In this document: piece after piece, positions 1 through 54,209 of the stretch | Numbering within the stretch: position 1 is the first letter of the stretch | How the letters are laid out: each line of letters opens with the position of its first letter | Source of the DNA: an uncultured Lachnospiraceae bacterium | Lineage (GTDB): Bacteria > Bacillota > Clostridia > Lachnospirales > Lachnospiraceae | Assembly (NCBI GenBank): GCA_949740535.1 | Contig: CATJHO010000094.1 | Location: forward strand, 1-54,209 | Direction: 5' to 3' | Length of the DNA: 54,209 bases | The notes under the pieces: model-generated | Told to the model about the DNA's origin: nothing | Database searches by the model: none | Seen by the model: the letters and a program-made list of their open reading frames with translations, nothing else | Position numbers and translations under genes: made by a program

Positions 1-2
1 AA

Positions 3-1700
3 ATGATGCCGGAGGATTGCAGAGAGAAAATTATGTCGGATGAGTATGTGGACTTTATCTGGAAGTCTGATTACAGTGTGAGAGAACTGGAGCGGCTGTA
101 CCCGCAGTATTGTGTGCAGATTCTCAATGATTTTTACGCCGTCTTTTATGTGGAGTCCCGTATCCTGGAACAAAACCGCCTTCCCTACAGCTATGAGGTA
201 TTCCCTATTCTCTACACCCTGCTGGAAAATGAAAACCTGGAGAAAAGCGGGATTATGCAGCTTTTGGAGCATTCGGTGCTGCAGCTTCGGGGGGAGGGTG
301 TGATTGTAGGGATCATTGATACAGGGATTGATTACACCAACAACTGCTTCCGAAATCTGGACGGCACCACCCGGATTCTGGAGATCTGGGACCAGGCAGA
401 CCAGAGCGGCCGCCTTCCGGATGGAATCGGCTACGGAAGCGTTTACAATCAGGAGGAAATCAACCAGGCGTTAAAAAGTGATGATCCCTTTGCGGTAGTG
501 CCAAGCAGAGATGAATCGGGACACGGTACACAGGTTGCCAGCATTGCAGCGGGAAGTGCAGATGACAGCCAGGGCTGGACAGGGGCGGCGCCTATGGCAG
601 ATCTGGCCATAGTTAAGCTGAAGCCGGCCAAAAAGCGCCTGATGCGGTACTATATGGTCCGGCCGGAGGCACAGGCTTATCAGGAAAATGACATTATGAT
701 GGGGGTCCGCTATCTCAATGAGCTGGCCTTTCGGGAAAAAAAGCCGCTGGTTCTTTGTATTGCCCTTGGAAGCAACCGGGGCGGCCATGAGGGAACTACA
801 CCCTTATCTGCCGCACTGAATGCGGTGGGAGCACGTTCCGGGCGCTGTGTGGTAGTGGCCGGAGGCAATGAGGCCAACCAGGGACATCATTATTATGGAA
901 ACTTGAGAGATGAGAAGCTTTTCGAAGAGGTAGAGCTTCGGGTGGCAGAAAATGAATACGGGCTTATGATGGAGCTCTGGAGCAGTACGCCGGATCTTCT
1001 GGCAATATCCATGATATCCCCGTCCGGAGAGGAAATTCCCAGAGTATCATCCAGCCTGGTGGGGCAGCAGTACAACTTTCTCTTTGAACGGACGGTTGTG
1101 TATATTGATTTTCAGGCCCTGGATCCTAACAGCGGAGAGGAACTGATTCTCATCCGCATGTATGCCCCCTCTCCGGGGGTGTGGAAGCTGAGAGTGTATG
1201 GAACCAGTGTGATTCACGGCATCTATAATATCTGGCTTCCGGTAAAAGGATTTATATCAGAGGGAACGTTTTTCCCCAATTCCAATCCGGACATTACACT
1301 GACTTCTCCGGCCAATGCAGATACGCCGATTACCGTGGCAGGCTATCAGGTCCAGAACGACAGCATTTACATTGCATCCAGCCGGGGCTATACCCGAAGA
1401 GGGCGGATTAAGCCGGATATTGCAGCGCCCGGTGTGGAGGTGTGCGGCTTTGAACAGGGAAACCGTATTGCCTGTCTGACAGGGACCAGCGCGGCGGCTG
1501 CCATAGCAGCGGGGGCATCGGCTCTGCTTCTGGAATGGGGGATTGTGCGGAACAACCGTCCTTCCATGGGAACCTTTGAGATCAAGCAGCTGATGATCCG
1601 GGGAGCCAGACGCAATCCCAGGGACCTTTACCCTAACCGCTCCTGGGGCTATGGCGCTTTAGACCTTTACAGCAGCTTTCAATTGTTAGGCAGATTTTAG
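3..1700 (+). CDS. S8 family (subtilisin-like) serine peptidase, CspB-like
   Basis: Subtilisin-fold serine protease of about 565 residues. The catalytic triad is visible: Asp106 in GIIDTGID, His174 in ESGHGTQVAS and Ser496 in TGTSAAAAIAAG. A roughly 95-residue N-terminal region precedes the catalytic domain and looks like a prodomain. A long insert (about residues 290-430) separates the His and Ser blocks, as in clostridial Csp-type proteases that process the spore germination enzyme SleC. No secretion signal is seen, which fits an intracellular or spore-associated protease. The first ATG lies two bases from the window edge, so the true start may be upstream; ATG at 33 is another candidate. 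The family is secure from the triad; the Csp-like role is inferred from layout only. No terminator is obvious directly after the stop. Confidence 0.9.
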   Translation: MMPEDCREKIMSDEYVDFIWKSDYSVRELERLYPQYCVQILNDFYAVFYVESRILEQNRLPYSYEVFPILYTLLENENLEKSGIMQLLEHSVLQLRGEGVIVGIIDTGIDYTNNCFRNLDGTTRILEIWDQADQSGRLPDGIGYGSVYNQEEINQALKSDDPFAVVPSRDESGHGTQVASIAAGSADDSQGWTGAAPMADLAIVKLKPAKKRLMRYYMVRPEAQAYQENDIMMGVRYLNELAFREKKPLVLCIALGSNRGGHEGTTPLSAALNAVGARSGRCVVVAGGNEANQGHHYYGNLRDEKLFEEVELRVAENEYGLMMELWSSTPDLLAISMISPSGEEIPRVSSSLVGQQYNFLFERTVVYIDFQALDPNSGEELILIRMYAPSPGVWKLRVYGTSVIHGIYNIWLPVKGFISEGTFFPNSNPDITLTSPANADTPITVAGYQVQNDSIYIASSRGYTRRGRIKPDIAAPGVEVCGFEQGNRIACLTGTSAAAAIAAGASALLLEWGIVRNNRPSMGTFEIKQLMIRGARRNPRDLYPNRSWGYGALDLYSSFQLLGRF

Positions 1701-1793
1701 GAAGGCTAAAAGCAGGGATTATGGAGCTTAAATCTGATACTGCAAAACTTTGAAAGAATAAATATCTTTGAAAAAGTCTATCCTTTTGGTCAG

Positions 1794-1823
1794 TTTACTT
1801 TTTTGAATTCAGTCCGGTATAAT
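1794..1823 (+). promoter_or_regulatory. Sigma-A type promoter for leader ORF/regulator
   Basis: TTTACT (1794-1799), an 18-base spacer, then a perfect TATAAT (1818-1823). It lies 70 bases before the short ORF at 1893 and is the only strong promoter in the 1701-2051 gap. The -35 box is weak. Confidence 0.5.
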
Positions 1824-1892
1824 ATGGTAAAAGATAAACGGACTTAGCTTTCGTTTTTACTGGATTATGCGAAAAAGGAGCTGACTTACCCT

Positions 1893-1964
1893 ATGAACAG
1901 AAAGGATAACTTATCAGAACAGAACACTTTTTTGCTGCGATGCTTTTGGGATAAGTTTTTATAA
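1893..1964 (+). CDS. Putative 23-residue leader peptide
   Basis: A short ORF starting ATG at 1893 and ending TAA at 1962-1964. It begins MNRKDNLSEQ and ends LLRCFWDKFL. An AAGGAG sequence (1875-1880) precedes the start by about 12 bases, a little far but usable. The stop codon lies one base before a perfect 19-bp terminator hairpin (1966-2012), and a TATAAT promoter lies upstream. A ribosome at the stop codon would cover the left arm of the hairpin, which is the geometry expected for a regulatory leader peptide controlling read-through into the gene at 2052. I do not recognise the peptide. It could instead be a signalling peptide or chance. Confidence 0.45.
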   Translation: MNRKDNLSEQNTFLLRCFWDKFL

Positions 1965-1965
1965 G

Positions 1966-2021
1966 GCTATCAGCCAGCGGAACGAGAAAACTGCGTTCCG
2001 CTGGCTGATAGCTCCTTTTTT
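1966..2021 (+). terminator. Strong intrinsic terminator / candidate attenuator
   Basis: Perfect 19-bp inverted repeat, arms 1966-1984 and 1994-2012 with a 9-base A-rich loop, followed by TCC and six T (2016-2021). It sits between the leader ORF and the regulator gene, whose own Shine-Dalgarno AAAGGAAAG follows at about 2036. No separate strong promoter is seen between the hairpin and 2052, so transcription of the regulator probably depends on read-through. Confidence 0.85.
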
Positions 2022-2051
2022 ATGTACAAAATATAAAGGAAAGAGTCTTTT

Positions 2052-4491
2052 ATGTTAGAGAAAAAAATTAATAAAATCAAATATTATGTGCGTCCCAAGA
2101 GAGCATGGGAGCAGATGAAAGCAGCATGGACACTTAAGCAGACAGTCTATCTCTATGGTGTAACGGGAGCCGGAAAAACTTCGCTTGCAGCAGATTTTCT
2201 TGATAAGAAGCAGTTCTATTATGTTTCTATGTCAGATACCGGAATTGATGAGGCTGCCAGAGAAATACAGGAAAAGCTGGACATTGCACAGCCTAAAACG
2301 GGGGGGTATTTTTGTAATTGACGATTTATATCTTCTGGAAACACAGGAAGAGCGCAATGTCTGTGAGTGTCTGATAGAAAAGCTTTGTAGCAGAAGAGAT
2401 GTATGGCTGGTGCTGATTTCCAGAGCGCCGTTGCCGGGATGGCTCACATCTCTTTACATTCGCTATATTTTTATAACAATCGGTGAGGAGAGTCTTTTCC
2501 TGACAGAAAAGGAACAGGAGTGTTATCTGGAGAAATGGGAGCTTTTTCCCACAAAAGTTGCGTGTAAAAGGATCTGGGATTTGGGCGGCGGCATTCCCCT
2601 GTTTCTTCGGATTGTGTCTATGAGACTGAAAGAACTGCCAGAACTGGAAAACTTAGAGGAGCAGGAGGAAGCAGAACTTGAAGCTGTAGAGAAATCCAGA
2701 AAGGATTTATGGAATTATTGTGAATCGTATGTGTGTGATCAGTTGGATGTGGAATTTCAGGAATTTCTGGCAGCAGTATCGATTGTAGAGCAGTTTGATC
2801 TGTCCATGGCACAACAGCTCACAAAGAAAAAGGATGCAGGCAGGCTGATACGGCAGATACAGGAAACAGGAAACTTCTTGCAGGAGTACAGGAAAAATGA
2901 TCGGAGTATCTATGAGCTGAGGCTTCCTGTAAAATATTCCATGCGCCGCCGGCTTTCGGCAAGATACCCTCAGGATTATATCAAAGAGCTTTATTACAGC
3001 GCCGGAAACAGCTATGAGCTGGATGGAAATGTGAAAGAGGCGCTCCGTATGTATGAGCTGTGCCACAACAAAGAGGGCATTTCCCGAATACTAATTGACA
3101 ATATGAGAAAGAACCCGGCGTCCGGGGAATATATGGAACTGAAGCACTATTATCTGATGCTGCCAAAGGAAAAGATTCTGGAGAGTGTGGAACTGATGGC
3201 AGGAATGAGTATGCTGCAGTCTATGCTTTTAAATGAGGAGGAAAGCGAACGCTGGTATCGGGAACTTGCCGCCTATGCAAAAGAGCAGACAGGGGGAATG
3301 AAAAGGGCAGCACAAGAGAGACTTTTGTATCTTGATATTGGCCTGCCCCATAGAGGGATTGTCCGGATGACGGACCTGATGAAGCGGGCGGGATTGTTTC
3401 TGACAGATAGAAAGGTATCCCTTCCGGAGTTTTCCGTTACCAGCAATCTGCCCTCTATGATGAATGGGGGAAAGGATTTTTGTGAATGGAGCAGAAGGGA
3501 CAGGGAACTTGCAAAGAGTCTTGGAAAGATTGTCTCTTCTGTACTCGGAAAATATGGAAAAGGTCTGGTGGATCTGGCTCTTGCGGAAAGCTTTTTTGAA
3601 AAAGGCGGGGATGATTATGAGGTGTCTTCTCTTGCAGGCAGGGGCAGAATGAAGGCGGAAAGCGGTGGTAAGATGGAACAGGTCTTTGTGGCGGTTGGAA
3701 TTCTCACACAGCTGTCCATTTTGAATAATCATCTGGAGGAAGCCGTGGATATGCTGGAGAATTTTCGTCAGACAGCTGAACAGGAGGCACCAAGGCTGCT
3801 GCCCAATATACGCGCTTTGTCGGTAAGGATGGACTTATACAGGGGCAGGATCGGCGAAGCCCGACGGTGGCTTGTGGAAGCACCGAAGGAAGATGCGGAA
3901 TTTATCACCCTGGAACGGTACCGCTATCTTTTGAAGGTACGGGTATATCTGGCAATGGGACGGAAAGAAAAAGCGCTGCTGCTATTAGATAAGCTGCGTT
4001 TTTATGCAGAAAAAATGCACAGGATTTATATCGGAATCGAGGTTCTGATTCTGTCAGCAGTTGCAATGTACCGCATGGGAAAGGATGGCTGGCAGGAAAT
4101 CCTGCAGGAAGCGGTGGAAAGAGCAGAAGATTATCATTTCGTGCGGATTCTTACAAGGGAAGGAACTGCCCTTTGGGAACTTCTGAAAACGGGTACAGTT
4201 ACCTGGAAGGATCCAGAGTATAAAAAACAGGTCATGGCGGAATGTGAATGTATGGCAGACTTTTATCCGGCATATTTAAAGGAAAAGCAGGAAGGAAACG
4301 TATTCCTGACAGATAAGGCGCTGAAAATTCTGCGGCTTCAGGCGGAAGGCCTGTCGGTGGAAAAGATCGCGGATCAGATGGGATTATCCCAGGCAGGTGT
4401 AAAGTATTACAATCGGGAAACCTATAAAAAACTGAGCGTGAAGAATAAGACAGCTGCTGTGCTGGAAGCAAGGAACAGAGGGCTTTTGTAA
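2052..4491 (+). pseudogene. STAND/MalT-like LuxR-family regulator, frameshifted at a G7 tract
   Basis: Two overlapping reading frames together make one protein of about 812 residues. The first (2052-2321) has Walker A GVTGAGKTS and stops soon after seven G at 2300-2306. The second frame, open to 4491, carries Walker B (FVIDDL) right after the tract, a helical TPR-like middle, and a C-terminal LuxR helix-turn-helix (LSVEKIADQMGLSQAGVKYY). Removing one G gives an uninterrupted join TGGIFVIDDL. The layout matches MalT-type signal-transduction ATPases that activate neighbouring operons. The gene is followed after 25 bases by the surface protein at 4517, a likely target. The break could be a sequencing error, a real mutation, or a phase-variable tract. 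The rest of the ORF is intact, which argues against old decay. Confidence 0.8.
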
Positions 4492-4516
4492 AAGTTTTGA
4501 AAGGGAAAGGATGTAG

Positions 4517-6772
4517 ATGATGATAGGACAGCAGCGAAAGAAAATCAGGAAGATATTTGTATTGAGATTTGCCGCAATACTCACTGGGAGCGTGATAGGC
4601 TTTTTTGTATTTGCGGTGACCGCTTTGGCCCGTGACGGAGAGATTCAGGTTGATGTGGCGGAAGGCGGGAATCTGGAGGATGGTTATTATAAGATCGCTT
4701 ATGATGGCACAAGGACCTCAGGAACGGAAAGCGATTACAATGTTCGTTACGATTCGTCTACACATACGTTGACTTTGAAAGATGTTAAGTTTCATACATC
4801 GAATTCAAAGGGCATTAACTTCATCTATTCCGAAACTAAAGGGGCAGCGGTTATAGAACTTATCGGGGAAAACGAGATCACAAGTAATAGATTTGGGATA
4901 TCTGCCTACAGGGAAGGCTCAATCCCAAGTTCCAATGCTGATGTGGAAGCAAGCCTGACCATAAAAGGAAGCGGCACGCTTAAAATCAATTCCGCATGGG
5001 GAATTGTGGCATCAAATCTGACGATTGATGGAAGCAGACTGGATCTTACGACTGGGGGACAGACTGCCTTGCGGATTCACCGGGATTTGCTCATTCGCAA
5101 TAATGCAGATATTACCACCCATGATACAGGCGACGGAGGGGATATCTATGCGGATCGATCTGTGCGGATTCTTGACAGTAACATTGATCTGAGCAGTATT
5201 CAGGTAGAGTATCCTGCTGTCTATGTAGCGAATAATTATTGTCCGGAAAATCTGTTGATCAAGCCTGCCTTTGTTGTTGAGAGGAGCAGCCTGACGATTG
5301 GCGGATTGGCAGACAGTTCTTTGGGATTTTCCGTTTATGTGTCTCTGGGAGGGGCAGAGATATCCGATTCTGTTCTGAAAGCTGTGAACAAAAGAGCTGG
5401 GATTGCTGTGGCGGACGGAGCGTTGGAAATTATTGGGGATTCGACAGTCAGTACAGGAGAAAACGTGGCTGTTCGGGCACTGGAATCTGCGAAAATAGGT
5501 GAAGAGGTTGAGATTACCGGCGCGCGTGCGGAGGGAAAGCCTCTGGTTAATAACGGCCTGATCTGTATGCCGGACAGCATTACAGAGGATGAATTGAATG
5601 GCACGCTGCACTACTATGGAGGCGGCACGGTAAAGCTGGGAGATGATAAAACGTACCACTCCGTGAGATTTGATTTAAAAGACGGGACGCCGCTGGATAA
5701 GATTGAGACGCAATGGGTCCTGGATGGCAATATGGCAGCAGCGCCCTCGGATCCGCAAAAAGAAGGATCCCGTTTTACAGGATGGTCGGAACAGAATGGC
5801 GGCATATGGAATTTTACAGAAAATTCTATAACGAAAAGCATGATTTTTCTTGCCGGCTGGAAGCAGGAGAATACTGAGAGTGCTGAAAGCACAGGAAACA
5901 CTTCCAAGCCGTCGGGAGAGACAGGCCGGCAGACAGGTTCCGGCGGCGGGGCAGGAAGCAGGGGAACTTTGGAGCGTGTGGATTCCACAGAGAAGCCGGC
6001 AACTTCCGGAATCAGACAGGCCGGGAAGGATACGAAAGACGGCGGTCCAGAGCCTTTTATCAAAGGAGACAATGGAAAGGAAGGCTGGGAAGTGATCCGT
6101 GAGGAGACGGCGCATACAAAAGACGGAGGAACGATTATCATAAACATGAACGGCACGGTTATCGTGCCGGGGGAAGTGCTGGATGAAATCAAAGGCAGGG
6201 ACATTACCATGGTATTTGACATGGGCGGCAAAGTCCAGTGGCGTGTAAACGGCCAGAGCATCAAAAATGACAGGATAGAAGATATTGACTTTTCCGTCAA
6301 GACCAGAACGGATGCCATACCGATTGATGTTATAAACCGAGTTACCGGGGAATGTTACAGCATTCAGATAAGCCTTGCCCACAAGGGAGAATTTGGATTT
6401 ACGGCAGTGCTTTCTATAAATATGGAAGAATGGAATGCAGGATTGTATGCAAATCTTTTCTACTATAATGAGACAGAGGGAGAGATGGAGTTTATCTGTG
6501 CGGATGAAATCGCAGAGGACGGCACGGCAGAGCTTACATTTACCCATGCATCTGCCTACGCCATTGTTATCGATACAAAACCCATGAACGGAGAGGAAAC
6601 AGAGGAGCTGCCTGAGGCAGAGATGAATGAGAATGAAGGTGAGCATGAAATATCCACAGAGAGGGCGGCACAAGACAGGACAGGGAATTACAGGCAGGCG
6701 TTTGTGATTGGAGCGCTGGTGATAGCTGCAGGAGCAGGATATTTCTTTGTGATGAAAAAGAAGTCCAGGTGA
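4517..6772 (+). CDS. Secreted beta-helix surface protein with C-terminal membrane anchor
   Basis: About 751 residues. The N-terminus is a signal peptide (basic start RKKIRK, hydrophobic stretch, cleavage plausible after VTALA). Residues about 50-390 consist of repeated short strands with turns such as LTIKGSGTLKI and LTIDGSRLDL, as in right-handed beta-helix or carbohydrate-binding surface proteins. An InlB-type repeat follows (QWVLDGNMAAAPSDPQKEGS ... FTGW). A Ser/Gly/Thr/Lys-rich linker, a further folded domain, and a C-terminal hydrophobic segment (FVIGALVIAAGAGYFFVM) with a KKKSR tail complete it. There is no LPXTG motif, so it is probably tail-anchored. It begins 25 bases after the LuxR-type regulator, probably in the same transcript. 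A second ATG (4520) is equally possible. Substrate unknown. Confidence 0.8.
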   Translation: MMIGQQRKKIRKIFVLRFAAILTGSVIGFFVFAVTALARDGEIQVDVAEGGNLEDGYYKIAYDGTRTSGTESDYNVRYDSSTHTLTLKDVKFHTSNSKGINFIYSETKGAAVIELIGENEITSNRFGISAYREGSIPSSNADVEASLTIKGSGTLKINSAWGIVASNLTIDGSRLDLTTGGQTALRIHRDLLIRNNADITTHDTGDGGDIYADRSVRILDSNIDLSSIQVEYPAVYVANNYCPENLLIKPAFVVERSSLTIGGLADSSLGFSVYVSLGGAEISDSVLKAVNKRAGIAVADGALEIIGDSTVSTGENVAVRALESAKIGEEVEITGARAEGKPLVNNGLICMPDSITEDELNGTLHYYGGGTVKLGDDKTYHSVRFDLKDGTPLDKIETQWVLDGNMAAAPSDPQKEGSRFTGWSEQNGGIWNFTENSITKSMIFLAGWKQENTESAESTGNTSKPSGETGRQTGSGGGAGSRGTLERVDSTEKPATSGIRQAGKDTKDGGPEPFIKGDNGKEGWEVIREETAHTKDGGTIIINMNGTVIVPGEVLDEIKGRDITMVFDMGGKVQWRVNGQSIKNDRIEDIDFSVKTRTDAIPIDVINRVTGECYSIQISLAHKGEFGFTAVLSINMEEWNAGLYANLFYYNETEGEMEFICADEIAEDGTAELTFTHASAYAIVIDTKPMNGEETEELPEAEMNENEGEHEISTERAAQDRTGNYRQAFVIGALVIAAGAGYFFVMKKKSR

Positions 6773-6812
6773 GCCGGATTTTTTCGGATCTGATGCTTGG
6801 CAGATTTTAAGG

Positions 6813-6841
6813 TTGCACCCCGGATAAAAATCGACTATAAT
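6813..6841 (+). promoter_or_regulatory. Sigma-A promoter of icd
   Basis: TTGCAC (6813-6818), a 17-base spacer and TATAAT (6836-6841). A small hairpin, TCGGCT-TCC-AGCCGA (6853-6867), lies in the 5' leader just before the GAGGAGG Shine-Dalgarno of icd. Confidence 0.75.
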
Positions 6842-6884
6842 GGAGAACAGAATCGGCTTCCAGCCGAAAATCTGAGGAGGACGA

Positions 6885-8105
6885 ATGATGGAAAAAATAA
6901 AAATGGCCACCCCATTAGTTGAAATGGACGGGGATGAGATGACGCGGATTCTCTGGAAAATGATCAAAGAAGAGCTTCTGCTCCCCTTTGTGGATTTGAA
7001 TACAGAATATTACGATCTGGGCCTTGAAAAGCGCAATGCCACAAATGATCAGATTACAGTGGATGCGGCAGAAGCTGCCAAGAAATACAAGGTTGCGGTA
7101 AAGTGCGCCACCATCACCCCCAATGCGGCCCGCATGGAGGAATATGGCTTAAAGGAGATGTGGAAGAGCCCCAATGGCACCATCCGTGCCATCTTAGACG
7201 GCACGGTATTCCGTGTGCCCATTATTGTAAAGGGCATTGAGCCTTATGTGAAAACCTGGAAAAAGCCCATTACCGTAGCCCGGCACGCCTATGGTGATGT
7301 GTACAAAGCTTCCGAGATCCGGGTTCCGGGACCGGGAAAGTGCGAGCTGGTATTCACAGGGGAGGACGGAAGCGAGATCCGTGAGACGGTTCACAATTTC
7401 AAAGAGGGCGGAATTGCGCAGGGAATGCATAATCTGGAGAGCTCTGTGGAAAGCTTTGCAAGGAGCTGTTTTTCCTATGCGGTTTCCCAGAAGCAGGATC
7501 TGTGGTTTGCCACAAAGGATACCATTTCCAAGAAATATGATCATTATTTTAAAGATGTGTTCCAGGAAATCTATGAGAAGGAATACAAAACGGAATTTGA
7601 GCGTCTGGGTATCACCTATTTCTATACGCTGATTGACGATGCAGTGGCCAGAGTGGTGAAATCTGAGGGCGGTTACATCTGGGCCTGCAAGAATTATGAC
7701 GGGGATGTGATGAGTGATCTCATTGCCACAGCCTTTGGCTCTCTGGCCATGATGACGTCTGTTCTGGTGTCGCCCCATGGTTACTTCGAGTATGAGGCGG
7801 CCCATGGAACGGTACAGCGCCATTATTATAAGCATTTGAAGGGAGAGGAGACCTCTACCAACTCGATGGCAACGATTTTTGCCTGGTCAGGAGCTCTGCG
7901 TAAAAGGGGAGAGCTGGATGAGAATCAGGCTCTGATGAACTTTGCCGATAAGCTGGAGGAAGCATCCCTTGCCACCATTGAGTCCGGGAAAATGACAAAG
8001 GATCTGGCGCTGATTACCACCCTTGCAGATCCCGTAGTCCTGTCCAGCGGGGCCTTTATCAAAGAAATCCGAAGTACCTTAGAGGAACTTTTACATGCTG
8101 TTTAA
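6885..8105 (+). CDS. icd: NADP-dependent isocitrate dehydrogenase, eukaryote-like type
   Basis: 406 residues, the usual length for the homodimeric eukaryote-like subfamily. It oxidatively decarboxylates isocitrate to 2-oxoglutarate with NADP, feeding glutamate synthesis in an anaerobe. Visible signatures are the substrate loop KSPNGTIR (about residues 94-101), [12 protein letters not shown], the metal-binding segment [10 protein letters not shown], and the cofactor region [16 protein letters not shown], where Arg and His fit NADP preference. ATG at 6885 follows GAGGAGG closely; ATG at 6888 is an alternative. The last 11 bases overlap the start of the MBOAT gene, so the two are probably cotranscribed and translationally coupled, an unusual partnership for icd. 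Confidence 0.96.
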
Positions 8106-9549
8106 TTCCAATGCGTTTTACGTATTTCTGCCCATTGTATTTGCCGTCTATTGGATCATACCGGCCAGATACCGATGGGGGATTCTGTTCCTTTCCAGCT
8201 ACTACTTTTATATGAGCTGGAATGTGAAATACGTAACCCTGATTCTTACCACCACACTGGTGTCCTACGGGACAGCTCTGCTGATGGAGCGGACAGAAGA
8301 CCGGAAGAAGAAAAAGCTGTGCATGGCCACAGCCCTGCTGATCAGCCTGGGAATTCTCTTCTTCTTTAAATATTTTGACTTTTTAAGCGAGAGTCTTCGG
8401 GATGTGTTGAAAAGGTTTGCCATACCCATGCACAGGACCACACTGGACCTGATGCTGCCGGTGGGCATTTCTTTCTACACCTTCCAGACCTTAAGCTATG
8501 TGATAGATGTATATCGGGGAGAAGTCAGGGCCTGTCGTCATCTGGGAAAATATGCTACGTTTATAGCGTTTTTTCCTCAGCTGGTAGCCGGGCCTATTGA
8601 GCGTACCAGGAATCTTCTTCCCCAGATCGAAGGAGAGCACACCTTTCACGCAGAGAAAGGGATTCATGGAGCCAAAATGATCGCCTGGGGCTTTTTTAAG
8701 AAAGTGGCCATAGCCGATACGGTGGCGGTCTATGTGGATACGGTGTATAAGGTGCCGCATCACTTTACAGGCTTTCCGCTGCTTCTGGCTACGCTTTTGT
8801 TTACCTTTCAGATTTACTGTGATTTTTCCGGCTATTCAGATATTGCAGTGGGGACGGCCGAGCTTCTGGATATTGATTTGATGACCAACTTTAGAAGCCC
8901 TTATTTTGCTTCCTCGATCCGGGAATTCTGGAGCAGATGGCATATTTCCCTTTCCACCTGGTTTCGGGATTATGTCTATATCCCCCTGGGGGGGAACCGG
9001 AAAGGCCTCTGGCGGACCAGGTGGAATCTTCTGGTAACCTTTCTGGTCAGCGGCCTCTGGCATGGGGCCAATTGGACCTATGTCCTCTGGGGAGGCGTCC
9101 ACGGCCTGGGGCAGATTCTGGAGCGGGAGTGGAACCGGATTTTTCCTGCAGACCGGAAAAAGAAGAAGTGGCTTTCTGTGGGCCTGACCTTTGCATTTGT
9201 CAGCCTTGCCTGGGTGTTTTTCCGGGCAGATGACATCAAGGACGCAGGCTATGTGCTGGCGCACCTCTTTGACGGCATTACCAATCCAGCCGCCTATCTG
9301 GCAGAGGGACGGCGTCAGTTCCAGATGGCAGGCATGGTTCAGGCATCCGGCATGAAGACCCTGCTCACCAGCTGTCTGTGTATTCTGGTTCTGCTGGCAC
9401 ATGACTATCTGGAGCAGACAAAGAGTGTCTGGGAACGGCTGGGCAGGCTTAAAAAGCCTCTCCGTTATGCCCTGTATTTTCTCCTGTTGTTCGTGATTCT
9501 CTACAGCCGCCAGCTGGGAGAGTACGAATTTGTATACTTCCAATTCTAG
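8095..9549 (+). CDS. MBOAT family O-acyltransferase (AlgI/DltB-like)
   Basis: 484-residue polytopic membrane protein with about ten hydrophobic segments. The MBOAT core is clear: [60 protein letters not shown], and the catalytic His323 in [15 protein letters not shown]. Such proteins move acyl groups, usually acetyl, across the membrane to an extracytoplasmic sugar or polymer (alginate AlgI, PatA, DltB for D-alanine). Its ATG overlaps the end of icd by 11 bases, with GAGGAA as Shine-Dalgarno inside icd. The next gene, 9 bases on, is an SGNH-like partner, the usual second half of such an acylation system. No dlt or alginate genes are nearby, so the acceptor polymer is unknown. Confidence 0.93.
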
Positions 9550-9558
9550 GAGACTTAG

Positions 9559-10551
9559 ATGAAAACATTTTTGAAAAAGATTGCCCCCTTTGTGCTCTTT
9601 ATTCTGGTTCTGGAGATTGCGATCCCTATTGCGGTGGATCCTTACAATGTCTTCCACTGGAAACGGATACGGGATAACGGGGTGGAGCCCAACAGCAATT
9701 ATATTAAAATGGAGTATATTCTTCACAATCCGGATAAATTTGATTCCTTTCTGTTCGGATCTTCCCGGACGGGCTTCATTGATGTGGAGAAGATCCCGGA
9801 TGGAAAATGGTACAACATGTCATACTCTGAAGGCCTTCCGGCGGAACATCTGGAAAATCTGCGGGAGATGATTGCGCACGGAATTATTCCCAAGAACGTG
9901 ATGATCGGGGTAGACAATATTTCCTGCTTTGTGGATCCCGCTATCCATGATAAGCAGTTTTACCGGATTCCTTACCCAAGAGAGAATAAGCTGGGCTTTT
10001 ATGCCAACTATTTCAGCATCAAGGGAGTAATCCGTTCGCTGGAAGTGACACTGGAGCACCAGGTGGATGATCCGGACTATGTAGACCGCTACTATCGGAG
10101 CGGATGCAGTAAACGGGATCCGGATGCGGAGCGGACCTGGGAGGGAGACGCGCCTTACTGGGAGAACTACTACCAGAATTATTCGGATAATGCAGTCTTA
10201 AGCATACGCCGGATAGCAGAGCTCTGCAAAGAATATGAGATTAATCTGATTGTGTTTACCAATCCCATGTACTATACGACTTATCAGGAATCCAAGCTTT
10301 ACGGCTATGATGTATTTCTGGAATGGCTTTCGGATCCGGTAGATTATTATAATTTCAGCGGGATCAATGATATTACAACCAATAAGGAGAATTATTACGA
10401 AACCAGCCACTATACGGAAGACATCGGAGATATGATTATCGATCGGATTTTTCGTGATGTGAGAGATGAGACACTGGAAGGCCAGGGCTTCGGCTTCCAT
10501 GTGACCGTAGAAAACTTAGAAGAATTTCAGAAAGCGCTGGCCAATCATTAA
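9559..10551 (+). CDS. SGNH-hydrolase-like protein, partner of MBOAT acyltransferase
   Basis: 330 residues with one N-terminal membrane segment (residues about 5-27) and an extracytoplasmic domain. GSSRTG (residues 67-72, Ser68 or Ser69) resembles SGNH block I, and a C-terminal ETSHYTEDIG with His284 resembles block V of AlgJ/AlgX/DltD-like proteins. These partners take the acyl group handed over by an MBOAT protein and place it on an extracellular polymer. It follows the MBOAT gene by 9 bases with a GGAGA Shine-Dalgarno. The 3' end overlaps the stop codon of the convergent ABC-F gene by 3 bases. Overall similarity to characterised members is low, so the SGNH call rests on the two short motifs and the neighbour. 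Confidence 0.7.
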   Translation: MKTFLKKIAPFVLFILVLEIAIPIAVDPYNVFHWKRIRDNGVEPNSNYIKMEYILHNPDKFDSFLFGSSRTGFIDVEKIPDGKWYNMSYSEGLPAEHLENLREMIAHGIIPKNVMIGVDNISCFVDPAIHDKQFYRIPYPRENKLGFYANYFSIKGVIRSLEVTLEHQVDDPDYVDRYYRSGCSKRDPDAERTWEGDAPYWENYYQNYSDNAVLSIRRIAELCKEYEINLIVFTNPMYYTTYQESKLYGYDVFLEWLSDPVDYYNFSGINDITTNKENYYETSHYTEDIGDMIIDRIFRDVRDETLEGQGFGFHVTVENLEEFQKALANH

Positions 10552-12461
10552 AAATTGGCCAGTGCTTCCCACTTTTCATAAAGCAGTTCCAGCCGTTCCC
10601 GGATAGCTTCCTTTTCTTTGTGAAGCTTCAGACACTCCGAAGTGCTGGTGTAGATTTCCTCCTGTGTGAGAAGCTCATCGATCTCGGCGTCTCTGGTTTC
10701 CAGCTTGAAAATCTCCGCCTCTGTCTTTTTCAGATCATTTTCCCGCTTGCGTATGCGGGCCTGTTCCTCTTTCTGCTGCTTCCAGTCCAGCTTTCCGGCA
10801 GAGGAGGCTTCCGAAGAGGGAGCTTGTGAATCCTCAGGAAGCGCACAAGGGGAGAGTTCTTCACGCTTTTCCTGATAATAATCGTAATTGCCGATATAAT
10901 TTACCAATTGTTTTTCCGTCAGATCCAAAATCCGGGTGGCAGTTGTATTGATGAAATACCGATCATGGGATACGTAGAGCACGGTTCCCGTATAGCGGTT
11001 CAAAGCTTCCTCCAGAATTTCCTTGGATACAATATCCAGATGGTTGGTGGGCTCGTCCAGAATCAGGAAATTGGCTTCGGAGAGCATTAGTTTGGCCAGG
11101 GAAACACGGCCCCGTTCCCCGCCGCTTAAGTCGCCGATCCGTTTGAAGACGTCATCCCCGGTGAAGAGGAAGGCGGCAAGGGTGCTGCGGATCTTTGTGT
11201 TATCCAGATCCGGATAGGTGTCGGAAATTTCCTCAAAAAGAGTTTTTTCCATGTGAAGAACATGGTGCTCCTGATCGTAGTAGCCGATTTTTACTTTTGT
11301 GCCGAGGCAGAAGCTTCCCTTATCTGCATCCAGAAGTCCGTTGAGGATCTTGAGAATGGTTGTTTTCCCGGTTCCGTTATTGCCGATGAGGGCCACACGT
11401 TCGCCACGCCTGATTTGAAAATTCAGGTCTGAGAAGAGCTGGAGCGTACCGAAGGATTTGGAGAGCCCTTCCACGGTCAATACGTCATTGCCGCTGACAA
11501 CCTTGGGTTCCAGGCGGATGTGCATTTCGGAAGGGACGTCCACGGGTTTTTCCAGAACTTCGATCTTGTCCAGCATTTTTTCCCGGCTTTCTGCCCGCCG
11601 GATGGATTTTTCCCGGTTAAAGGATTTCAGCTTGGCGATCACTTCCTCCTGATGCCGGATTTCCTTCTGCTGGTTCAGCCAGGCATTCATCTGAGCCTCC
11701 CGCAACTGGGCTTTTTTGGATGCGTAATCGGAGTAATTGCCCTGAAAGGCGGTTACATTTCCGTTATCGATCTCAATCACCTTTGTAACAACCCGGTTCA
11801 GGAAATACCGATCATGGGCTACGATGATCACGGCGCCGTCGTAGTTCAGAAGAAAGGTCTCCAGCCAGGTAATAGAAGCCATATCCAGATGGTTGGTGGG
11901 CTCGTCCAGCAGAATGACGTCCGGTCTGGACAGCAGGAGTTTTCCCAGAGAGACTCTTGTTTTCTGGCCGCCGGAGAGGGTGTTTACCTTTTTGTCAAAT
12001 TCTTCTTCCGGGAACCCCAGGCCTTTGAGGACTCCGATTACTTCGCTTTTATAGGCGTAGCCGTTCTTTAACTCAAATTCATGGTTCAGACGGGTATAGG
12101 TTTCCAGAGCCTGGGAGAGGGCGCTGCCACAGAGCTCTTTCATCTGTTGTTCCAGGGTGCGGATTCTTCTCTCCAGATCGATGATGTCCCGTTTGACTTC
12201 CAGAAGCTCTTCCAGAATGGTGCGGCCGCTTTCCAGATCCTGGTGCTGTGCTAAGTAGCCCAGGGTTTTTCCTTTGGCCAGCACAACACTGCCGGAGTCC
12301 GGCTCCAGTTCGTGGACGATAATTTTCAGCAGGGTGGATTTGCCTGCACCGTTGATGCCTGTAATGGCGGCTTTTTCCCGTTCTTCTATATGAAAAGATG
12401 CATCCTTTAATATGGTGTTGGCACCAAATGCCAGGTGGATGCTTTGACATGCCAGTATCAT
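10548..12461 (-). CDS. ABC-F family ATP-binding protein (YdiF-like)
   Basis: 637 residues with two ABC domains and no membrane segment. The first has Walker A GINGAGKST (residues 35-43), signature LSGGQKTR and Walker B VILLDEPTNHLD. The second has GNNGTGKTT, LSGGERGR and FLILDEPTNHLD. An arm/linker rich in Arg, Lys and Glu joins them, and a C-terminal charged coiled coil (about residues 565-635) is present. Members act on the ribosome as translation factors or, in some subgroups, antibiotic-resistance proteins. Length and C-terminal coiled coil fit the housekeeping YdiF type better than resistance types, and I find no stalling leader ORF upstream. It has its own promoter and is convergent with the SGNH gene. 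Confidence 0.93.
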   Translation of the reverse strand: MILACQSIHLAFGANTILKDASFHIEEREKAAITGINGAGKSTLLKIIVHELEPDSGSVVLAKGKTLGYLAQHQDLESGRTILEELLEVKRDIIDLERRIRTLEQQMKELCGSALSQALETYTRLNHEFELKNGYAYKSEVIGVLKGLGFPEEEFDKKVNTLSGGQKTRVSLGKLLLSRPDVILLDEPTNHLDMASITWLETFLLNYDGAVIIVAHDRYFLNRVVTKVIEIDNGNVTAFQGNYSDYASKKAQLREAQMNAWLNQQKEIRHQEEVIAKLKSFNREKSIRRAESREKMLDKIEVLEKPVDVPSEMHIRLEPKVVSGNDVLTVEGLSKSFGTLQLFSDLNFQIRRGERVALIGNNGTGKTTILKILNGLLDADKGSFCLGTKVKIGYYDQEHHVLHMEKTLFEEISDTYPDLDNTKIRSTLAAFLFTGDDVFKRIGDLSGGERGRVSLAKLMLSEANFLILDEPTNHLDIVSKEILEEALNRYTGTVLYVSHDRYFINTTATRILDLTEKQLVNYIGNYDYYQEKREELSPCALPEDSQAPSSEASSAGKLDWKQQKEEQARIRKRENDLKKTEAEIFKLETRDAEIDELLTQEEIYTSTSECLKLHKEKEAIRERLELLYEKWEALANF

Positions 12462-12527
12462 GGTTTGTGACCTCTTCTTTCTTTGATGAGAGCCCGTTCA
12501 ATGGGAATGAAAGGGCGTGACGACTTT

Positions 12528-12556
12528 ATTATAAAGGCTGATGAGGGGGAAGTCAA
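12528..12556 (-). promoter_or_regulatory. Sigma-A promoter of the ABC-F gene
   Basis: On the minus strand TTGACT (12556-12551), a 17-base spacer and TATAAT (12533-12528). The leader to the ATG is about 60 bases. Confidence 0.7.
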
Positions 12557-12594
12557 AGTTATTTTTACCCGGTTGTGCTGACTGGCTGAACTGG

Positions 12595-12614
12595 TTTGTG
12601 AAAAATCCTACAAA
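12595..12614 (+). promoter_or_regulatory. Possible Rex operator
   Basis: TTTGTGAAAAATCCTACAAA, with TTTGT/ACAAA arms, lies immediately upstream of the rex -35 box. It resembles the TTGTGA-N6-TCACAA Rex consensus in spacing but only half the positions match, so autoregulation is a guess. Confidence 0.3.
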
Positions 12615-12618
12615 CTCG

Positions 12619-12647
12619 TTGACAAGTTTGGAAGGGGTGGATATAAT
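12619..12647 (+). promoter_or_regulatory. Consensus sigma-A promoter of rex
   Basis: TTGACA (12619-12624), 17 bases, TATAAT (12642-12647): a perfect match to the vegetative consensus. Confidence 0.85.
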
Positions 12648-12683
12648 AAGGACAGAAAACGAATAGGCGGGGCGGTGTTACAG

Positions 12684-13325
12684 ATGGAAGAACGGGAAAT
12701 TTCGAAGGCGGTCATCAAGAGACTTCCGCGTTACTACCGATATCTGGGCGAGATTATGGAAAGCGGTGTGGAGCGTATCTCTTCCGGGGAATTGAGCGGC
12801 AGAATGCATGTGACAGCATCACAGATCCGGCAGGACCTGAATAATTTCGGCGGCTTTGGCCAGCAGGGATATGGTTACAATGTAGCACATTTGTATGAGG
12901 AGATTGGAAAGATCCTGGGTTTGGATAAGAAGTACAACATGATCATTATAGGAGGCGGAAATCTGGGACAGGCCTTGGCTAACTATGTATCCTTTGAAAA
13001 ACGGGGGTTTGTGATCAAGGGGATTTTTGATGTAAATCCGGTGCTGAAGGGGTTAAGCGTCCGGGGCATTGAGATTCATATGCTGGATGAACTGGAGGAT
13101 TTTATCCGGGAGCAGGATATTCAGATTGCGACTCTGACTCTCCCCAAGTCAAAGGCGGTTGAGATGGCAGATCTTTTAGTGAAATACGGCATCAAGGCCA
13201 TCTGGAATTTTGCGCATGTAGATCTGCAGGTTCCGGAGGATGTGCTGGTAGAGAATGTGCACCTGTCGGAAAGCCTTATGCAGCTGTCTTACAATATTAA
13301 CCGATATGAAAAAGAGCATTCATAA
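12684..13325 (+). CDS. rex: Redox-sensing transcriptional repressor Rex
   Basis: 213 residues from ATG 12684. Rex senses the NADH/NAD+ ratio and represses fermentation and respiration genes when NADH is low. The N-terminal winged helix is typical (ISKAVIKRLPRYYRYLGEIM; HVTASQIRQDLNNFGGFGQQ). The Rossmann domain has IIGGGNLGQAL, followed by FDVNP, and the protein ends with the domain-swap helix. GTG at 12675 is in frame but lies only two bases after AGGCGGGG, whereas ATG 12684 has good spacing and gives the usual N-terminus. The gene is monocistronic: a consensus promoter lies upstream and a hairpin terminator follows at 13338. Confidence 0.97.
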   Translation: MEEREISKAVIKRLPRYYRYLGEIMESGVERISSGELSGRMHVTASQIRQDLNNFGGFGQQGYGYNVAHLYEEIGKILGLDKKYNMIIIGGGNLGQALANYVSFEKRGFVIKGIFDVNPVLKGLSVRGIEIHMLDELEDFIREQDIQIATLTLPKSKAVEMADLLVKYGIKAIWNFAHVDLQVPEDVLVENVHLSESLMQLSYNINRYEKEHS

Positions 13326-13337
13326 GGATTACGAAGA

Positions 13338-13388
13338 AGGGAAAACAAAGAGACCGGGCAGCTGGCGGCGGACTTTGGGTTCCCTTTT
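13338..13388 (+). terminator. Terminator after rex
   Basis: Arms AGGGAAAACAAAG (13338-13350) and CTTTGGGTTCCCT (13373-13385) pair at 11 of 13 positions around a GC-rich loop and end in a short TTTT. Moderate T-tract. Confidence 0.55.
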
Positions 13389-13409
13389 CCCATGTATTGC
13401 GGATTACAT

Positions 13410-13439
13410 CTGACATTTGCGGGATGGAAGACATATATT
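13410..13439 (+). promoter_or_regulatory. Likely promoter of alr
   Basis: CTGACA (13410-13415), an 18-base spacer and TATATT (13434-13439), placed between the rex terminator and the alr start at 13463. Confidence 0.5.
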
Positions 13440-13462
13440 ATAGTCAGAAAGGAAGTATCAGA

Positions 13463-14656
13463 ATGAGTGGATATACACGTATTGCAGCCTTTGTAAATCT
13501 CAAAGCAGTTGAGGCAAATCTGGAAGCGGTCAAGGCCGGACTGAATCCGGATACAAAGGTTGCGGCGGTTGTCAAAACCGACGCTTACGGACATGGAGCG
13601 GAAGCATTGGCAGAATATATAGAGGAGAAGGAATATCTGTGGGGGTTTGCCACAGCCATGCTGGAGGAGGCTCTGCAGCTTGCGCGGGCAGGGATTCGAA
13701 AGCCGCTCTTGATATTGGGGTATGTATATCCGGAGGATTATCAGACAATCGCAGAGCTTGTGGAAGAAAAAGAGGAAAAGGATGGGGGTGTCCTCACACA
13801 GATCCGCCCGGCGGTGTACAGCTTCGATACAGCAGAAGGGCTCTCCAAAGCAGCTGCCAGACAGAGCGCGCTTCTTGGGAAACAGGTTATCGTTCCGGTA
13901 CATATAAAAGTGGATACAGGCATGAGCCGGATCGGATTTCGGGATGACAAAGAAAGCATTGCACAGATTCAGCGGATCGCGAAGCTTCCTCATATCCGGC
14001 TGGAGGGGCTTTTTACTCATTTTGCAAGAGCGGACGAGGCAGATAAGACTTCCGTGAACCGGCAGATATCCCGTTTCCGGTATTTTGAGGAGGCCTGCCG
14101 GGAAGCGGGGCTTACCTTTCCGGTCTGTCACTGTGCCAACAGCGCGGGGAGTATGGAGTCAAGAGAAGCACAATGGGATATGGTGCGGGCTGGAATCATT
14201 CTTTATGGTCTTTATCCCTCCCAGGAAGTCCGTAAGGAGACCCTCAAGCTTAAGCCGGTGATGACATTGAAAAGCCGGATTGTCCAGATCAAGGAGATTG
14301 AGCCGGGAACAGAGGTCAGCTATGGCGGCATTTACAAGGCGGATTCAATAAGGCGCATTGCCACCATTCCCGTGGGTTACGGGGACGGTTATCCGAGAAG
14401 TCTTTCAAATAAAGGCTGTGTGCTGATCTGTGGGAAGCGGGCGCCTATCCGGGGACGTGTGTGCATGGATCAGATGATGGTGGACGTGACAGAGATTCCA
14501 GAGGCAGAACAGGGAATGGAAGTGATTCTTTTTGGCAAGGACAAAGAGGAAGAGCTTTCTCTGGAAGAACTGTGTGAATGGTCGGGCCGGTTTAACTATG
14601 AATTTGTATGCGATATCAATAAGCGGGTACCCAGAATCTATGTGGAACGATCCTAG
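13463..14656 (+). CDS. alr: Alanine racemase
   Basis: 397 residues from ATG 13463, which follows AAAGGAAG. An in-frame ATG at 13397 would add 22 residues unlike the family and overlaps the promoter. The enzyme is a PLP-dependent racemase supplying D-alanine for peptidoglycan. The PLP lysine is Lys38 in VVKTDAYGHGA, the second catalytic residue is the tyrosine in SYGG (about Tyr287), and the substrate-loop sequence CMDQMMVDVT is present. It has a slightly long insert (VEEKEEKDGG) in the barrel. It is followed, 153 bases on, by a MazF-type gene, a conserved Firmicutes neighbourhood, but the antitoxin gene usually found between them is absent. Confidence 0.96.
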   Translation: MSGYTRIAAFVNLKAVEANLEAVKAGLNPDTKVAAVVKTDAYGHGAEALAEYIEEKEYLWGFATAMLEEALQLARAGIRKPLLILGYVYPEDYQTIAELVEEKEEKDGGVLTQIRPAVYSFDTAEGLSKAAARQSALLGKQVIVPVHIKVDTGMSRIGFRDDKESIAQIQRIAKLPHIRLEGLFTHFARADEADKTSVNRQISRFRYFEEACREAGLTFPVCHCANSAGSMESREAQWDMVRAGIILYGLYPSQEVRKETLKLKPVMTLKSRIVQIKEIEPGTEVSYGGIYKADSIRRIATIPVGYGDGYPRSLSNKGCVLICGKRAPIRGRVCMDQMMVDVTEIPEAEQGMEVILFGKDKEEELSLEELCEWSGRFNYEFVCDINKRVPRIYVERS

Positions 14657-14718
14657 AATATTTTTCGGGCGGCGGGGCCGCAGGGCGCTCCCTGTGTCCT
14701 AATTTGAGATACGCATTG

Positions 14719-14751
14719 AATACTTCCGATTTTTTTGGAAATACTTCCGAT
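14719..14751 (+). repeat. Two direct repeats upstream of mazF
   Basis: AATACTTCCGAT occurs at 14719-14730 and again at 14740-14751, 21 bases apart, i.e. two helical turns, suitable for two proteins bound on the same face of DNA. Confidence 0.7.
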
Positions 14752-14755
14752 ATGG

Positions 14756-14774
14756 TTGAACAAAAGATGTTCAA
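14756..14774. promoter_or_regulatory. Inverted repeat (operator candidate) upstream of mazF
   Basis: TTGAAC-N7-GTTCAA, a perfect 6-bp inverted repeat directly after the two direct repeats and 35 bases before the toxin ATG. Confidence 0.45.
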
Positions 14775-14809
14775 TCTATAGAATTTCAGAAAATCGGAGT
14801 GTGAGAAAC

Positions 14810-15157
14810 ATGATTATCAGACGGGGAGATATTTACTATGCGGATCTGCGGCCTGTAGTGGGTTCGGAGCAGGGAGGCATCCGGCCGGTTCTGGTGATAC
14901 AGAATGATATGGGAAACCGTCACAGCCCTACGGTGATTGTGGCTGCGATTACCTCGAAAATGAATAAAGCGAAGCTTCCTACGCATGTGGAGCTGAGCAC
15001 AAGACATTGTCAGATTGTAAAGGATTCTGTAATTCTTTTAGAGCAGCTGCGGACCATTGACAAGCAGCGTCTCCGGGATAAGGTCTGTCATCTGGATGAA
15101 ACATTGCTGGCCAGGGTAAACCAGGCCCTGCGGGTAAGCCTTGAGCTGGATACATAA
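14810..15157 (+). CDS. MazF/PemK family endoribonuclease (EndoA-type)
   Basis: 115 residues from ATG 14810 (CGGAG upstream); an in-frame ATG at 14735 would run through the repeats and is unlikely. The sequence [20 protein letters not shown] followed by [15 protein letters not shown], then VAAITS and HVEL, is the classic MazF/NdoA fold, with Arg of GIRP and Thr of AAITS as the expected catalytic residues. The family cuts mRNA at short motifs to slow growth. In Bacillus the antitoxin gene ndoAI lies directly upstream; here only 153 noncoding bases separate it from alr, with repeats that could be regulatory. The antitoxin is missing locally or encoded elsewhere. Confidence 0.93.
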
Positions 15158-15253
15158 TGCTTGCCATCACGAAAGAATAATGCTAAAATAAAAAAGAACG
15201 TCTGCCTGGGAAGCGGCAGATGAAAAAACAAGCGGAAAAAGGAGTGCCATCTT

Positions 15254-15982
15254 ATGTCAGGACATTCAAAGTTTGCCAATATAAAGCACAAAAAAGAAAA
15301 GAACGATGCCGCCAGAGGCAAGATTTTTACCATTATCGGCCGTGAGATTGCCGTAGCCGTGAAGGAAGGCGGGGCGGATCCTGCCAACAACAGCCGCCTT
15401 CGGGATGTGATTGCCAAGGCCAAGGCCAACAACATGCCCAATGATACCATAGACCGCGGCATTAAGAAAGCGGCGGGCAATGCCAGTGCCGTAAATTATG
15501 AGTATGTATCCTATGAGGGCTATGGTCCCAGCGGAATTGCAATTATAGTAGATGCGCTGACCGATAACAAAAACCGGACGGCAGCCAATGTCCGCAGTGC
15601 CTTTACCAAGGGGAATGGTTCTGTGGGAACTCAGGGGTGCGTCTCCTATATGTTTGATAAAAAAGGCCAGATTATCATCGACCGGGAAGCGTGTGAGATG
15701 GATCCGGACGATCTGATGATGCTGGCGCTGGATGCCGGGGCCGAGGACTTTACGGAGGCCGAGGACAGCTTTGAGATCATCACCGATCCCGATGCCTTCA
15801 GCCAGGTGCGGCAGGCTCTGGAAACAGAAGGGATTGTGATGGCACAAGCGGAAGTGACCATGATTCCCCAGACGTATGTAACCCTGACCGACGAAGGCGA
15901 TCTCAAGAACCTTCAGAAAACCCTGGATCTTCTGGATGAGGATGATGACGTCCAGAATGTCTATCACAACTGGGATGAATAA
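15254..15982 (+). CDS. YebC/PmpR family protein
   Basis: 242 residues, full family length. It opens with the diagnostic [20 protein letters not shown] and carries [16 protein letters not shown] and [19 protein letters not shown]. The family was described as DNA-binding regulators; more recent work on homologs points to relief of ribosome stalling on proline stretches. Start ATG follows AAAGGAG. The gene stands alone, about 100 bases after mazF. Confidence 0.96.
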
Positions 15983-16045
15983 CCAAGAACAAACTATACA
16001 TGGAGAGCCAGAGGCTGAAGGACATGGAATAAGGAAGGAAAGATT

Positions 16046-16828
16046 ATGGATATCGTAGCGTACGGTGAATATTATAACCAGGCAATGCAGGGAATGGCAG
16101 ATATGCTGCTGCAGGCAGGATGTCCCCTGGATTCTTTTAAGAAGAGTCTTTACCCGGAGGCCTTTCAGGCTTATCTGCGCAAATACATAGGAGTCATTGA
16201 TGCCATTGAAAAGGTTTATCTGAAAGAGGACGGCACAGATGAGGAATGGCTGGACAAGCTGGTGGATCATCTGATCGTGCAGGCGCAGCAGACGCTTTCG
16301 GAGATTCCCAAGAAAGGAAAGCGCAATGAACGGCTGATTGATTACAATATGGTTCTTGCAGTGTATGTAATTCCGGCCATTCTGGAGCAGAAGGGCCAGT
16401 CAGCGGAGCCTCTGACGGATCGGATTGTAGAGAAATGGAACAATGCCTTTACGACCTCTATTGGCAAATCCAGTTATGAAAAGATTGAGGAGGGCTTTCA
16501 CAAGAAGCTCTGCTACATCACCACAGCCGTATGTGAAAGCCAGGGAAAGGCAGATGACTGTTATGAGCTGGAGCTTCTTCGCGGTTATCGTGACAGGTAT
16601 CTGCTGTCCACCCGGGAAGGCGCGGAACTGGTGAAGGAGTATTACAATATTGCGCCTACCATCGTAACCCGTATCAACCGTCTGGAGCAGGCGGCGCAGG
16701 TCTACGAAGGGATCTGGCAGAATTATCTGTCTCCCTGTATCCGCCTGATCGAGGAGGGCAGACTGGATGCGTGCCAGGAGCAGTATATGGCTATGGTTTA
16801 TGAACTGAAAGGAAGGTACATGGCATGA
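16046..16828 (+). CDS. CFI-box-CTERM domain protein of unknown function
   Basis: 260 residues, soluble, no signal peptide. The C-terminal third matches the CFI-box layout: CYITTAVCESQ from Cys156, then YELELLRGYRDRYL and ELVKEYYNIAPTIV. The N-terminal 150 residues are helical and acidic with no motif I recognise. The role of the CFI-box is not known; conserved cysteines suggest metal binding or modification. The stop codon overlaps the metY start (ATGA at 16825-16828), so the two are translationally coupled and may act together in sulfur metabolism, which is inference only. Confidence 0.75.
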   Translation: MDIVAYGEYYNQAMQGMADMLLQAGCPLDSFKKSLYPEAFQAYLRKYIGVIDAIEKVYLKEDGTDEEWLDKLVDHLIVQAQQTLSEIPKKGKRNERLIDYNMVLAVYVIPAILEQKGQSAEPLTDRIVEKWNNAFTTSIGKSSYEKIEEGFHKKLCYITTAVCESQGKADDCYELELLRGYRDRYLLSTREGAELVKEYYNIAPTIVTRINRLEQAAQVYEGIWQNYLSPCIRLIEEGRLDACQEQYMAMVYELKGRYMA

Positions 16829-18096
16829 AGCAGGATACCATCTGTGTGCAGGGCGGCTGGAAGCCGAAGAAGGGTGAACCGCGTGTACTTCCTATCTATC
16901 AGAGTACTACCTTTAAATACGACACTACCGAGGAGATGGGGCGTCTCTTTGCCCTGGAAGACAACGGATATTTCTATACCCGCCTGCAGAATCCGACCAA
17001 TGACTGTGTGGCAGCCAAGATTGCGGAGCTGGAAGGCGGTGTGGCGGCCATGCTTACCTCTTCCGGGCAGGCGGCCAATTTCTATGCAGTAACCAATATC
17101 TGCGAAGCAGGAGATCATCTGGTATGTTCCGCCAAGGTCTATGGGGGAACCTTCAATCTGTATGCGGCGACTTTAAAGAAAATGGGGATTGACTGTACTT
17201 TTGTGGATCCGGATGCATCAGAAGTGGAGATTGAGAAGGCTTTCCGCCCCAATACCAAAGCGGTTGTAGGGGAGACCATTGCGAATCCGGCACTGACCGT
17301 TCTGGACATCGAGAAGTTTGCACGTCTGGCTCATGCCCACGGCTGTCCCCTGATCGTTGACAATACCTTTGCAACCCCTATCAACTGCCGGCCCATTGCG
17401 TGGGGAGCGGACATTGTCACCCATTCTACCACCAAATATATGGACGGTCATGCCATGGCAGTGGGCGGCTGCATTGTGGACAGCGGGAATTTTGACTGGG
17501 ATGCCCACAAGGATAAGTTTCCTGGGCTGACTACACCGGATCCCACCTATCATGGCACAGTTTATACGCAGCAGTTTGGAAAGCTGGCCTATATCACCAA
17601 GGCAACGGCACAGCTTATGCGGGATCTGGGGAGTGTCCCCTCGCCTATGAATGCCTTTCTGCTGAATGTTGGTCTGGAGACGCTGGCCCTGCGGGTGGAA
17701 CGCCACTGCAGCAACGCAAAGGCGGCGGCAGAGTTTTTAAGCGCCCACGAGAAAGTGGATTTTGTGAATTTCGCCGGTCTTAAGGGGGATCCTTACCACG
17801 AACTGGCAAAGAAATACATGCCTAAGGGTACCTGCGGCGTCATTTCCTTCGGCCTGAAAGGCAAAAGAGAAGAAGCAGTCCGCTTTATGGACAGCCTGAA
17901 GCTGGCGGCGATTGTGACCCATGTGGCAGACGCAAGGACCTGCGTGCTCCATCCGGCCAGCCATACCCACCGGCAGATGACCGATGAACAGCTGCTGGAG
18001 GCAGGCGTGACGCCGGGCATGATCCGGCTTTCCGTAGGAATTGAGAATCCGGAGGATATTATTGCGGATTTGGAACAGGCGCTTAAGCAGGTTTAA
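16825..18096 (+). CDS. metY: O-acetylhomoserine sulfhydrylase (homocysteine synthase)
   Basis: 423 residues, full length for the MetY branch of the Cys/Met PLP family. It makes homocysteine from O-acetylhomoserine and sulfide. The PLP lysine is Lys204 in HSTTKYMDGHAMAVGG; other signatures are YTRLQNPTND, SSGQAANFYAV, VDNTFATP and the C-terminal SVGIENPEDI. A shorter annotation as cystathionine gamma-synthase is less likely because of the STTKYMDGH motif and length. It starts inside the stop codon of the CFI-box gene and is followed by a hairpin terminator at 18127. No SAM riboswitch or T-box is visible upstream of the pair. Confidence 0.94.
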   Translation: MKQDTICVQGGWKPKKGEPRVLPIYQSTTFKYDTTEEMGRLFALEDNGYFYTRLQNPTNDCVAAKIAELEGGVAAMLTSSGQAANFYAVTNICEAGDHLVCSAKVYGGTFNLYAATLKKMGIDCTFVDPDASEVEIEKAFRPNTKAVVGETIANPALTVLDIEKFARLAHAHGCPLIVDNTFATPINCRPIAWGADIVTHSTTKYMDGHAMAVGGCIVDSGNFDWDAHKDKFPGLTTPDPTYHGTVYTQQFGKLAYITKATAQLMRDLGSVPSPMNAFLLNVGLETLALRVERHCSNAKAAAEFLSAHEKVDFVNFAGLKGDPYHELAKKYMPKGTCGVISFGLKGKREEAVRFMDSLKLAAIVTHVADARTCVLHPASHTHRQMTDEQLLEAGVTPGMIRLSVGIENPEDIIADLEQALKQV

Positions 18097-18126
18097 GAGG
18101 TCCTGCCTCATAATTCAGGAATAAAA

Positions 18127-18182
18127 ACCAGCCTTATTTTCCATACTAATCAAAAAACGTATGGAAGTGAGGCTGGTATTTT
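18127..18182 (+). terminator. Hairpin after metY that contains the tepA Shine-Dalgarno
   Basis: Arms 18127-18146 and 18159-18177 pair as 8 bp plus 7 bp around a small internal loop, followed by ATTTTT just before the ATG at 18184. The right arm contains GGAAGTGAGG, the only plausible ribosome-binding site of tepA, so the fold both ends metY transcripts and can mask that site. Confidence 0.7.
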
Positions 18183-18183
18183 T

Positions 18184-18900
18184 ATGATAAATAAGTCACA
18201 GAAGGAGCGAAATGAGAAGGAACAGGAGAGGGAGGAGAAGCAGCAGGAACAGCAGGATAAGCAGATAGAGGAATATGGGCAGCTGACCCTGGAAGACGGG
18301 GAGGCAAAGATCCATCTTTTGAATATTATTGGAGAAATCGAAGGGCATGAATGCCTTCCATCCAATTCCAAAACCACCAAATACGAGCATGTAATTCCCC
18401 AGCTGGCAGCCCTGGAGGACAGCAGAACCATTCAGGGCCTGCTGGTGCTGATTAACACCGTCGGCGGCGATGTGGAATCCGGGCTGGCCATTGCAGAGAT
18501 GATTGCATCCTTAAGCAAACCCACGGTTTCCCTGGTTCTTGGCGGAAGCCATTCCATCGGTGTGCCTCTGGCCGTATCCACGGATTATTCCTTTATTGTA
18601 CCTACCGGAACGATGATGATCCATCCCGTGCGTATGACAGGCCTCATCATCGGGGTAGCCCAGACCTTTGACTACTTTCAGAAAATTCAGGACCGGATCG
18701 CCGGCTTCATCACAGAGCACAGCAGTATCTCTGAACAGCGTCTGCTGAAACTGATGCTGGAAACAGGGGAACTGACCAAGGACGTGGGTTCGGTACTGGT
18801 TGGAAAACAGGCAGTAGAAGAAGGCATTATCAACGAAGTAGGAGGTATCCGGGATGCTTTTGAAAAACTGCGGGAATTAATCCAGGAGAAGGAGGAGTAG
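18184..18900 (+). CDS. tepA: ClpP-like serine protease, TepA family
   Basis: 238 residues, close to Bacillus TepA (translocation-enhancing protein). An extremely charged N-terminal tail (Glu, Gln, Lys; residues 1-35) precedes the ClpP/crotonase fold. [18 protein letters not shown] matches the ClpP nucleotide-free core; the nucleophile is probably Ser124 in GGSHSIG and the general base His147 in MMIHPVR. TepA-type proteins are thought to degrade signal peptides or membrane-associated peptides in the cytoplasm. Residues 147 onward (HPVRMTG) lack the long ClpP handle. It stands alone after metY. Confidence 0.88.
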
Positions 18901-18935
18901 CAGCATTTTCAAGCGGTGCTTTGTTGCAGCCAGGA

Positions 18936-19104
18936 GGCAGAGGAAGACGGCAGCCTAGGGCTTTTCCGATATCCAGTGTCTGAACTGTTCGCGCACATCC
19001 TGTCTAATATTAACGGACATTTATGTCCGGTAAGTGCAGATTGGATGTACGAGAACGTGCGGACACGGATATGGAAAAGTGCAGGACTGCCGTCTTCCTC
19101 TGCC
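18936..19104. repeat. 169-nt imperfect long inverted repeat / structured RNA candidate
   Basis: The 337-base gap 18901-19237 contains no convincing gene. Instead the outer 18 bases at 18936-18953 (GGCAGAGGAAGACGGCAG) are the exact reverse complement of 19087-19104. Pairing continues inward: CTTTTCC-G-ATATCC (18961-18974) with GGATATGGAAAAG (19067-19079), then GTGTC and ACATCC (18976-19000) with GGATGT and GGACAC (19043-19066), and an apical CGGACAT/ATGTCCG (19014-19029). The result is one rod-like hairpin with small bulges. It could be a structured RNA, a transposon-derived palindrome, or a large terminator; the following sequence has no strong T-tract. Confidence 0.75.
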
Positions 19105-19167
19105 GTCCCCCGTCCTTATCCCTTCTTAAGAATTATTTAAATATACATCATCTTTTCCACCGGGGAC

Positions 19168-19196
19168 TTGTCAAACTATTTAAAAAGAGTTATACT
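19168..19196 (+). promoter_or_regulatory. Sigma-A promoter of the Nudix gene
   Basis: TTGTCA (19168-19173), 17 bases, TATACT (19191-19196), 41 bases before ATG 19238. Confidence 0.7.
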
Positions 19197-19237
19197 GTTA
19201 CCAGTCTATGAGACACACCAGGCAGGGAGGATTTGCA

Positions 19238-19690
19238 ATGATTGAGGCAACCAGTTGTGGCGGTGTGGTGATTTTTCGGGGTAAGATTCTGCTTTTGTAC
19301 AAGAATTACAAGAACCGGTATGAAGGCTGGGTCCTGCCCAAGGGAACTGTAGAACCGGGTGAAGAATTCAAGGACACGGCGGTACGGGAGGTACGGGAGG
19401 AGACAGGCGTCGAGGCTTCCATTATCAAGTACATTGGGAAGAGCCAGTATTCCTTTTCGGTGCCGGAGGATACAGTGGAGAAGGATGTCCACTGGTATCT
19501 GATGATGGCAGACAACTATTACAGCAAACCACAGCGTGAGGAATATTTTGTTGATTCAGGCTATTACAAGTTTCACGAGGCTTATCACCTTTTGAAATTT
19601 TCCAATGAAAAGCAGATTTTGGAACGGGCCTACAACGAATATCTGGATTTGAAGAAAAGCAATCTTTGGGGAAATAAAAAGTATTTTTGA
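19238..19690 (+). CDS. Nudix hydrolase
   Basis: 150 residues from ATG 19238, which has GGGAGG at good spacing; ATG 19208 is in frame but has no ribosome-binding site. The Nudix box is complete: G-TVEPG-E-EFKDTAV-REVREETGV, the Mg-binding motif of enzymes that cleave nucleoside diphosphates linked to another group. Short domain with KIILLLYKN-like strand before the box and no extra domain, similar to MutT/Ap4A or RNA-pyrophosphohydrolase relatives; the substrate cannot be told. Own promoter upstream and hairpin terminator downstream. Confidence 0.93.
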   Translation: MIEATSCGGVVIFRGKILLLYKNYKNRYEGWVLPKGTVEPGEEFKDTAVREVREETGVEASIIKYIGKSQYSFSVPEDTVEKDVHWYLMMADNYYSKPQREEYFVDSGYYKFHEAYHLLKFSNEKQILERAYNEYLDLKKSNLWGNKKYF

Positions 19691-19697
19691 GTGATTA

Positions 19698-19750
19698 AAA
19701 GGAATGCCGCAAAATAAATCCTGTTTTTTCTTTGCGGAGTTCCTTTCTTG
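19698..19750 (+). terminator. Terminator after the Nudix gene
   Basis: AAAGGAATGCCGCAAA (19698-19713) pairs with TTTGCGGAGTTCCTTT (19731-19746) at 14 of 16 positions, followed by CTTGTTT. Confidence 0.65.
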
Positions 19751-19803
19751 TTTCATAGAAAATACATTCCACAGGTCTTTGGCAGGGAAAGGCAGAACGC
19801 AGT

Positions 19804-20118
19804 ATGAGGTGGGCGAAAGAACTCTATCTGAGTGAAAAGACAGCCGCAAAAAAGGACAAGATTATCCGCAAGGCAGAACGGGGCATTGGGATGGTCAGCA
19901 TTTACTTTATTTCGCTGGCCTCCAATGAACAGAATCTCCTGGATATTTTTCATGCCGCCCATTTGAAACAGCCTGTGTTTTATAAACAGAATCCCTTTGT
20001 TGTGGGAATCGCCTCCGGTTACGAGGAGGCACTGGAGATGACCCGGCAGATTCTGGAAGATATTTATGCAGAAACAGGAGGCTTTCGTGTCAGAGAATAT
20101 TTTGAAGCGGCAGACTAG
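19804..20118 (+). CDS. Conserved-looking hypothetical protein, 104 residues
   Basis: I do not recognise a named family. The protein starts MRWAKELYLSEKTAAKKDKI and continues with an alternating helix/strand pattern (VSIYFISLASN, PVFYKQNPFVVGIASGYEEA, a C-terminal helix and VREYFEAAD), soluble and without signal peptide or cysteines. Shine-Dalgarno is weak (GGAAAGGCAG, about 10 bases upstream). It lies 74 bases before the DUF2953 gene on the same strand and may share its transcript with the sporulation-linked pair that follows. Confidence 0.7.
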   Translation: MRWAKELYLSEKTAAKKDKIIRKAERGIGMVSIYFISLASNEQNLLDIFHAAHLKQPVFYKQNPFVVGIASGYEEALEMTRQILEDIYAETGGFRVREYFEAAD

Positions 20119-20191
20119 CGTCAATACACCAGACAGAATCTGCCTGTTTGTCCATGGGATGCCGCAGGTGTGTAGGAGTTAGGAGAACCGG

Positions 20192-21178
20192 ATGCTGCAT
20201 ATCATTTTGCTGATTTTGAAAATCTTGGGGATTGTACTGGCAGTTCTTTTGGGAATTATTCTGCTGATCCTTGTGCTGCTGCTCTATGTGCCGGTCCGTT
20301 ATCAGGGAACCGTACGCAGAGACAAAGCCTGGGAATTATATGCGAAGTTAAGCTGGCTTCTGCACAGCCTGACGGTTCCCATTGTGTATGAGGATGGGAA
20401 GTTTTCAATCAAAGTCAGGCTTTTTGGAATTACCATTAAGGATCTGAGCAGGGATGAGGAAGAGATTTCGGAAGATATCGATGAATATCTCTGGGATGCA
20501 GAGGAGGATATTTCTGAAAACGAAGAACAGATAGAAGACCGTTCCCGGCTGTCTGCGGGAGAAGACGGCCTGGAAGAGAGGGCAAAGCCTGTACAGCCTG
20601 AGAGGGAAGATTGGGATTTGAGAGAGCCGGAAGATGAGGAAACGAAAGGAAGGGATATGGAAGCCCGGCAAGAGAAGGGGCTCTTATCTCGTGTCCGGGA
20701 AAAAATACGTACCATTTTTTTAAAGATTTTCCGAATATGGCAGAAAATTAAGAATCTCAAATATACATTCCGCCGAATCTGTGCTAAAATAAGGCAGGGT
20801 GTTCAAAAATACCGGGATCTAAAAGAATTTCTTTTAGATGAACGGACGAAGAAAGCAGTGAAGCAGTGTCTGGAACAGCTTAAGTATCTGCTTGGAAAGC
20901 TGCTTCCGAAAAAGATTCGGGGAGAGCTTCATTTTGGTATGGAGGATCCGGCCCTGACAGGAGAAATTTTAGGCGGGATCAGTATATTCTATCCGGTTTT
21001 TATGGATAATGTTAAGGTATACCCGGATTTTGAGCAGAGTATTTTAGAGGGGGAGCTTTTTATAAAAGGAAGGCTTAGGCTGATCACAATCCTGCTGATT
21101 CTGTGGAGGCTCTGGCGTGACAGGGATGTCCGGTATGTCTATGAAAAGCTGAACGGAAGAAGAGCCGGGAAAACTTAG
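20192..21178 (+). CDS. DUF2953 domain membrane protein
   Basis: 328 residues. One long N-terminal membrane segment (residues about 3-30), then VPVRYQG and a beta-rich stretch, a long acidic low-complexity region (about 85-165, rich in Glu, Asp, Arg), and a C-terminal part with LHFGMEDPALTGEILGGISI and VYPDFEQSILEGELFIKGRL, which is the DUF2953 signature. The following gene is gerW, a pairing seen widely in spore-forming Firmicutes (ytfI-ytfJ in Bacillus), so a role in sporulation or spore envelope is likely by association. The molecular function is unknown. Confidence 0.88.
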   Translation: MLHIILLILKILGIVLAVLLGIILLILVLLLYVPVRYQGTVRRDKAWELYAKLSWLLHSLTVPIVYEDGKFSIKVRLFGITIKDLSRDEEEISEDIDEYLWDAEEDISENEEQIEDRSRLSAGEDGLEERAKPVQPEREDWDLREPEDEETKGRDMEARQEKGLLSRVREKIRTIFLKIFRIWQKIKNLKYTFRRICAKIRQGVQKYRDLKEFLLDERTKKAVKQCLEQLKYLLGKLLPKKIRGELHFGMEDPALTGEILGGISIFYPVFMDNVKVYPDFEQSILEGELFIKGRLRLITILLILWRLWRDRDVRYVYEKLNGRRAGKT

Positions 21179-21226
21179 AATCGGCAGAAAAGCATATGGT
21201 GAAAGGGCAAAAGGAGGATTTGTACC

Positions 21227-21631
21227 ATGAACAATAATTTTGATACAACTGTGGAATCTTTATTTAAGGGAATGGACAGTTTCATTACCACCAAGACAGT
21301 CGTGGGAGATGCCATCACGGTAGGAGATACCATCATTCTTCCTCTGGTGGATGTGTCCTTCGGTGTGGGAGCCGGAGCCTTTGCAGGCGATAAGAAGCAG
21401 AATGCAGGAGGCGGTATGGGAGGACGGATCTCTCCCAGCGCGATTCTGGTGATCTCCAATGGTGTGACCAAGCTGGTGAATGTGAAGAACCAGGATACCG
21501 TAACGAAGATTCTGGATATGGTTCCGGATTTCGTGAATAAATTTACCAGCGGAAAGAAAGAGAGCAGTCCGGTGGCAGACGCCATTCAGGATGCAGTGGA
21601 TGTGCTGGAGAAGGAAGACGAAGAGGTTTAA
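21227..21631 (+). CDS. gerW: GerW family sporulation protein (YtfJ)
   Basis: 134 residues. Diagnostic strands are TVVGDAITVGDTIILPLVDV, SFGVGAGAFAGD, a Gly-rich loop (AGGGMGGRISPSA) and VTKLVNV. In Bacillus, GerW is made in the forespore and is needed for L-alanine germination. Shine-Dalgarno AAAGGAGG is strong. It follows the DUF2953 gene by 48 bases and ends before a clear terminator at 21673. Confidence 0.95.
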   Translation: MNNNFDTTVESLFKGMDSFITTKTVVGDAITVGDTIILPLVDVSFGVGAGAFAGDKKQNAGGGMGGRISPSAILVISNGVTKLVNVKNQDTVTKILDMVPDFVNKFTSGKKESSPVADAIQDAVDVLEKEDEEV

Positions 21632-21672
21632 ACGCGTATACATGTATATGTGAAAGGAATGATCGGCAAAAG

Positions 21673-21702
21673 AGGGTGGCAGGTATCTGCCAGCCCTTTT
21701 TC
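21673..21702 (+). terminator. Terminator after gerW
   Basis: AGGGTGGCAG (21673-21682) and CTGCCAGCCCT (21687-21697) form a stem with one bulged G and a GTAT loop, followed by TTTTT. A 12-bp palindrome TATACATGTATA (21637-21648) lies just before it. Confidence 0.8.
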
Positions 21703-21742
21703 TGCATATAATAAAGTGAGAATTTATTTGCCGGGAGCCCTT

Positions 21743-21904
21743 ATGAAACAATTACTTGGTTTTGTCATGTTCTGGATCGGAGTGGGAATACTGACTACCT
21801 TTTTCATGCCTGTGCAGGGGTGGTTTGTACGTGCGCTTGCGGCCTTTTCGCTGATGCTGGTGGGATACAATCTCTTCTCCTCCGATGGAAAATGTGGGAA
21901 ATGA
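21743..21904 (+). CDS. Small two-span membrane protein, 53 residues
   Basis: ATG 21743 follows GGGAG at 5 bases; an in-frame upstream start at 21650 would read through the gerW terminator. Two hydrophobic helices (GFVMFWIGVGILTTFF and ALAAFSLMLVGYNLF) are joined by a short loop, ending SSDGKCGK. Similar tiny proteins are common in Lachnospiraceae, with no known function. The stop codon lies inside a perfect tandem ATGATGCAA repeat (21901-21918). Confidence 0.75.
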   Translation: MKQLLGFVMFWIGVGILTTFFMPVQGWFVRALAAFSLMLVGYNLFSSDGKCGK

Positions 21905-22056
21905 TGCAAATGATGCAACTTCTTAAGAAAATCTAAATATTTGTAATAAATACTTTCCTTTTATGTAAAAGTAATGTAAAATATGTAGGATGTATAAAGC
22001 TGTGGTCTGGTATGGAGAAAAGGAACCGCAGCCATACGAAAGCGGAGGGTCGGGAG

Positions 22057-22941
22057 ATGTCAGTGACAATGTTGAAGCGCGTTGCTTTGGCTGCAATGAC
22101 GATCAATTATATTGGAGCATTTATACCAGGGGCGCCTGTCTGGTTTCAGTGGATTGGCCGGCTGGCAGCGCCCTTGTTTTTTTATGCCATGGCCTGGAGC
22201 CTGGACAAGACCAGTGACAAAAAACTGTATTTTAGGCGGCTCTATATCTGCAGCGTGGCCATGGGCTTCGTGAATCTGATTCTTTCTATTGTGGCACAGA
22301 AGACCGGCCTTATGACAGCTGTGACCAATAATATTTTTGCGACTCTTTTTGCAGGTGCATTTTTTATTGAAATCCTGGAGTATGGACGAAAGCATCCCAA
22401 GCGCAGATGGCGTATGTGGCTCAGCTACGGCTTCTGGCAGATAGCTTTTGCGGGATTGTGGGCGGTTCTCTATGAGCTGGTAGAAGTTCCCTATGCGCTT
22501 TTGAACTTTCTTTCTGCAGTCTTTGGCAATGCCTTCACCTGTGAGGGAGCTTTTATGTTTGTGCTGATGGGAGCTGTATTCTATTACACCAAGGAGGATA
22601 ACCGGAAGCTTTCCATAGGTTACGGGATTCTCTGTCTGATTTTTTTTGCCAACTCTGCTTTGGGGATTTGGGGAAGATTCTTTAATCTGGTGGGAAGTGA
22701 CGTGCTTGTGGCTCTGATGGAGATTATGACCGGGCTGATGCTGTGGGGCGCATCCTTCCGTCCCATTTTTGATCTGTCTCATATGCTGAACAATGATTTT
22801 CAGTGGATGATGATTCTGGCCCTTCCCTTCTTCCTTGCCTGCAACGGGGAGCGGGGACAGTGTAAGAAGTATTTTTATTACATTTTTTATCCGGCTCATG
22901 TATATCTTCTGTGGTTTCTGGGGGTTGTGATTCTGGGGTAA
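22057..22941 (+). CDS. TraX family membrane protein
   Basis: 294 residues from ATG 22057 (GGAGGG at 22044); an in-frame ATG at 22012 is possible but lacks a site. About nine hydrophobic segments. The N-terminal MLKRVALAAMTINYIGAFI, then IGRLAAPLFFYAMAWSLDKT, and the C-terminal KKYFYYIFYPAHVYLLW are typical of TraX, first described as the acetylase of F pilin. Chromosomal clostridial copies are unlinked to conjugation genes and probably acylate another surface component; that is inference. A bidirectional terminator follows at 23008. Confidence 0.92.
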   Translation: MSVTMLKRVALAAMTINYIGAFIPGAPVWFQWIGRLAAPLFFYAMAWSLDKTSDKKLYFRRLYICSVAMGFVNLILSIVAQKTGLMTAVTNNIFATLFAGAFFIEILEYGRKHPKRRWRMWLSYGFWQIAFAGLWAVLYELVEVPYALLNFLSAVFGNAFTCEGAFMFVLMGAVFYYTKEDNRKLSIGYGILCLIFFANSALGIWGRFFNLVGSDVLVALMEIMTGLMLWGASFRPIFDLSHMLNNDFQWMMILALPFFLACNGERGQCKKYFYYIFYPAHVYLLWFLGVVILG

Positions 22942-23007
22942 GGGCAGAAAACGCCTGACTGGTGCAGAAGTACAGATAAAATTTCCTGTGCATAATACGA
23001 AAAAAGA

Positions 23008-23027
23008 AGCTGTCTGCTGCGACAGCT
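23008..23027. terminator. Bidirectional terminator between traX-like gene and rpmB
   Basis: AGCTGTC-TGCTGC-GACAGCT, followed by CCTTTT on the plus strand and by TCTTTTTT on the minus strand, so it can serve both convergent genes. Confidence 0.8.
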
Positions 23028-23045
23028 CCTTTTAATATCCACTCT

Positions 23046-23231
23046 TTACGCTCTTTCCACTTTACCCGATCTCAGACAAGAAGTACATACATACATCTTC
23101 TTGGATCCGCCATTAACCTTGACTCTTACAGACTTAATATTGGATTTCCACATCTTGTTGGAACGTCTATGTGAATGACTTACAGCGTTTCCGAAGTGAG
23201 CGCCTTTTTCACAAATAGCACACTTAGCCAT
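23046..23231 (-). CDS. rpmB: 50S ribosomal protein L28
   Basis: 61 residues, starting MAKCAICEKGAHFGNAVSHS at 23231 directly after AAGGAGG; the in-frame start further upstream is rejected. Large-subunit ribosomal protein. It is the cysteine-containing, zinc-ribbon form: CAIC near the N-terminus and CTSC near the C-terminus supply four Cys. It is transcribed alone, divergent from the asp23-like gene. Confidence 0.98.
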   Translation of the reverse strand: MAKCAICEKGAHFGNAVSHSHRRSNKMWKSNIKSVRVKVNGGSKKMYVCTSCLRSGKVERA

Positions 23232-23285
23232 CCTAGCACCTCCTTGACCTTTAGTGAACCTACATATAGGTCCGCAACACAAATT

Positions 23286-23314
23286 ATTCTAGCAGAAAGT
23301 ACTATATTTTGCAA
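23286..23314 (-). promoter_or_regulatory. Promoter of rpmB
   Basis: Minus strand TTGCAA (23314-23309), 17 bases, TAGAAT (23291-23286). Confidence 0.7.
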
Positions 23315-23325
23315 GCATTAAATTA

Positions 23326-23343
23326 AAAAAATTGCAATTTTTT
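23326..23343. repeat. 18-bp AT-rich palindrome between divergent promoters
   Basis: AAAAAATTGCAATTTTTT is a perfect palindrome between the rpmB and asp23-like promoters. Confidence 0.7.
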
Positions 23344-23373
23344 GAGAAACTGGGTGATTTTGCAAAAATTACT

Positions 23374-23401
23374 TTGATTTTACAGGGAAGTAGGGTATAC
23401 T
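23374..23401 (+). promoter_or_regulatory. Promoter of the asp23-like/fakA-like/recG genes
   Basis: TTGATT (23374-23379), 16 bases, TATACT (23396-23401), about 100 bases before ATG 23500. Confidence 0.55.
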
Positions 23402-23499
23402 GTCAATAGAGTTAGGAAAGCTACATATTTGAATCAGCTTCCCATATTCCGGCGGAAAAAAGCCGGACGTGTTAAAAAACATAAATGGAGGTAATCATA

Positions 23500-23856
23500 A
23501 TGAAGGGACTTATGAATACACAATTAGGTGCAGTAATCATTGACCCGGAAGTCATAGCCAAGTATGCCGGTTCGGTAGCGGTTGAATGTTTCGGCATTGT
23601 AGGCATGGCTATGGTCAACGTCCGCGACGGCATTGTAAAGCTGCTGCGTGGTGACAATCTGACCAGAGGCGTGAATGTCCAGATAAACGACAACCGCATT
23701 ACTTTATCCTTCCATGTCATCGTGTCCTACGGAGTCAGCATCTCCGCAGTATCCGATAATCTAATCAGCAATGTTAAATATAAAGTAGAAGAATTTACGG
23801 GTATGTCCATAGAGAAAATCAACATCTTTGTAGAAGGTGTGCGGGTAATAGACTAA
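23500..23856 (+). CDS. Asp23/Gls24 family protein (YloU-like)
   Basis: 118 residues from ATG 23500, directly preceded by GGAGGT; the ATG at 23485 overlaps that site. The Asp23 fold is seen in GAVIIDPEVIAKYAGSVAVE, CFGIVGMA and the C-terminal VEEFTGMSIEKINIFVEGVR. In Bacillus yloU sits in front of yloV (fakA-like) and recG, the same order as here, 24 bases before the next gene. Members are abundant small cytoplasmic or membrane-associated proteins tied to envelope stress or fatty-acid metabolism; exact role unsettled. Confidence 0.93.
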   Translation: MKGLMNTQLGAVIIDPEVIAKYAGSVAVECFGIVGMAMVNVRDGIVKLLRGDNLTRGVNVQINDNRITLSFHVIVSYGVSISAVSDNLISNVKYKVEEFTGMSIEKINIFVEGVRVID

Positions 23857-23880
23857 TAGCAGGAGGAGCTAAACAGAGTT

Positions 23881-25542
23881 ATGAAGACCATAGATGTAGA
23901 AACACTGACAAAGATGTTTTTGGCCGGCGCTAAGAACCTGGAGGCAAAGAAGGAATGGATCAATGAACTGAATGTATTCCCGGTTCCGGACGGAGATACG
24001 GGAACCAATATGACCCTGACCATTATGTCTGCAGCCTCTGAGGTGAACAATCTGCCGGTGCGCACCATGGAATCTGTAGCGAAAGCTGTCTCTTCCGGAT
24101 CCCTGCGGGGCGCAAGAGGAAATTCCGGTGTTATTCTTTCCCAGCTTTTGAGAGGATTTACCAAGGGAATAAGGAATCATGAAACACTGGATGCCGTGAT
24201 CTTTGCCAATGCATTCCAGAAGGCAGTGGAGACCGCTTACAAGGCAGTTATGAAGCCCAAGGAGGGTACCATCCTCACGGTAGCCCGCGGAGCCGCAGAC
24301 AAGGCTTCTGAGCTGGCCCTGGTGGAGGACGATCTGGACGTATTCTTTCTGGGGATCATTGAGGAAGCGGAGGCCGTTCTTAAGCGGACCCCGGAGCTTC
24401 TGCCCGTCTTAAAGGAGGCCGGTGTGGTAGATTCTGGCGGACAGGGGCTTTTAGAGGTTCTTAAAGGAGCCTACGATGCATTTCTTGGCAAGGAGATTGA
24501 TTATACTTTCGAAGCACCCAAGGCTGCGCCGGTGAAGATCAGCGCCCAGACAGAGGCGGAGATTAAGTTTGGTTACTGTACGGAATTTATCATTATGCTG
24601 GACAAAGAATTTCCGGCAGAGACAGAGCATGAATTTAAGCAGTTTCTGGAATCCATCGGTGATTCCATTGTGTGCGTGGCAGATGATGATATCGTAAAGA
24701 TCCACGTACATACCAATCATCCAGGGCAGGCCATTGAAAAGGCACTTACCTATGGTTCCCTGTCACGGCTGAAGATTGATAATATGCGCGAGGAACACGA
24801 AGAGAAACTGATCAAGGATGCTTCCAGGATCGCGGCGGAGCAGGCCGCCCAGGAGGCTGCGAGAAAGGCTGCGGAGCCCAGAAAGGAAATGGGCTTTATT
24901 TCTGTGTCTATCGGAGCGGGCATCGGGGAGATCTTTAAGGGACTGGGCGTGGACTATCTGATTGAGGGCGGACAGACCATGAATCCCAGCACAGAGGATA
25001 TGCTGAATGCCATTGAACAGGTTAATGCGGATCACATCTTCATTCTGCCCAACAACAAGAACATTATCCTGGCAGCCAATCAGGCCCAGGCATTGTGTAA
25101 AGATAAAGACATCATTGTAGTTCCCACCAAGACAGTTCCCCAGGGAATCACAGCGATGATCAACTATATTCCAGACATGTCTCCCAAGGAGAATGAGGAG
25201 CGGATGATGGAGGAGATAAAGAATGTGAAGACCGGCCAGGTGACCTATGCGGTCCGTGATACACATCTGGATGACAAGGAGATCAAAGAGGGTGATATCA
25301 TGGGAATCGGAGATCATTCCATTCTGGCTGTGGGCGGCCGGATTGGAGAGGTGGCCCTTCAGATGTTTGAGGAACTGGTGGATGAGGATTCGGAGCTGAT
25401 CAGTATCTACTATGGAGAGGGTGTCAGCGAAGCCGAGGCCCAGGAGCTGGGCGGGAAGCTTGGGAGCGCTTATCCGGACTGTGATATTGAGGTACATTTC
25501 GGCGGCCAGCCTATCTATTATTATGTGGTATCGGTAGAATAA
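23881..25542 (+). CDS. fakA: DAK2/DegV-domain kinase, FakA (YloV) type
   Basis: 553 residues, full length. The N-terminal DhaL-like kinase domain has the Mg-ATP motif FPVPDGDTGTNM (about residues 33-44) and SLRGARGNSGVILSQLLRGF. The middle holds CTEFIIMLD and HVHTNHPGQAIEKA; the C-terminal part is the DegV-like domain (SVSIGAGIGEIFKGLG, LPNNKNIILAANQA). FakA phosphorylates fatty acids carried by a FakB protein, giving acyl-phosphate for phospholipid synthesis; no fakB is in the window. Short gap after the asp23-like gene and one base before the recG ATG, so an operon. Confidence 0.95.
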   Translation: MKTIDVETLTKMFLAGAKNLEAKKEWINELNVFPVPDGDTGTNMTLTIMSAASEVNNLPVRTMESVAKAVSSGSLRGARGNSGVILSQLLRGFTKGIRNHETLDAVIFANAFQKAVETAYKAVMKPKEGTILTVARGAADKASELALVEDDLDVFFLGIIEEAEAVLKRTPELLPVLKEAGVVDSGGQGLLEVLKGAYDAFLGKEIDYTFEAPKAAPVKISAQTEAEIKFGYCTEFIIMLDKEFPAETEHEFKQFLESIGDSIVCVADDDIVKIHVHTNHPGQAIEKALTYGSLSRLKIDNMREEHEEKLIKDASRIAAEQAAQEAARKAAEPRKEMGFISVSIGAGIGEIFKGLGVDYLIEGGQTMNPSTEDMLNAIEQVNADHIFILPNNKNIILAANQAQALCKDKDIIVVPTKTVPQGITAMINYIPDMSPKENEERMMEEIKNVKTGQVTYAVRDTHLDDKEIKEGDIMGIGDHSILAVGGRIGEVALQMFEELVDEDSELISIYYGEGVSEAEAQELGGKLGSAYPDCDIEVHFGGQPIYYYVVSVE

Positions 25543-25543
25543 T

Positions 25544-27595
25544 ATGGATTCACCAATTACAAGTTTAAAAGGAATTGGAGAAAAAACAGCTATGCTCTTT
25601 CACCGTGTCGGCGTTGACACGGTGGGAGAGCTGTTGTCATATTATCCCAGAACTTACGATGTCTATCAGGAACCGGTAACTTTCGCCAATCTGGAAACAG
25701 AGCAGGTACAGGCAGTTACGGGATTTGTCCGGAAGGTTCCGGCTGTGAACAAAACAGGGCGCTATGCGGTTACTACTGTGGTTCTGGAGGAGTTCGGGGC
25801 CTTTTTGCACCTGACCTGGTTCAATATGCCGTATTTGAAGAACAGCCTCTCCCCTGGCAGTACCTATATTTTCCGTGGCAGGGTCCAGAAGAAAAAGGGC
25901 CGGCTGGTGATGGAACAGCCGGAATTTTTTACGCCTGAGGCCTATCAGGAGAAGCTCAATACTATGCAGCCCATCTATGGTCTGACGGCGGGACTTTCCA
26001 ACAAAACAATATCCAAAGCAGTAAAGCAGATTCTGGATGGCCGGGACCTCAATCCGGAATATCTGCCGGAGGCGATCCGCAGGGATCAGGAGCTGGCAGA
26101 GTCGAATTTTGCCCTGCAGACCATTCATTTTCCGGTGAAATGGGAGGATTTGATTCTGGCCAGAAAGCGTCTGGTTTTTGATGAGTTTTTCCTGTTTATT
26201 CTTTCTCTGCGTCAGATGAAAGAAGCTGCGAAGACGAAGAAAAATGAATGCTCGATGAAGCCCGCGAAGGAGACGCAGCGGCTTTTGAGAGCCCTTCCCT
26301 ATGAATTAACAGGCGCCCAGAAACGGGTCTGGAGTGAGATTAAGCGGGATCTGAATGGGGCACGGGTTATGAGCCGGCTGATCCAGGGAGATGTGGGATC
26401 CGGCAAGACGGTTGTGGCTCTGATGGCTCTGCTCTGCGCAGTGGGAAACGGATACCAGGGGGCGTTGATGGCGCCTACAGAGGTTCTGGCAAGGCAGCAT
26501 TTCCAGTCGATTCAGGAAATGCTTGCGGCGGCAGAAATTTCTGCAAAGGTGGCAGTTTTAACCGGTTCTCTGACAGCCAGGGAAAAGCGGGAGGTCTATG
26601 AGGCCGTTGAGAACGGTCAGACAGACATTGTGGTGGGAACCCATGCCCTGATTCAGGAGCAGGTACGGTTCTGCCGTCTGGGACTGGTAGTGACAGACGA
26701 GCAGCACCGGTTTGGTGTCCGCCAGAGAGAGACATTGGCAGGGAAAGGCAGCTCCCCCCATGTACTGGTTATGAGCGCAACTCCGATTCCGCGGACACTG
26801 GCAGTTATTCTCTATGGAGATCTGGATATTTCCGTTCTGGATGAACTGCCGGCCAACAGACTTCCGATTAAAAACTGTGTAGTAAATGAAAGTTACCGGG
26901 CATCCGCTTACCGCTTTATGGAAAAAGAGACGGCCGCCGGCAGGCAGGTGTATGTGATCTGTGCCATGGTAGAGGAAAATCCGGAGCTGGAGCTGGAAAA
27001 TGTGGTGGATTATACAAAGAAACTGAAGGAAGCGCTGAATGCGTCCATCCGGGTGGAATATCTTCATGGAAAAATGAAGCCTGCTCAGAAAAATGAGATT
27101 ATGGAACGCTTTGCCGCCGGTGAGATTCAGGTGCTGGTATCCACCACGGTGATAGAGGTGGGGGTGAATGTTCCCAATGCCACAGTGATGATGGTGGAAA
27201 ATGCAGAGCGTTTCGGCTTGGCACAGCTTCACCAGCTACGGGGCAGGGTGGGCCGGGGAACATACCAGTCCTACTGCATCTTTGTCAGTGGAAATGACAA
27301 TCCGGACACAAGGAAACGGCTGGAAATTCTCAGCCGCTCCAACGACGGCTTTTACATTGCCAGCGAGGATTTGAAGCTGCGGGGGCCTGGGGATTTCTTT
27401 GGAATACGCCAGAGCGGCCTGCTGGAATTCAAGATTGGCGATGTGTTTACGGATGCAGGGCTCCTTAAAGCAGCCAGTGAGGAGGCTGAAAAGCTGCTTG
27501 GGCAGGATCCGGACCTTTCCCTGGAAGCGCACAGAGCGCTTAAGAAACGGCTGGAGGCTTATCAGAAAGCAGGGACCGGCGGTGTGAGTTTGTAG
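25544..27595 (+). CDS. recG: ATP-dependent DNA helicase RecG
   Basis: 683 residues. Order: wedge/OB domain (about 1-230), then helicase with Walker A GDVGSGKT (about 281-288), DEQH box at Asp385, MSATPIPRT, motif V/VI (VIEVGVNVPNA; QLRGRVGRG) and a C-terminal GDFFGIRQSG. RecG remodels stalled replication forks and Holliday junctions. ATG 25544 is one base after the preceding stop. No frameshift. Confidence 0.97.
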   Translation: MDSPITSLKGIGEKTAMLFHRVGVDTVGELLSYYPRTYDVYQEPVTFANLETEQVQAVTGFVRKVPAVNKTGRYAVTTVVLEEFGAFLHLTWFNMPYLKNSLSPGSTYIFRGRVQKKKGRLVMEQPEFFTPEAYQEKLNTMQPIYGLTAGLSNKTISKAVKQILDGRDLNPEYLPEAIRRDQELAESNFALQTIHFPVKWEDLILARKRLVFDEFFLFILSLRQMKEAAKTKKNECSMKPAKETQRLLRALPYELTGAQKRVWSEIKRDLNGARVMSRLIQGDVGSGKTVVALMALLCAVGNGYQGALMAPTEVLARQHFQSIQEMLAAAEISAKVAVLTGSLTAREKREVYEAVENGQTDIVVGTHALIQEQVRFCRLGLVVTDEQHRFGVRQRETLAGKGSSPHVLVMSATPIPRTLAVILYGDLDISVLDELPANRLPIKNCVVNESYRASAYRFMEKETAAGRQVYVICAMVEENPELELENVVDYTKKLKEALNASIRVEYLHGKMKPAQKNEIMERFAAGEIQVLVSTTVIEVGVNVPNATVMMVENAERFGLAQLHQLRGRVGRGTYQSYCIFVSGNDNPDTRKRLEILSRSNDGFYIASEDLKLRGPGDFFGIRQSGLLEFKIGDVFTDAGLLKAASEEAEKLLGQDPDLSLEAHRALKKRLEAYQKAGTGGVSL

Positions 27596-27616
27596 TACAG
27601 GCGCCGATTCCCGGCA

Positions 27617-27644
27617 TTGACTTTTAAGTTTCTTATGGTAAACT
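27617..27644 (+). promoter_or_regulatory. Promoter of the second surface protein
   Basis: TTGACT (27617-27622), 16 bases, TAAACT (27639-27644), upstream of ATG 27698. Confidence 0.5.
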
Positions 27645-27697
27645 ATAAAGCATTGCAGATGCTTATGCTTTTTAACAGGATGAAACGGGAGACAGAC

Positions 27698-30544
27698 ATG
27701 AGAGAAATGAGGAGAATGAAAAAAAATATCTTTCATCTGCTGTTCACAGCCCTGCTGCTGGCTGCCGTGTGGAGCGTGCCTTCCTATGCGGATGAGGATC
27801 CGGTGGAACTGGATCTGGCAAAGGGTGATGTGGTGATTACCAATGCAGGCTACAGCCATGGAGGCGGAAAGATTGTGCCGCACCAGGGGAGCTATGTGAT
27901 CACAAGTTCCAGCTCAGAACCGGTGGCTCATACCATTACCATCGAAAGTGAACTGGCAGATGTAACCCTGCGGGATGTACTGGCTGCGACAGCAGATACA
28001 AGCCCTCTTTCCCTTGGCGGCAGTCTGGATCATGCCATGCTGCGGCTGCAGCTTGACGGAACCAATGTTCTTCAGTGTACGAAGGGAAATTATGCGGGAA
28101 TCTTTGTGCCGGAGGGTGCCCTGCTGGTCATTGAGGACAGTATGGGTTCTCTGTCGGTGACCGGATCCGGGACGGCCGCCGGAATCGGAGGCGGCAGCCG
28201 GGAAGAGCCTCTGCCGGGAATTGTTTCGGAGAATTGCGGAAGTATTACCATTCACGGGGGGATCATTACGGTAACCGGCGGAACTGCCGGCGGAAGCGGG
28301 ATCGGAGGCGCCGTGGGCGGCCGCGGCGGCTCCATAGAGATAACCGGCGGTTCTCTGGTGATCTCGCCCGGAGCAGATGGAACGGGCATGGGAAGCAGCT
28401 CTAAGTGGGCAGATAAACAAAATGGCGGCTCCATAGAGATAACCGGCGGAACGGTCAGCATCAGCGGGAGTCTGGGCGCAGAGGGTGACGTTCTTCTGGG
28501 TGTGGAGGATGGAGCTCCCTGGGTAGTGGCAGAACAGATGGGAGCCAGAATAAACGGCTTTTCCGGCGTGCTGTTTCAGGGAACCGAGGGAAGGTTCTAT
28601 GGAAACAGGACTTATGTACTGGAACGGGATCGAACCATTCTTACCGGAAAAACTCTGCTGGCAGATGCCAAAACAACGGTGGAGATCCGGGAGGGCGCCT
28701 GTCTGACAATCAATGGAACCTTTGAAAATGAAGGCTCCCTGCGCCTGGCCTCAGAAAACTGTATCAAGCAGGGCAAGGAAGGACGGCTTGGCGGAAGAGG
28801 AAAGTTCACGGTACCCGGAATTACCGCCGACATGATATCGGTGCCTTCCAATCTGGTGTACGACAGCACTGAGGGGGAGGATATTACGGGGACTGTCCTG
28901 GAACAGATTCAGCTGGATCGAAAGAAACGGGGACGAAAAGAGCTGTTTGGCGTGGAATTTACAGTGATTCCCGATTTTACAGGCTGGGACACCAAGGAGA
29001 TCGACTGGCCGGTACTGGAACCGGGAGAGTATACCGTAACCTTTTCCAAAGGAGGAGAGCAGCCTTTAAAGAAGCGGTTTATGGTGTATTCGCCGGGAGA
29101 AGCGGTCCGCTCCGGCTTGGCTTCTATAGAGGTATTCCAGAAGCCCTTTAAGATGACCTACAGCTATGGGGATTCCTTTGACAGCACCGATATGATAGTG
29201 GTGGGAACCTATGAGGATGGAAGTATTCGAAATGTAACCTCTTTGGTAAATGTGGAGTGGGAGACCTTTGATCTGGGCGTCCATGCAGTGAAAATCACCT
29301 GTGCCAGAGACGAGGAACGGCAGGAATTGAGCTGCCTTCTGGAGGGCATTGTGATTGTGGCAAAGGAGATTGACGTGTCCGATCTGTACTGGAACGTAGA
29401 AGAATTTGTCTATGACGGAATGGAAAAAACCATTACCCTGGAGGGACGAATGCCGGAGGGAGTGATTGCCGATCGCAAGACTTCTGTGGGAAAAGATGCA
29501 GGAACCTATACGGCAGAGGTGCATTTTTCCTTAAGCGGCAGTATGGATCAGGAGCATTATGTCATCGTGGGACCTAACCCTCTTCGGGCAGAATGGACCA
29601 TTAATCCCAAGGAGCTTACCTGGGAGACCGGCGGCCTGTCTGCTGCAGGTCAGGCAGGGGAAAGCAGGGAACGGAAGATCTCGCTTTATGGAACGCTGGA
29701 AGCCATGGGTGTTCTCTCTGAAGATCGGGAAGAAGTGGTGAGCCAGTGGCCTGCTGCCCGTCTGGATGGATTTTATGAGGGAACAGAAGCCGGAGAACAG
29801 GAAATTGCCCTTTCCTGGAAGGGCGGATTTGAGCCGTCGGTGGGAAGCAATTACTGTCTGCCAAAAGAAATGCCTGTGGTTTTGGGAGTTATCCACGATG
29901 TCAGATCTCTGTCAGAACCAAAAGAGCTTTCAGAGGATGGAAGGACCTATCGGGCGGAAATGGAAATTGGAATTTCGCAGGTGCCGGAAGGACTTGCGGA
30001 GGATCCCAGACTGAGCCGTCCCCAGGGAATAGAAACCCGGATGCGCCGGGCGGTTACAGAGCAGGATCCGGCGGTTCTGATTACCAATACGGCTGTCTAT
30101 GATATCAATCTTCTCGTTCTTTTGCAGGGCGATGTATGGGAGAAGCTGGAGACAGATGCTTTTCCGGAGGGCGGCGTGACCATGACCCTGCCCTACCCAG
30201 GAAAAACAAATGGAAATGACTATGAATTTACCATAGCCCACATGTATACAGAGAAGAGAGGGAGCCATTCGGCCGGAGATGTGGAGTATCTGGCAGTAAC
30301 CAAGACGCCGGAGGGACTTCAGTTTAAGACAGCCAGTCTCTCTCCGGTTTCCATCGGATGGCGGCTTACCACAGATCGGGCTCCAGGGGAAGATACGGAT
30401 GCTTCCGGTCTTTCTTCGGAAGAGCTGGCTACACTTATCCTCTGTATTGTTCTGGCTGTTCTTGCAGTGGCAGCAGTGGCAGTGATTCTGAAATTTGGAA
30501 TTCTGCCAAAATTAAAAGAAAAGGAAGACGACTTTAAACCATAA
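27698..30544 (+). CDS. Large secreted surface protein with Gly-rich beta repeats, Ig-like domain and C-terminal anchor
   Basis: 948 residues from ATG 27698 (CGGGAG upstream); earlier in-frame ATGs overlap the promoter. Signal peptide: MKKN basic start, LLFTALLLAAVW, cleavage plausible after PSYA. Residues about 150-270 are Gly-rich strands such as ITIHGGIITVTGG and GSIEITGG, the pattern of carbohydrate-binding surface proteins. A Big_3-like Ig domain follows (SIEVFQKPFKMTYSYGDSFD, then a TYEDGS loop). The C-terminus has a hydrophobic helix (LATLILCIVLAVLAVAAVAV) and a charged tail without LPXTG. It shares this plan with the protein at 4517. Ligand unknown. A terminator follows at 30577. Confidence 0.82.
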   Translation: MREMRRMKKNIFHLLFTALLLAAVWSVPSYADEDPVELDLAKGDVVITNAGYSHGGGKIVPHQGSYVITSSSSEPVAHTITIESELADVTLRDVLAATADTSPLSLGGSLDHAMLRLQLDGTNVLQCTKGNYAGIFVPEGALLVIEDSMGSLSVTGSGTAAGIGGGSREEPLPGIVSENCGSITIHGGIITVTGGTAGGSGIGGAVGGRGGSIEITGGSLVISPGADGTGMGSSSKWADKQNGGSIEITGGTVSISGSLGAEGDVLLGVEDGAPWVVAEQMGARINGFSGVLFQGTEGRFYGNRTYVLERDRTILTGKTLLADAKTTVEIREGACLTINGTFENEGSLRLASENCIKQGKEGRLGGRGKFTVPGITADMISVPSNLVYDSTEGEDITGTVLEQIQLDRKKRGRKELFGVEFTVIPDFTGWDTKEIDWPVLEPGEYTVTFSKGGEQPLKKRFMVYSPGEAVRSGLASIEVFQKPFKMTYSYGDSFDSTDMIVVGTYEDGSIRNVTSLVNVEWETFDLGVHAVKITCARDEERQELSCLLEGIVIVAKEIDVSDLYWNVEEFVYDGMEKTITLEGRMPEGVIADRKTSVGKDAGTYTAEVHFSLSGSMDQEHYVIVGPNPLRAEWTINPKELTWETGGLSAAGQAGESRERKISLYGTLEAMGVLSEDREEVVSQWPAARLDGFYEGTEAGEQEIALSWKGGFEPSVGSNYCLPKEMPVVLGVIHDVRSLSEPKELSEDGRTYRAEMEIGISQVPEGLAEDPRLSRPQGIETRMRRAVTEQDPAVLITNTAVYDINLLVLLQGDVWEKLETDAFPEGGVTMTLPYPGKTNGNDYEFTIAHMYTEKRGSHSAGDVEYLAVTKTPEGLQFKTASLSPVSIGWRLTTDRAPGEDTDASGLSSEELATLILCIVLAVLAVAAVAVILKFGILPKLKEKEDDFKP
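28325..28449 (+). repeat. 26-bp direct repeat inside the surface protein gene
   Basis: An identical 26-bp segment beginning GGCGGCTCCATAGAGATAAC occurs at 28325-28350 and 28424-28449, 99 bases apart and in the same frame. Both encode GGSIEITGG. Recombination between them would delete 33 codons without a frameshift. Confidence 0.8.
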
Positions 30545-30576
30545 ATTCCGTTCTTCTCACAAAGAAACATACGTAT

Positions 30577-30632
30577 GAGAAATGCCGGTCCATCTGATAT
30601 TTGGTATGGCCCGGCATTCTCGTTTTCATTTT
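30577..30632. terminator. Terminator between surface protein and ssp
   Basis: GAGAAATGCCGG (30577-30588) pairs with CCGGCATTCTC (30611-30621) and is followed on the plus strand by GTTTTCATTTTT. It may also stop ssp transcripts from the minus strand. Confidence 0.8.
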
Positions 30633-30688
30633 TACTTCATTACTTAAGAGCTTTCAAACTGCTTCAGGAATCTGTCTGGCAGGTCCGT

Positions 30689-30895
30689 TTATTTGCCGGC
30701 CATCTGTCTTTCCTGAGCCTCAATCATTTTCTTAACCATATAACCGCCTACGGAACCGTTCTGCTTGGAAGTCAGGTTGCCGTTGTAGCCATCGGTAAGA
30801 GGTACACCAAGCTCGCTTGCTACCTCGTACTTAAACTTGTCCAGGGCACCCTTGGCCTCAGGAACGGCTGCTGTGTTAGATGATTTGTTAGCCAT
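30689..30895 (-). CDS. Alpha/beta-type small acid-soluble spore protein
   Basis: 68 residues; coats and protects spore DNA. Diagnostic: the germination-protease site KYEVASELGV, then DGYNGNLTSKQNGSVGGYMV and VKKMIEAQERQ. Shine-Dalgarno GGAGGCG. It proves the organism carries the sporulation programme. A CATACTA box fitting the -10 of forespore sigma-G lies about 100 bases upstream, and the leader contains two hairpins. Same strand as, but separate from, the WYL genes. Confidence 0.97.
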   Translation of the reverse strand: MANKSSNTAAVPEAKGALDKFKYEVASELGVPLTDGYNGNLTSKQNGSVGGYMVKKMIEAQERQMAGK

Positions 30896-30912
30896 AATAA
30901 CGCCTCCTTACT

Positions 30913-30940
30913 GCAGATTTTAGTAAAACAGAAAATCTGC
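30913..30940 (-). promoter_or_regulatory. Hairpin in the ssp leader
   Basis: GCAGATTTT (30913-30921) is the perfect complement of AAAATCTGC (30932-30940), placed a few bases upstream of the ssp ribosome-binding site. A second stem, GGCAG/CTGCC, lies at about 30959-30980. Confidence 0.6.
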
Positions 30941-30996
30941 GGTTTTGTAGTTATAGCCGGCAGCTGTATTTTTGACTGCCGCCTGTGTTACGAGAA

Positions 30997-31003
30997 TAGT
31001 ATG
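30997..31003 (-). promoter_or_regulatory. Candidate sigma-G -10 box of ssp
   Basis: Minus strand CATACTA, a match to the forespore sigma-G -10 consensus CATNNTA, with a weak GTGTA 17 bases upstream as -35. Confidence 0.45.
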
Positions 31004-31122
31004 TGAAAAATTTTTTTCAATACACTGGCAGTTGCTTGGTTTTTTGATAAATTTTGACAGCTGTCTGAACAATTATTATTTTAACAAGAATTCATTAAAA
31101 CAGTTCCAATTTTACTGCTGTT

Positions 31123-32136
31123 TCACTCTATCAGCCCATAAAACAGCTCATGCTGGCGCTTTACCCGCCTGCGCACCTGTGCAAGAAAGGCTTCCGGTCC
31201 CAGAATCTGAATCACAGGCCCGAAAGACAGAAGCGCAATCAAAAGCTCCGTTTCATCAGCCGGATCGTAATAGATGGAACAGAGCCAGGTGTTTGTCGCA
31301 GGCTCATAGACGGTCTGTTTTTCGTAGCTGGCAAAGTGGAGCATACACCGCTCCAGGGCATTGCGCTGGTCGTAAATACGGATGCGGACCGGTTCTTTCT
31401 CCTGTTTCTGATAGCGGGATATATCCCAGTCAAAGGTTTTCGGAACCGGTGTTTTTGACACATGGCAGGCCTCTATCCGGCTTAAGTTCAGTATATGGAA
31501 ATCCCGCAGACAGCCTTTGCTTAAGGAAACACAGAGCAGACGGAACTTGTCATCTTTTGGAGAATACTGGAAACGACAGGGCAGAACCTCAAGCGTACGC
31601 TCTGCTCCTTTCCGGTTCCTGTACGCAGTAAGGAGTGGACGGCGGGCGGTCATTGCTTCTAAAACAGTCTGAAAAATGCTCCGGTAAACAGGATCCCCAT
31701 AAGGATCGCCGTCCTCATATTGATCAAAATAATAAAAATCTTCCATATGATAGAGCGCTTCAATATCCCGGAACGCTTCTTCTAAGAGATCCAGGGATTC
31801 TTTGGGAAAAAAGAGCCGGAAGCGGGGATCGGCAAGCAGAGCTTTCAGCCAGGATTTTTGAAGCCTGGTCAGAGGAGGCTTCAGGAAATTCCTGTCTGTT
31901 TCATTCCCGGCAGTTCCAAGAGCGCAGGAAAAAAGTTTTTCTCCTTCTGGCACAAGAAGGGGATGCCAGGCTCCCTGAAGAAGCTTTGGGAGAATCACAA
32001 GGGTGCTTTCAAAAGAGGATATGTTTTGAATATCCGCCTCCATTTCTTTGGGGGTCAGCGGCTTTTTCTTTGCATCTGTCAGAATTTTACGCACAGCCTG
32101 AAAATAGGATCCGTAGATTTCTTCAAATAATTCCAA
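31123..32136 (-). CDS. WYL-domain transcriptional regulator (second of pair)
   Basis: 337 residues. A helical N-terminal half and a WYL-type C-terminal half with RPLLTAYRNRKGAERTLEVLPCRFQYS, followed by DKFRLLCVSLSKGCLRDFHI and LNLSRIEAC; the terminal winged part ends FLAQVRRRVKRQHELF. The N-terminus lacks an obvious helix-turn-helix. WYL regulators sense small ligands or nucleic acids and often control defence or stress genes. It starts 2 bases after its neighbour ends, so the two are one transcript and may form a hetero-complex. Target unknown. Confidence 0.85.
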   Translation of the reverse strand: MELFEEIYGSYFQAVRKILTDAKKKPLTPKEMEADIQNISSFESTLVILPKLLQGAWHPLLVPEGEKLFSCALGTAGNETDRNFLKPPLTRLQKSWLKALLADPRFRLFFPKESLDLLEEAFRDIEALYHMEDFYYFDQYEDGDPYGDPVYRSIFQTVLEAMTARRPLLTAYRNRKGAERTLEVLPCRFQYSPKDDKFRLLCVSLSKGCLRDFHILNLSRIEACHVSKTPVPKTFDWDISRYQKQEKEPVRIRIYDQRNALERCMLHFASYEKQTVYEPATNTWLCSIYYDPADETELLIALLSFGPVIQILGPEAFLAQVRRRVKRQHELFYGLIE

Positions 32137-32138
32137 AC

Positions 32139-33368
32139 TTATTCCTCCCCATACATTTGATACATACGCTCCCAGTCAGTTGTGATTTTTTCAAGGACTG
32201 CCTGGTTAGAACACTGAAGGTCCAGAATTCTTCCTGTAAAGGTTTTTACCCAGGAGAGCATTTCATTGGTATCGAAGAAGGTTCCGGTGTAAAGGAAGGT
32301 GTTGCTGCAGACTTTCAGGATCTCGCCGCCCCGGCCTTCTCTTTGAAGACGTTCCAGGATATAACCTTCTCCTGCTTCGTCAATGGACAGCTTCATACAG
32401 AGTGTTTCCATACGGCTGTAACCGCCGAAGGAGACGCCCCAGCAGGAGATGCGGTTCTTCTGCAGCTTTTCCCGGTGGAGTTCAAATTCCGGGCAGATAT
32501 CCAGAAGTTTTACCTGGGAAATACAGTCCAGACGCAGGCAGTTGAACCTCCGTTTGGGAAAATAATATAAACAGAGATAACGGCGGCCGGTCTGGGTACT
32601 TACGAATATCTGCAATGGGAGCCCTGTGATCTGGGTGCGGTTTCCGGAACGGGTGCTGTGGTTTTCAAAGGAGATACTTCTGTGTTCCCCAATGGCATCC
32701 AGAATGGAGAGGAGGACCTGATCCTCCAGGGTATGTACAAGAAAATAGTGCTTCCAGCAGAAGAGATCGTTTTGAAGAAATTCCCGGTCCAGAAGGGTGC
32801 TTCCCACGAATCCAAAAGGCATGGCTTCGGAGCAGAATTTGACGGCCTGCATCAGTTCCTGAAAGACAGGCGTGGATTCCCATGGATCCGGCGGGGTGAG
32901 ACAGTACATGTGTGATTTTCCGGATTTTTCCATTTTCAGGATTCCCAGGCGTTCGTATTCCCGGCATTTATTCCGGATGGTCTGGAGATCGGGAACTTCT
33001 TCCCAGTATTGGGCCAGCTGGTCACAGATTTCGGCAGGGGACAGAGACCGGCCGTTTAAAAGGTCCAGGAGAAAAAAGTGCAGAAGCAGATCTTTGTCAG
33101 TAAAGCTTTTGGACTTCCAGGCGGCATAGAGCGGATTGGAGGAAAGCTGCTTAATGTCTATGTGGACAGAGATCTGCTTTCCACGGCTGGTGAAATCGGC
33201 ATGTATATAGTCTGCGAGACAGCTTTCGATTCTCCGGCGCTCATTGTCGTAGGTGCGGGCGCTTTTTTCGCTGAATTCCCTGCGGACTTTGAAGCCATAG
33301 AGAAAAAACTGGCGCATGTAGTCACGGATACGCTCAAAATTTTTGATAAGTTCCTGGTAATCGGACAT
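32139..33368 (-). CDS. WYL-domain transcriptional regulator (first of pair)
   Basis: 409 residues. The N-terminal region (about 1-90) is rich in basic residues and YDNERRRIESCLADYI, and a helix-turn-helix-like segment is seen about 100-145 (RSLSPAEICDQLAQYW, TIRNKCREYERLGIL). The WYL-like half has RSISFENHSTRSGNR and GRRYLCLYYFPKRRFNCLRL. It precedes the 337-residue paralog by 2 bases. A minus-strand promoter TTGCCC-18-TATAAT lies at 33427-33398, inside the end of the upstream chrA gene, so it may be transcribed alone or with chrA. Confidence 0.85.
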   Translation of the reverse strand: MSDYQELIKNFERIRDYMRQFFLYGFKVRREFSEKSARTYDNERRRIESCLADYIHADFTSRGKQISVHIDIKQLSSNPLYAAWKSKSFTDKDLLLHFFLLDLLNGRSLSPAEICDQLAQYWEEVPDLQTIRNKCREYERLGILKMEKSGKSHMYCLTPPDPWESTPVFQELMQAVKFCSEAMPFGFVGSTLLDREFLQNDLFCWKHYFLVHTLEDQVLLSILDAIGEHRSISFENHSTRSGNRTQITGLPLQIFVSTQTGRRYLCLYYFPKRRFNCLRLDCISQVKLLDICPEFELHREKLQKNRISCWGVSFGGYSRMETLCMKLSIDEAGEGYILERLQREGRGGEILKVCSNTFLYTGTFFDTNEMLSWVKTFTGRILDLQCSNQAVLEKITTDWERMYQMYGEE

Positions 33369-33387
33369 GGCTGGGCCTTTCTGGATG

Positions 33388-33987
33388 TTATTTTATGATT
33401 ATACAACTTCCAGCGGTGAATGGGCAAGAGGCAAGTCCGAGAACGGCGGAAAGGAGTATCATAAGGATGGGAGAAGGCGCCCGGCCCTTCTTTCTTTTGT
33501 AAATGATTCCAAGGCTCACCAGAATCAGGAAGATGAATACCGGGGGATAACAAGGCTGCAGGGAGTCCCTTATATTTTTTATGCCAAAGAAGGTATTGAG
33601 GGCCATGGATACAGCGGTTGTCAGCACCAGGGCTGCGCTGCAGGGACGGATGGCAGTAAGAAATGCTTTTATGCCGGCGTATTTGAGCAGACGATTTAAA
33701 GTGGATGTGATTAGAAGAATTATGAGGAGAGCGGGGAGAACGACGCCCAGGGATGCCAGAAGCGCTCCGGGGATACCTCCCTGGGAAGTACCAATAAAGA
33801 CAGCCATATTGATGGCCAGGGGACCTGGTGTAGATTCGGAGACAGCGATGAAAGCTGCAAATTCTTTTTCGGTCAGCCAGTTATTTCCCAGCACAGTTTC
33901 ACGGATCAGGGAAATCATACCGTATCCACCTCCGAAGGAGAGAGCACCGATTTGAAAGAAACGTAAAAACAGCTGCAGACAGATCAT
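33388..33987 (-). CDS. chrA: Chromate transporter ChrA-type, half-size subunit B
   Basis: 199 residues, about half the length of full ChrA, with five or six membrane segments. The ChrA signatures are visible: FFQIGALSFGGGYGMISLI at the N-terminus and ESTPGPLAINMAVFIG. Paired short ChrA proteins form a heterodimeric anion exporter in Firmicutes; the substrate need not be chromate. Its start overlaps the end of the other half (33984-33987). The divergent LysR gene beyond is the likely regulator. Confidence 0.94.
   Translation of the reverse strand: MICLQLFLRFFQIGALSFGGGYGMISLIRETVLGNNWLTEKEFAAFIAVSESTPGPLAINMAVFIGTSQGGIPGALLASLGVVLPALLIILLITSTLNRLLKYAGIKAFLTAIRPCSAALVLTTAVSMALNTFFGIKNIRDSLQPCYPPVFIFLILVSLGIIYKRKKGRAPSPILMILLSAVLGLASCPFTAGSCIIIK
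33398..33427 (-). promoter_or_regulatory. Promoter of the WYL pair
   Basis: Minus strand TTGCCC (33427-33422), 18 bases, TATAAT (33403-33398), overlapping the 3' end of chrA. Confidence 0.45.
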
Positions 33988-34550
33988 TTTTCAGAGGCCT
34001 CCTTTTCAAATAAAATGTACTTCAGGACTCCTGCCATACCGCAGGCCAAAATGCACAGAGCCATGGAGACAGGTACGGCCATAAGAGAACATGCCAGTAT
34101 ACCGATAGAGACAGCTGCCAGGATTATTATATAGAATCGATCTTTTACAATTCCCTTGAGCATGGAAAAGGATGCAGAGAAAATCAGGTATATGACGCAG
34201 GCCTGAATTCCGTCCAGAGCGTATTGGATATAGGTTATGCTTAAAAAACGGTCAAAGTATAAAGAGATTAAATAAATACTGAGAATGGAAGGAATACAGA
34301 CTGCTGTGGTGGCCGTAAGAGCGCCGGGAACCCCTGCAGTGCGTAAGCCGATGTATGTGGCGCTGTTGATGGATACGGGGCCCGGTGTGGATTCGGCAAT
34401 GGAGACCATATCCAGGAACTCATCTTCTGTGAGCCATTGCTTTCTGACAGTAAATTCATTTTTCAAAAGAGCAATCATAGCATAACCGCCCCCAAAGGTA
34501 AACATACCAATTTTAAAAAATGTGTAGAACAGCGTTAAAATTTTTTTCAT
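33984..34550 (-). CDS. chrA: Chromate transporter ChrA-type, half-size subunit A
   Basis: 188 residues with FFKIGMFTFGGGYAMIALL and ESTPGPVSINSATYIG, the same motifs as the next gene, so the two arose by duplication and together equal one full-length transporter. The 4-base overlap suggests coupled translation and one-to-one subunits. Divergent from the LysR gene across 126 bases. Confidence 0.94.
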   Translation of the reverse strand: MKKILTLFYTFFKIGMFTFGGGYAMIALLKNEFTVRKQWLTEDEFLDMVSIAESTPGPVSINSATYIGLRTAGVPGALTATTAVCIPSILSIYLISLYFDRFLSITYIQYALDGIQACVIYLIFSASFSMLKGIVKDRFYIIILAAVSIGILACSLMAVPVSMALCILACGMAGVLKYILFEKEASEK

Positions 34551-34610
34551 GCTTCTCGTCTCCTTTCTGGCATTTGAAATGGAATCTTCTGTACCAGCAT
34601 ATTCCTTTTA

Positions 34611-34639
34611 TTGACATTGATCAATTCATATTTTAATAT
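34611..34639 (+). promoter_or_regulatory. Promoter of the LysR gene with embedded palindrome
   Basis: TTGACA (34611-34616), 17 bases, TAATAT (34634-34639). The palindrome ATTGATCAAT (34616-34625) lies within the spacer and is a LysR-type operator candidate for itself and the divergent chrA genes. Confidence 0.6.
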
Positions 34640-34676
34640 AATATACATAAATAAAAACCTATGAATGGAGAACCCT

Positions 34677-35561
34677 ATGACTATCCGGCATTTGCAGATT
34701 TTTCAGACAGTATGCAGCTGTAACAGCATTACAGCCGCTGCCCGGCGGCTGAACATCACACAGCCTTCGGTGAGTATTGCCATTAAGGAGCTGGAAGCTT
34801 TTTACCATACAAAGCTGTTTGACCGTATCAACCGCAGAATTTATCTAACCGAAGAGGGAATGTCCCTGCTGCAGTATACAGATACCTTATTGAGCCAGTA
34901 CGAGGAATCCATATCCGTGCTGCGCAGCGGGATGCTTTTTACAAAATGCAGAATCGGCGCCAATGTGTCGGCGGCGGAGACGTTTCTGTCCCGGATCATA
35001 TCGGCAGTTCATACAGAGCTTCCACAGATTCGTTTCAGTATCTGCATTCAGAATAATGAACAGATTGATCAGCTGTTGGCGGATAACCAGATTGATTTCG
35101 CTGTTTATGACCAGATAGGGGATCGAGAGACACGGACAGCCCGGCTTTTATTCAGAGATGAGCTGGTTGTCTGCTGTCCGCCGGATTGGGAAGGCTGTGA
35201 CAGCATCAGTCTGGAGCAGTTATCGAAAATGCCCCTGCTTCTTCGTGAAAAGGGCAGCGGTATGAGAAACTTTATTGATGTTGAATTTTCAAAACACGGA
35301 TATCCGCAGAACATTGCTGCAGAGAGTATCAGTACCCTGGGGCTGGTAGAGCTGGCAGAAGCCGGTCTGGGATATGCGCTGGTTCCACGAGAGCTGGTGA
35401 AAAAACTAAATACGAATTTTCAGATAAAAGTGCTTACTATCTGTGACTGTGCTCTGGAAAAAAGCTATTATTTGTCTTATAATAAGAAGAAATATTTAAA
35501 TCCTGCATTGATGAAGGTAATTCAGGTACTGGATCATGCTGCATGGAATAAAATCGGATAA
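34677..35561 (+). CDS. LysR family transcriptional regulator
   Basis: 294 residues from ATG 34677, which has GGAG six bases before it; ATG 34665 contains that site. The N-terminal winged helix is canonical (TIRHLQIFQTVCSCNSITAA, LNITQPSVSIAIKELE), followed by the periplasmic-binding-like effector domain (about 90-290). Divergent orientation to the ChrA pair implies it controls them in response to an anion or metabolite. The effector cannot be read. Confidence 0.95.
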   Translation: MTIRHLQIFQTVCSCNSITAAARRLNITQPSVSIAIKELEAFYHTKLFDRINRRIYLTEEGMSLLQYTDTLLSQYEESISVLRSGMLFTKCRIGANVSAAETFLSRIISAVHTELPQIRFSICIQNNEQIDQLLADNQIDFAVYDQIGDRETRTARLLFRDELVVCCPPDWEGCDSISLEQLSKMPLLLREKGSGMRNFIDVEFSKHGYPQNIAAESISTLGLVELAEAGLGYALVPRELVKKLNTNFQIKVLTICDCALEKSYYLSYNKKKYLNPALMKVIQVLDHAAWNKIG

Positions 35562-35574
35562 AGGGAGGATTCTT

Positions 35575-36765
35575 ATGAAAATACGAAAGAGAATTTCTTA
35601 CTGGATTCTGGCAGTTCTTCTGCCTGTGCTGTGTATACAAAGCTGTGCAAATCAGGAAACCAGAAATCAGAGAATTGACAAACATAAACCAGAGAATCCT
35701 AAGAAGAACAGCAGCAATTCCGCCTCAGCGGATGACAATGCTTCCGGGGAAGAGGAGCATCCCTGGGAGGAGACGGATTCCTGGGAGATAGAAGACTGGG
35801 CGCAGGCCTATCTGGATTATGTGAATACTTATGAGTTCAGTGATTCCTGGACGTACAGTTTGATTTATGTGGATGAGGATGAGATTCCGGAACTTGTGAT
35901 GGATACGGGAGTTGAGGCAGGCGGCTGTATGATTCTGACCTGGCAGGAAGGGATTCTGGATGTTCTTCAGACTCTGCGCCTTAACTTTACCTATGTGGAA
36001 AAGGGGAATCTGCTCTGCAATTCCGAGGGGAATATGGGATATTATTACGACAATGTGTTCACCATTGAAGACGGAAAATGGGTCTTTATTGCCGGGGGAA
36101 CTTATGAGGACGGACCTGACGGCCCCCGATTTGATGAAAACGATAATTATATCTATGACTACTATTGGATGGAGCAGGCTGTGGAACAGGAGGAATATGA
36201 GGCTGAGCTTGGGAAGATCTACCCGGAAAAAAAGGGGAAAATACCGGAAATCTACTATATTAAGGATGAATTATTCTCGCTTTTAAAGACGGGACAGACG
36301 ATGTCGGCCAATCACCGCTATGAGCTGCTTGTGGAGGATATCACCTGGGCGAAAGCCAGGGAAGCCTGCCAGGAGAAGGGCGGTTATCTGGCAACACTTA
36401 CTTCATGGGAAGAATTTGAACGGGTGCAGGAACAGATCATTTCCGAGGAAAAAACAGCCGTTACTTTTTACGTTGGAGCAGATTGGGAACGTTATCAAAG
36501 CTACCGCTGGCTGGAACCGGAAGTCAAAGACGGTTATTCTATGCTGGATCACTATAATGCCCTGTTCAGAGACTTCTGGCTGGAAGGAGAGCCCAGCTAC
36601 ACCGGGCTTACAGAGTCCGGGGAGGAAGTGGACGAAGAGTATGTGGCGCTGATTTACCGTTCTGCAGATGGCCGGTGTTATCTCAATGACGTGCCGGAGG
36701 ATATTCTGGCAGCAGCTCCATCCTATGAAGGGAAAATCGGGTATATCTGTGAGTATAACGAATAG
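35575..36765 (+). CDS. Lipoprotein with C-type lectin-like domain
   Basis: 396 residues from ATG 35575 (GGGAGG at 35563). Signal peptide with a lipobox-like end (VLCIQSC); Cys22 is the probable lipidation site. After a Ser/Asn/Glu-rich linker comes a domain beginning EDWAQAYLDYVNTY with IYVDEDEIPELVMDTG, common in Lachnospiraceae lipoproteins. The C-terminal third is a C-type lectin fold: NHRYELLVEDITWAKAREAC, GGYLATLTSWEEF, YVGADW and CYLNDVPEDI. Such domains bind sugars or proteins at the cell surface. It starts 13 bases after the LysR gene and may be cotranscribed. Confidence 0.8.
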   Translation: MKIRKRISYWILAVLLPVLCIQSCANQETRNQRIDKHKPENPKKNSSNSASADDNASGEEEHPWEETDSWEIEDWAQAYLDYVNTYEFSDSWTYSLIYVDEDEIPELVMDTGVEAGGCMILTWQEGILDVLQTLRLNFTYVEKGNLLCNSEGNMGYYYDNVFTIEDGKWVFIAGGTYEDGPDGPRFDENDNYIYDYYWMEQAVEQEEYEAELGKIYPEKKGKIPEIYYIKDELFSLLKTGQTMSANHRYELLVEDITWAKAREACQEKGGYLATLTSWEEFERVQEQIISEEKTAVTFYVGADWERYQSYRWLEPEVKDGYSMLDHYNALFRDFWLEGEPSYTGLTESGEEVDEEYVALIYRSADGRCYLNDVPEDILAAAPSYEGKIGYICEYNE

Positions 36766-36945
36766 ACGGGGATAAAAAACAGCAGTTTTCAGGGAAGTTC
36801 GCAGCTTTTTTTACATGATGCGGGCTTCCTTTTTTTGTATATTGTGGATGTAACAGGAAAGAACAGATAGGACATAACAATTCACAAAACGGAAGGGATT
36901 TCGTACAATTGTGGAAAAACATTCAAAAAACAGGGAGGTGTGCAT

Positions 36946-38178
36946 ATGTTCGTGTTACAAAATGAGCTGGGGAATGTGCCCCTGAAGGTATGGCTGGAGA
37001 GTGAAAAAAGTTTGGAAGCAGCCTGTATGGAACAGGCCTGCCATCTGATGCGGCTTCCTTTTCTACATAAGTGGGTCTGTCTTATGCCGGATACCCATGC
37101 GGGAATGGGAATGCCAATCGGAGGCGTGATTGCAGCAAAGGGAGTTGTGATTCCCAATGCCGTAGGAGTGGACATCGGCTGTGGAATGGCCTATGCCGGA
37201 ACCAATATTCCCGTCCGCGTACTGAAAGAGACTATGACAGAGAATGGGAATCTGGTGCAGGGAATCGTGGGAGATATTCTGCGGAACATTCCCGTGGGAT
37301 TTGCCCATCACAAAATACCTATGCCCTGCTATACCATGGATCTGGCCATGGAAGAGCTGTCCCGCTATGAGGAGAACGAGGAACTGCTGGGCCAGCTGGA
37401 GGCCGGGTATTTCCAGATTGGAACGCTGGGCGGCGGCAATCACTTTATTGAACTGCAGGAGGATGAGAAGGGATATCTGTCCCTGATGCTGCATTCAGGA
37501 AGCCGTCATTTTGGAAAATCCGTCTGTGACTATTTCCACTGGAAGGCCAGGGAGCTGAATGGACGCTGGTACAGCCAGGTTCCGGATGCATATCGTCTGG
37601 CATTTCTGCCGGTGGACACAAAAGAGGGGCGCCAGTATCTGGACTGGATGAATCTGGCCATGGATTTTGCCCGTGAAAACCGGGAAAAGATGATGCTGGG
37701 TGTAAAGGCGATTCTGGAAAAATGGATTGGAAAGCATACGGACCTGACACTGGAATATGCAGATGAAATCAACTGTCATCACAATTATGCGGCCCTTGAG
37801 AATCATTACGGCGAGAATGTCTGGGTCCACCGCAAAGGTGCTGTCCGGGCTGGGAACGGAGAGCTGACGGTCATTCCGGGAGCCATGGGTTCCTACAGCT
37901 ATGTGGTCATGGGCCTGGGAAATCCGGAGAGCTTCTGCTCCTCCTCCCACGGCGCCGGCCGGGCTTATTCCCGCAAGGGAGCCATGAACGCATTTACCTG
38001 CGAACAGGTAATGACGGACCTGAAGGATCAGGGTGTGGTTCTGGGAAAGAAAAATAAGCGGGACGTGGCAGAAGAGAGCCGGTTTGCCTACAAGGATATC
38101 GATGCGGTTATGGCAGACCAGAAAGAGCTGGTAACGCCCATAAAGCGTCTGCGCACCATCGGCGTAGTAAAAGGATAA
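36946..38178 (+). CDS. rtcB: RNA-splicing ligase RtcB family protein
   Basis: 410 residues from ATG 36946 right after GGGAGGTG; GTG 36940 overlaps that site. RtcB joins RNA ends with 2',3'-cyclic phosphate or 3'-phosphate to 5'-OH using GTP and Mn. Key residues: Asp76 and Cys79 in VGVDIGCGM, GGGNHFIEL, and the guanylylated His335 in SSSHGAGRAYSR, each close to the E. coli numbering. Archease is not in the window. It has a 160-base upstream gap without a clear promoter and ends in a hairpin shared with the MATE gene. Confidence 0.95.
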   Translation: MFVLQNELGNVPLKVWLESEKSLEAACMEQACHLMRLPFLHKWVCLMPDTHAGMGMPIGGVIAAKGVVIPNAVGVDIGCGMAYAGTNIPVRVLKETMTENGNLVQGIVGDILRNIPVGFAHHKIPMPCYTMDLAMEELSRYEENEELLGQLEAGYFQIGTLGGGNHFIELQEDEKGYLSLMLHSGSRHFGKSVCDYFHWKARELNGRWYSQVPDAYRLAFLPVDTKEGRQYLDWMNLAMDFARENREKMMLGVKAILEKWIGKHTDLTLEYADEINCHHNYAALENHYGENVWVHRKGAVRAGNGELTVIPGAMGSYSYVVMGLGNPESFCSSSHGAGRAYSRKGAMNAFTCEQVMTDLKDQGVVLGKKNKRDVAEESRFAYKDIDAVMADQKELVTPIKRLRTIGVVKG

Positions 38179-38183
38179 GCGGG

Positions 38184-38215
38184 ATGGGTAACATGGAAAA
38201 ACCCATGTTACCCAT
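38184..38215. terminator. Hairpin between convergent rtcB and MATE genes
   Basis: Perfect 13-bp stem ATGGGTAACATGG/CCATGTTACCCAT with an AAAAAC loop. The MATE stop codon lies within the right arm. No strong T-tract on either side, so efficiency is uncertain. Confidence 0.55.
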
Positions 38216-39578
38216 AATGATACCGCCTTCTCATGCCCCAAAAGAATCCTCCGGTAACCAGCAGGGCAAAAAGCTCCGCCGCCACAACTGCAAGCCAGAT
38301 CCCGCGGATCCCAAGAAAAACAGGCAGAAGCAGCACCATACTCACCTGAAAGATCAACGTCCGCAGAAAAGAAATCAAAGCAGAAATTCCGCCGTTGCTC
38401 AGAGCCGTAAAAAACGAAGAGCCCCAGATATTAAACCCACAGAACAGGAAGAACAGAGCATAAAGACGAAACCCCTCACAGGTCATAGTAAAAAGCTCCA
38501 GGTCATATCCCACAAAGGTCCGGATCAGAGGGACCGCTAAAGTTTCCGCCAAAAGAGTCAGAACCATTCCTGCTGCGCCGATCAGCCGCAGACTTTTCCG
38601 AAAAAGATTTTTCAGCTCGCTGTGGGTTCCCGCTCCATAGTTGTACCCGATGAGCGGAGCGCTGCCAATCGAATACCCGATAAAAATAGCAGCAAATACA
38701 AAATTGGCATACATAATCACACCATAAGCCGCGATTCCATCCTCCCCGGCCAGCCGCATCAGCTGAAAATTGTATAGAATATTCACAATAGAAGACGAAA
38801 TACTGGTCATCAGTTCCGAAGAACCATTGGTGCAGGTTTTCCAGAGGACCGCTTTTTCAAAATGGAAGCGGGTAAAATGCAAAAGGCTGTCATTTTTAAA
38901 GAAAGCACGTACCTTACTGCCTTTTGAAACATGCCGGGAAAAATAAATCAGCGGAAGAATTCCCCCAAGCAGCTCCCCCATGGCTGTGGCAATTGCAGCG
39001 CCGGAAATTCCCATATGAAGCTTCGCCACAAAAAGATAGTCAAAGACAATATTCGTCACTCCGGCAGCGATGGAAATCTTCAGGCTCAGAGAGGGTTTTT
39101 CGGCAACCACAAAAAAACTCTGAAATATATTCTGGAGAATAAATCCTGTGAGTGAGATACACAAGATCCGCCCATAGAGGATACTGTTTTGCAGCAGCAG
39201 TCCTTCAGCCCCCAGCGCCTTGGCAATGGGAGGCAGCAGGATAAAGCCAAGCACAGAAATTGTAAGTCCGCCAATTACCGCGCAGCTGACCAGCATGGTA
39301 AAATATTGATTGGCTTTTTCTGCCTTACCTTCCCCCAAAGTCTTGGACACAATGGCGCTTCCGCCGGTACCGATGAGAAATCCAAGGGCCGCTCCCCCCA
39401 TGGCAATGGGCATAATCAGATTTACAGCGGCAAACGCAGTCTTTCCGGCATAATTGGACACAAAGAATCCGTCAATGATGCTGTAACAGGAGGTGCAGAG
39501 CATCATAATAATAGAAGGAAGCACAAAGCGCAGAAGCTTGGCATATGTAAAATGATCCGATAAATGTATTTTTTTCAT
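38208..39578 (-). CDS. MATE family efflux transporter
   Basis: 456 residues from ATG at 39578 (GTGAGG before it), which gives the usual length; the longer frame start at 39659 overlaps the promoter. Twelve membrane segments in two halves. Typical sequence: LLRFVLPSIIMMLCTSCYSIIDGFFVSNY, VNLIMPIAMGGAALGFLIGTGGSA, YSIGSAPLIGYNYGAGTHSELK. Exports drugs or cationic metabolites using Na+ or H+ gradients. Own consensus promoter with a nearby palindrome. Confidence 0.95.
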   Translation of the reverse strand: MKKIHLSDHFTYAKLLRFVLPSIIMMLCTSCYSIIDGFFVSNYAGKTAFAAVNLIMPIAMGGAALGFLIGTGGSAIVSKTLGEGKAEKANQYFTMLVSCAVIGGLTISVLGFILLPPIAKALGAEGLLLQNSILYGRILCISLTGFILQNIFQSFFVVAEKPSLSLKISIAAGVTNIVFDYLFVAKLHMGISGAAIATAMGELLGGILPLIYFSRHVSKGSKVRAFFKNDSLLHFTRFHFEKAVLWKTCTNGSSELMTSISSSIVNILYNFQLMRLAGEDGIAAYGVIMYANFVFAAIFIGYSIGSAPLIGYNYGAGTHSELKNLFRKSLRLIGAAGMVLTLLAETLAVPLIRTFVGYDLELFTMTCEGFRLYALFFLFCGFNIWGSSFFTALSNGGISALISFLRTLIFQVSMVLLLPVFLGIRGIWLAVVAAELFALLVTGGFFWGMRRRYHYG

Positions 39579-39606
39579 AAAAAACCTCACGATTGTATAA
39601 AATTTT

Positions 39607-39618
39607 CTCTTTAAAGAG
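39607..39618. promoter_or_regulatory. Operator-like palindrome in the MATE leader
   Basis: CTCTTTAAAGAG lies just downstream of the minus-strand TATAAT, where a repressor could block initiation. Confidence 0.4.
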
Positions 39619-39630
39619 GTAGTATGGGCT

Positions 39631-39659
39631 ATTATAGTGAGAAAAACAGGGATTGTCAA
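39631..39659 (-). promoter_or_regulatory. Consensus promoter of the MATE gene
   Basis: Minus strand TTGACA (39659-39654), 17 bases, TATAAT (39636-39631). The rest of the 302-base gap 39579-39880 is AT-rich with TATAAT at 39816-39821 as likely -10 of the TlpA gene; no ORF is supported there. Confidence 0.8.
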
Positions 39660-39880
39660 GCTTACTGTTCCTGATTAATGAGGATGCAGGTCCTTGTCAA
39701 GATTGGGTAAGATGGAATAATAAAAAATAGATCTAACATTCGTGAAAATATAAAAAATATCTGTGGATTTCGAGAAACCAGACAAAAGGGTATAGGAAAA
39801 ATCAAAAAAATGCGGTATAATATCTCAAAATGATCTCTTGAAAACCAAAAGGATCGAGATAGATAAGGAGCATTCAAAGT

Positions 39881-40459
39881 ATGATAAAATTATCCAAAAG
39901 ATATCTGCTGACAGGCCTGATGCTGTTTGGGCTTCTGTGCAGCTGCACGCCTCAGAAATCTCAGGAAGAGTCTTTCAATCCGCCTGTGGAAGAGACAGGG
40001 GAAGATAAGCATCCAGGTGACAGCTCATCTGTCACCTTCGAGGGCACAGATATGGACGGCCATAGCATTTCCCAGGAAATCTGTGCAGATTCCAGGCTTA
40101 CTATGATCAATGTGTGGGCTACCTACTGTAATCCCTGCCTGAATGAGATGCCGGAGCTTGGAGAGCTGGCGGCAGAATACGATTCTGCAGATTTTCAACT
40201 GCTTGGAATTGTCAGCGACGTGATGGAAGGGCAGGAGGAGAACATCGGATATGCGGCGGAGCTGATTGAAGAGACTGGGGCAGAGTATCCCCATCTGCTT
40301 CTCAACGAATCTCTGTACTATGGGCTTCTTTCGGATGTGTCCGCAGTACCCACTACCTTTTTCCTGAATGAACAGGGCCAGGTACTGGATGTAGTTGTGG
40401 GAGCCATGGATAAATCCGGCTGGAAGGAGAAGATTGATGGACTTTTGGAAACGCTGTAA
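39881..40459 (+). CDS. TlpA-like thioredoxin-fold lipoprotein
   Basis: 192 residues. Signal peptide ending in lipobox LCSC (Cys22 lipidated). A thioredoxin-fold domain has the active site C-N-P-C (Cys83, Cys86) in VWATYCNPCLNEMPEL and the cis-proline segment SAVPTTFFLNEQG. It reduces or oxidises disulfides outside the membrane. It forms a tight cluster with the 50-residue CXXC protein (23-base overlap) and the NapH-like protein, which together look like a chain moving electrons to this lipoprotein. Confidence 0.93.
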   Translation: MIKLSKRYLLTGLMLFGLLCSCTPQKSQEESFNPPVEETGEDKHPGDSSSVTFEGTDMDGHSISQEICADSRLTMINVWATYCNPCLNEMPELGELAAEYDSADFQLLGIVSDVMEGQEENIGYAAELIEETGAEYPHLLLNESLYYGLLSDVSAVPTTFFLNEQGQVLDVVVGAMDKSGWKEKIDGLLETL

Positions 40460-40589
40460 AGAGAAGGCCTGGCTTTTGGGAACAGCACTGGGGCTGCTGT
40501 TTCTGGGTGTGGGCGCAGTTTGGGGGCAGCTGGAAGTGATCTGGAAAAAGGCGGTGATGATCTGCCTGGAATGCATTGGAATCGGGTGA
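40437..40589 (+). CDS. CD1871A-type small CXXC protein
   Basis: 50 residues, one membrane helix (LLGTALGLLFLGVGAVWG) followed by a CLEC motif near the C-terminus (MICLECIGIG). This is the layout of the CD1871A family of small clostridial proteins, function unknown. ATG 40437 lies 23 bases before the end of the TlpA gene with TGAAGGAGAAG inside it as ribosome site. It sits between a thioredoxin and an iron-sulfur membrane protein, so a thiol relay is plausible. Easily missed because of size and overlap. Confidence 0.8.
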   Translation: MDFWKRCKEKAWLLGTALGLLFLGVGAVWGQLEVIWKKAVMICLECIGIG

Positions 40590-40593
40590 GGTT

Positions 40594-41415
40594 ATGAAGA
40601 GAAATCTGCGATTGAAGGTACAGATTCTGGTGACAATCTTTACCAACGGCTATGCGTATGGTTTTTTAAACGGAAAGATTTATCAGGGGCCTCTCAAATA
40701 TACCTGTGTTCCAGGACTGAATTGTTACTCCTGTCCGGGTGCTTTGGGATCCTGTCCCATGGGAGCGCTTCAGGCCCTCCTAAATCAGCGGAATCTTCAG
40801 GTTCCGTTTGGGATTCTGGGCTTTTTCTTTGTGGTTGGAAGCCTTTTGGGACGGTTTGTATGCGGCTGGCTCTGCCCCTTTGGCCTGGTGCAGGATCTGC
40901 TCTATAAGGTTCCTCTCTTTCAGAAGCAGAAGCGTCTGCCTTTTCATGGAATCTTAAAATATGGAAAATACATTGTTTTGATTTTCCTGGCTTGTGCAGG
41001 CTCCCTGTTTCTCTTCGGGGGCTTTGCCAGGGTTCCGGCTTTTTGCAAATATCTGTGTCCTTCCGGAACGCTGTTCGGGGCGCTGCCTCTTTTGGCTGGC
41101 AATAAACTGCTGCGCAGTCAGGCCGGAGGGCTGTTTTTCTGGAAACTGGGAATCCTGCTTGTGCTGGTACTGGTTTCAATGAAGATATACCGGCCCTTCT
41201 GCCAGTATCTCTGCCCGCTGGGTGCTGTGTACGGCTGGTTCAACCGTTTCAGCCTTGTGCAGGTTCACTGGGAGCAGGAGAAGTGCACCAGATGCCATTC
41301 CTGTGAGAAGGCCTGTCCGGTGGGACTTTCAGTGAAGGAGATTTCCCGCTCTTCGGAATGCATCCGCTGTGGGAAATGCATCAAAGCCTGTCCGGCCAGG
41401 TGCCTGCATTTTTAA
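40594..41415 (+). CDS. NapH-like membrane 4Fe-4S protein
   Basis: 273 residues from ATG 40594; the only upstream alternative is TTG 40576. Five or so membrane segments with Cys motifs CYSCPGALGSC, CGWLCPFG, CKYLCPSG, CQYLCPLG, and two C-terminal 4Fe-4S clusters CTRCHSCEKACPVG and CIRCGKCIKACPARC. It resembles NapH/CcoG/RdxA-type proteins that pass electrons through or at the membrane. The order with TlpA and CXXC proteins suggests electrons from ferredoxin reach extracytoplasmic thiols. Confidence 0.9.
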   Translation: MKRNLRLKVQILVTIFTNGYAYGFLNGKIYQGPLKYTCVPGLNCYSCPGALGSCPMGALQALLNQRNLQVPFGILGFFFVVGSLLGRFVCGWLCPFGLVQDLLYKVPLFQKQKRLPFHGILKYGKYIVLIFLACAGSLFLFGGFARVPAFCKYLCPSGTLFGALPLLAGNKLLRSQAGGLFFWKLGILLVLVLVSMKIYRPFCQYLCPLGAVYGWFNRFSLVQVHWEQEKCTRCHSCEKACPVGLSVKEISRSSECIRCGKCIKACPARCLHF

Positions 41416-41502
41416 GATGGTTTCATCGGTGAGATTCTGATAAAATATGGAAAATATAATATAATTTACCTTTCATTTATTCGGGGGTTGAGGGAGGGTT
41501 AC

Positions 41503-44439
41503 ATGGAACGAAAAAAGACACTGCAGGAGATAGTTTCTGTGTTGGCGCTGGTGGCGGCGATTGTGGTGTTGTTTATCTGGTATACAATGCAGAACAGCAG
41601 CCGTATGGTGGAGCGGAATAAAAATTATGCAGCAGATTCCGCCCGGCTGATGGCGGAGCAGGTGGACAAAGAGCTGAGCAGCGCTTTGGATATGATCCGT
41701 GCCTATACATATTTTATCGGAGAAAGCTTGACAGAACCAAGCGTCACACCCCGGATGCTCAGGGAGATGGAGCAGAATTCTCAGTTTGACGTCTTGGTAT
41801 ATACGGATATAAACGGCATAGATTACAATTCCAATGGACAGACAGCGCAAGTGACCGATCGCGAATTCTATATAGAAGGGATCAAAGGGGAACAAAATAT
41901 GGAGGTTATTTTTGAACCCTATTTGTTCAATGAGACCATGATCTGTTTTTATGCGCCGGTATATTATGAGGAAACGATAATCGGTGTTCTGCGGGGGGCC
42001 TATCTGGCAGAGGAGTATCTGCGGGATATGCTTGCCACCACGTACTTCGGTGAGGAGGCAGAAGTTTATCTCTGTACTCCGGACGGCAGGATAGCCGCCG
42101 GCTCCAAAGACATGGTTTATGATGAAAAACTGATCGATCTGCTGATGGAATCCGGTGTAATTGATAAAACAGCAGCAAAGCATGTCACAGAAGTCTTTGA
42201 GAAGGGAGGAGAAGGGGCATTTGTCTGCAATTCTGATAAAACAGATAATATCTGCGTGATGTATCTGCCGGAGAATGAGCTGGTTCTTGTACAGACGTTT
42301 CCCAAGCGTGTGACCCAGCAGATGATTCAGGATGAGAATCTGATAGGCGTTCAGCTGGAAATTATGCTCATTGTCCTTTTTGGAATTTACACACTGCTGA
42401 TGATTATCCGGGCGGAAAAGAAGAAAAAGCTGCTGGAGCAGGAAAACAGGGAAATGGGTTACATCATCAGCGGTGTCAATACCTTATTTTCCCGTTTTGC
42501 TATGGTTGACTTTGAGACCAGTACGTATCATTATCTGGCAGGAACAAGTCCCGAAGAGGGGGAACTTCCCCTGAAGGGCAGCTACGAAGAACTGGTGGAC
42601 TACATCTGTTCGATTATTATTGAAGAGAAAGAACGGGAAGAGCTTACCTCATTCCTGGAGAGCAGTTCCATTATTGAAGCGCTGAAGGATCAGAACGATC
42701 TGCGTTTTGAATGCCATGTCATACAGGGGGGGAGTCCCAAATGGAAGCATATGAATATTATCTGTCTGGAACGAAAAGACGGCAGAGCAGTGAAGGTCTT
42801 GTTTACCCGGCAGAATATTACGGAGATAAAGGAACGGGAACAGAAGATTCAGGCGGCTCTGCAGGATGCCCTTATGCAGGCCCAGCATGCCAATAAGGCA
42901 AAGACTACCTTCCTTTCGAATATGTCCCATGATATCCGCACGCCCATGAATGCCATCATCGGCTTTGCGACGATTGCCATTACACATATTAACAACAAAG
43001 AGCGGGTTGAGGACTGCCTTAAGAAGGTCCTCTCATCCAGCAACCATCTCCTAAGCCTGATCAATGATATTCTGGATATGAGCAGAATTGAGAGCGGAAA
43101 GGTGCAGATAAAGGAACAGGAGTGCAATATTTCGGAACTTATGCACAATCTGGTAAATATTATCCAGCCGCAGGTAAAGGCTAAACAGCTGGAACTGTTC
43201 ATTGACACCTTTGAAGTGGCAAATGAAGATGTGATCGCCGATTCTCTGAAGCTCAACCAGGTATTTATCAATCTTCTGAGCAATGCAGTGAAATATACTC
43301 CGGCAGGGGGGACAATTACCTTCCGGATTATACAGAAAACAACGTTCCGGCATGGATATGGGGATTATTCTTTTGTGATCAGGGATAATGGTATCGGCAT
43401 GTCGCCGGAATTTGTGAAGCATATCTTTGAACCCTTTGAGCGTGAGGTTACGGCAACCCGGAGTGGAATTCAGGGAACGGGCCTTGGTATGGCGATCACC
43501 CGGAATATTGTAGAAATGATGAACGGCACGATCCATGTGGAGAGCGAGCAGGGCAGGGGAAGCACATTTACGGTGGAGCTGAGCTTGAAGCTTCAGGATG
43601 TGGAGAAAAATGCGGAACAGTTAAAAGAGCTGAACGGCCTGCGGACGCTGGTGGTGGATGACGATTTTAATACCTGCGACAGTGTCACCAAGATGTTAAA
43701 GCAGCTGGGGCTGCGGTCTGAGTGGACGACTTCCGGCAGAGAAGCCGTGTACCGGGCCAAGAGTGCCCATGACGAAGGCGATTCTTATCATACCTTTATC
43801 ATTGACTGGCAGATGCCGGAGACCAGCGGTGTGGAGACTACCAGAAGAATCCGCAGAGCAGTGGGGGATGAAGCGCCCATTATCATTTTGACGGCCTATG
43901 ACTGGACGGACATTGAGGAGGAGGCAAAGGCGGCGGGGGTAACGGCCTTCTGCGCCAAGCCGCTCTTTATGTCAGATCTGAAATCCGTTCTGCTGGCTAC
44001 TAACAATCTGGCAGAAAAAGAGGAGCAGAAAGCTGCAGAGTGGACCATGGCTGATTTTGGCGGAAAGCGGATTCTTCTGGTGGAGGATATTGAGCTGAAC
44101 AGGGAGATTGCGGAGATTATTCTGGAGGAGTCAGGCTTTGTGGTGGAATCAGCCCCGGACGGAACAGACGCAGTATCCATGATAGAGCATTCCGAGGAAT
44201 ACTATTACGATGCGGTCCTGATGGATGTACAGATGCCGATTATGAACGGTTACGAAGCCACCCGTACCATAAGGAATATGCTGCGAAAAGACGTGAAAAC
44301 GCTTCCCATTATTGCGATGACCGCCAATGCCATGGAGGAAGATAAGGAAGCCGCTTTAAAGAGCGGCATGAATGCACATATCTCCAAGCCGCTGGATATG
44401 GATGTGTTTATCGGGGTTTTAAAAGAGTTTATCCATTAA
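41503..44439 (+). CDS. Hybrid histidine kinase with two receiver domains
   Basis: 978 residues from ATG 41503 (GGGAGGG at 41492). Membrane segments at about 13-32 and 279-305 flank an extracytoplasmic sensor of Cache/PAS type. A cytoplasmic PAS-like region (about 325-445) is followed by HisKA with His476 (FLSNMSHDIRTPMN), HATPase (DNGIGM, GTGLGMAI), receiver 1 with Asp768 (FIIDWQMPE) and receiver 2 with Asp908 (LMDVQMPIMNGYEATR). No HPt domain or DNA-binding output; the acceptor is elsewhere. The long extracytoplasmic loop suggests a soluble ligand. Confidence 0.95.
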   Translation: MERKKTLQEIVSVLALVAAIVVLFIWYTMQNSSRMVERNKNYAADSARLMAEQVDKELSSALDMIRAYTYFIGESLTEPSVTPRMLREMEQNSQFDVLVYTDINGIDYNSNGQTAQVTDREFYIEGIKGEQNMEVIFEPYLFNETMICFYAPVYYEETIIGVLRGAYLAEEYLRDMLATTYFGEEAEVYLCTPDGRIAAGSKDMVYDEKLIDLLMESGVIDKTAAKHVTEVFEKGGEGAFVCNSDKTDNICVMYLPENELVLVQTFPKRVTQQMIQDENLIGVQLEIMLIVLFGIYTLLMIIRAEKKKKLLEQENREMGYIISGVNTLFSRFAMVDFETSTYHYLAGTSPEEGELPLKGSYEELVDYICSIIIEEKEREELTSFLESSSIIEALKDQNDLRFECHVIQGGSPKWKHMNIICLERKDGRAVKVLFTRQNITEIKEREQKIQAALQDALMQAQHANKAKTTFLSNMSHDIRTPMNAIIGFATIAITHINNKERVEDCLKKVLSSSNHLLSLINDILDMSRIESGKVQIKEQECNISELMHNLVNIIQPQVKAKQLELFIDTFEVANEDVIADSLKLNQVFINLLSNAVKYTPAGGTITFRIIQKTTFRHGYGDYSFVIRDNGIGMSPEFVKHIFEPFEREVTATRSGIQGTGLGMAITRNIVEMMNGTIHVESEQGRGSTFTVELSLKLQDVEKNAEQLKELNGLRTLVVDDDFNTCDSVTKMLKQLGLRSEWTTSGREAVYRAKSAHDEGDSYHTFIIDWQMPETSGVETTRRIRRAVGDEAPIIILTAYDWTDIEEEAKAAGVTAFCAKPLFMSDLKSVLLATNNLAEKEEQKAAEWTMADFGGKRILLVEDIELNREIAEIILEESGFVVESAPDGTDAVSMIEHSEEYYYDAVLMDVQMPIMNGYEATRTIRNMLRKDVKTLPIIAMTANAMEEDKEAALKSGMNAHISKPLDMDVFIGVLKEFIH

Positions 44440-44490
44440 AAAATAGAAAGAAGCAGTCCGGAATCGGACAGAAACAGGGAGTGGAAAATT

Positions 44491-45132
44491 ATGGTAATCT
44501 ATTTGATCCGCCATGGTGAGACAGACTGGAATACCAAACGTCTGCTGCAGGGAACTGCGGATATTCCCCTGAACCAGAATGGGATTGAAGTCGCCAGGCT
44601 GACGGCAGAGGGATTGAAAAATGTGAAGTTTGACCGCATTTTTACCAGTCCCTTAAAGCGGGCAAAGGAGACGGCTGAAATTATCCGGGGAGAGCGTAAG
44701 ATTCCTCTGATAGTGGATGAACGGCTGCGTGAGATTGGCTTTGGACCCTATGAGGGTCTCTGCTGTCATAAGGATGGCTGGAATATCCCGGATCCAGAGT
44801 TTCGGAATTTTTTTACCAATCCGGGAGCATATGTGCCGCCAGAAGGCGGTGAGTCCATCCGCCATCTCTGTGATCGGACCACAGAATTTATAGAGGAGCT
44901 GGTACAAACCTTAGAATATCAGGAGGAAACCATTCTTTTGTCCGGTCACGGGGCTGTAGTCAAAGGGCTTTTAAGCAGTATTACCATCACAGATTTAAAG
45001 GACTTCTGGAAGGGAGGCGTGCATAAGAACTGCGGCGTTTCCATTCTGGATGCTGTGGATGGCGTGATTACCTTACGACAGGAGAATGTAATCTACTATG
45101 ATGAAAAAAGAAGTACCAACTATTTTGAATAA
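44491..45132 (+). CDS. Histidine phosphatase family protein (phosphoglycerate mutase-like)
   Basis: 213 residues. Active-site LIRHGETDWN at the start, FTSPLKRAKETAEII and the second His in LLSGHGAVVKGLL, the branch-1 histidine acid phosphatase fold. Broad substrate range: phosphoglycerate mutase, cobalamin or sugar phosphatases. Its end overlaps the start of ogt by 35 bases, so the two genes are probably one transcript. Confidence 0.94.
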   Translation: MVIYLIRHGETDWNTKRLLQGTADIPLNQNGIEVARLTAEGLKNVKFDRIFTSPLKRAKETAEIIRGERKIPLIVDERLREIGFGPYEGLCCHKDGWNIPDPEFRNFFTNPGAYVPPEGGESIRHLCDRTTEFIEELVQTLEYQEETILLSGHGAVVKGLLSSITITDLKDFWKGGVHKNCGVSILDAVDGVITLRQENVIYYDEKRSTNYFE

Positions 45133-45601
45133 GAAGAGATGCAGGGTAGAGACGCCCATAGGAGAACTGGAGCTTATGGAGGATGGAAAGGGGATCTGCG
45201 GCCTCTCATTCGGGTATGAGCGGCAGGAAAACGGGATCCCGGAGGAGGAGACGCCTCTGCTTCTGGAAGCGAAGAAACAGCTGGCAGCGTACTTTGCAGG
45301 AGAGCGCAGGGTCTTTGAGCTCCCTTTATCCATTGACGGCACGGAATTTCAGATGCGGGACTGGAAGGCCCTTCTGGATATCCCTTACGGAGAAACAAGA
45401 AGTTATGGGGAGATTGCCAAGGCCATCGGCTGTCCCAGGGGTAGCCGGGCAGTGGGAATGGCCAACCGGAATAATCCGATCGCCATTATCATTCCCTGCC
45501 ACCGGGTAATTGGTTCCGACGGAAGCCTGACCGGGTATGCGGGAAAAAACAAGGCTCTGGATATCAAAGAATATTTATTGAAACTGGAAGGAGCATTATA
45601 A
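45098..45601 (+). CDS. ogt: Methylated-DNA-protein-cysteine methyltransferase
   Basis: 167 residues. The acceptor cysteine is Cys134 in IIPCHRVIGSDGSLTGYAG, with the helix-turn-helix GETRSYGEIAKAIGCPRGSR upstream. It removes alkyl groups from O6-guanine in a suicide reaction. It begins inside the histidine-phosphatase gene and is followed 31 bases later by alkD, giving a small alkylation-repair unit. No Ada domain. Confidence 0.96.
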   Translation: MMKKEVPTILNKKRCRVETPIGELELMEDGKGICGLSFGYERQENGIPEEETPLLLEAKKQLAAYFAGERRVFELPLSIDGTEFQMRDWKALLDIPYGETRSYGEIAKAIGCPRGSRAVGMANRNNPIAIIIPCHRVIGSDGSLTGYAGKNKALDIKEYLLKLEGAL

Positions 45602-45632
45602 AAACAGACTCGTAGACATAGGAGAACAATCA

Positions 45633-46391
45633 ATGGAAACTGCTGTAAAATCAGTCCCGGTTATAACTGCAGAAGAAGTTCGCGCGCGTCTGCTTTCCCT
45701 TGCCGATGCGGGATATCGGGAGTTCCACAGCAGGCTGCTGCCTGGGGTAGACAATGTGCTGGGTGTGCGGGTGCCTGCCCTTCGCGGGCTGGCCAAAGAA
45801 ATTGCCAGAGGAGACTGGGAAGCCTTTCTGGAAGAGAATGATCGGGAATGGTATGAGAAGGATATGCTGCAGGGACTGGTCATCGGCTGCGCTAAAATGG
45901 ATTTTGAGAAACGGCTTGCCCTGACAAAGGCCTTTCTTCCACGTATCAATAACTGGGCCGTCTGTGATATCTTCTGCGGTTCTCTGAAAGAAACCAAAAA
46001 ACATAAAAAAGAAATGTGGGAGTTTCTGATGCCCTGTCTTCAGTCCGATGCGGAATATGAGATCCGCTTTGGAGTGGTTATGCTGCTCAGTTATTTTGTG
46101 GATGAGGAATACCGGCAGAGCGCTTTTGATGCTTTTGATGCCATTCACAGCGAAGCTTACTATGTGCGGATGGCGAAAGCCTGGGCCCTGTCGATGTATT
46201 TTGTGCATTTTCCGGAAGAAACTATGGCCTATCTGAAGAGCTGCTCCTTAGATGACTGGACCTACAACAAGGCCCTTCAGAAGACCATAGAATCCTGCCG
46301 TGTATCCAAAGAAATGAAAGAAGTGCTGCGGAGCATGAAGCGCAAAGGGACCCGTCAGGCCATATCAGCGGTTACCCGTGCATTGCCATAG
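45633..46391 (+). CDS. DNA alkylation repair protein, AlkD-like HEAT-repeat glycosylase
   Basis: 252 residues, helical HEAT-like repeats. Family motifs: LPGVDNVLGVRVPALRGLAK, EKDMLQGLVIG, INNWAVCDIFCGSLK, YVRMAKAWALSMYFV and DDWTYNKALQKTIESCRV. Such proteins excise bulky or cationic alkylated bases without flipping them. Residues Trp, Asp and Arg of the DNA-contact face (WAVCD, RMAKAW) are kept. The last 37 bases overlap the convergent dehydrogenase gene. Confidence 0.9.
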   Translation: METAVKSVPVITAEEVRARLLSLADAGYREFHSRLLPGVDNVLGVRVPALRGLAKEIARGDWEAFLEENDREWYEKDMLQGLVIGCAKMDFEKRLALTKAFLPRINNWAVCDIFCGSLKETKKHKKEMWEFLMPCLQSDAEYEIRFGVVMLLSYFVDEEYRQSAFDAFDAIHSEAYYVRMAKAWALSMYFVHFPEETMAYLKSCSLDDWTYNKALQKTIESCRVSKEMKEVLRSMKRKGTRQAISAVTRALP

Positions 46392-47656
46392 TCCCTGCCT
46401 TCATTAAAGTTCCGGGCATTTTCCATTGTTACAAAGGCAATGGCCTGGAGAGCCTCCCGTGTAAAGAATGCCTGATGGCTGGTGATCACCACCTGGGGGA
46501 ACATCAGAAGCCGGGCGGTAACATCTTCTGTAATCACCTCGTCACTGCGGTCCGTGTAGACATTGTCCCCCTCCCCTTCGAAGACATCTAAGGCTGCAGC
46601 GTGGAATTTTCCTTGTTTCAGCGCTGCGATGAGCGCTTCTGTGTCAATGAGGGCGCCGCGGGCGGTATTGACCAGCATAACCGTATCTTTCATAAGCCCA
46701 ATGGTTTTTTCGTTGACGATATGGTAGGTGCTTGGGAAGAGAGGCGCGTGAAGGGAGATCAGATCGGACCGCCGGAACAGGGTTTCCTGATCCACGTAAG
46801 TCAGCAGACCTTCTTCTTCCAGTTCCTTGTTGGGATAAGCGTCCCACCCAAGAACCGTCATGCCATAGCCCTTACAGATACGGGCCATGCAGACGCCGAT
46901 CTTTCCGGTTCCCAGGATCCCGGCTGTCTTGTTGTGGAGATCGAGGCCCAGAAGTCCGCTTAAGGCAAAATTGTTTTCCTTTACTTTGTTGTAGGCTTTA
47001 TGAAGATGCCGGTTTGCCTGCTGGAGAATGGCCATGGCGTGCTCCGCAACGGCATAGGGAGAATAGGCCGGTACCCGCAGAACGGTTATGTCATACTTCT
47101 GAGCCGTGGCCAGATCCACATTGTTGAAACCGGCACAGCGCAGCAGAATCAGCCGTATGCCGTATTCATGCAGCTGTTCCATCACCGGACGGGACACATC
47201 ATCATTTACAAAGACGCAGACAGCGTCACAGCCTTTGGCCAGACTGGCCGTCTCAGGTCCAAGGGTGGATGTGAAATAGTGGATATCCACATTGTAGGTT
47301 CCTTCGCCCTTGTCTTTTGCCAGTTCACTGAAAAAGGTGCAGTCGTAGTCTTTGGTCCCGAAAAATGCAATCCGGAGTACCGAAGCGGCGCCTTTTTCTC
47401 TGAAAGCTTCCCGGAGTACATTCTGCACAGCTTCATAAGCCTGCTCCTCATCCTCGCCGGAGATCTCAATGGTCAGCGTATCTCCCTCTTTGGCGCCCAG
47501 CGCCTGAAGAGCCAGTACATTCCGGCCGTCAGCGGTGCGGCCGTCTGTCTCCATGGTTATCAGGCTTTTAAAGCCTACGCAGCACTGGGCCAGCAGAGCG
47601 CTTGGACGGGCATGGACGCCCATGGGATTTTTTACAACATAGGTAATTGTTTTCAT
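46355..47656 (-). CDS. HPr domain fused to D-lactate-dehydrogenase-type 2-hydroxyacid dehydrogenase
   Basis: 433 residues. Residues 1-88 are a complete PTS phosphocarrier HPr domain: NPMGVHARPSALL puts His15 and Arg17 exactly at the canonical positions, but position 46, normally the regulatory Ser, is Asn (GRNVLALQALGAKEGDTL). From about residue 93 a D-2-hydroxyacid dehydrogenase follows: NAD motif GILGTGKIG, catalytic Arg in NTARGALID, Glu in DVFEGEGD and His in SHQAFFTREAL. It reduces pyruvate or another 2-oxoacid. Phosphorylation of His15 by enzyme I could tie the activity to sugar uptake. I know of no characterised fusion of this kind. Confidence 0.93.
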   Translation of the reverse strand: MKTITYVVKNPMGVHARPSALLAQCCVGFKSLITMETDGRTADGRNVLALQALGAKEGDTLTIEISGEDEEQAYEAVQNVLREAFREKGAASVLRIAFFGTKDYDCTFFSELAKDKGEGTYNVDIHYFTSTLGPETASLAKGCDAVCVFVNDDVSRPVMEQLHEYGIRLILLRCAGFNNVDLATAQKYDITVLRVPAYSPYAVAEHAMAILQQANRHLHKAYNKVKENNFALSGLLGLDLHNKTAGILGTGKIGVCMARICKGYGMTVLGWDAYPNKELEEEGLLTYVDQETLFRRSDLISLHAPLFPSTYHIVNEKTIGLMKDTVMLVNTARGALIDTEALIAALKQGKFHAAALDVFEGEGDNVYTDRSDEVITEDVTARLLMFPQVVITSHQAFFTREALQAIAFVTMENARNFNEGRDYGNARVTADMA

Positions 47657-47700
47657 TTCGCATTCATCCTTTCTTTTTGTTTCGGATCTTCCCTTAGTTT

Positions 47701-47747
47701 ATGATAAAGCACTTAAGCTTATCCGGCAAGAACAAAAATATTGCCGG
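47701..47747 (-). promoter_or_regulatory. Promoter and inverted repeat of the HPr-dehydrogenase gene
   Basis: Minus strand TTGCCG (47729-47724), 17 bases, TATCAT (47706-47701). The -35 box is one arm of CCGGCAA-N11-TTGCCGG (47723-47747), an operator candidate. Confidence 0.55.
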
Positions 47748-47817
47748 CTGCCTGTGCAGTCCAGGATTCTGACAGACTAAAACCATTTGTTCCTTGCCTG
47801 CTGCGGGGGGAGAAAGT

Positions 47818-47831
47818 TTAAGAATTCTTAA
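47818..47831. promoter_or_regulatory. Palindrome upstream of the response regulator gene
   Basis: TTAAGAATTCTTAA, a perfect 14-bp palindrome 69 bases before the response-regulator ATG; possible autoregulatory site. Confidence 0.35.
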
Positions 47832-47899
47832 GAAAAGAATCATCCTTTTTCAAGTTTCTTCCGATACAATCAGATTATACGGATAAGGAGTGGCATAAA

Positions 47900-48610
47900 A
47901 TGGAACGAATATTAATTGTTGAGGATGACAAAGCCTTAAGCAACGGCATCGCCATTGCCCTGAAGGCAGAAGGATATATGTTTCTGCAGGCTCCAAGCAT
48001 TACAAAGGCCAGAGAGCTGCTGGAACAGCATCCCGTCTGTCTGGTGATTCTGGATCTGAATCTGCCGGACGGTGACGGCTTACAGCTTCTTCGTGAAATC
48101 AAAGAAGCCCAGGAGATACCGGTGGTGATTCTTACCGCAAAAGATCTGGAAACAGAAATCGTGACGGGTCTGGAGCTGGGCGCAGATGATTATATTACGA
48201 AGCCCTTCAGCCTTATGGTTCTGCGGGCCCGGATTCACACGCAGATGCGCAAAACCCGCAAAGCCGGCGTGCAGGTTTATCAGACGGGAGAATTTTATTT
48301 CGCCTTTTCCAGCATGGAATTTATCAAAGGGAACAGGCGGATTGATCTGAGCAAAACCGAGCAGAAGCTCTTACGCCTCCTGGTGGAGAACCGGGGCATT
48401 ACACTGTCACGCTCGGAACTGCTGGATCGGGTCTGGACAGACGGCGCCCAGTATGTAGATGAAAATGCTCTGTCTGTAACCATTAAGCGGCTGCGGGATA
48501 AGCTTGAGGATAATCCTTCCGCTCCCAGATATATCAAAACCGTGTATGGGATCGGATATACCTGGTCCGATGAGCGGTTTTCGGTGAAACGGAGCGGGGC
48601 TCATGGATAA
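47900..48610 (+). CDS. OmpR-family response regulator
   Basis: 236 residues: receiver with phospho-acceptor Asp52 (LVILDLNLPDGDG) and Lys in YITKPFSLMVL, then a winged-helix output (SRSELLDRVWTDGAQYVDEN, ALSVTIKRLRDKLEDN, VYGIGYTW). The kinase gene starts 8 bases before its end. No transport gene is directly attached, unlike many Bce-type systems. Confidence 0.96.
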   Translation: MERILIVEDDKALSNGIAIALKAEGYMFLQAPSITKARELLEQHPVCLVILDLNLPDGDGLQLLREIKEAQEIPVVILTAKDLETEIVTGLELGADDYITKPFSLMVLRARIHTQMRKTRKAGVQVYQTGEFYFAFSSMEFIKGNRRIDLSKTEQKLLRLLVENRGITLSRSELLDRVWTDGAQYVDENALSVTIKRLRDKLEDNPSAPRYIKTVYGIGYTWSDERFSVKRSGAHG

Positions 48611-49556
48611 TTGGTGGATCCTTCTTATAGTGCTTGTGATTCTGAATTGTCTCCTGGCAGGCTGTCTGCTGGTGCAGAGAAGACGGACAGAAAAGATGAT
48701 GGACCGGCTGGATCAGATGGTGGAAGCTGCCATAGACGGAAGCTTTGAGGAGAATTTTTTTGACGAGAGCCGCCTTTCCTGTTTTGAGGCAAGACTGTTT
48801 CAATATTTTCAGCGCCAGTCAGGAAGAGATAAGAAGCAGGCGGAGGAGCAGAAGGAAATCCATGAGCTGATTGCGGATATCTCCCATCAGACCAAGACCC
48901 CCATTGCAAATCTGGTGCTGTATGCCCAGCTTCTTCAGGAACAGCTTTGGGAGGAAGAGGCAGAAGAACTGGCGCGCCAGCTGAACGTTCAGGCAGAAAA
49001 GCTTCAGTTTCTCATTGCATCCCTGATCAAAAGCTCCCGGCTTAACCAGGGAATTATTCAGCCGGTTCCGCAGGAGCATTCCGTAAGAGAACTTATCAGG
49101 CAGACGGTGGAAATGGGAGAGCCGGCGGCCAGGCAGAAGCAGATCTGTCTTACGTGGCAGACAGAGACAGAAAAAGACACGGCATGCTTCGATATCCGCT
49201 GGACGGCGGAAGCAATGTGGAACATTCTCGATAATGCCATTAAATATACCAGCCCCAGGGATACGATTCTACTGAAAGGCTGTGCTTTTGAACTTTTTTA
49301 CCGGATCGACGTGATCGATCATGGAAGGGGGATTCCGGAGGATGAAATTCCCCGGATCTTCGGGCGGTTTTACCGGTCTGGCCGGACCGAGGAGGACGGT
49401 GTAGGCCTGGGACTGTATCTGGCCCGGAAAATTATCCGGATCCAGGGTGGATATATCAAAGTTACCTCCAAAGAAGAAACGGTATTTTCCGTGTATCTTC
49501 CAAGAAAGCTTGAAAACAGAATGATAAATGTGCAAAATGGAGTCAAGGCGCAGTAA
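48603..49556 (+). CDS. Sensor histidine kinase, cognate to the OmpR regulator
   Basis: 317 residues. One N-terminal membrane helix (WILLIVLVILNCLLAGCLLV) with almost no extracytoplasmic loop, so it may sense through a partner protein. HisKA with His95 in LIADISHQTKTPIANLVLYA, HATPase with DNAIKYTSP, DHGRGIPED and GVGLGLYLARKI. The gene overlaps the regulator by 8 bases. Its end forms part of a terminator hairpin. Confidence 0.95.
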   Translation: MDNWWILLIVLVILNCLLAGCLLVQRRRTEKMMDRLDQMVEAAIDGSFEENFFDESRLSCFEARLFQYFQRQSGRDKKQAEEQKEIHELIADISHQTKTPIANLVLYAQLLQEQLWEEEAEELARQLNVQAEKLQFLIASLIKSSRLNQGIIQPVPQEHSVRELIRQTVEMGEPAARQKQICLTWQTETEKDTACFDIRWTAEAMWNILDNAIKYTSPRDTILLKGCAFELFYRIDVIDHGRGIPEDEIPRIFGRFYRSGRTEEDGVGLGLYLARKIIRIQGGYIKVTSKEETVFSVYLPRKLENRMINVQNGVKAQ

Positions 49557-49576
49557 CGGCCGAGATTCCATTTTTT
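49534..49576 (+). terminator. Terminator after the two-component system
   Basis: AAAATGGAGTC (49534-49544) pairs with GATTCCATTTT (49564-49574), one G-T pair, then TT; the T-run reaches 49576. It overlaps the kinase stop codon. Confidence 0.75.
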
Positions 49577-49594
49577 ATAAAAAGAAATTATAGA

Positions 49595-49624
49595 TGCAAC
49601 TTTTGAAGTCTTCTCTTTGTCTAT
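49595..49624 (+). promoter_or_regulatory. ECF-type promoter of the sigma factor operon
   Basis: TGCAAC (49595-49600) and TGTCTAT (49618-49624), with 17 bases between, match the AAC/CGTC pattern of ECF sigma promoters and would make the sigma gene self-activating. Confidence 0.55.
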
Positions 49625-49715
49625 CATACAGAAGGATAAAAACAGCTGTTTAAAAGACATCCATCTGACAACAAATCTATAAACAGGCAGGCGCTGCGTG
49701 GTAAGGAGGCAGGTA

Positions 49716-50207
49716 ATGCAGCAGGATCATTTTGAAGAGATTGTGGAATACATTTTAGAAAATCAAAAAAAGTTTTACCGGCTGGCTTATTCCAATGTAA
49801 GGAATGAACAGGATGCTATGGATGTGGTTCAGGATGCCGTCTGTAAAGCGTTGGAACATGCAGATTCATTGCGCGATATCGGGGCAGTAAAGACCTGGTT
49901 CTACCGTATTTTAATGAATGAAAGTATGAATTTTCTCAGAAAAAACCGCAGAGAGCTTTTGCTGGAAGAGCCTTTGGGAGACGAAGCTTATGTCTGCGAT
50001 CCGGACTATGCAGATCAGGAGGATTTGTATGAACGGATCAAAGGCCTGCCGGCGGAGGTACAGAATATCATCCGTTTTCGGTTTTACGAGGAACTGCCGC
50101 TGCAGGAGATTGCAGAGATTATGGGGCTTAACTTAAATACAGTCAAGGCAAAACTTTACCGGGGCCTAAAGGCCCTGCGTGTGGAAATGGAGGGAATGAG
50201 AGGTTGA
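49716..50207 (+). CDS. ECF RNA polymerase sigma factor, SigV-like
   Basis: 163 residues from ATG 49716 (AAGGAGG six bases before). Region 2: RLAYSNVRNEQDAMDVVQDA; region 4: LPLQEIAEIMGLNLNTVKAK. The partner gene is an RsiV-type anti-sigma factor whose TTG start overlaps the stop codon, so translation is coupled. In B. subtilis and C. difficile SigV/CsfV is released when RsiV binds lysozyme and induces lysozyme resistance. Confidence 0.92.
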   Translation: MQQDHFEEIVEYILENQKKFYRLAYSNVRNEQDAMDVVQDAVCKALEHADSLRDIGAVKTWFYRILMNESMNFLRKNRRELLLEEPLGDEAYVCDPDYADQEDLYERIKGLPAEVQNIIRFRFYEELPLQEIAEIMGLNLNTVKAKLYRGLKALRVEMEGMRG

Positions 50208-51073
50208 AAGAATTAGAAAAAAGCAGAGAAACCTATGAAGGAATTGTGATTCCCGGCGAACTGGAAGGAAGAGTGATGGAAGCAGTTCAAAGTTCCCGGA
50301 AGAAACGGGCTCGAAAGCTGTCACAGAGAAGACGCAGCAGAGTATACCGCTGGGCGGCGGGGATTGCTGCCGCACTTACTGTGGTAACAACCATCGGACT
50401 TAATACAAGCGAAGCCTTTGCTGTGGAAATGCAGAATCTTCCTGTGATCGGAGACCTTGCGCGGATTCTCACCATCCGATCCTACGAAAAAACAGAAGGA
50501 GACACACAGATTCAGGCAGAGATTCCAGGTGTGGATTTGGGGGAGAACGGAAGGGAACTGTCCCAGGAGGTAAATGCGCAGATTGAAAAAATGACAGCTC
50601 AGTATGAGCGGGAAGCCCTGCAGAGAGCAGAGGAGTACCATCAGGCATTTATAGAAACAGGCGGAACACAAGAAGAGTGGGCGGAACATGATATCCGCAT
50701 TCATGTGTGGTATGAGATCAAAAACCAGACAGAGGATGTCCTGTCTTTTGTGGTGAAAGGCACAGAGAGCTGGACCAGCGCTTATGCGGAAATCCGCTAT
50801 TATAATCTGGATTTAAAGAGCAATGATTTCCTGACTCTTGCAGATTTTCTTGGAGCGGATTTTATAGAAAAGGCCAATGCAAGTATCAAAGCTCAGATAG
50901 AGGAGCGGACGCAGGCGGGCGAAAGCTTTTTTACAGCGGAAGAGGGCGGCTTTGAAACGATTACCGAAGACAGCAGTTTTTATGTAAATGACAGGGGAAA
51001 TCCTGTGATTGTATTTGAGAAGTACTCCATAGCGCCTGGCGCTGCAGGAGAAATAGAGTTTGAAATTATATGA
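50204..51073 (+). CDS. RsiV-like anti-sigma factor
   Basis: 289 residues starting at TTG 50204 (GGAGGGAATGAGAGG upstream; no in-frame ATG nearby). A short cytoplasmic N-terminus, one membrane segment (about 50-68, WAAGIAAALTVVTTIGLN) and an extracytoplasmic part with DUF4163- and DUF3298-like sequence (IRYYNLDLKSNDFLTLADFL, FYVNDRGNPVIVFEKYSIAP). In RsiV this part binds lysozyme, triggering cleavage by signal peptidase and RasP. AFAV after the helix offers a signal-peptidase site. Confidence 0.88.
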   Translation: MKELEKSRETYEGIVIPGELEGRVMEAVQSSRKKRARKLSQRRRSRVYRWAAGIAAALTVVTTIGLNTSEAFAVEMQNLPVIGDLARILTIRSYEKTEGDTQIQAEIPGVDLGENGRELSQEVNAQIEKMTAQYEREALQRAEEYHQAFIETGGTQEEWAEHDIRIHVWYEIKNQTEDVLSFVVKGTESWTSAYAEIRYYNLDLKSNDFLTLADFLGADFIEKANASIKAQIEERTQAGESFFTAEEGGFETITEDSSFYVNDRGNPVIVFEKYSIAPGAAGEIEFEII

Positions 51074-51094
51074 CAGCAGAAAGGAAGAACAACT

Positions 51095-51670
51095 ATGAAA
51101 AAGACAGGTATTATTTTGATTTTGAGTATGGCGGTCCTGCTGGGGCTCACAGCATGTACCAACGGAAAGGAAAAAGAGGCGGAGAATCCGCCGGCGGATG
51201 AGACTGTAATTGATACCGGGGAAACAGCAGAAACAGAAGAGGAAAGCGGGCCGGACAGTGAGGCGGCAGATTCCAAGGCAGAGGCGGAGACAGAGCCTGC
51301 GAAGCCGGATCCGGATTTGGATAATTTTGATGCAGATATGGAAGAAGTGGCTGCCTATGCGGAGGCTGTCAAAGAAGCAGTGGCTGCAAAAGATCTGGAA
51401 AAGCTTGCAGAACTGACTGGTTTTCCCGTTTATGTGGGGCTGGAAGGTGTGGATGTGGTAGAAACAAAAGAAGAGTTTTTGAAACTGGATCCAAATCAGG
51501 TATTCTCAGAAGAAATGCTGGTTTCCATTGAGAAAGCAGATACAGCGGATCTGGCCCCCAGCATGGCAGGATTTACCCTGATGGATTATGACACTGAAGG
51601 AAGTCCCAGTATCACCTTTGGCATGGTGGACGGTGAACTTCGGATTACGGGGATTAATTACGGATATTGA
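51095..51670 (+). CDS. Small lipoprotein after the sigma/anti-sigma pair
   Basis: 191 residues. Signal peptide with lipobox LTAC (Cys21), then a long acidic linker of Glu, Ala, Asp and Pro (residues 25-75) and a small domain with AAYAEAVKEAVAAKDLEKLA, LTGFPVYVGL and ITFGMVDGELRITGINYGY. I do not know the family; similar cone-shaped domains occur in clostridial lipoproteins. It is 21 bases after the RsiV gene, so probably a member of the stress regulon. Terminator at 51702. Confidence 0.82.
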   Translation: MKKTGIILILSMAVLLGLTACTNGKEKEAENPPADETVIDTGETAETEEESGPDSEAADSKAEAETEPAKPDPDLDNFDADMEEVAAYAEAVKEAVAAKDLEKLAELTGFPVYVGLEGVDVVETKEEFLKLDPNQVFSEEMLVSIEKADTADLAPSMAGFTLMDYDTEGSPSITFGMVDGELRITGINYGY

Positions 51671-51701
51671 TGTAGATAACAGATAAATACTGGTTTTGGA
51701 T

Positions 51702-51747
51702 GAGAGTTGTGAAATTCAGCGGCAGGCTGATTTACAGCTCTCTTTTT
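51702..51747 (+). terminator. Terminator after the lipoprotein gene
   Basis: GAGAGTTGTGAAATTCAGC and GCTGATTTACAGCTCTC (51702-51742) form a stem with few mismatches and a GGCAG loop, followed by TTTTT. Confidence 0.8.
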
Positions 51748-51790
51748 CTTCCCTTTTTCTGGAATCGTCTCTACTGAATGTAAGATATAT

Positions 51791-51819
51791 TTGACAAAAT
51801 GTCATATAAGTAGTAAGAT
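51791..51819 (+). promoter_or_regulatory. Promoter and overlapping operator of the XRE gene
   Basis: TTGACA (51791-51796), 17 bases, TAAGAT (51814-51819). The inverted repeat TGACA-AAA-TGTCA (51792-51804), extended by ATA/TAT on both sides, overlaps the -35, as in autorepressed XRE genes. Confidence 0.65.
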
Positions 51820-51857
51820 AAAATTAAAGAAAAGACAGATAGAGGAGGAGGCAGAGC

Positions 51858-52067
51858 ATGGCAAAAAATCTGAAGCTGAAGGCAGCTAGGGCGGAACTTG
51901 ACTACTCCCAGGAGGATCTTGCCCAAAAGACAGGTGTCTCCAGACAGACCATCAACATGATTGAGCGGGGCGATTACAATCCAACCTTAAATCTCTGTCT
52001 CAGCATCTGCTATGCCCTGGGAAAAACTCTTGACGAAATATTTTGGAAAGAAGAGACTCGGCCTTAA
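51858..52067 (+). CDS. XRE family transcriptional regulator
   Basis: 69 residues, a single helix-turn-helix domain: LKAARAELDYSQEDLAQKTG, VSRQTINMIERGDYNPTLNL, LCLSICYALGKTLDEIFW. This short type (YozG/similar) commonly precedes a membrane protein gene in Lachnospiraceae. AGAGGAGG ribosome site. The overlapping operator suggests autorepression and control of the gene at 52137. Confidence 0.95.
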   Translation: MAKNLKLKAARAELDYSQEDLAQKTGVSRQTINMIERGDYNPTLNLCLSICYALGKTLDEIFWKEETRP

Positions 52068-52136
52068 GTAAGAAATAATTTTGGCTTTACCCTTTCGTGC
52101 TGTGGCGCAGCGATTTAATAAAGGAGGTAAGAATCG

Positions 52137-53441
52137 ATGAAAAAAGACTGGATCTTATGGAATGTACTGCAAAAACCAGAAAAAATCACTGCCGATGAGC
52201 GGATGGAGCAGATCGAGTGGAAGAGCTATTACTGGTGCTACAAAGCCATGCAGCTGGTCCTGTGGATAAGCTTATGCTTCTGGCCTTTCTTCCGGTCTAT
52301 GCTGTGGCAGAGAGGAAGCGTAAATCCGGAGCCGGGGAGCTGGAATATCCTGATCCTGACGGTGCTTGTATCCATAGAATCCGGACGCTTTCTGTACAAC
52401 TGCTACCATGGAAATCAGGAATTTTACGATCGGAACAGAGGAAGAACCAACTTCTTAAGCCTGGGCATTCTGACCGGTTTCCTCACATGCAGCATATTCT
52501 GGCTTGCCTGCGGAATACGGCATCCATTGCCCTGGGTGATGTTCCTGGCAGGCACCTTATTCTACTGGGGACTCTGCCATCTGGCCTATCTCCATTATGC
52601 GCTGATATCCGATGAAGCCGCAGAAGAGAGAGGGCGTAAATGGGAAGCCTGGATCCCAGGCGTCTGCGGCGGGCTTCTGGCGCTGTATTTTCTGTTCCTT
52701 GGAGTCTTCAGCAGCCGCACCATATTCCTGGCAGATGAGCTTTTAAACGCCTCACTGGAGGAAACAGAACAGGCATGGCTGCGGGAAATCGAACAGGGAA
52801 AAGAATCCTACGAGTATCTGGAAAGCTGCAAAATTGAGTACCGTTTCCAGACTACGCCGGAAACAGAAGATCCTGTAAATGAATACGGCGATATGGCTCA
52901 CGCCATCCATTGGATGACAGAAGACCGTATGTACACGCAGATTCTTAACCCGGACAACAATGATGCCGTCTATGAGGAATATTACTGCGATAAAGGAGAA
53001 TCCTGGAATAAAGCCATAGAAGGCAGATGGGTTTGTGAGGACGACTGGAGAGAGAACAGCTTAAGGCAGGGAGCAGAGGCCGAAGAGTGGTGGTCCTATT
53101 ATCCCTATACGGGTATTCCCCCCATCAATCCCAAGGCTGTAATCTCCATTCAAAAAGAGCGCCAGGGACAGGAAGTCTCCTACACGGTTTCCTACACCGA
53201 AGCTTACGTACCCTATGGAACCACGCTTCACGACCGGACCGATGCAGAGAACATCAGCGTTACCGTCCGCTACATTCTGAACAACTACGGCGTCCTGACC
53301 GGATACGAATGCTCCGAGACCGCAGACAGCGCCAAAACAGGAGAACTTCTCAACAACACCCGAAGCTTTTATGTTCTGAACGTAAACAGCGCCGAAAACC
53401 AGGAAGAAACAGAGTCCCTGATCAACCAATACCGGCATTGA
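52137..53441 (+). CDS. Membrane protein of unknown function after XRE regulator
   Basis: 434 residues. Five or so membrane segments in the first 200 residues (LVLWISLCFWPFF, ILILTVLVSIESG, FLSLGILTGFLTCSIFWLAC, WVMFLAGTLFYWGLCHLAYL, GVCGGLLALYFLFLGVF) and a 220-residue extracytoplasmic domain rich in Trp, Tyr and Glu. No named family recognised. Layout with the XRE gene resembles DUF-type membrane partners of such regulators. Start ATG follows AAAGGAGG by about 10 bases. Confidence 0.75.
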   Translation: MKKDWILWNVLQKPEKITADERMEQIEWKSYYWCYKAMQLVLWISLCFWPFFRSMLWQRGSVNPEPGSWNILILTVLVSIESGRFLYNCYHGNQEFYDRNRGRTNFLSLGILTGFLTCSIFWLACGIRHPLPWVMFLAGTLFYWGLCHLAYLHYALISDEAAEERGRKWEAWIPGVCGGLLALYFLFLGVFSSRTIFLADELLNASLEETEQAWLREIEQGKESYEYLESCKIEYRFQTTPETEDPVNEYGDMAHAIHWMTEDRMYTQILNPDNNDAVYEEYYCDKGESWNKAIEGRWVCEDDWRENSLRQGAEAEEWWSYYPYTGIPPINPKAVISIQKERQGQEVSYTVSYTEAYVPYGTTLHDRTDAENISVTVRYILNNYGVLTGYECSETADSAKTGELLNNTRSFYVLNVNSAENQEETESLINQYRH

Positions 53442-53582
53442 CATCCGTCCCCGGTCAATTCTTACAATTTTGTTATATTTCCGAAAGAACAGAGAAAGCT
53501 CTCTGTGATATACTCCATTTAAAAAGCTGAAGCCCTGTGTCCTTTCAGTGCAGAATAATAGAAAATGGAGGAAACAGACCCT

Positions 53583-54209
53583 ATGACCATTCTGGAAACA
53601 AAAGATTTGAAAAAGTATTACGGTTCCGGAGAAAACACCATAAAAGCTCTGGACGGAGTAACCCTGCAGATCGAAAATGGCAGCTTCACCGCCATTGTAG
53701 GAACATCCGGAAGCGGAAAATCCACCCTGCTTCATATGCTGGGCGGCCTGGACCGCCCAACGAAAGGAAGCGTTCACATAGATGGCAAAGATATATTTGC
53801 CTTCAAAGAAGAGGCCCTGACCATCTTCCGCCGGAGAAGAATCGGTTTCGTATTCCAGAACTATAATCTGGTCCCGGTGCTGAGCGTAAAAGAAAACATC
53901 CTGCTCCCGGTTGAGCTGGATGGCAGAAAGCCAGATGAGAAATACATGCAGCGCATTATTGAAATGCTGGGGCTGGAAGAAAAACTTTTAAGTCTTCCGG
54001 GAAACCTCTCCGGCGGCCAGCAGCAAAGAGCAGCCATCGCCCGCGCCCTGGCAGGCAAGCCGGCAATCATTCTGGCCGACGAGCCCACCGGCAATCTGGA
54101 TTCCAGGACAAGTCAGGACGTCATGAGCCTTCTGAAAGTGACAAGCGAGCGGTTCCACCAGACCATCGTCATGATCACCCACAACGAGGAGATCGCCCAG
54201 ACTGCCGAT
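53583..54209 (+). CDS. ABC transporter ATP-binding protein, MacB/LolD type (partial, 3' cut by window)
   Basis: 209 residues visible from ATG 53583; no stop before the window ends. Walker [11 protein letters not shown]-loop FQNYNLVP, signature [17 protein letters not shown], Walker [13 protein letters not shown], and ITHNEE switch His. The MacB/LolD/Bce class, which pairs with FtsX-type permeases to export or shield against peptides or lipids; the permease would follow outside the window. An ACAGAGA-AAGC-TCTCTGT hairpin lies at 53489-53506, upstream. Confidence 0.93.

Follow-up and report, generated by a model that had tools for sequence, protein, structure and literature searches.

What is an HPr domain doing at the front of a D-lactate dehydrogenase, and might it place this enzyme under the control of enzyme I? 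The question is raised by one open reading frame on the minus strand (46355 to 47656) of the window, by which we mean the whole analyzed stretch of 54,209 nucleotides from an uncultured Lachnospiraceae bacterium. The frame begins with ATG, has no internal stop and encodes 433 amino acids plus a stop, arranged as an HPr domain, a short linker and a D-lactate dehydrogenase. The HPr domain (residues 1-82) occupies 47411 to 47656 on the minus strand, as do all features of the gene, and includes the codons for His15 (47612 to 47614; position read by eye), the predicted site of phosphorylation by enzyme I, and Asn46 (47519 to 47521). The linker (residues 83-93; 47378 to 47410) leads into the D-2-hydroxyacid (D-lactate) dehydrogenase (residues 94-428; 46373 to 47377). 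Its Arg333 (46658 to 46660), Glu362 (46571 to 46573) and His394 (46475 to 46477) are what we take, from family motifs, to be the catalytic triad. A likely ribosome-binding site, AAAGGA-like and read by eye (47667 to 47672, minus strand), lies about 10 bases before the ATG.

An open reading frame for a PF08713 DNA-alkylation-repair protein (45633-46391) is convergent with the fusion gene, and the two 3' ends overlap by 37 bases. Together with a methylguanine-methyltransferase-like frame recognized by eye, it makes up an apparent DNA alkylation repair pair at 45098-46391. On the other side, divergent from the fusion gene, a histidine kinase is paired with a response regulator (Response_reg, Trans_reg_C) at 47900-49556.

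The preliminary description had read the protein as an HPr domain with His15 and Arg17 at their canonical positions and Asn at position 46, followed without a break by a D-2-hydroxyacid dehydrogenase with its catalytic Arg, Glu and His, and profile searches bear out each of these assignments; the minus-strand orientation of the gene was not mentioned there. The Pfam PTS-HPr model (PF00381) matches residues 4-82 (1.5e-22; 79.9 bits against a cut-off of 23), and the NCBIfam HPr model TIGR01003 matches residues 1-81 (74.5 bits against 47.9). The phospho-site residues His15 and Arg17 of the HPr family are present, and the Ser46 typical of HPr from low-GC Gram-positive bacteria is missing, a lack shared by the ptsI-linked HPr of this genome and so no argument about membership of the HPr family as a whole. 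Both dehydrogenase domains are found as well: 2-Hacid_dh (PF00389) at residues 102-424 (3.9e-29) and 2-Hacid_dh_C (PF02826) at residues 209-396 (1.3e-50), with the catalytic Arg, Glu and His in place. No further PTS domain was detected by Pfam in the 433 residues at E 0.001, so the protein does not qualify as a multiphosphoryl transfer protein.

Among solved structures, matches to 3wx0, 5z1z and 4cuj are among the best, beginning at residue 94 or 95 with values of about 1e-96 to 1e-98. The first ten solved relatives are mostly named D-lactate dehydrogenase, and three carry only a general family name. In none of the best 60 of 189 structure matches does the best stretch cover the HPr part. Three NCBIfam D-lactate dehydrogenase models score below their cut-offs (VanH, 215 against 540 bits; PRK12480, 198.8 against 579; PRK08605, 185.9 against 356), and these look like descriptions of other D-lactate dehydrogenase subfamilies. 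We infer that the catalytic part is a fermentative-type, NADH-dependent D-lactate dehydrogenase, with both cofactor and substrate predicted.

The fusion is real. Genome contigs were scanned with peptide patterns taken letter for letter from the window protein; 140 relatives matched, of which the best 80 were kept. Each of these spans residue 1 to at least residue 428 and shares 64-80% identity with the window protein, which establishes that the fusion exists and not how common it is, since the patterns came from the window protein and only the best 80 of 140 were kept. Among 110 loci examined, 98 code for the protein in a single frame that covers at least query residues 5 to 400. These comprise all 80 loci from the contig scan and 18 of 30 from a genome survey, which partly draws on the same genomes; the other 12 survey loci are matches to the dehydrogenase only. 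An artefact of assembly or a frameshift is ruled out by the full-length fusion in many assemblies and isolates.

The same domain order, which it had been suggested should be sought in other Lachnospiraceae, occurs there and also outside this family. Carriers, with many gut and rumen bacteria among them, belong to Lachnospiraceae, Erysipelotrichaceae/Coprobacillaceae and Selenomonadaceae and include isolates, among them Sharpea azabuensis DSM 18934, Sharpea porci, Eggerthia catenaformis, Faecalibacillus intestinalis, F. faecis, Floccifex porci, Selenomonas montiformis and Mitsuokella multacida DSM 20544. The survey frequencies indicate a patchy distribution. The fusion is present in 14 of 15 same-genus relatives and in 18 of 145 genomes in all, the source genome included, and the family-wide counts are 13 of 397 genomes for the source organism's own family, 16 of 43 for the Sharpea family and 9 of 189 for the Mitsuokella family. 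The last count includes one genome (G360) matched to residue 362 only and another (G230) with a second, partial copy as well. Across the phylum, 3 of 398 genomes, again including the source genome, carry the fusion at E 1e-120. Plasmid records yielded 134 matches. All are below 60% identity, and 15 span 80% or more of the query; the five matches listed comprise the dehydrogenase part only.

Conservation was assessed in an alignment whose 99 rows, after 14 identical rows were collapsed, represent 85 distinct fusion proteins including that of the window. Within residues 2-82, nine positions are invariant: G13, H15, A16, R17, P18, L48, L53, G67 and E70. Five of these nine fall within residues 13-18 (hypergeometric p 2.8e-5, for a stretch picked after viewing the data). 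Arg333, Glu362 and His394 are invariant in all 85 proteins. Both active sites have thus been preserved. Mean pairwise identity is 54% for the HPr part and 78% for the dehydrogenase, so that the phospho-site is conspicuous within a domain that otherwise changes quickly. Judged from the aligned sequences, this fast drift gives few hints of a conserved interface; the exceptions are some nearly invariant positions, among them Gln24, Cys26, Ala42, Val47 and Asp69. Position 46 is Asn in 75 proteins, Asp in seven, Ser in two and Arg in one.

A two-gene version of the same partnership also exists. In two genomes, from two species of a different genus in the family (loci L024 in G045 and L135 in G650), an HPr gene lies immediately upstream of the dehydrogenase gene in the same direction, with gaps of 105 and 83 bases, counting the HPr stop codon. 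The separate HPrs carry H15, R17 and Q46. The paired dehydrogenase is 65% identical to the fused one, and its frame opens at the position matching residue 94 of the fusion. An HPr gene was found next to an unfused dehydrogenase at 2 of 18 loci when up to 1.5 kb was searched on each side. Separate-gene homologs had been named in the preliminary description, together with a frameshift or assembly join, as grounds for rejecting the fusion. Such homologs have indeed been found, in two genomes of one genus, but no assembly join has, and the fusion stands because dozens of other assemblies carry the joined form.

In an unrooted dehydrogenase tree of 58 rows and 341 columns, the 40 hand-chosen fused rows form one clade (support 100/99). 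The separate-gene pair branches outside this clade together with a locus that has no HPr gene nearby (L136; 93/74), and L035, on a long branch, adjoins the clade. Rows from Erysipelotrichaceae, Selenomonadaceae and Lachnospiraceae are intermingled in the dehydrogenase tree, as transfer between families would produce. In an HPr tree of 51 rows and only 87 columns, the 24 fused and two separate rows are divided from 25 other HPrs at 96/96, and the grouping persists at 98/96 when the divergent HPr-like rows L161, L166, L167 and L168 are removed. These HPr trees comprise HPr matches with a fetched locus, the short match L005 described below excluded. A dedicated HPr lineage therefore accompanies this dehydrogenase, whether joined to it or side by side.

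That the separate HPrs group with the fused ones while the paired dehydrogenase adjoins the fused clade supports a functional coupling of the two proteins. A simple reading of the trees is that the gene pair came first, followed by one fusion and then transfer between families; alternatively, the fusion may have been split later in the paired genus. The HPr trees cannot tell these orders apart because the separate pair sits among the fused HPrs, which by themselves form one side in only 22% and 20% of bootstrap trees. We weigh evenly for and against the broader proposal that these proteins constitute a separate class of fermentation switch, in which enzyme I, responding to phosphoenolpyruvate/pyruvate and sugar influx, would set overflow lactate formation by a direct post-translational route and a dedicated ptsH-like/ldhA pair, fused once, would have spread horizontally among gut and rumen Bacillota.

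The distribution of other dehydrogenase genes bears on what the fused enzyme does. No second LdhA-type gene was found at E 1e-70 in the 13 fusion genomes of the source organism's family, with up to four candidates scored per genome, whereas 160 non-fusion genomes among the 397 carry an LdhA-type gene, unfused or paired. The chance of finding none in 13 is about 9e-4 if the genomes, although related, are treated as independent. Among the same-genus relatives, only G004 lacks the fusion, and its LdhA, at 48% identity, is unfused. This mutual exclusion is informative in the source organism's family only, since the non-fusion genomes of the other two families likewise give no LdhA-type match at 1e-70 (0 of 27 in the Sharpea family and 0 of 180 in the Mitsuokella family). 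One carrier in the Sharpea-family survey (G177) has both the fusion and an unfused LdhA. At another locus (L036:3309-4313), a second D-2-hydroxyacid dehydrogenase frame starts about 11 bases past the fusion. G001, G003, G008 and G015 each have a second dehydrogenase match at most a few hundred bases away from the fusion, and L036 and G001 seem to represent one genome.

Gene neighborhoods were compared at 67 loci where the fusion gene was called, consisting of 63 mapped loci plus L088, L101, L104 and L109; at the other 13 of 80, an antisense frame had been called in place of the gene. A gene of the lactate permease family is the immediate neighbor at 10 of the 67 loci, all ten among the 63 mapped. 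Eight of these neighbors are divergent, and the other two share the strand of the fusion and lie directly upstream. Examples of the permease gene are L073:4437-5972 and L067:4301-5884, and the family assignment (PF02652) was confirmed in the two of the ten neighbors that were tested. Apart from this neighbor, no conserved operon is apparent in the mapped loci.

Upstream regions were searched for regulatory sites at 77 loci plus the window, with L037, L042 and L060 left out. CcpA (cre) sites occur at chance frequency: 3 of 78 regions have one, where shuffled sequences average 1.65, and with a looser form the figures are 16 of 78 and 10.6. Rex-like sites are in slight excess, in 10 of 78 regions against a mean of 5.25 and a highest value of 9 in 20 shuffles, and for a second form in 8 of 78 against a mean of 2.6 and a highest value of 5. 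This excess is too weak to use, and the sequences include near-copies.

Enzyme I, the presumed partner of the HPr domain, is encoded in the source genome, as is HPr kinase. Of 53 genomes carrying the fused or paired form, 51 gave an enzyme I match; the two without one are G003 (85% complete) and G167. All 18 carriers with a recorded completeness of 90% or more and contamination of 5% or less have the gene. These counts are compatible with a role for enzyme I and not diagnostic of one, since 177 of 200 genomes of the family (172 of the 195 good ones) also have an enzyme I gene.

The explanation that we favor, with somewhat more confidence than doubt, is that the protein is a D-lactate dehydrogenase with a built-in PTS input. 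Enzyme I is known to phosphorylate HPr domains with an intact site. Enzyme I charged by phosphoenolpyruvate (PEP) would phosphorylate His15, and when PTS sugars enter and the PEP/pyruvate ratio drops, the HPr domain would give up its phosphate, either back to enzyme I or to EIIA proteins. Whether the domain is phosphorylated would then alter the dehydrogenase, such that sugar influx gates D-lactate formation and, as the preliminary description supposed, enzyme activity may report PTS flux. We infer not only the phosphorylation of His15 but also the coupling of the domains and the direction of control. If control exists at all, the unphosphorylated state, which would prevail at high sugar influx and high pyruvate, is likely to be the one that favors conversion of pyruvate to D-lactate, and D-lactate formation would then track sugar influx. 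This direction is suggested by analogy with Vibrio vulnificus, where unphosphorylated HPr binds and stimulates pyruvate kinase A (PykA) according to the available text of PMC5987630. The explanation draws its support from this precedent, the domain content, the invariant sites, the trees, the missing second LdhA gene in the 13 genomes, the enzyme I genes of the carriers and the lactate permease neighbors.

A doubtful alternative is that the HPr domain serves as a docking tag: it would recruit the dehydrogenase to enzyme I or to EII complexes, the site where PEP becomes pyruvate, for local hand-over of pyruvate, without any allostery through phosphorylation. Enzyme I is established to release pyruvate, the substrate of lactate dehydrogenase, and Val47 (81 of 85) and Leu48 (85 of 85), which we take to form the hydrophobic patch facing enzyme I, are kept. 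The nearly constant length of the linker also suits a tether. Measured in the alignment from residue 82, itself counted, to the column of residue 94, it has 12 letters in 81 of 85 proteins, 11 in three and 13 in one. However, docking has no need for an invariant His15, since an HPr-like domain that cannot be phosphorylated would suffice, and the paired-gene version lacks the tether altogether.

A different possibility is that the HPr domain functions as an ordinary phosphocarrier feeding EIIA proteins, with the dehydrogenase as a mere passenger or expression partner. The fully kept phospho-site is in line with this, and HPr is known in fusions with EI and IIA domains (available text of PMC2405797). 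We nevertheless consider it improbable, because each of ten genomes searched, the source genome included, has at least two further HPr matches, in the source genome one linked to ptsI. Moreover, the partner is of the LdhA type in every fusion examined, although this is partly by design because the searches began from this fusion.

The source genome has five HPr matches in all, the fusion included. The ptsI-linked HPr, encoded beside the enzyme I gene, carries H15 and R46, a third HPr carries H15 and S46, a Crh-like paralog carries E15 and S46, and one match is degenerate. Three of these paralogs lie at G000:C119:7451-7690 (L001), G000:C71:23921-24160 (L002) and G000:C108:11576-11818 (L003), and a same-genus genome (G010) has near copies of all three. 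HPr duties seem to be split among the paralogs, of which the H15/S46 protein has HLRP around His15. A short HPr-like frame (L005, G000:C78:15738-15890) matches from profile position 20 on, has no His15 loop and contains a DAKSIMG segment; similar partial matches occur in G010, G045, G080, G606 and G650. Since paralogs in the same genomes have lost His15, as with Glu15 of the Crh-like protein, its retention in the fusion is informative.

In HPr proteins that are substrates of HPr kinase, position 46 is Ser. The preliminary description had concluded from Asn46 that HPr kinase does not control the fusion, and this is probably so, Ser46 being gone. The substitution does not make the protein special, however: the ptsI-linked HPr has Arg46 and Ser46 is found on other paralogs, which weakens the absence of Ser46 as a mark of an unusual protein.

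HPr acts on further enzymes besides PykA. The HPr domain of the fusion might thus regulate other proteins in trans, leaving the dehydrogenase part unaffected, and the action of HPr on V. vulnificus PykA (available text of PMC5987630) offers a precedent, yet we regard this reading as no likelier than that of a working phosphocarrier, for it leaves unexplained why HPr is paired with a D-lactate dehydrogenase in both fused and adjacent form. Least credible of all is a neutral fusion through loss of a stop codon between neighboring genes, with no functional coupling: a deletion could join adjacent genes like those of the two relatives, but the joined form persists across several interleaved families, where the aligned rows share 64-80% identity with the window protein and both active sites are invariant.

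If the favored reading of a built-in PTS input is correct, the protein would provide a direct covalent link from sugar uptake to the choice of fermentation product, a link that is otherwise made by metabolite effectors or transcription. Fusion carriers include known lactate producers. Sharpea azabuensis produces lactate in the rumen (available text of PMC6781651), and a D-lactate dehydrogenase of this species is highly expressed, with a 12-fold increase in low-methane sheep that accompanies PTS genes (available text of PMC5069950). By analogy with the related Sharpea porci, whose genome has a single strong match, the fusion at 3.2e-199, with the second-best match at 8.7e-32, the reported S. 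azabuensis gene would be the fusion. In the open-access literature, with subscription journals and preprints outside the scope of the search, none of the titles and abstract openings listed reports an HPr-lactate dehydrogenase fusion. In a classification of the dehydrogenase family, 'HPR' appears only in names such as hydroxypyruvate reductases (available text of PMC6303947).

Among known systems, the protein resembles fermentative LdhA over the whole catalytic part, to which the fusion adds the HPr part. It resembles the HPr family (PF00381, TIGR01003) in its full-length domain with His15 and Arg17, and differs in the attached enzyme, in the replacement of Ser46 in 83 of 85 proteins and in grouping, along with the two separate-gene HPrs, apart from the 25 other HPrs. 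LacS-type transporters carry a IIA domain as a regulatory input on a non-PTS protein; there the transporter's IIA domain is phosphorylated by HPr, whereas here an enzyme carries the HPr domain itself, a predicted target of enzyme I. HPr occurs as a single polypeptide or within multiphosphoryl transfer proteins such as FPr and MTP, which likewise use it as a module, but their partners are EI and IIA domains and here the partner is a metabolic oxidoreductase; the available text of PMC2405797 names no oxidoreductase partner, and the word dehydrogenase is absent from its main text. In the HPr-PykA system of V. vulnificus, phosphorylation state controls an enzyme at the pyruvate node, as is proposed for the fusion. 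There, HPr is a separate protein acting in trans, whereas here it is a covalent part of the polypeptide.
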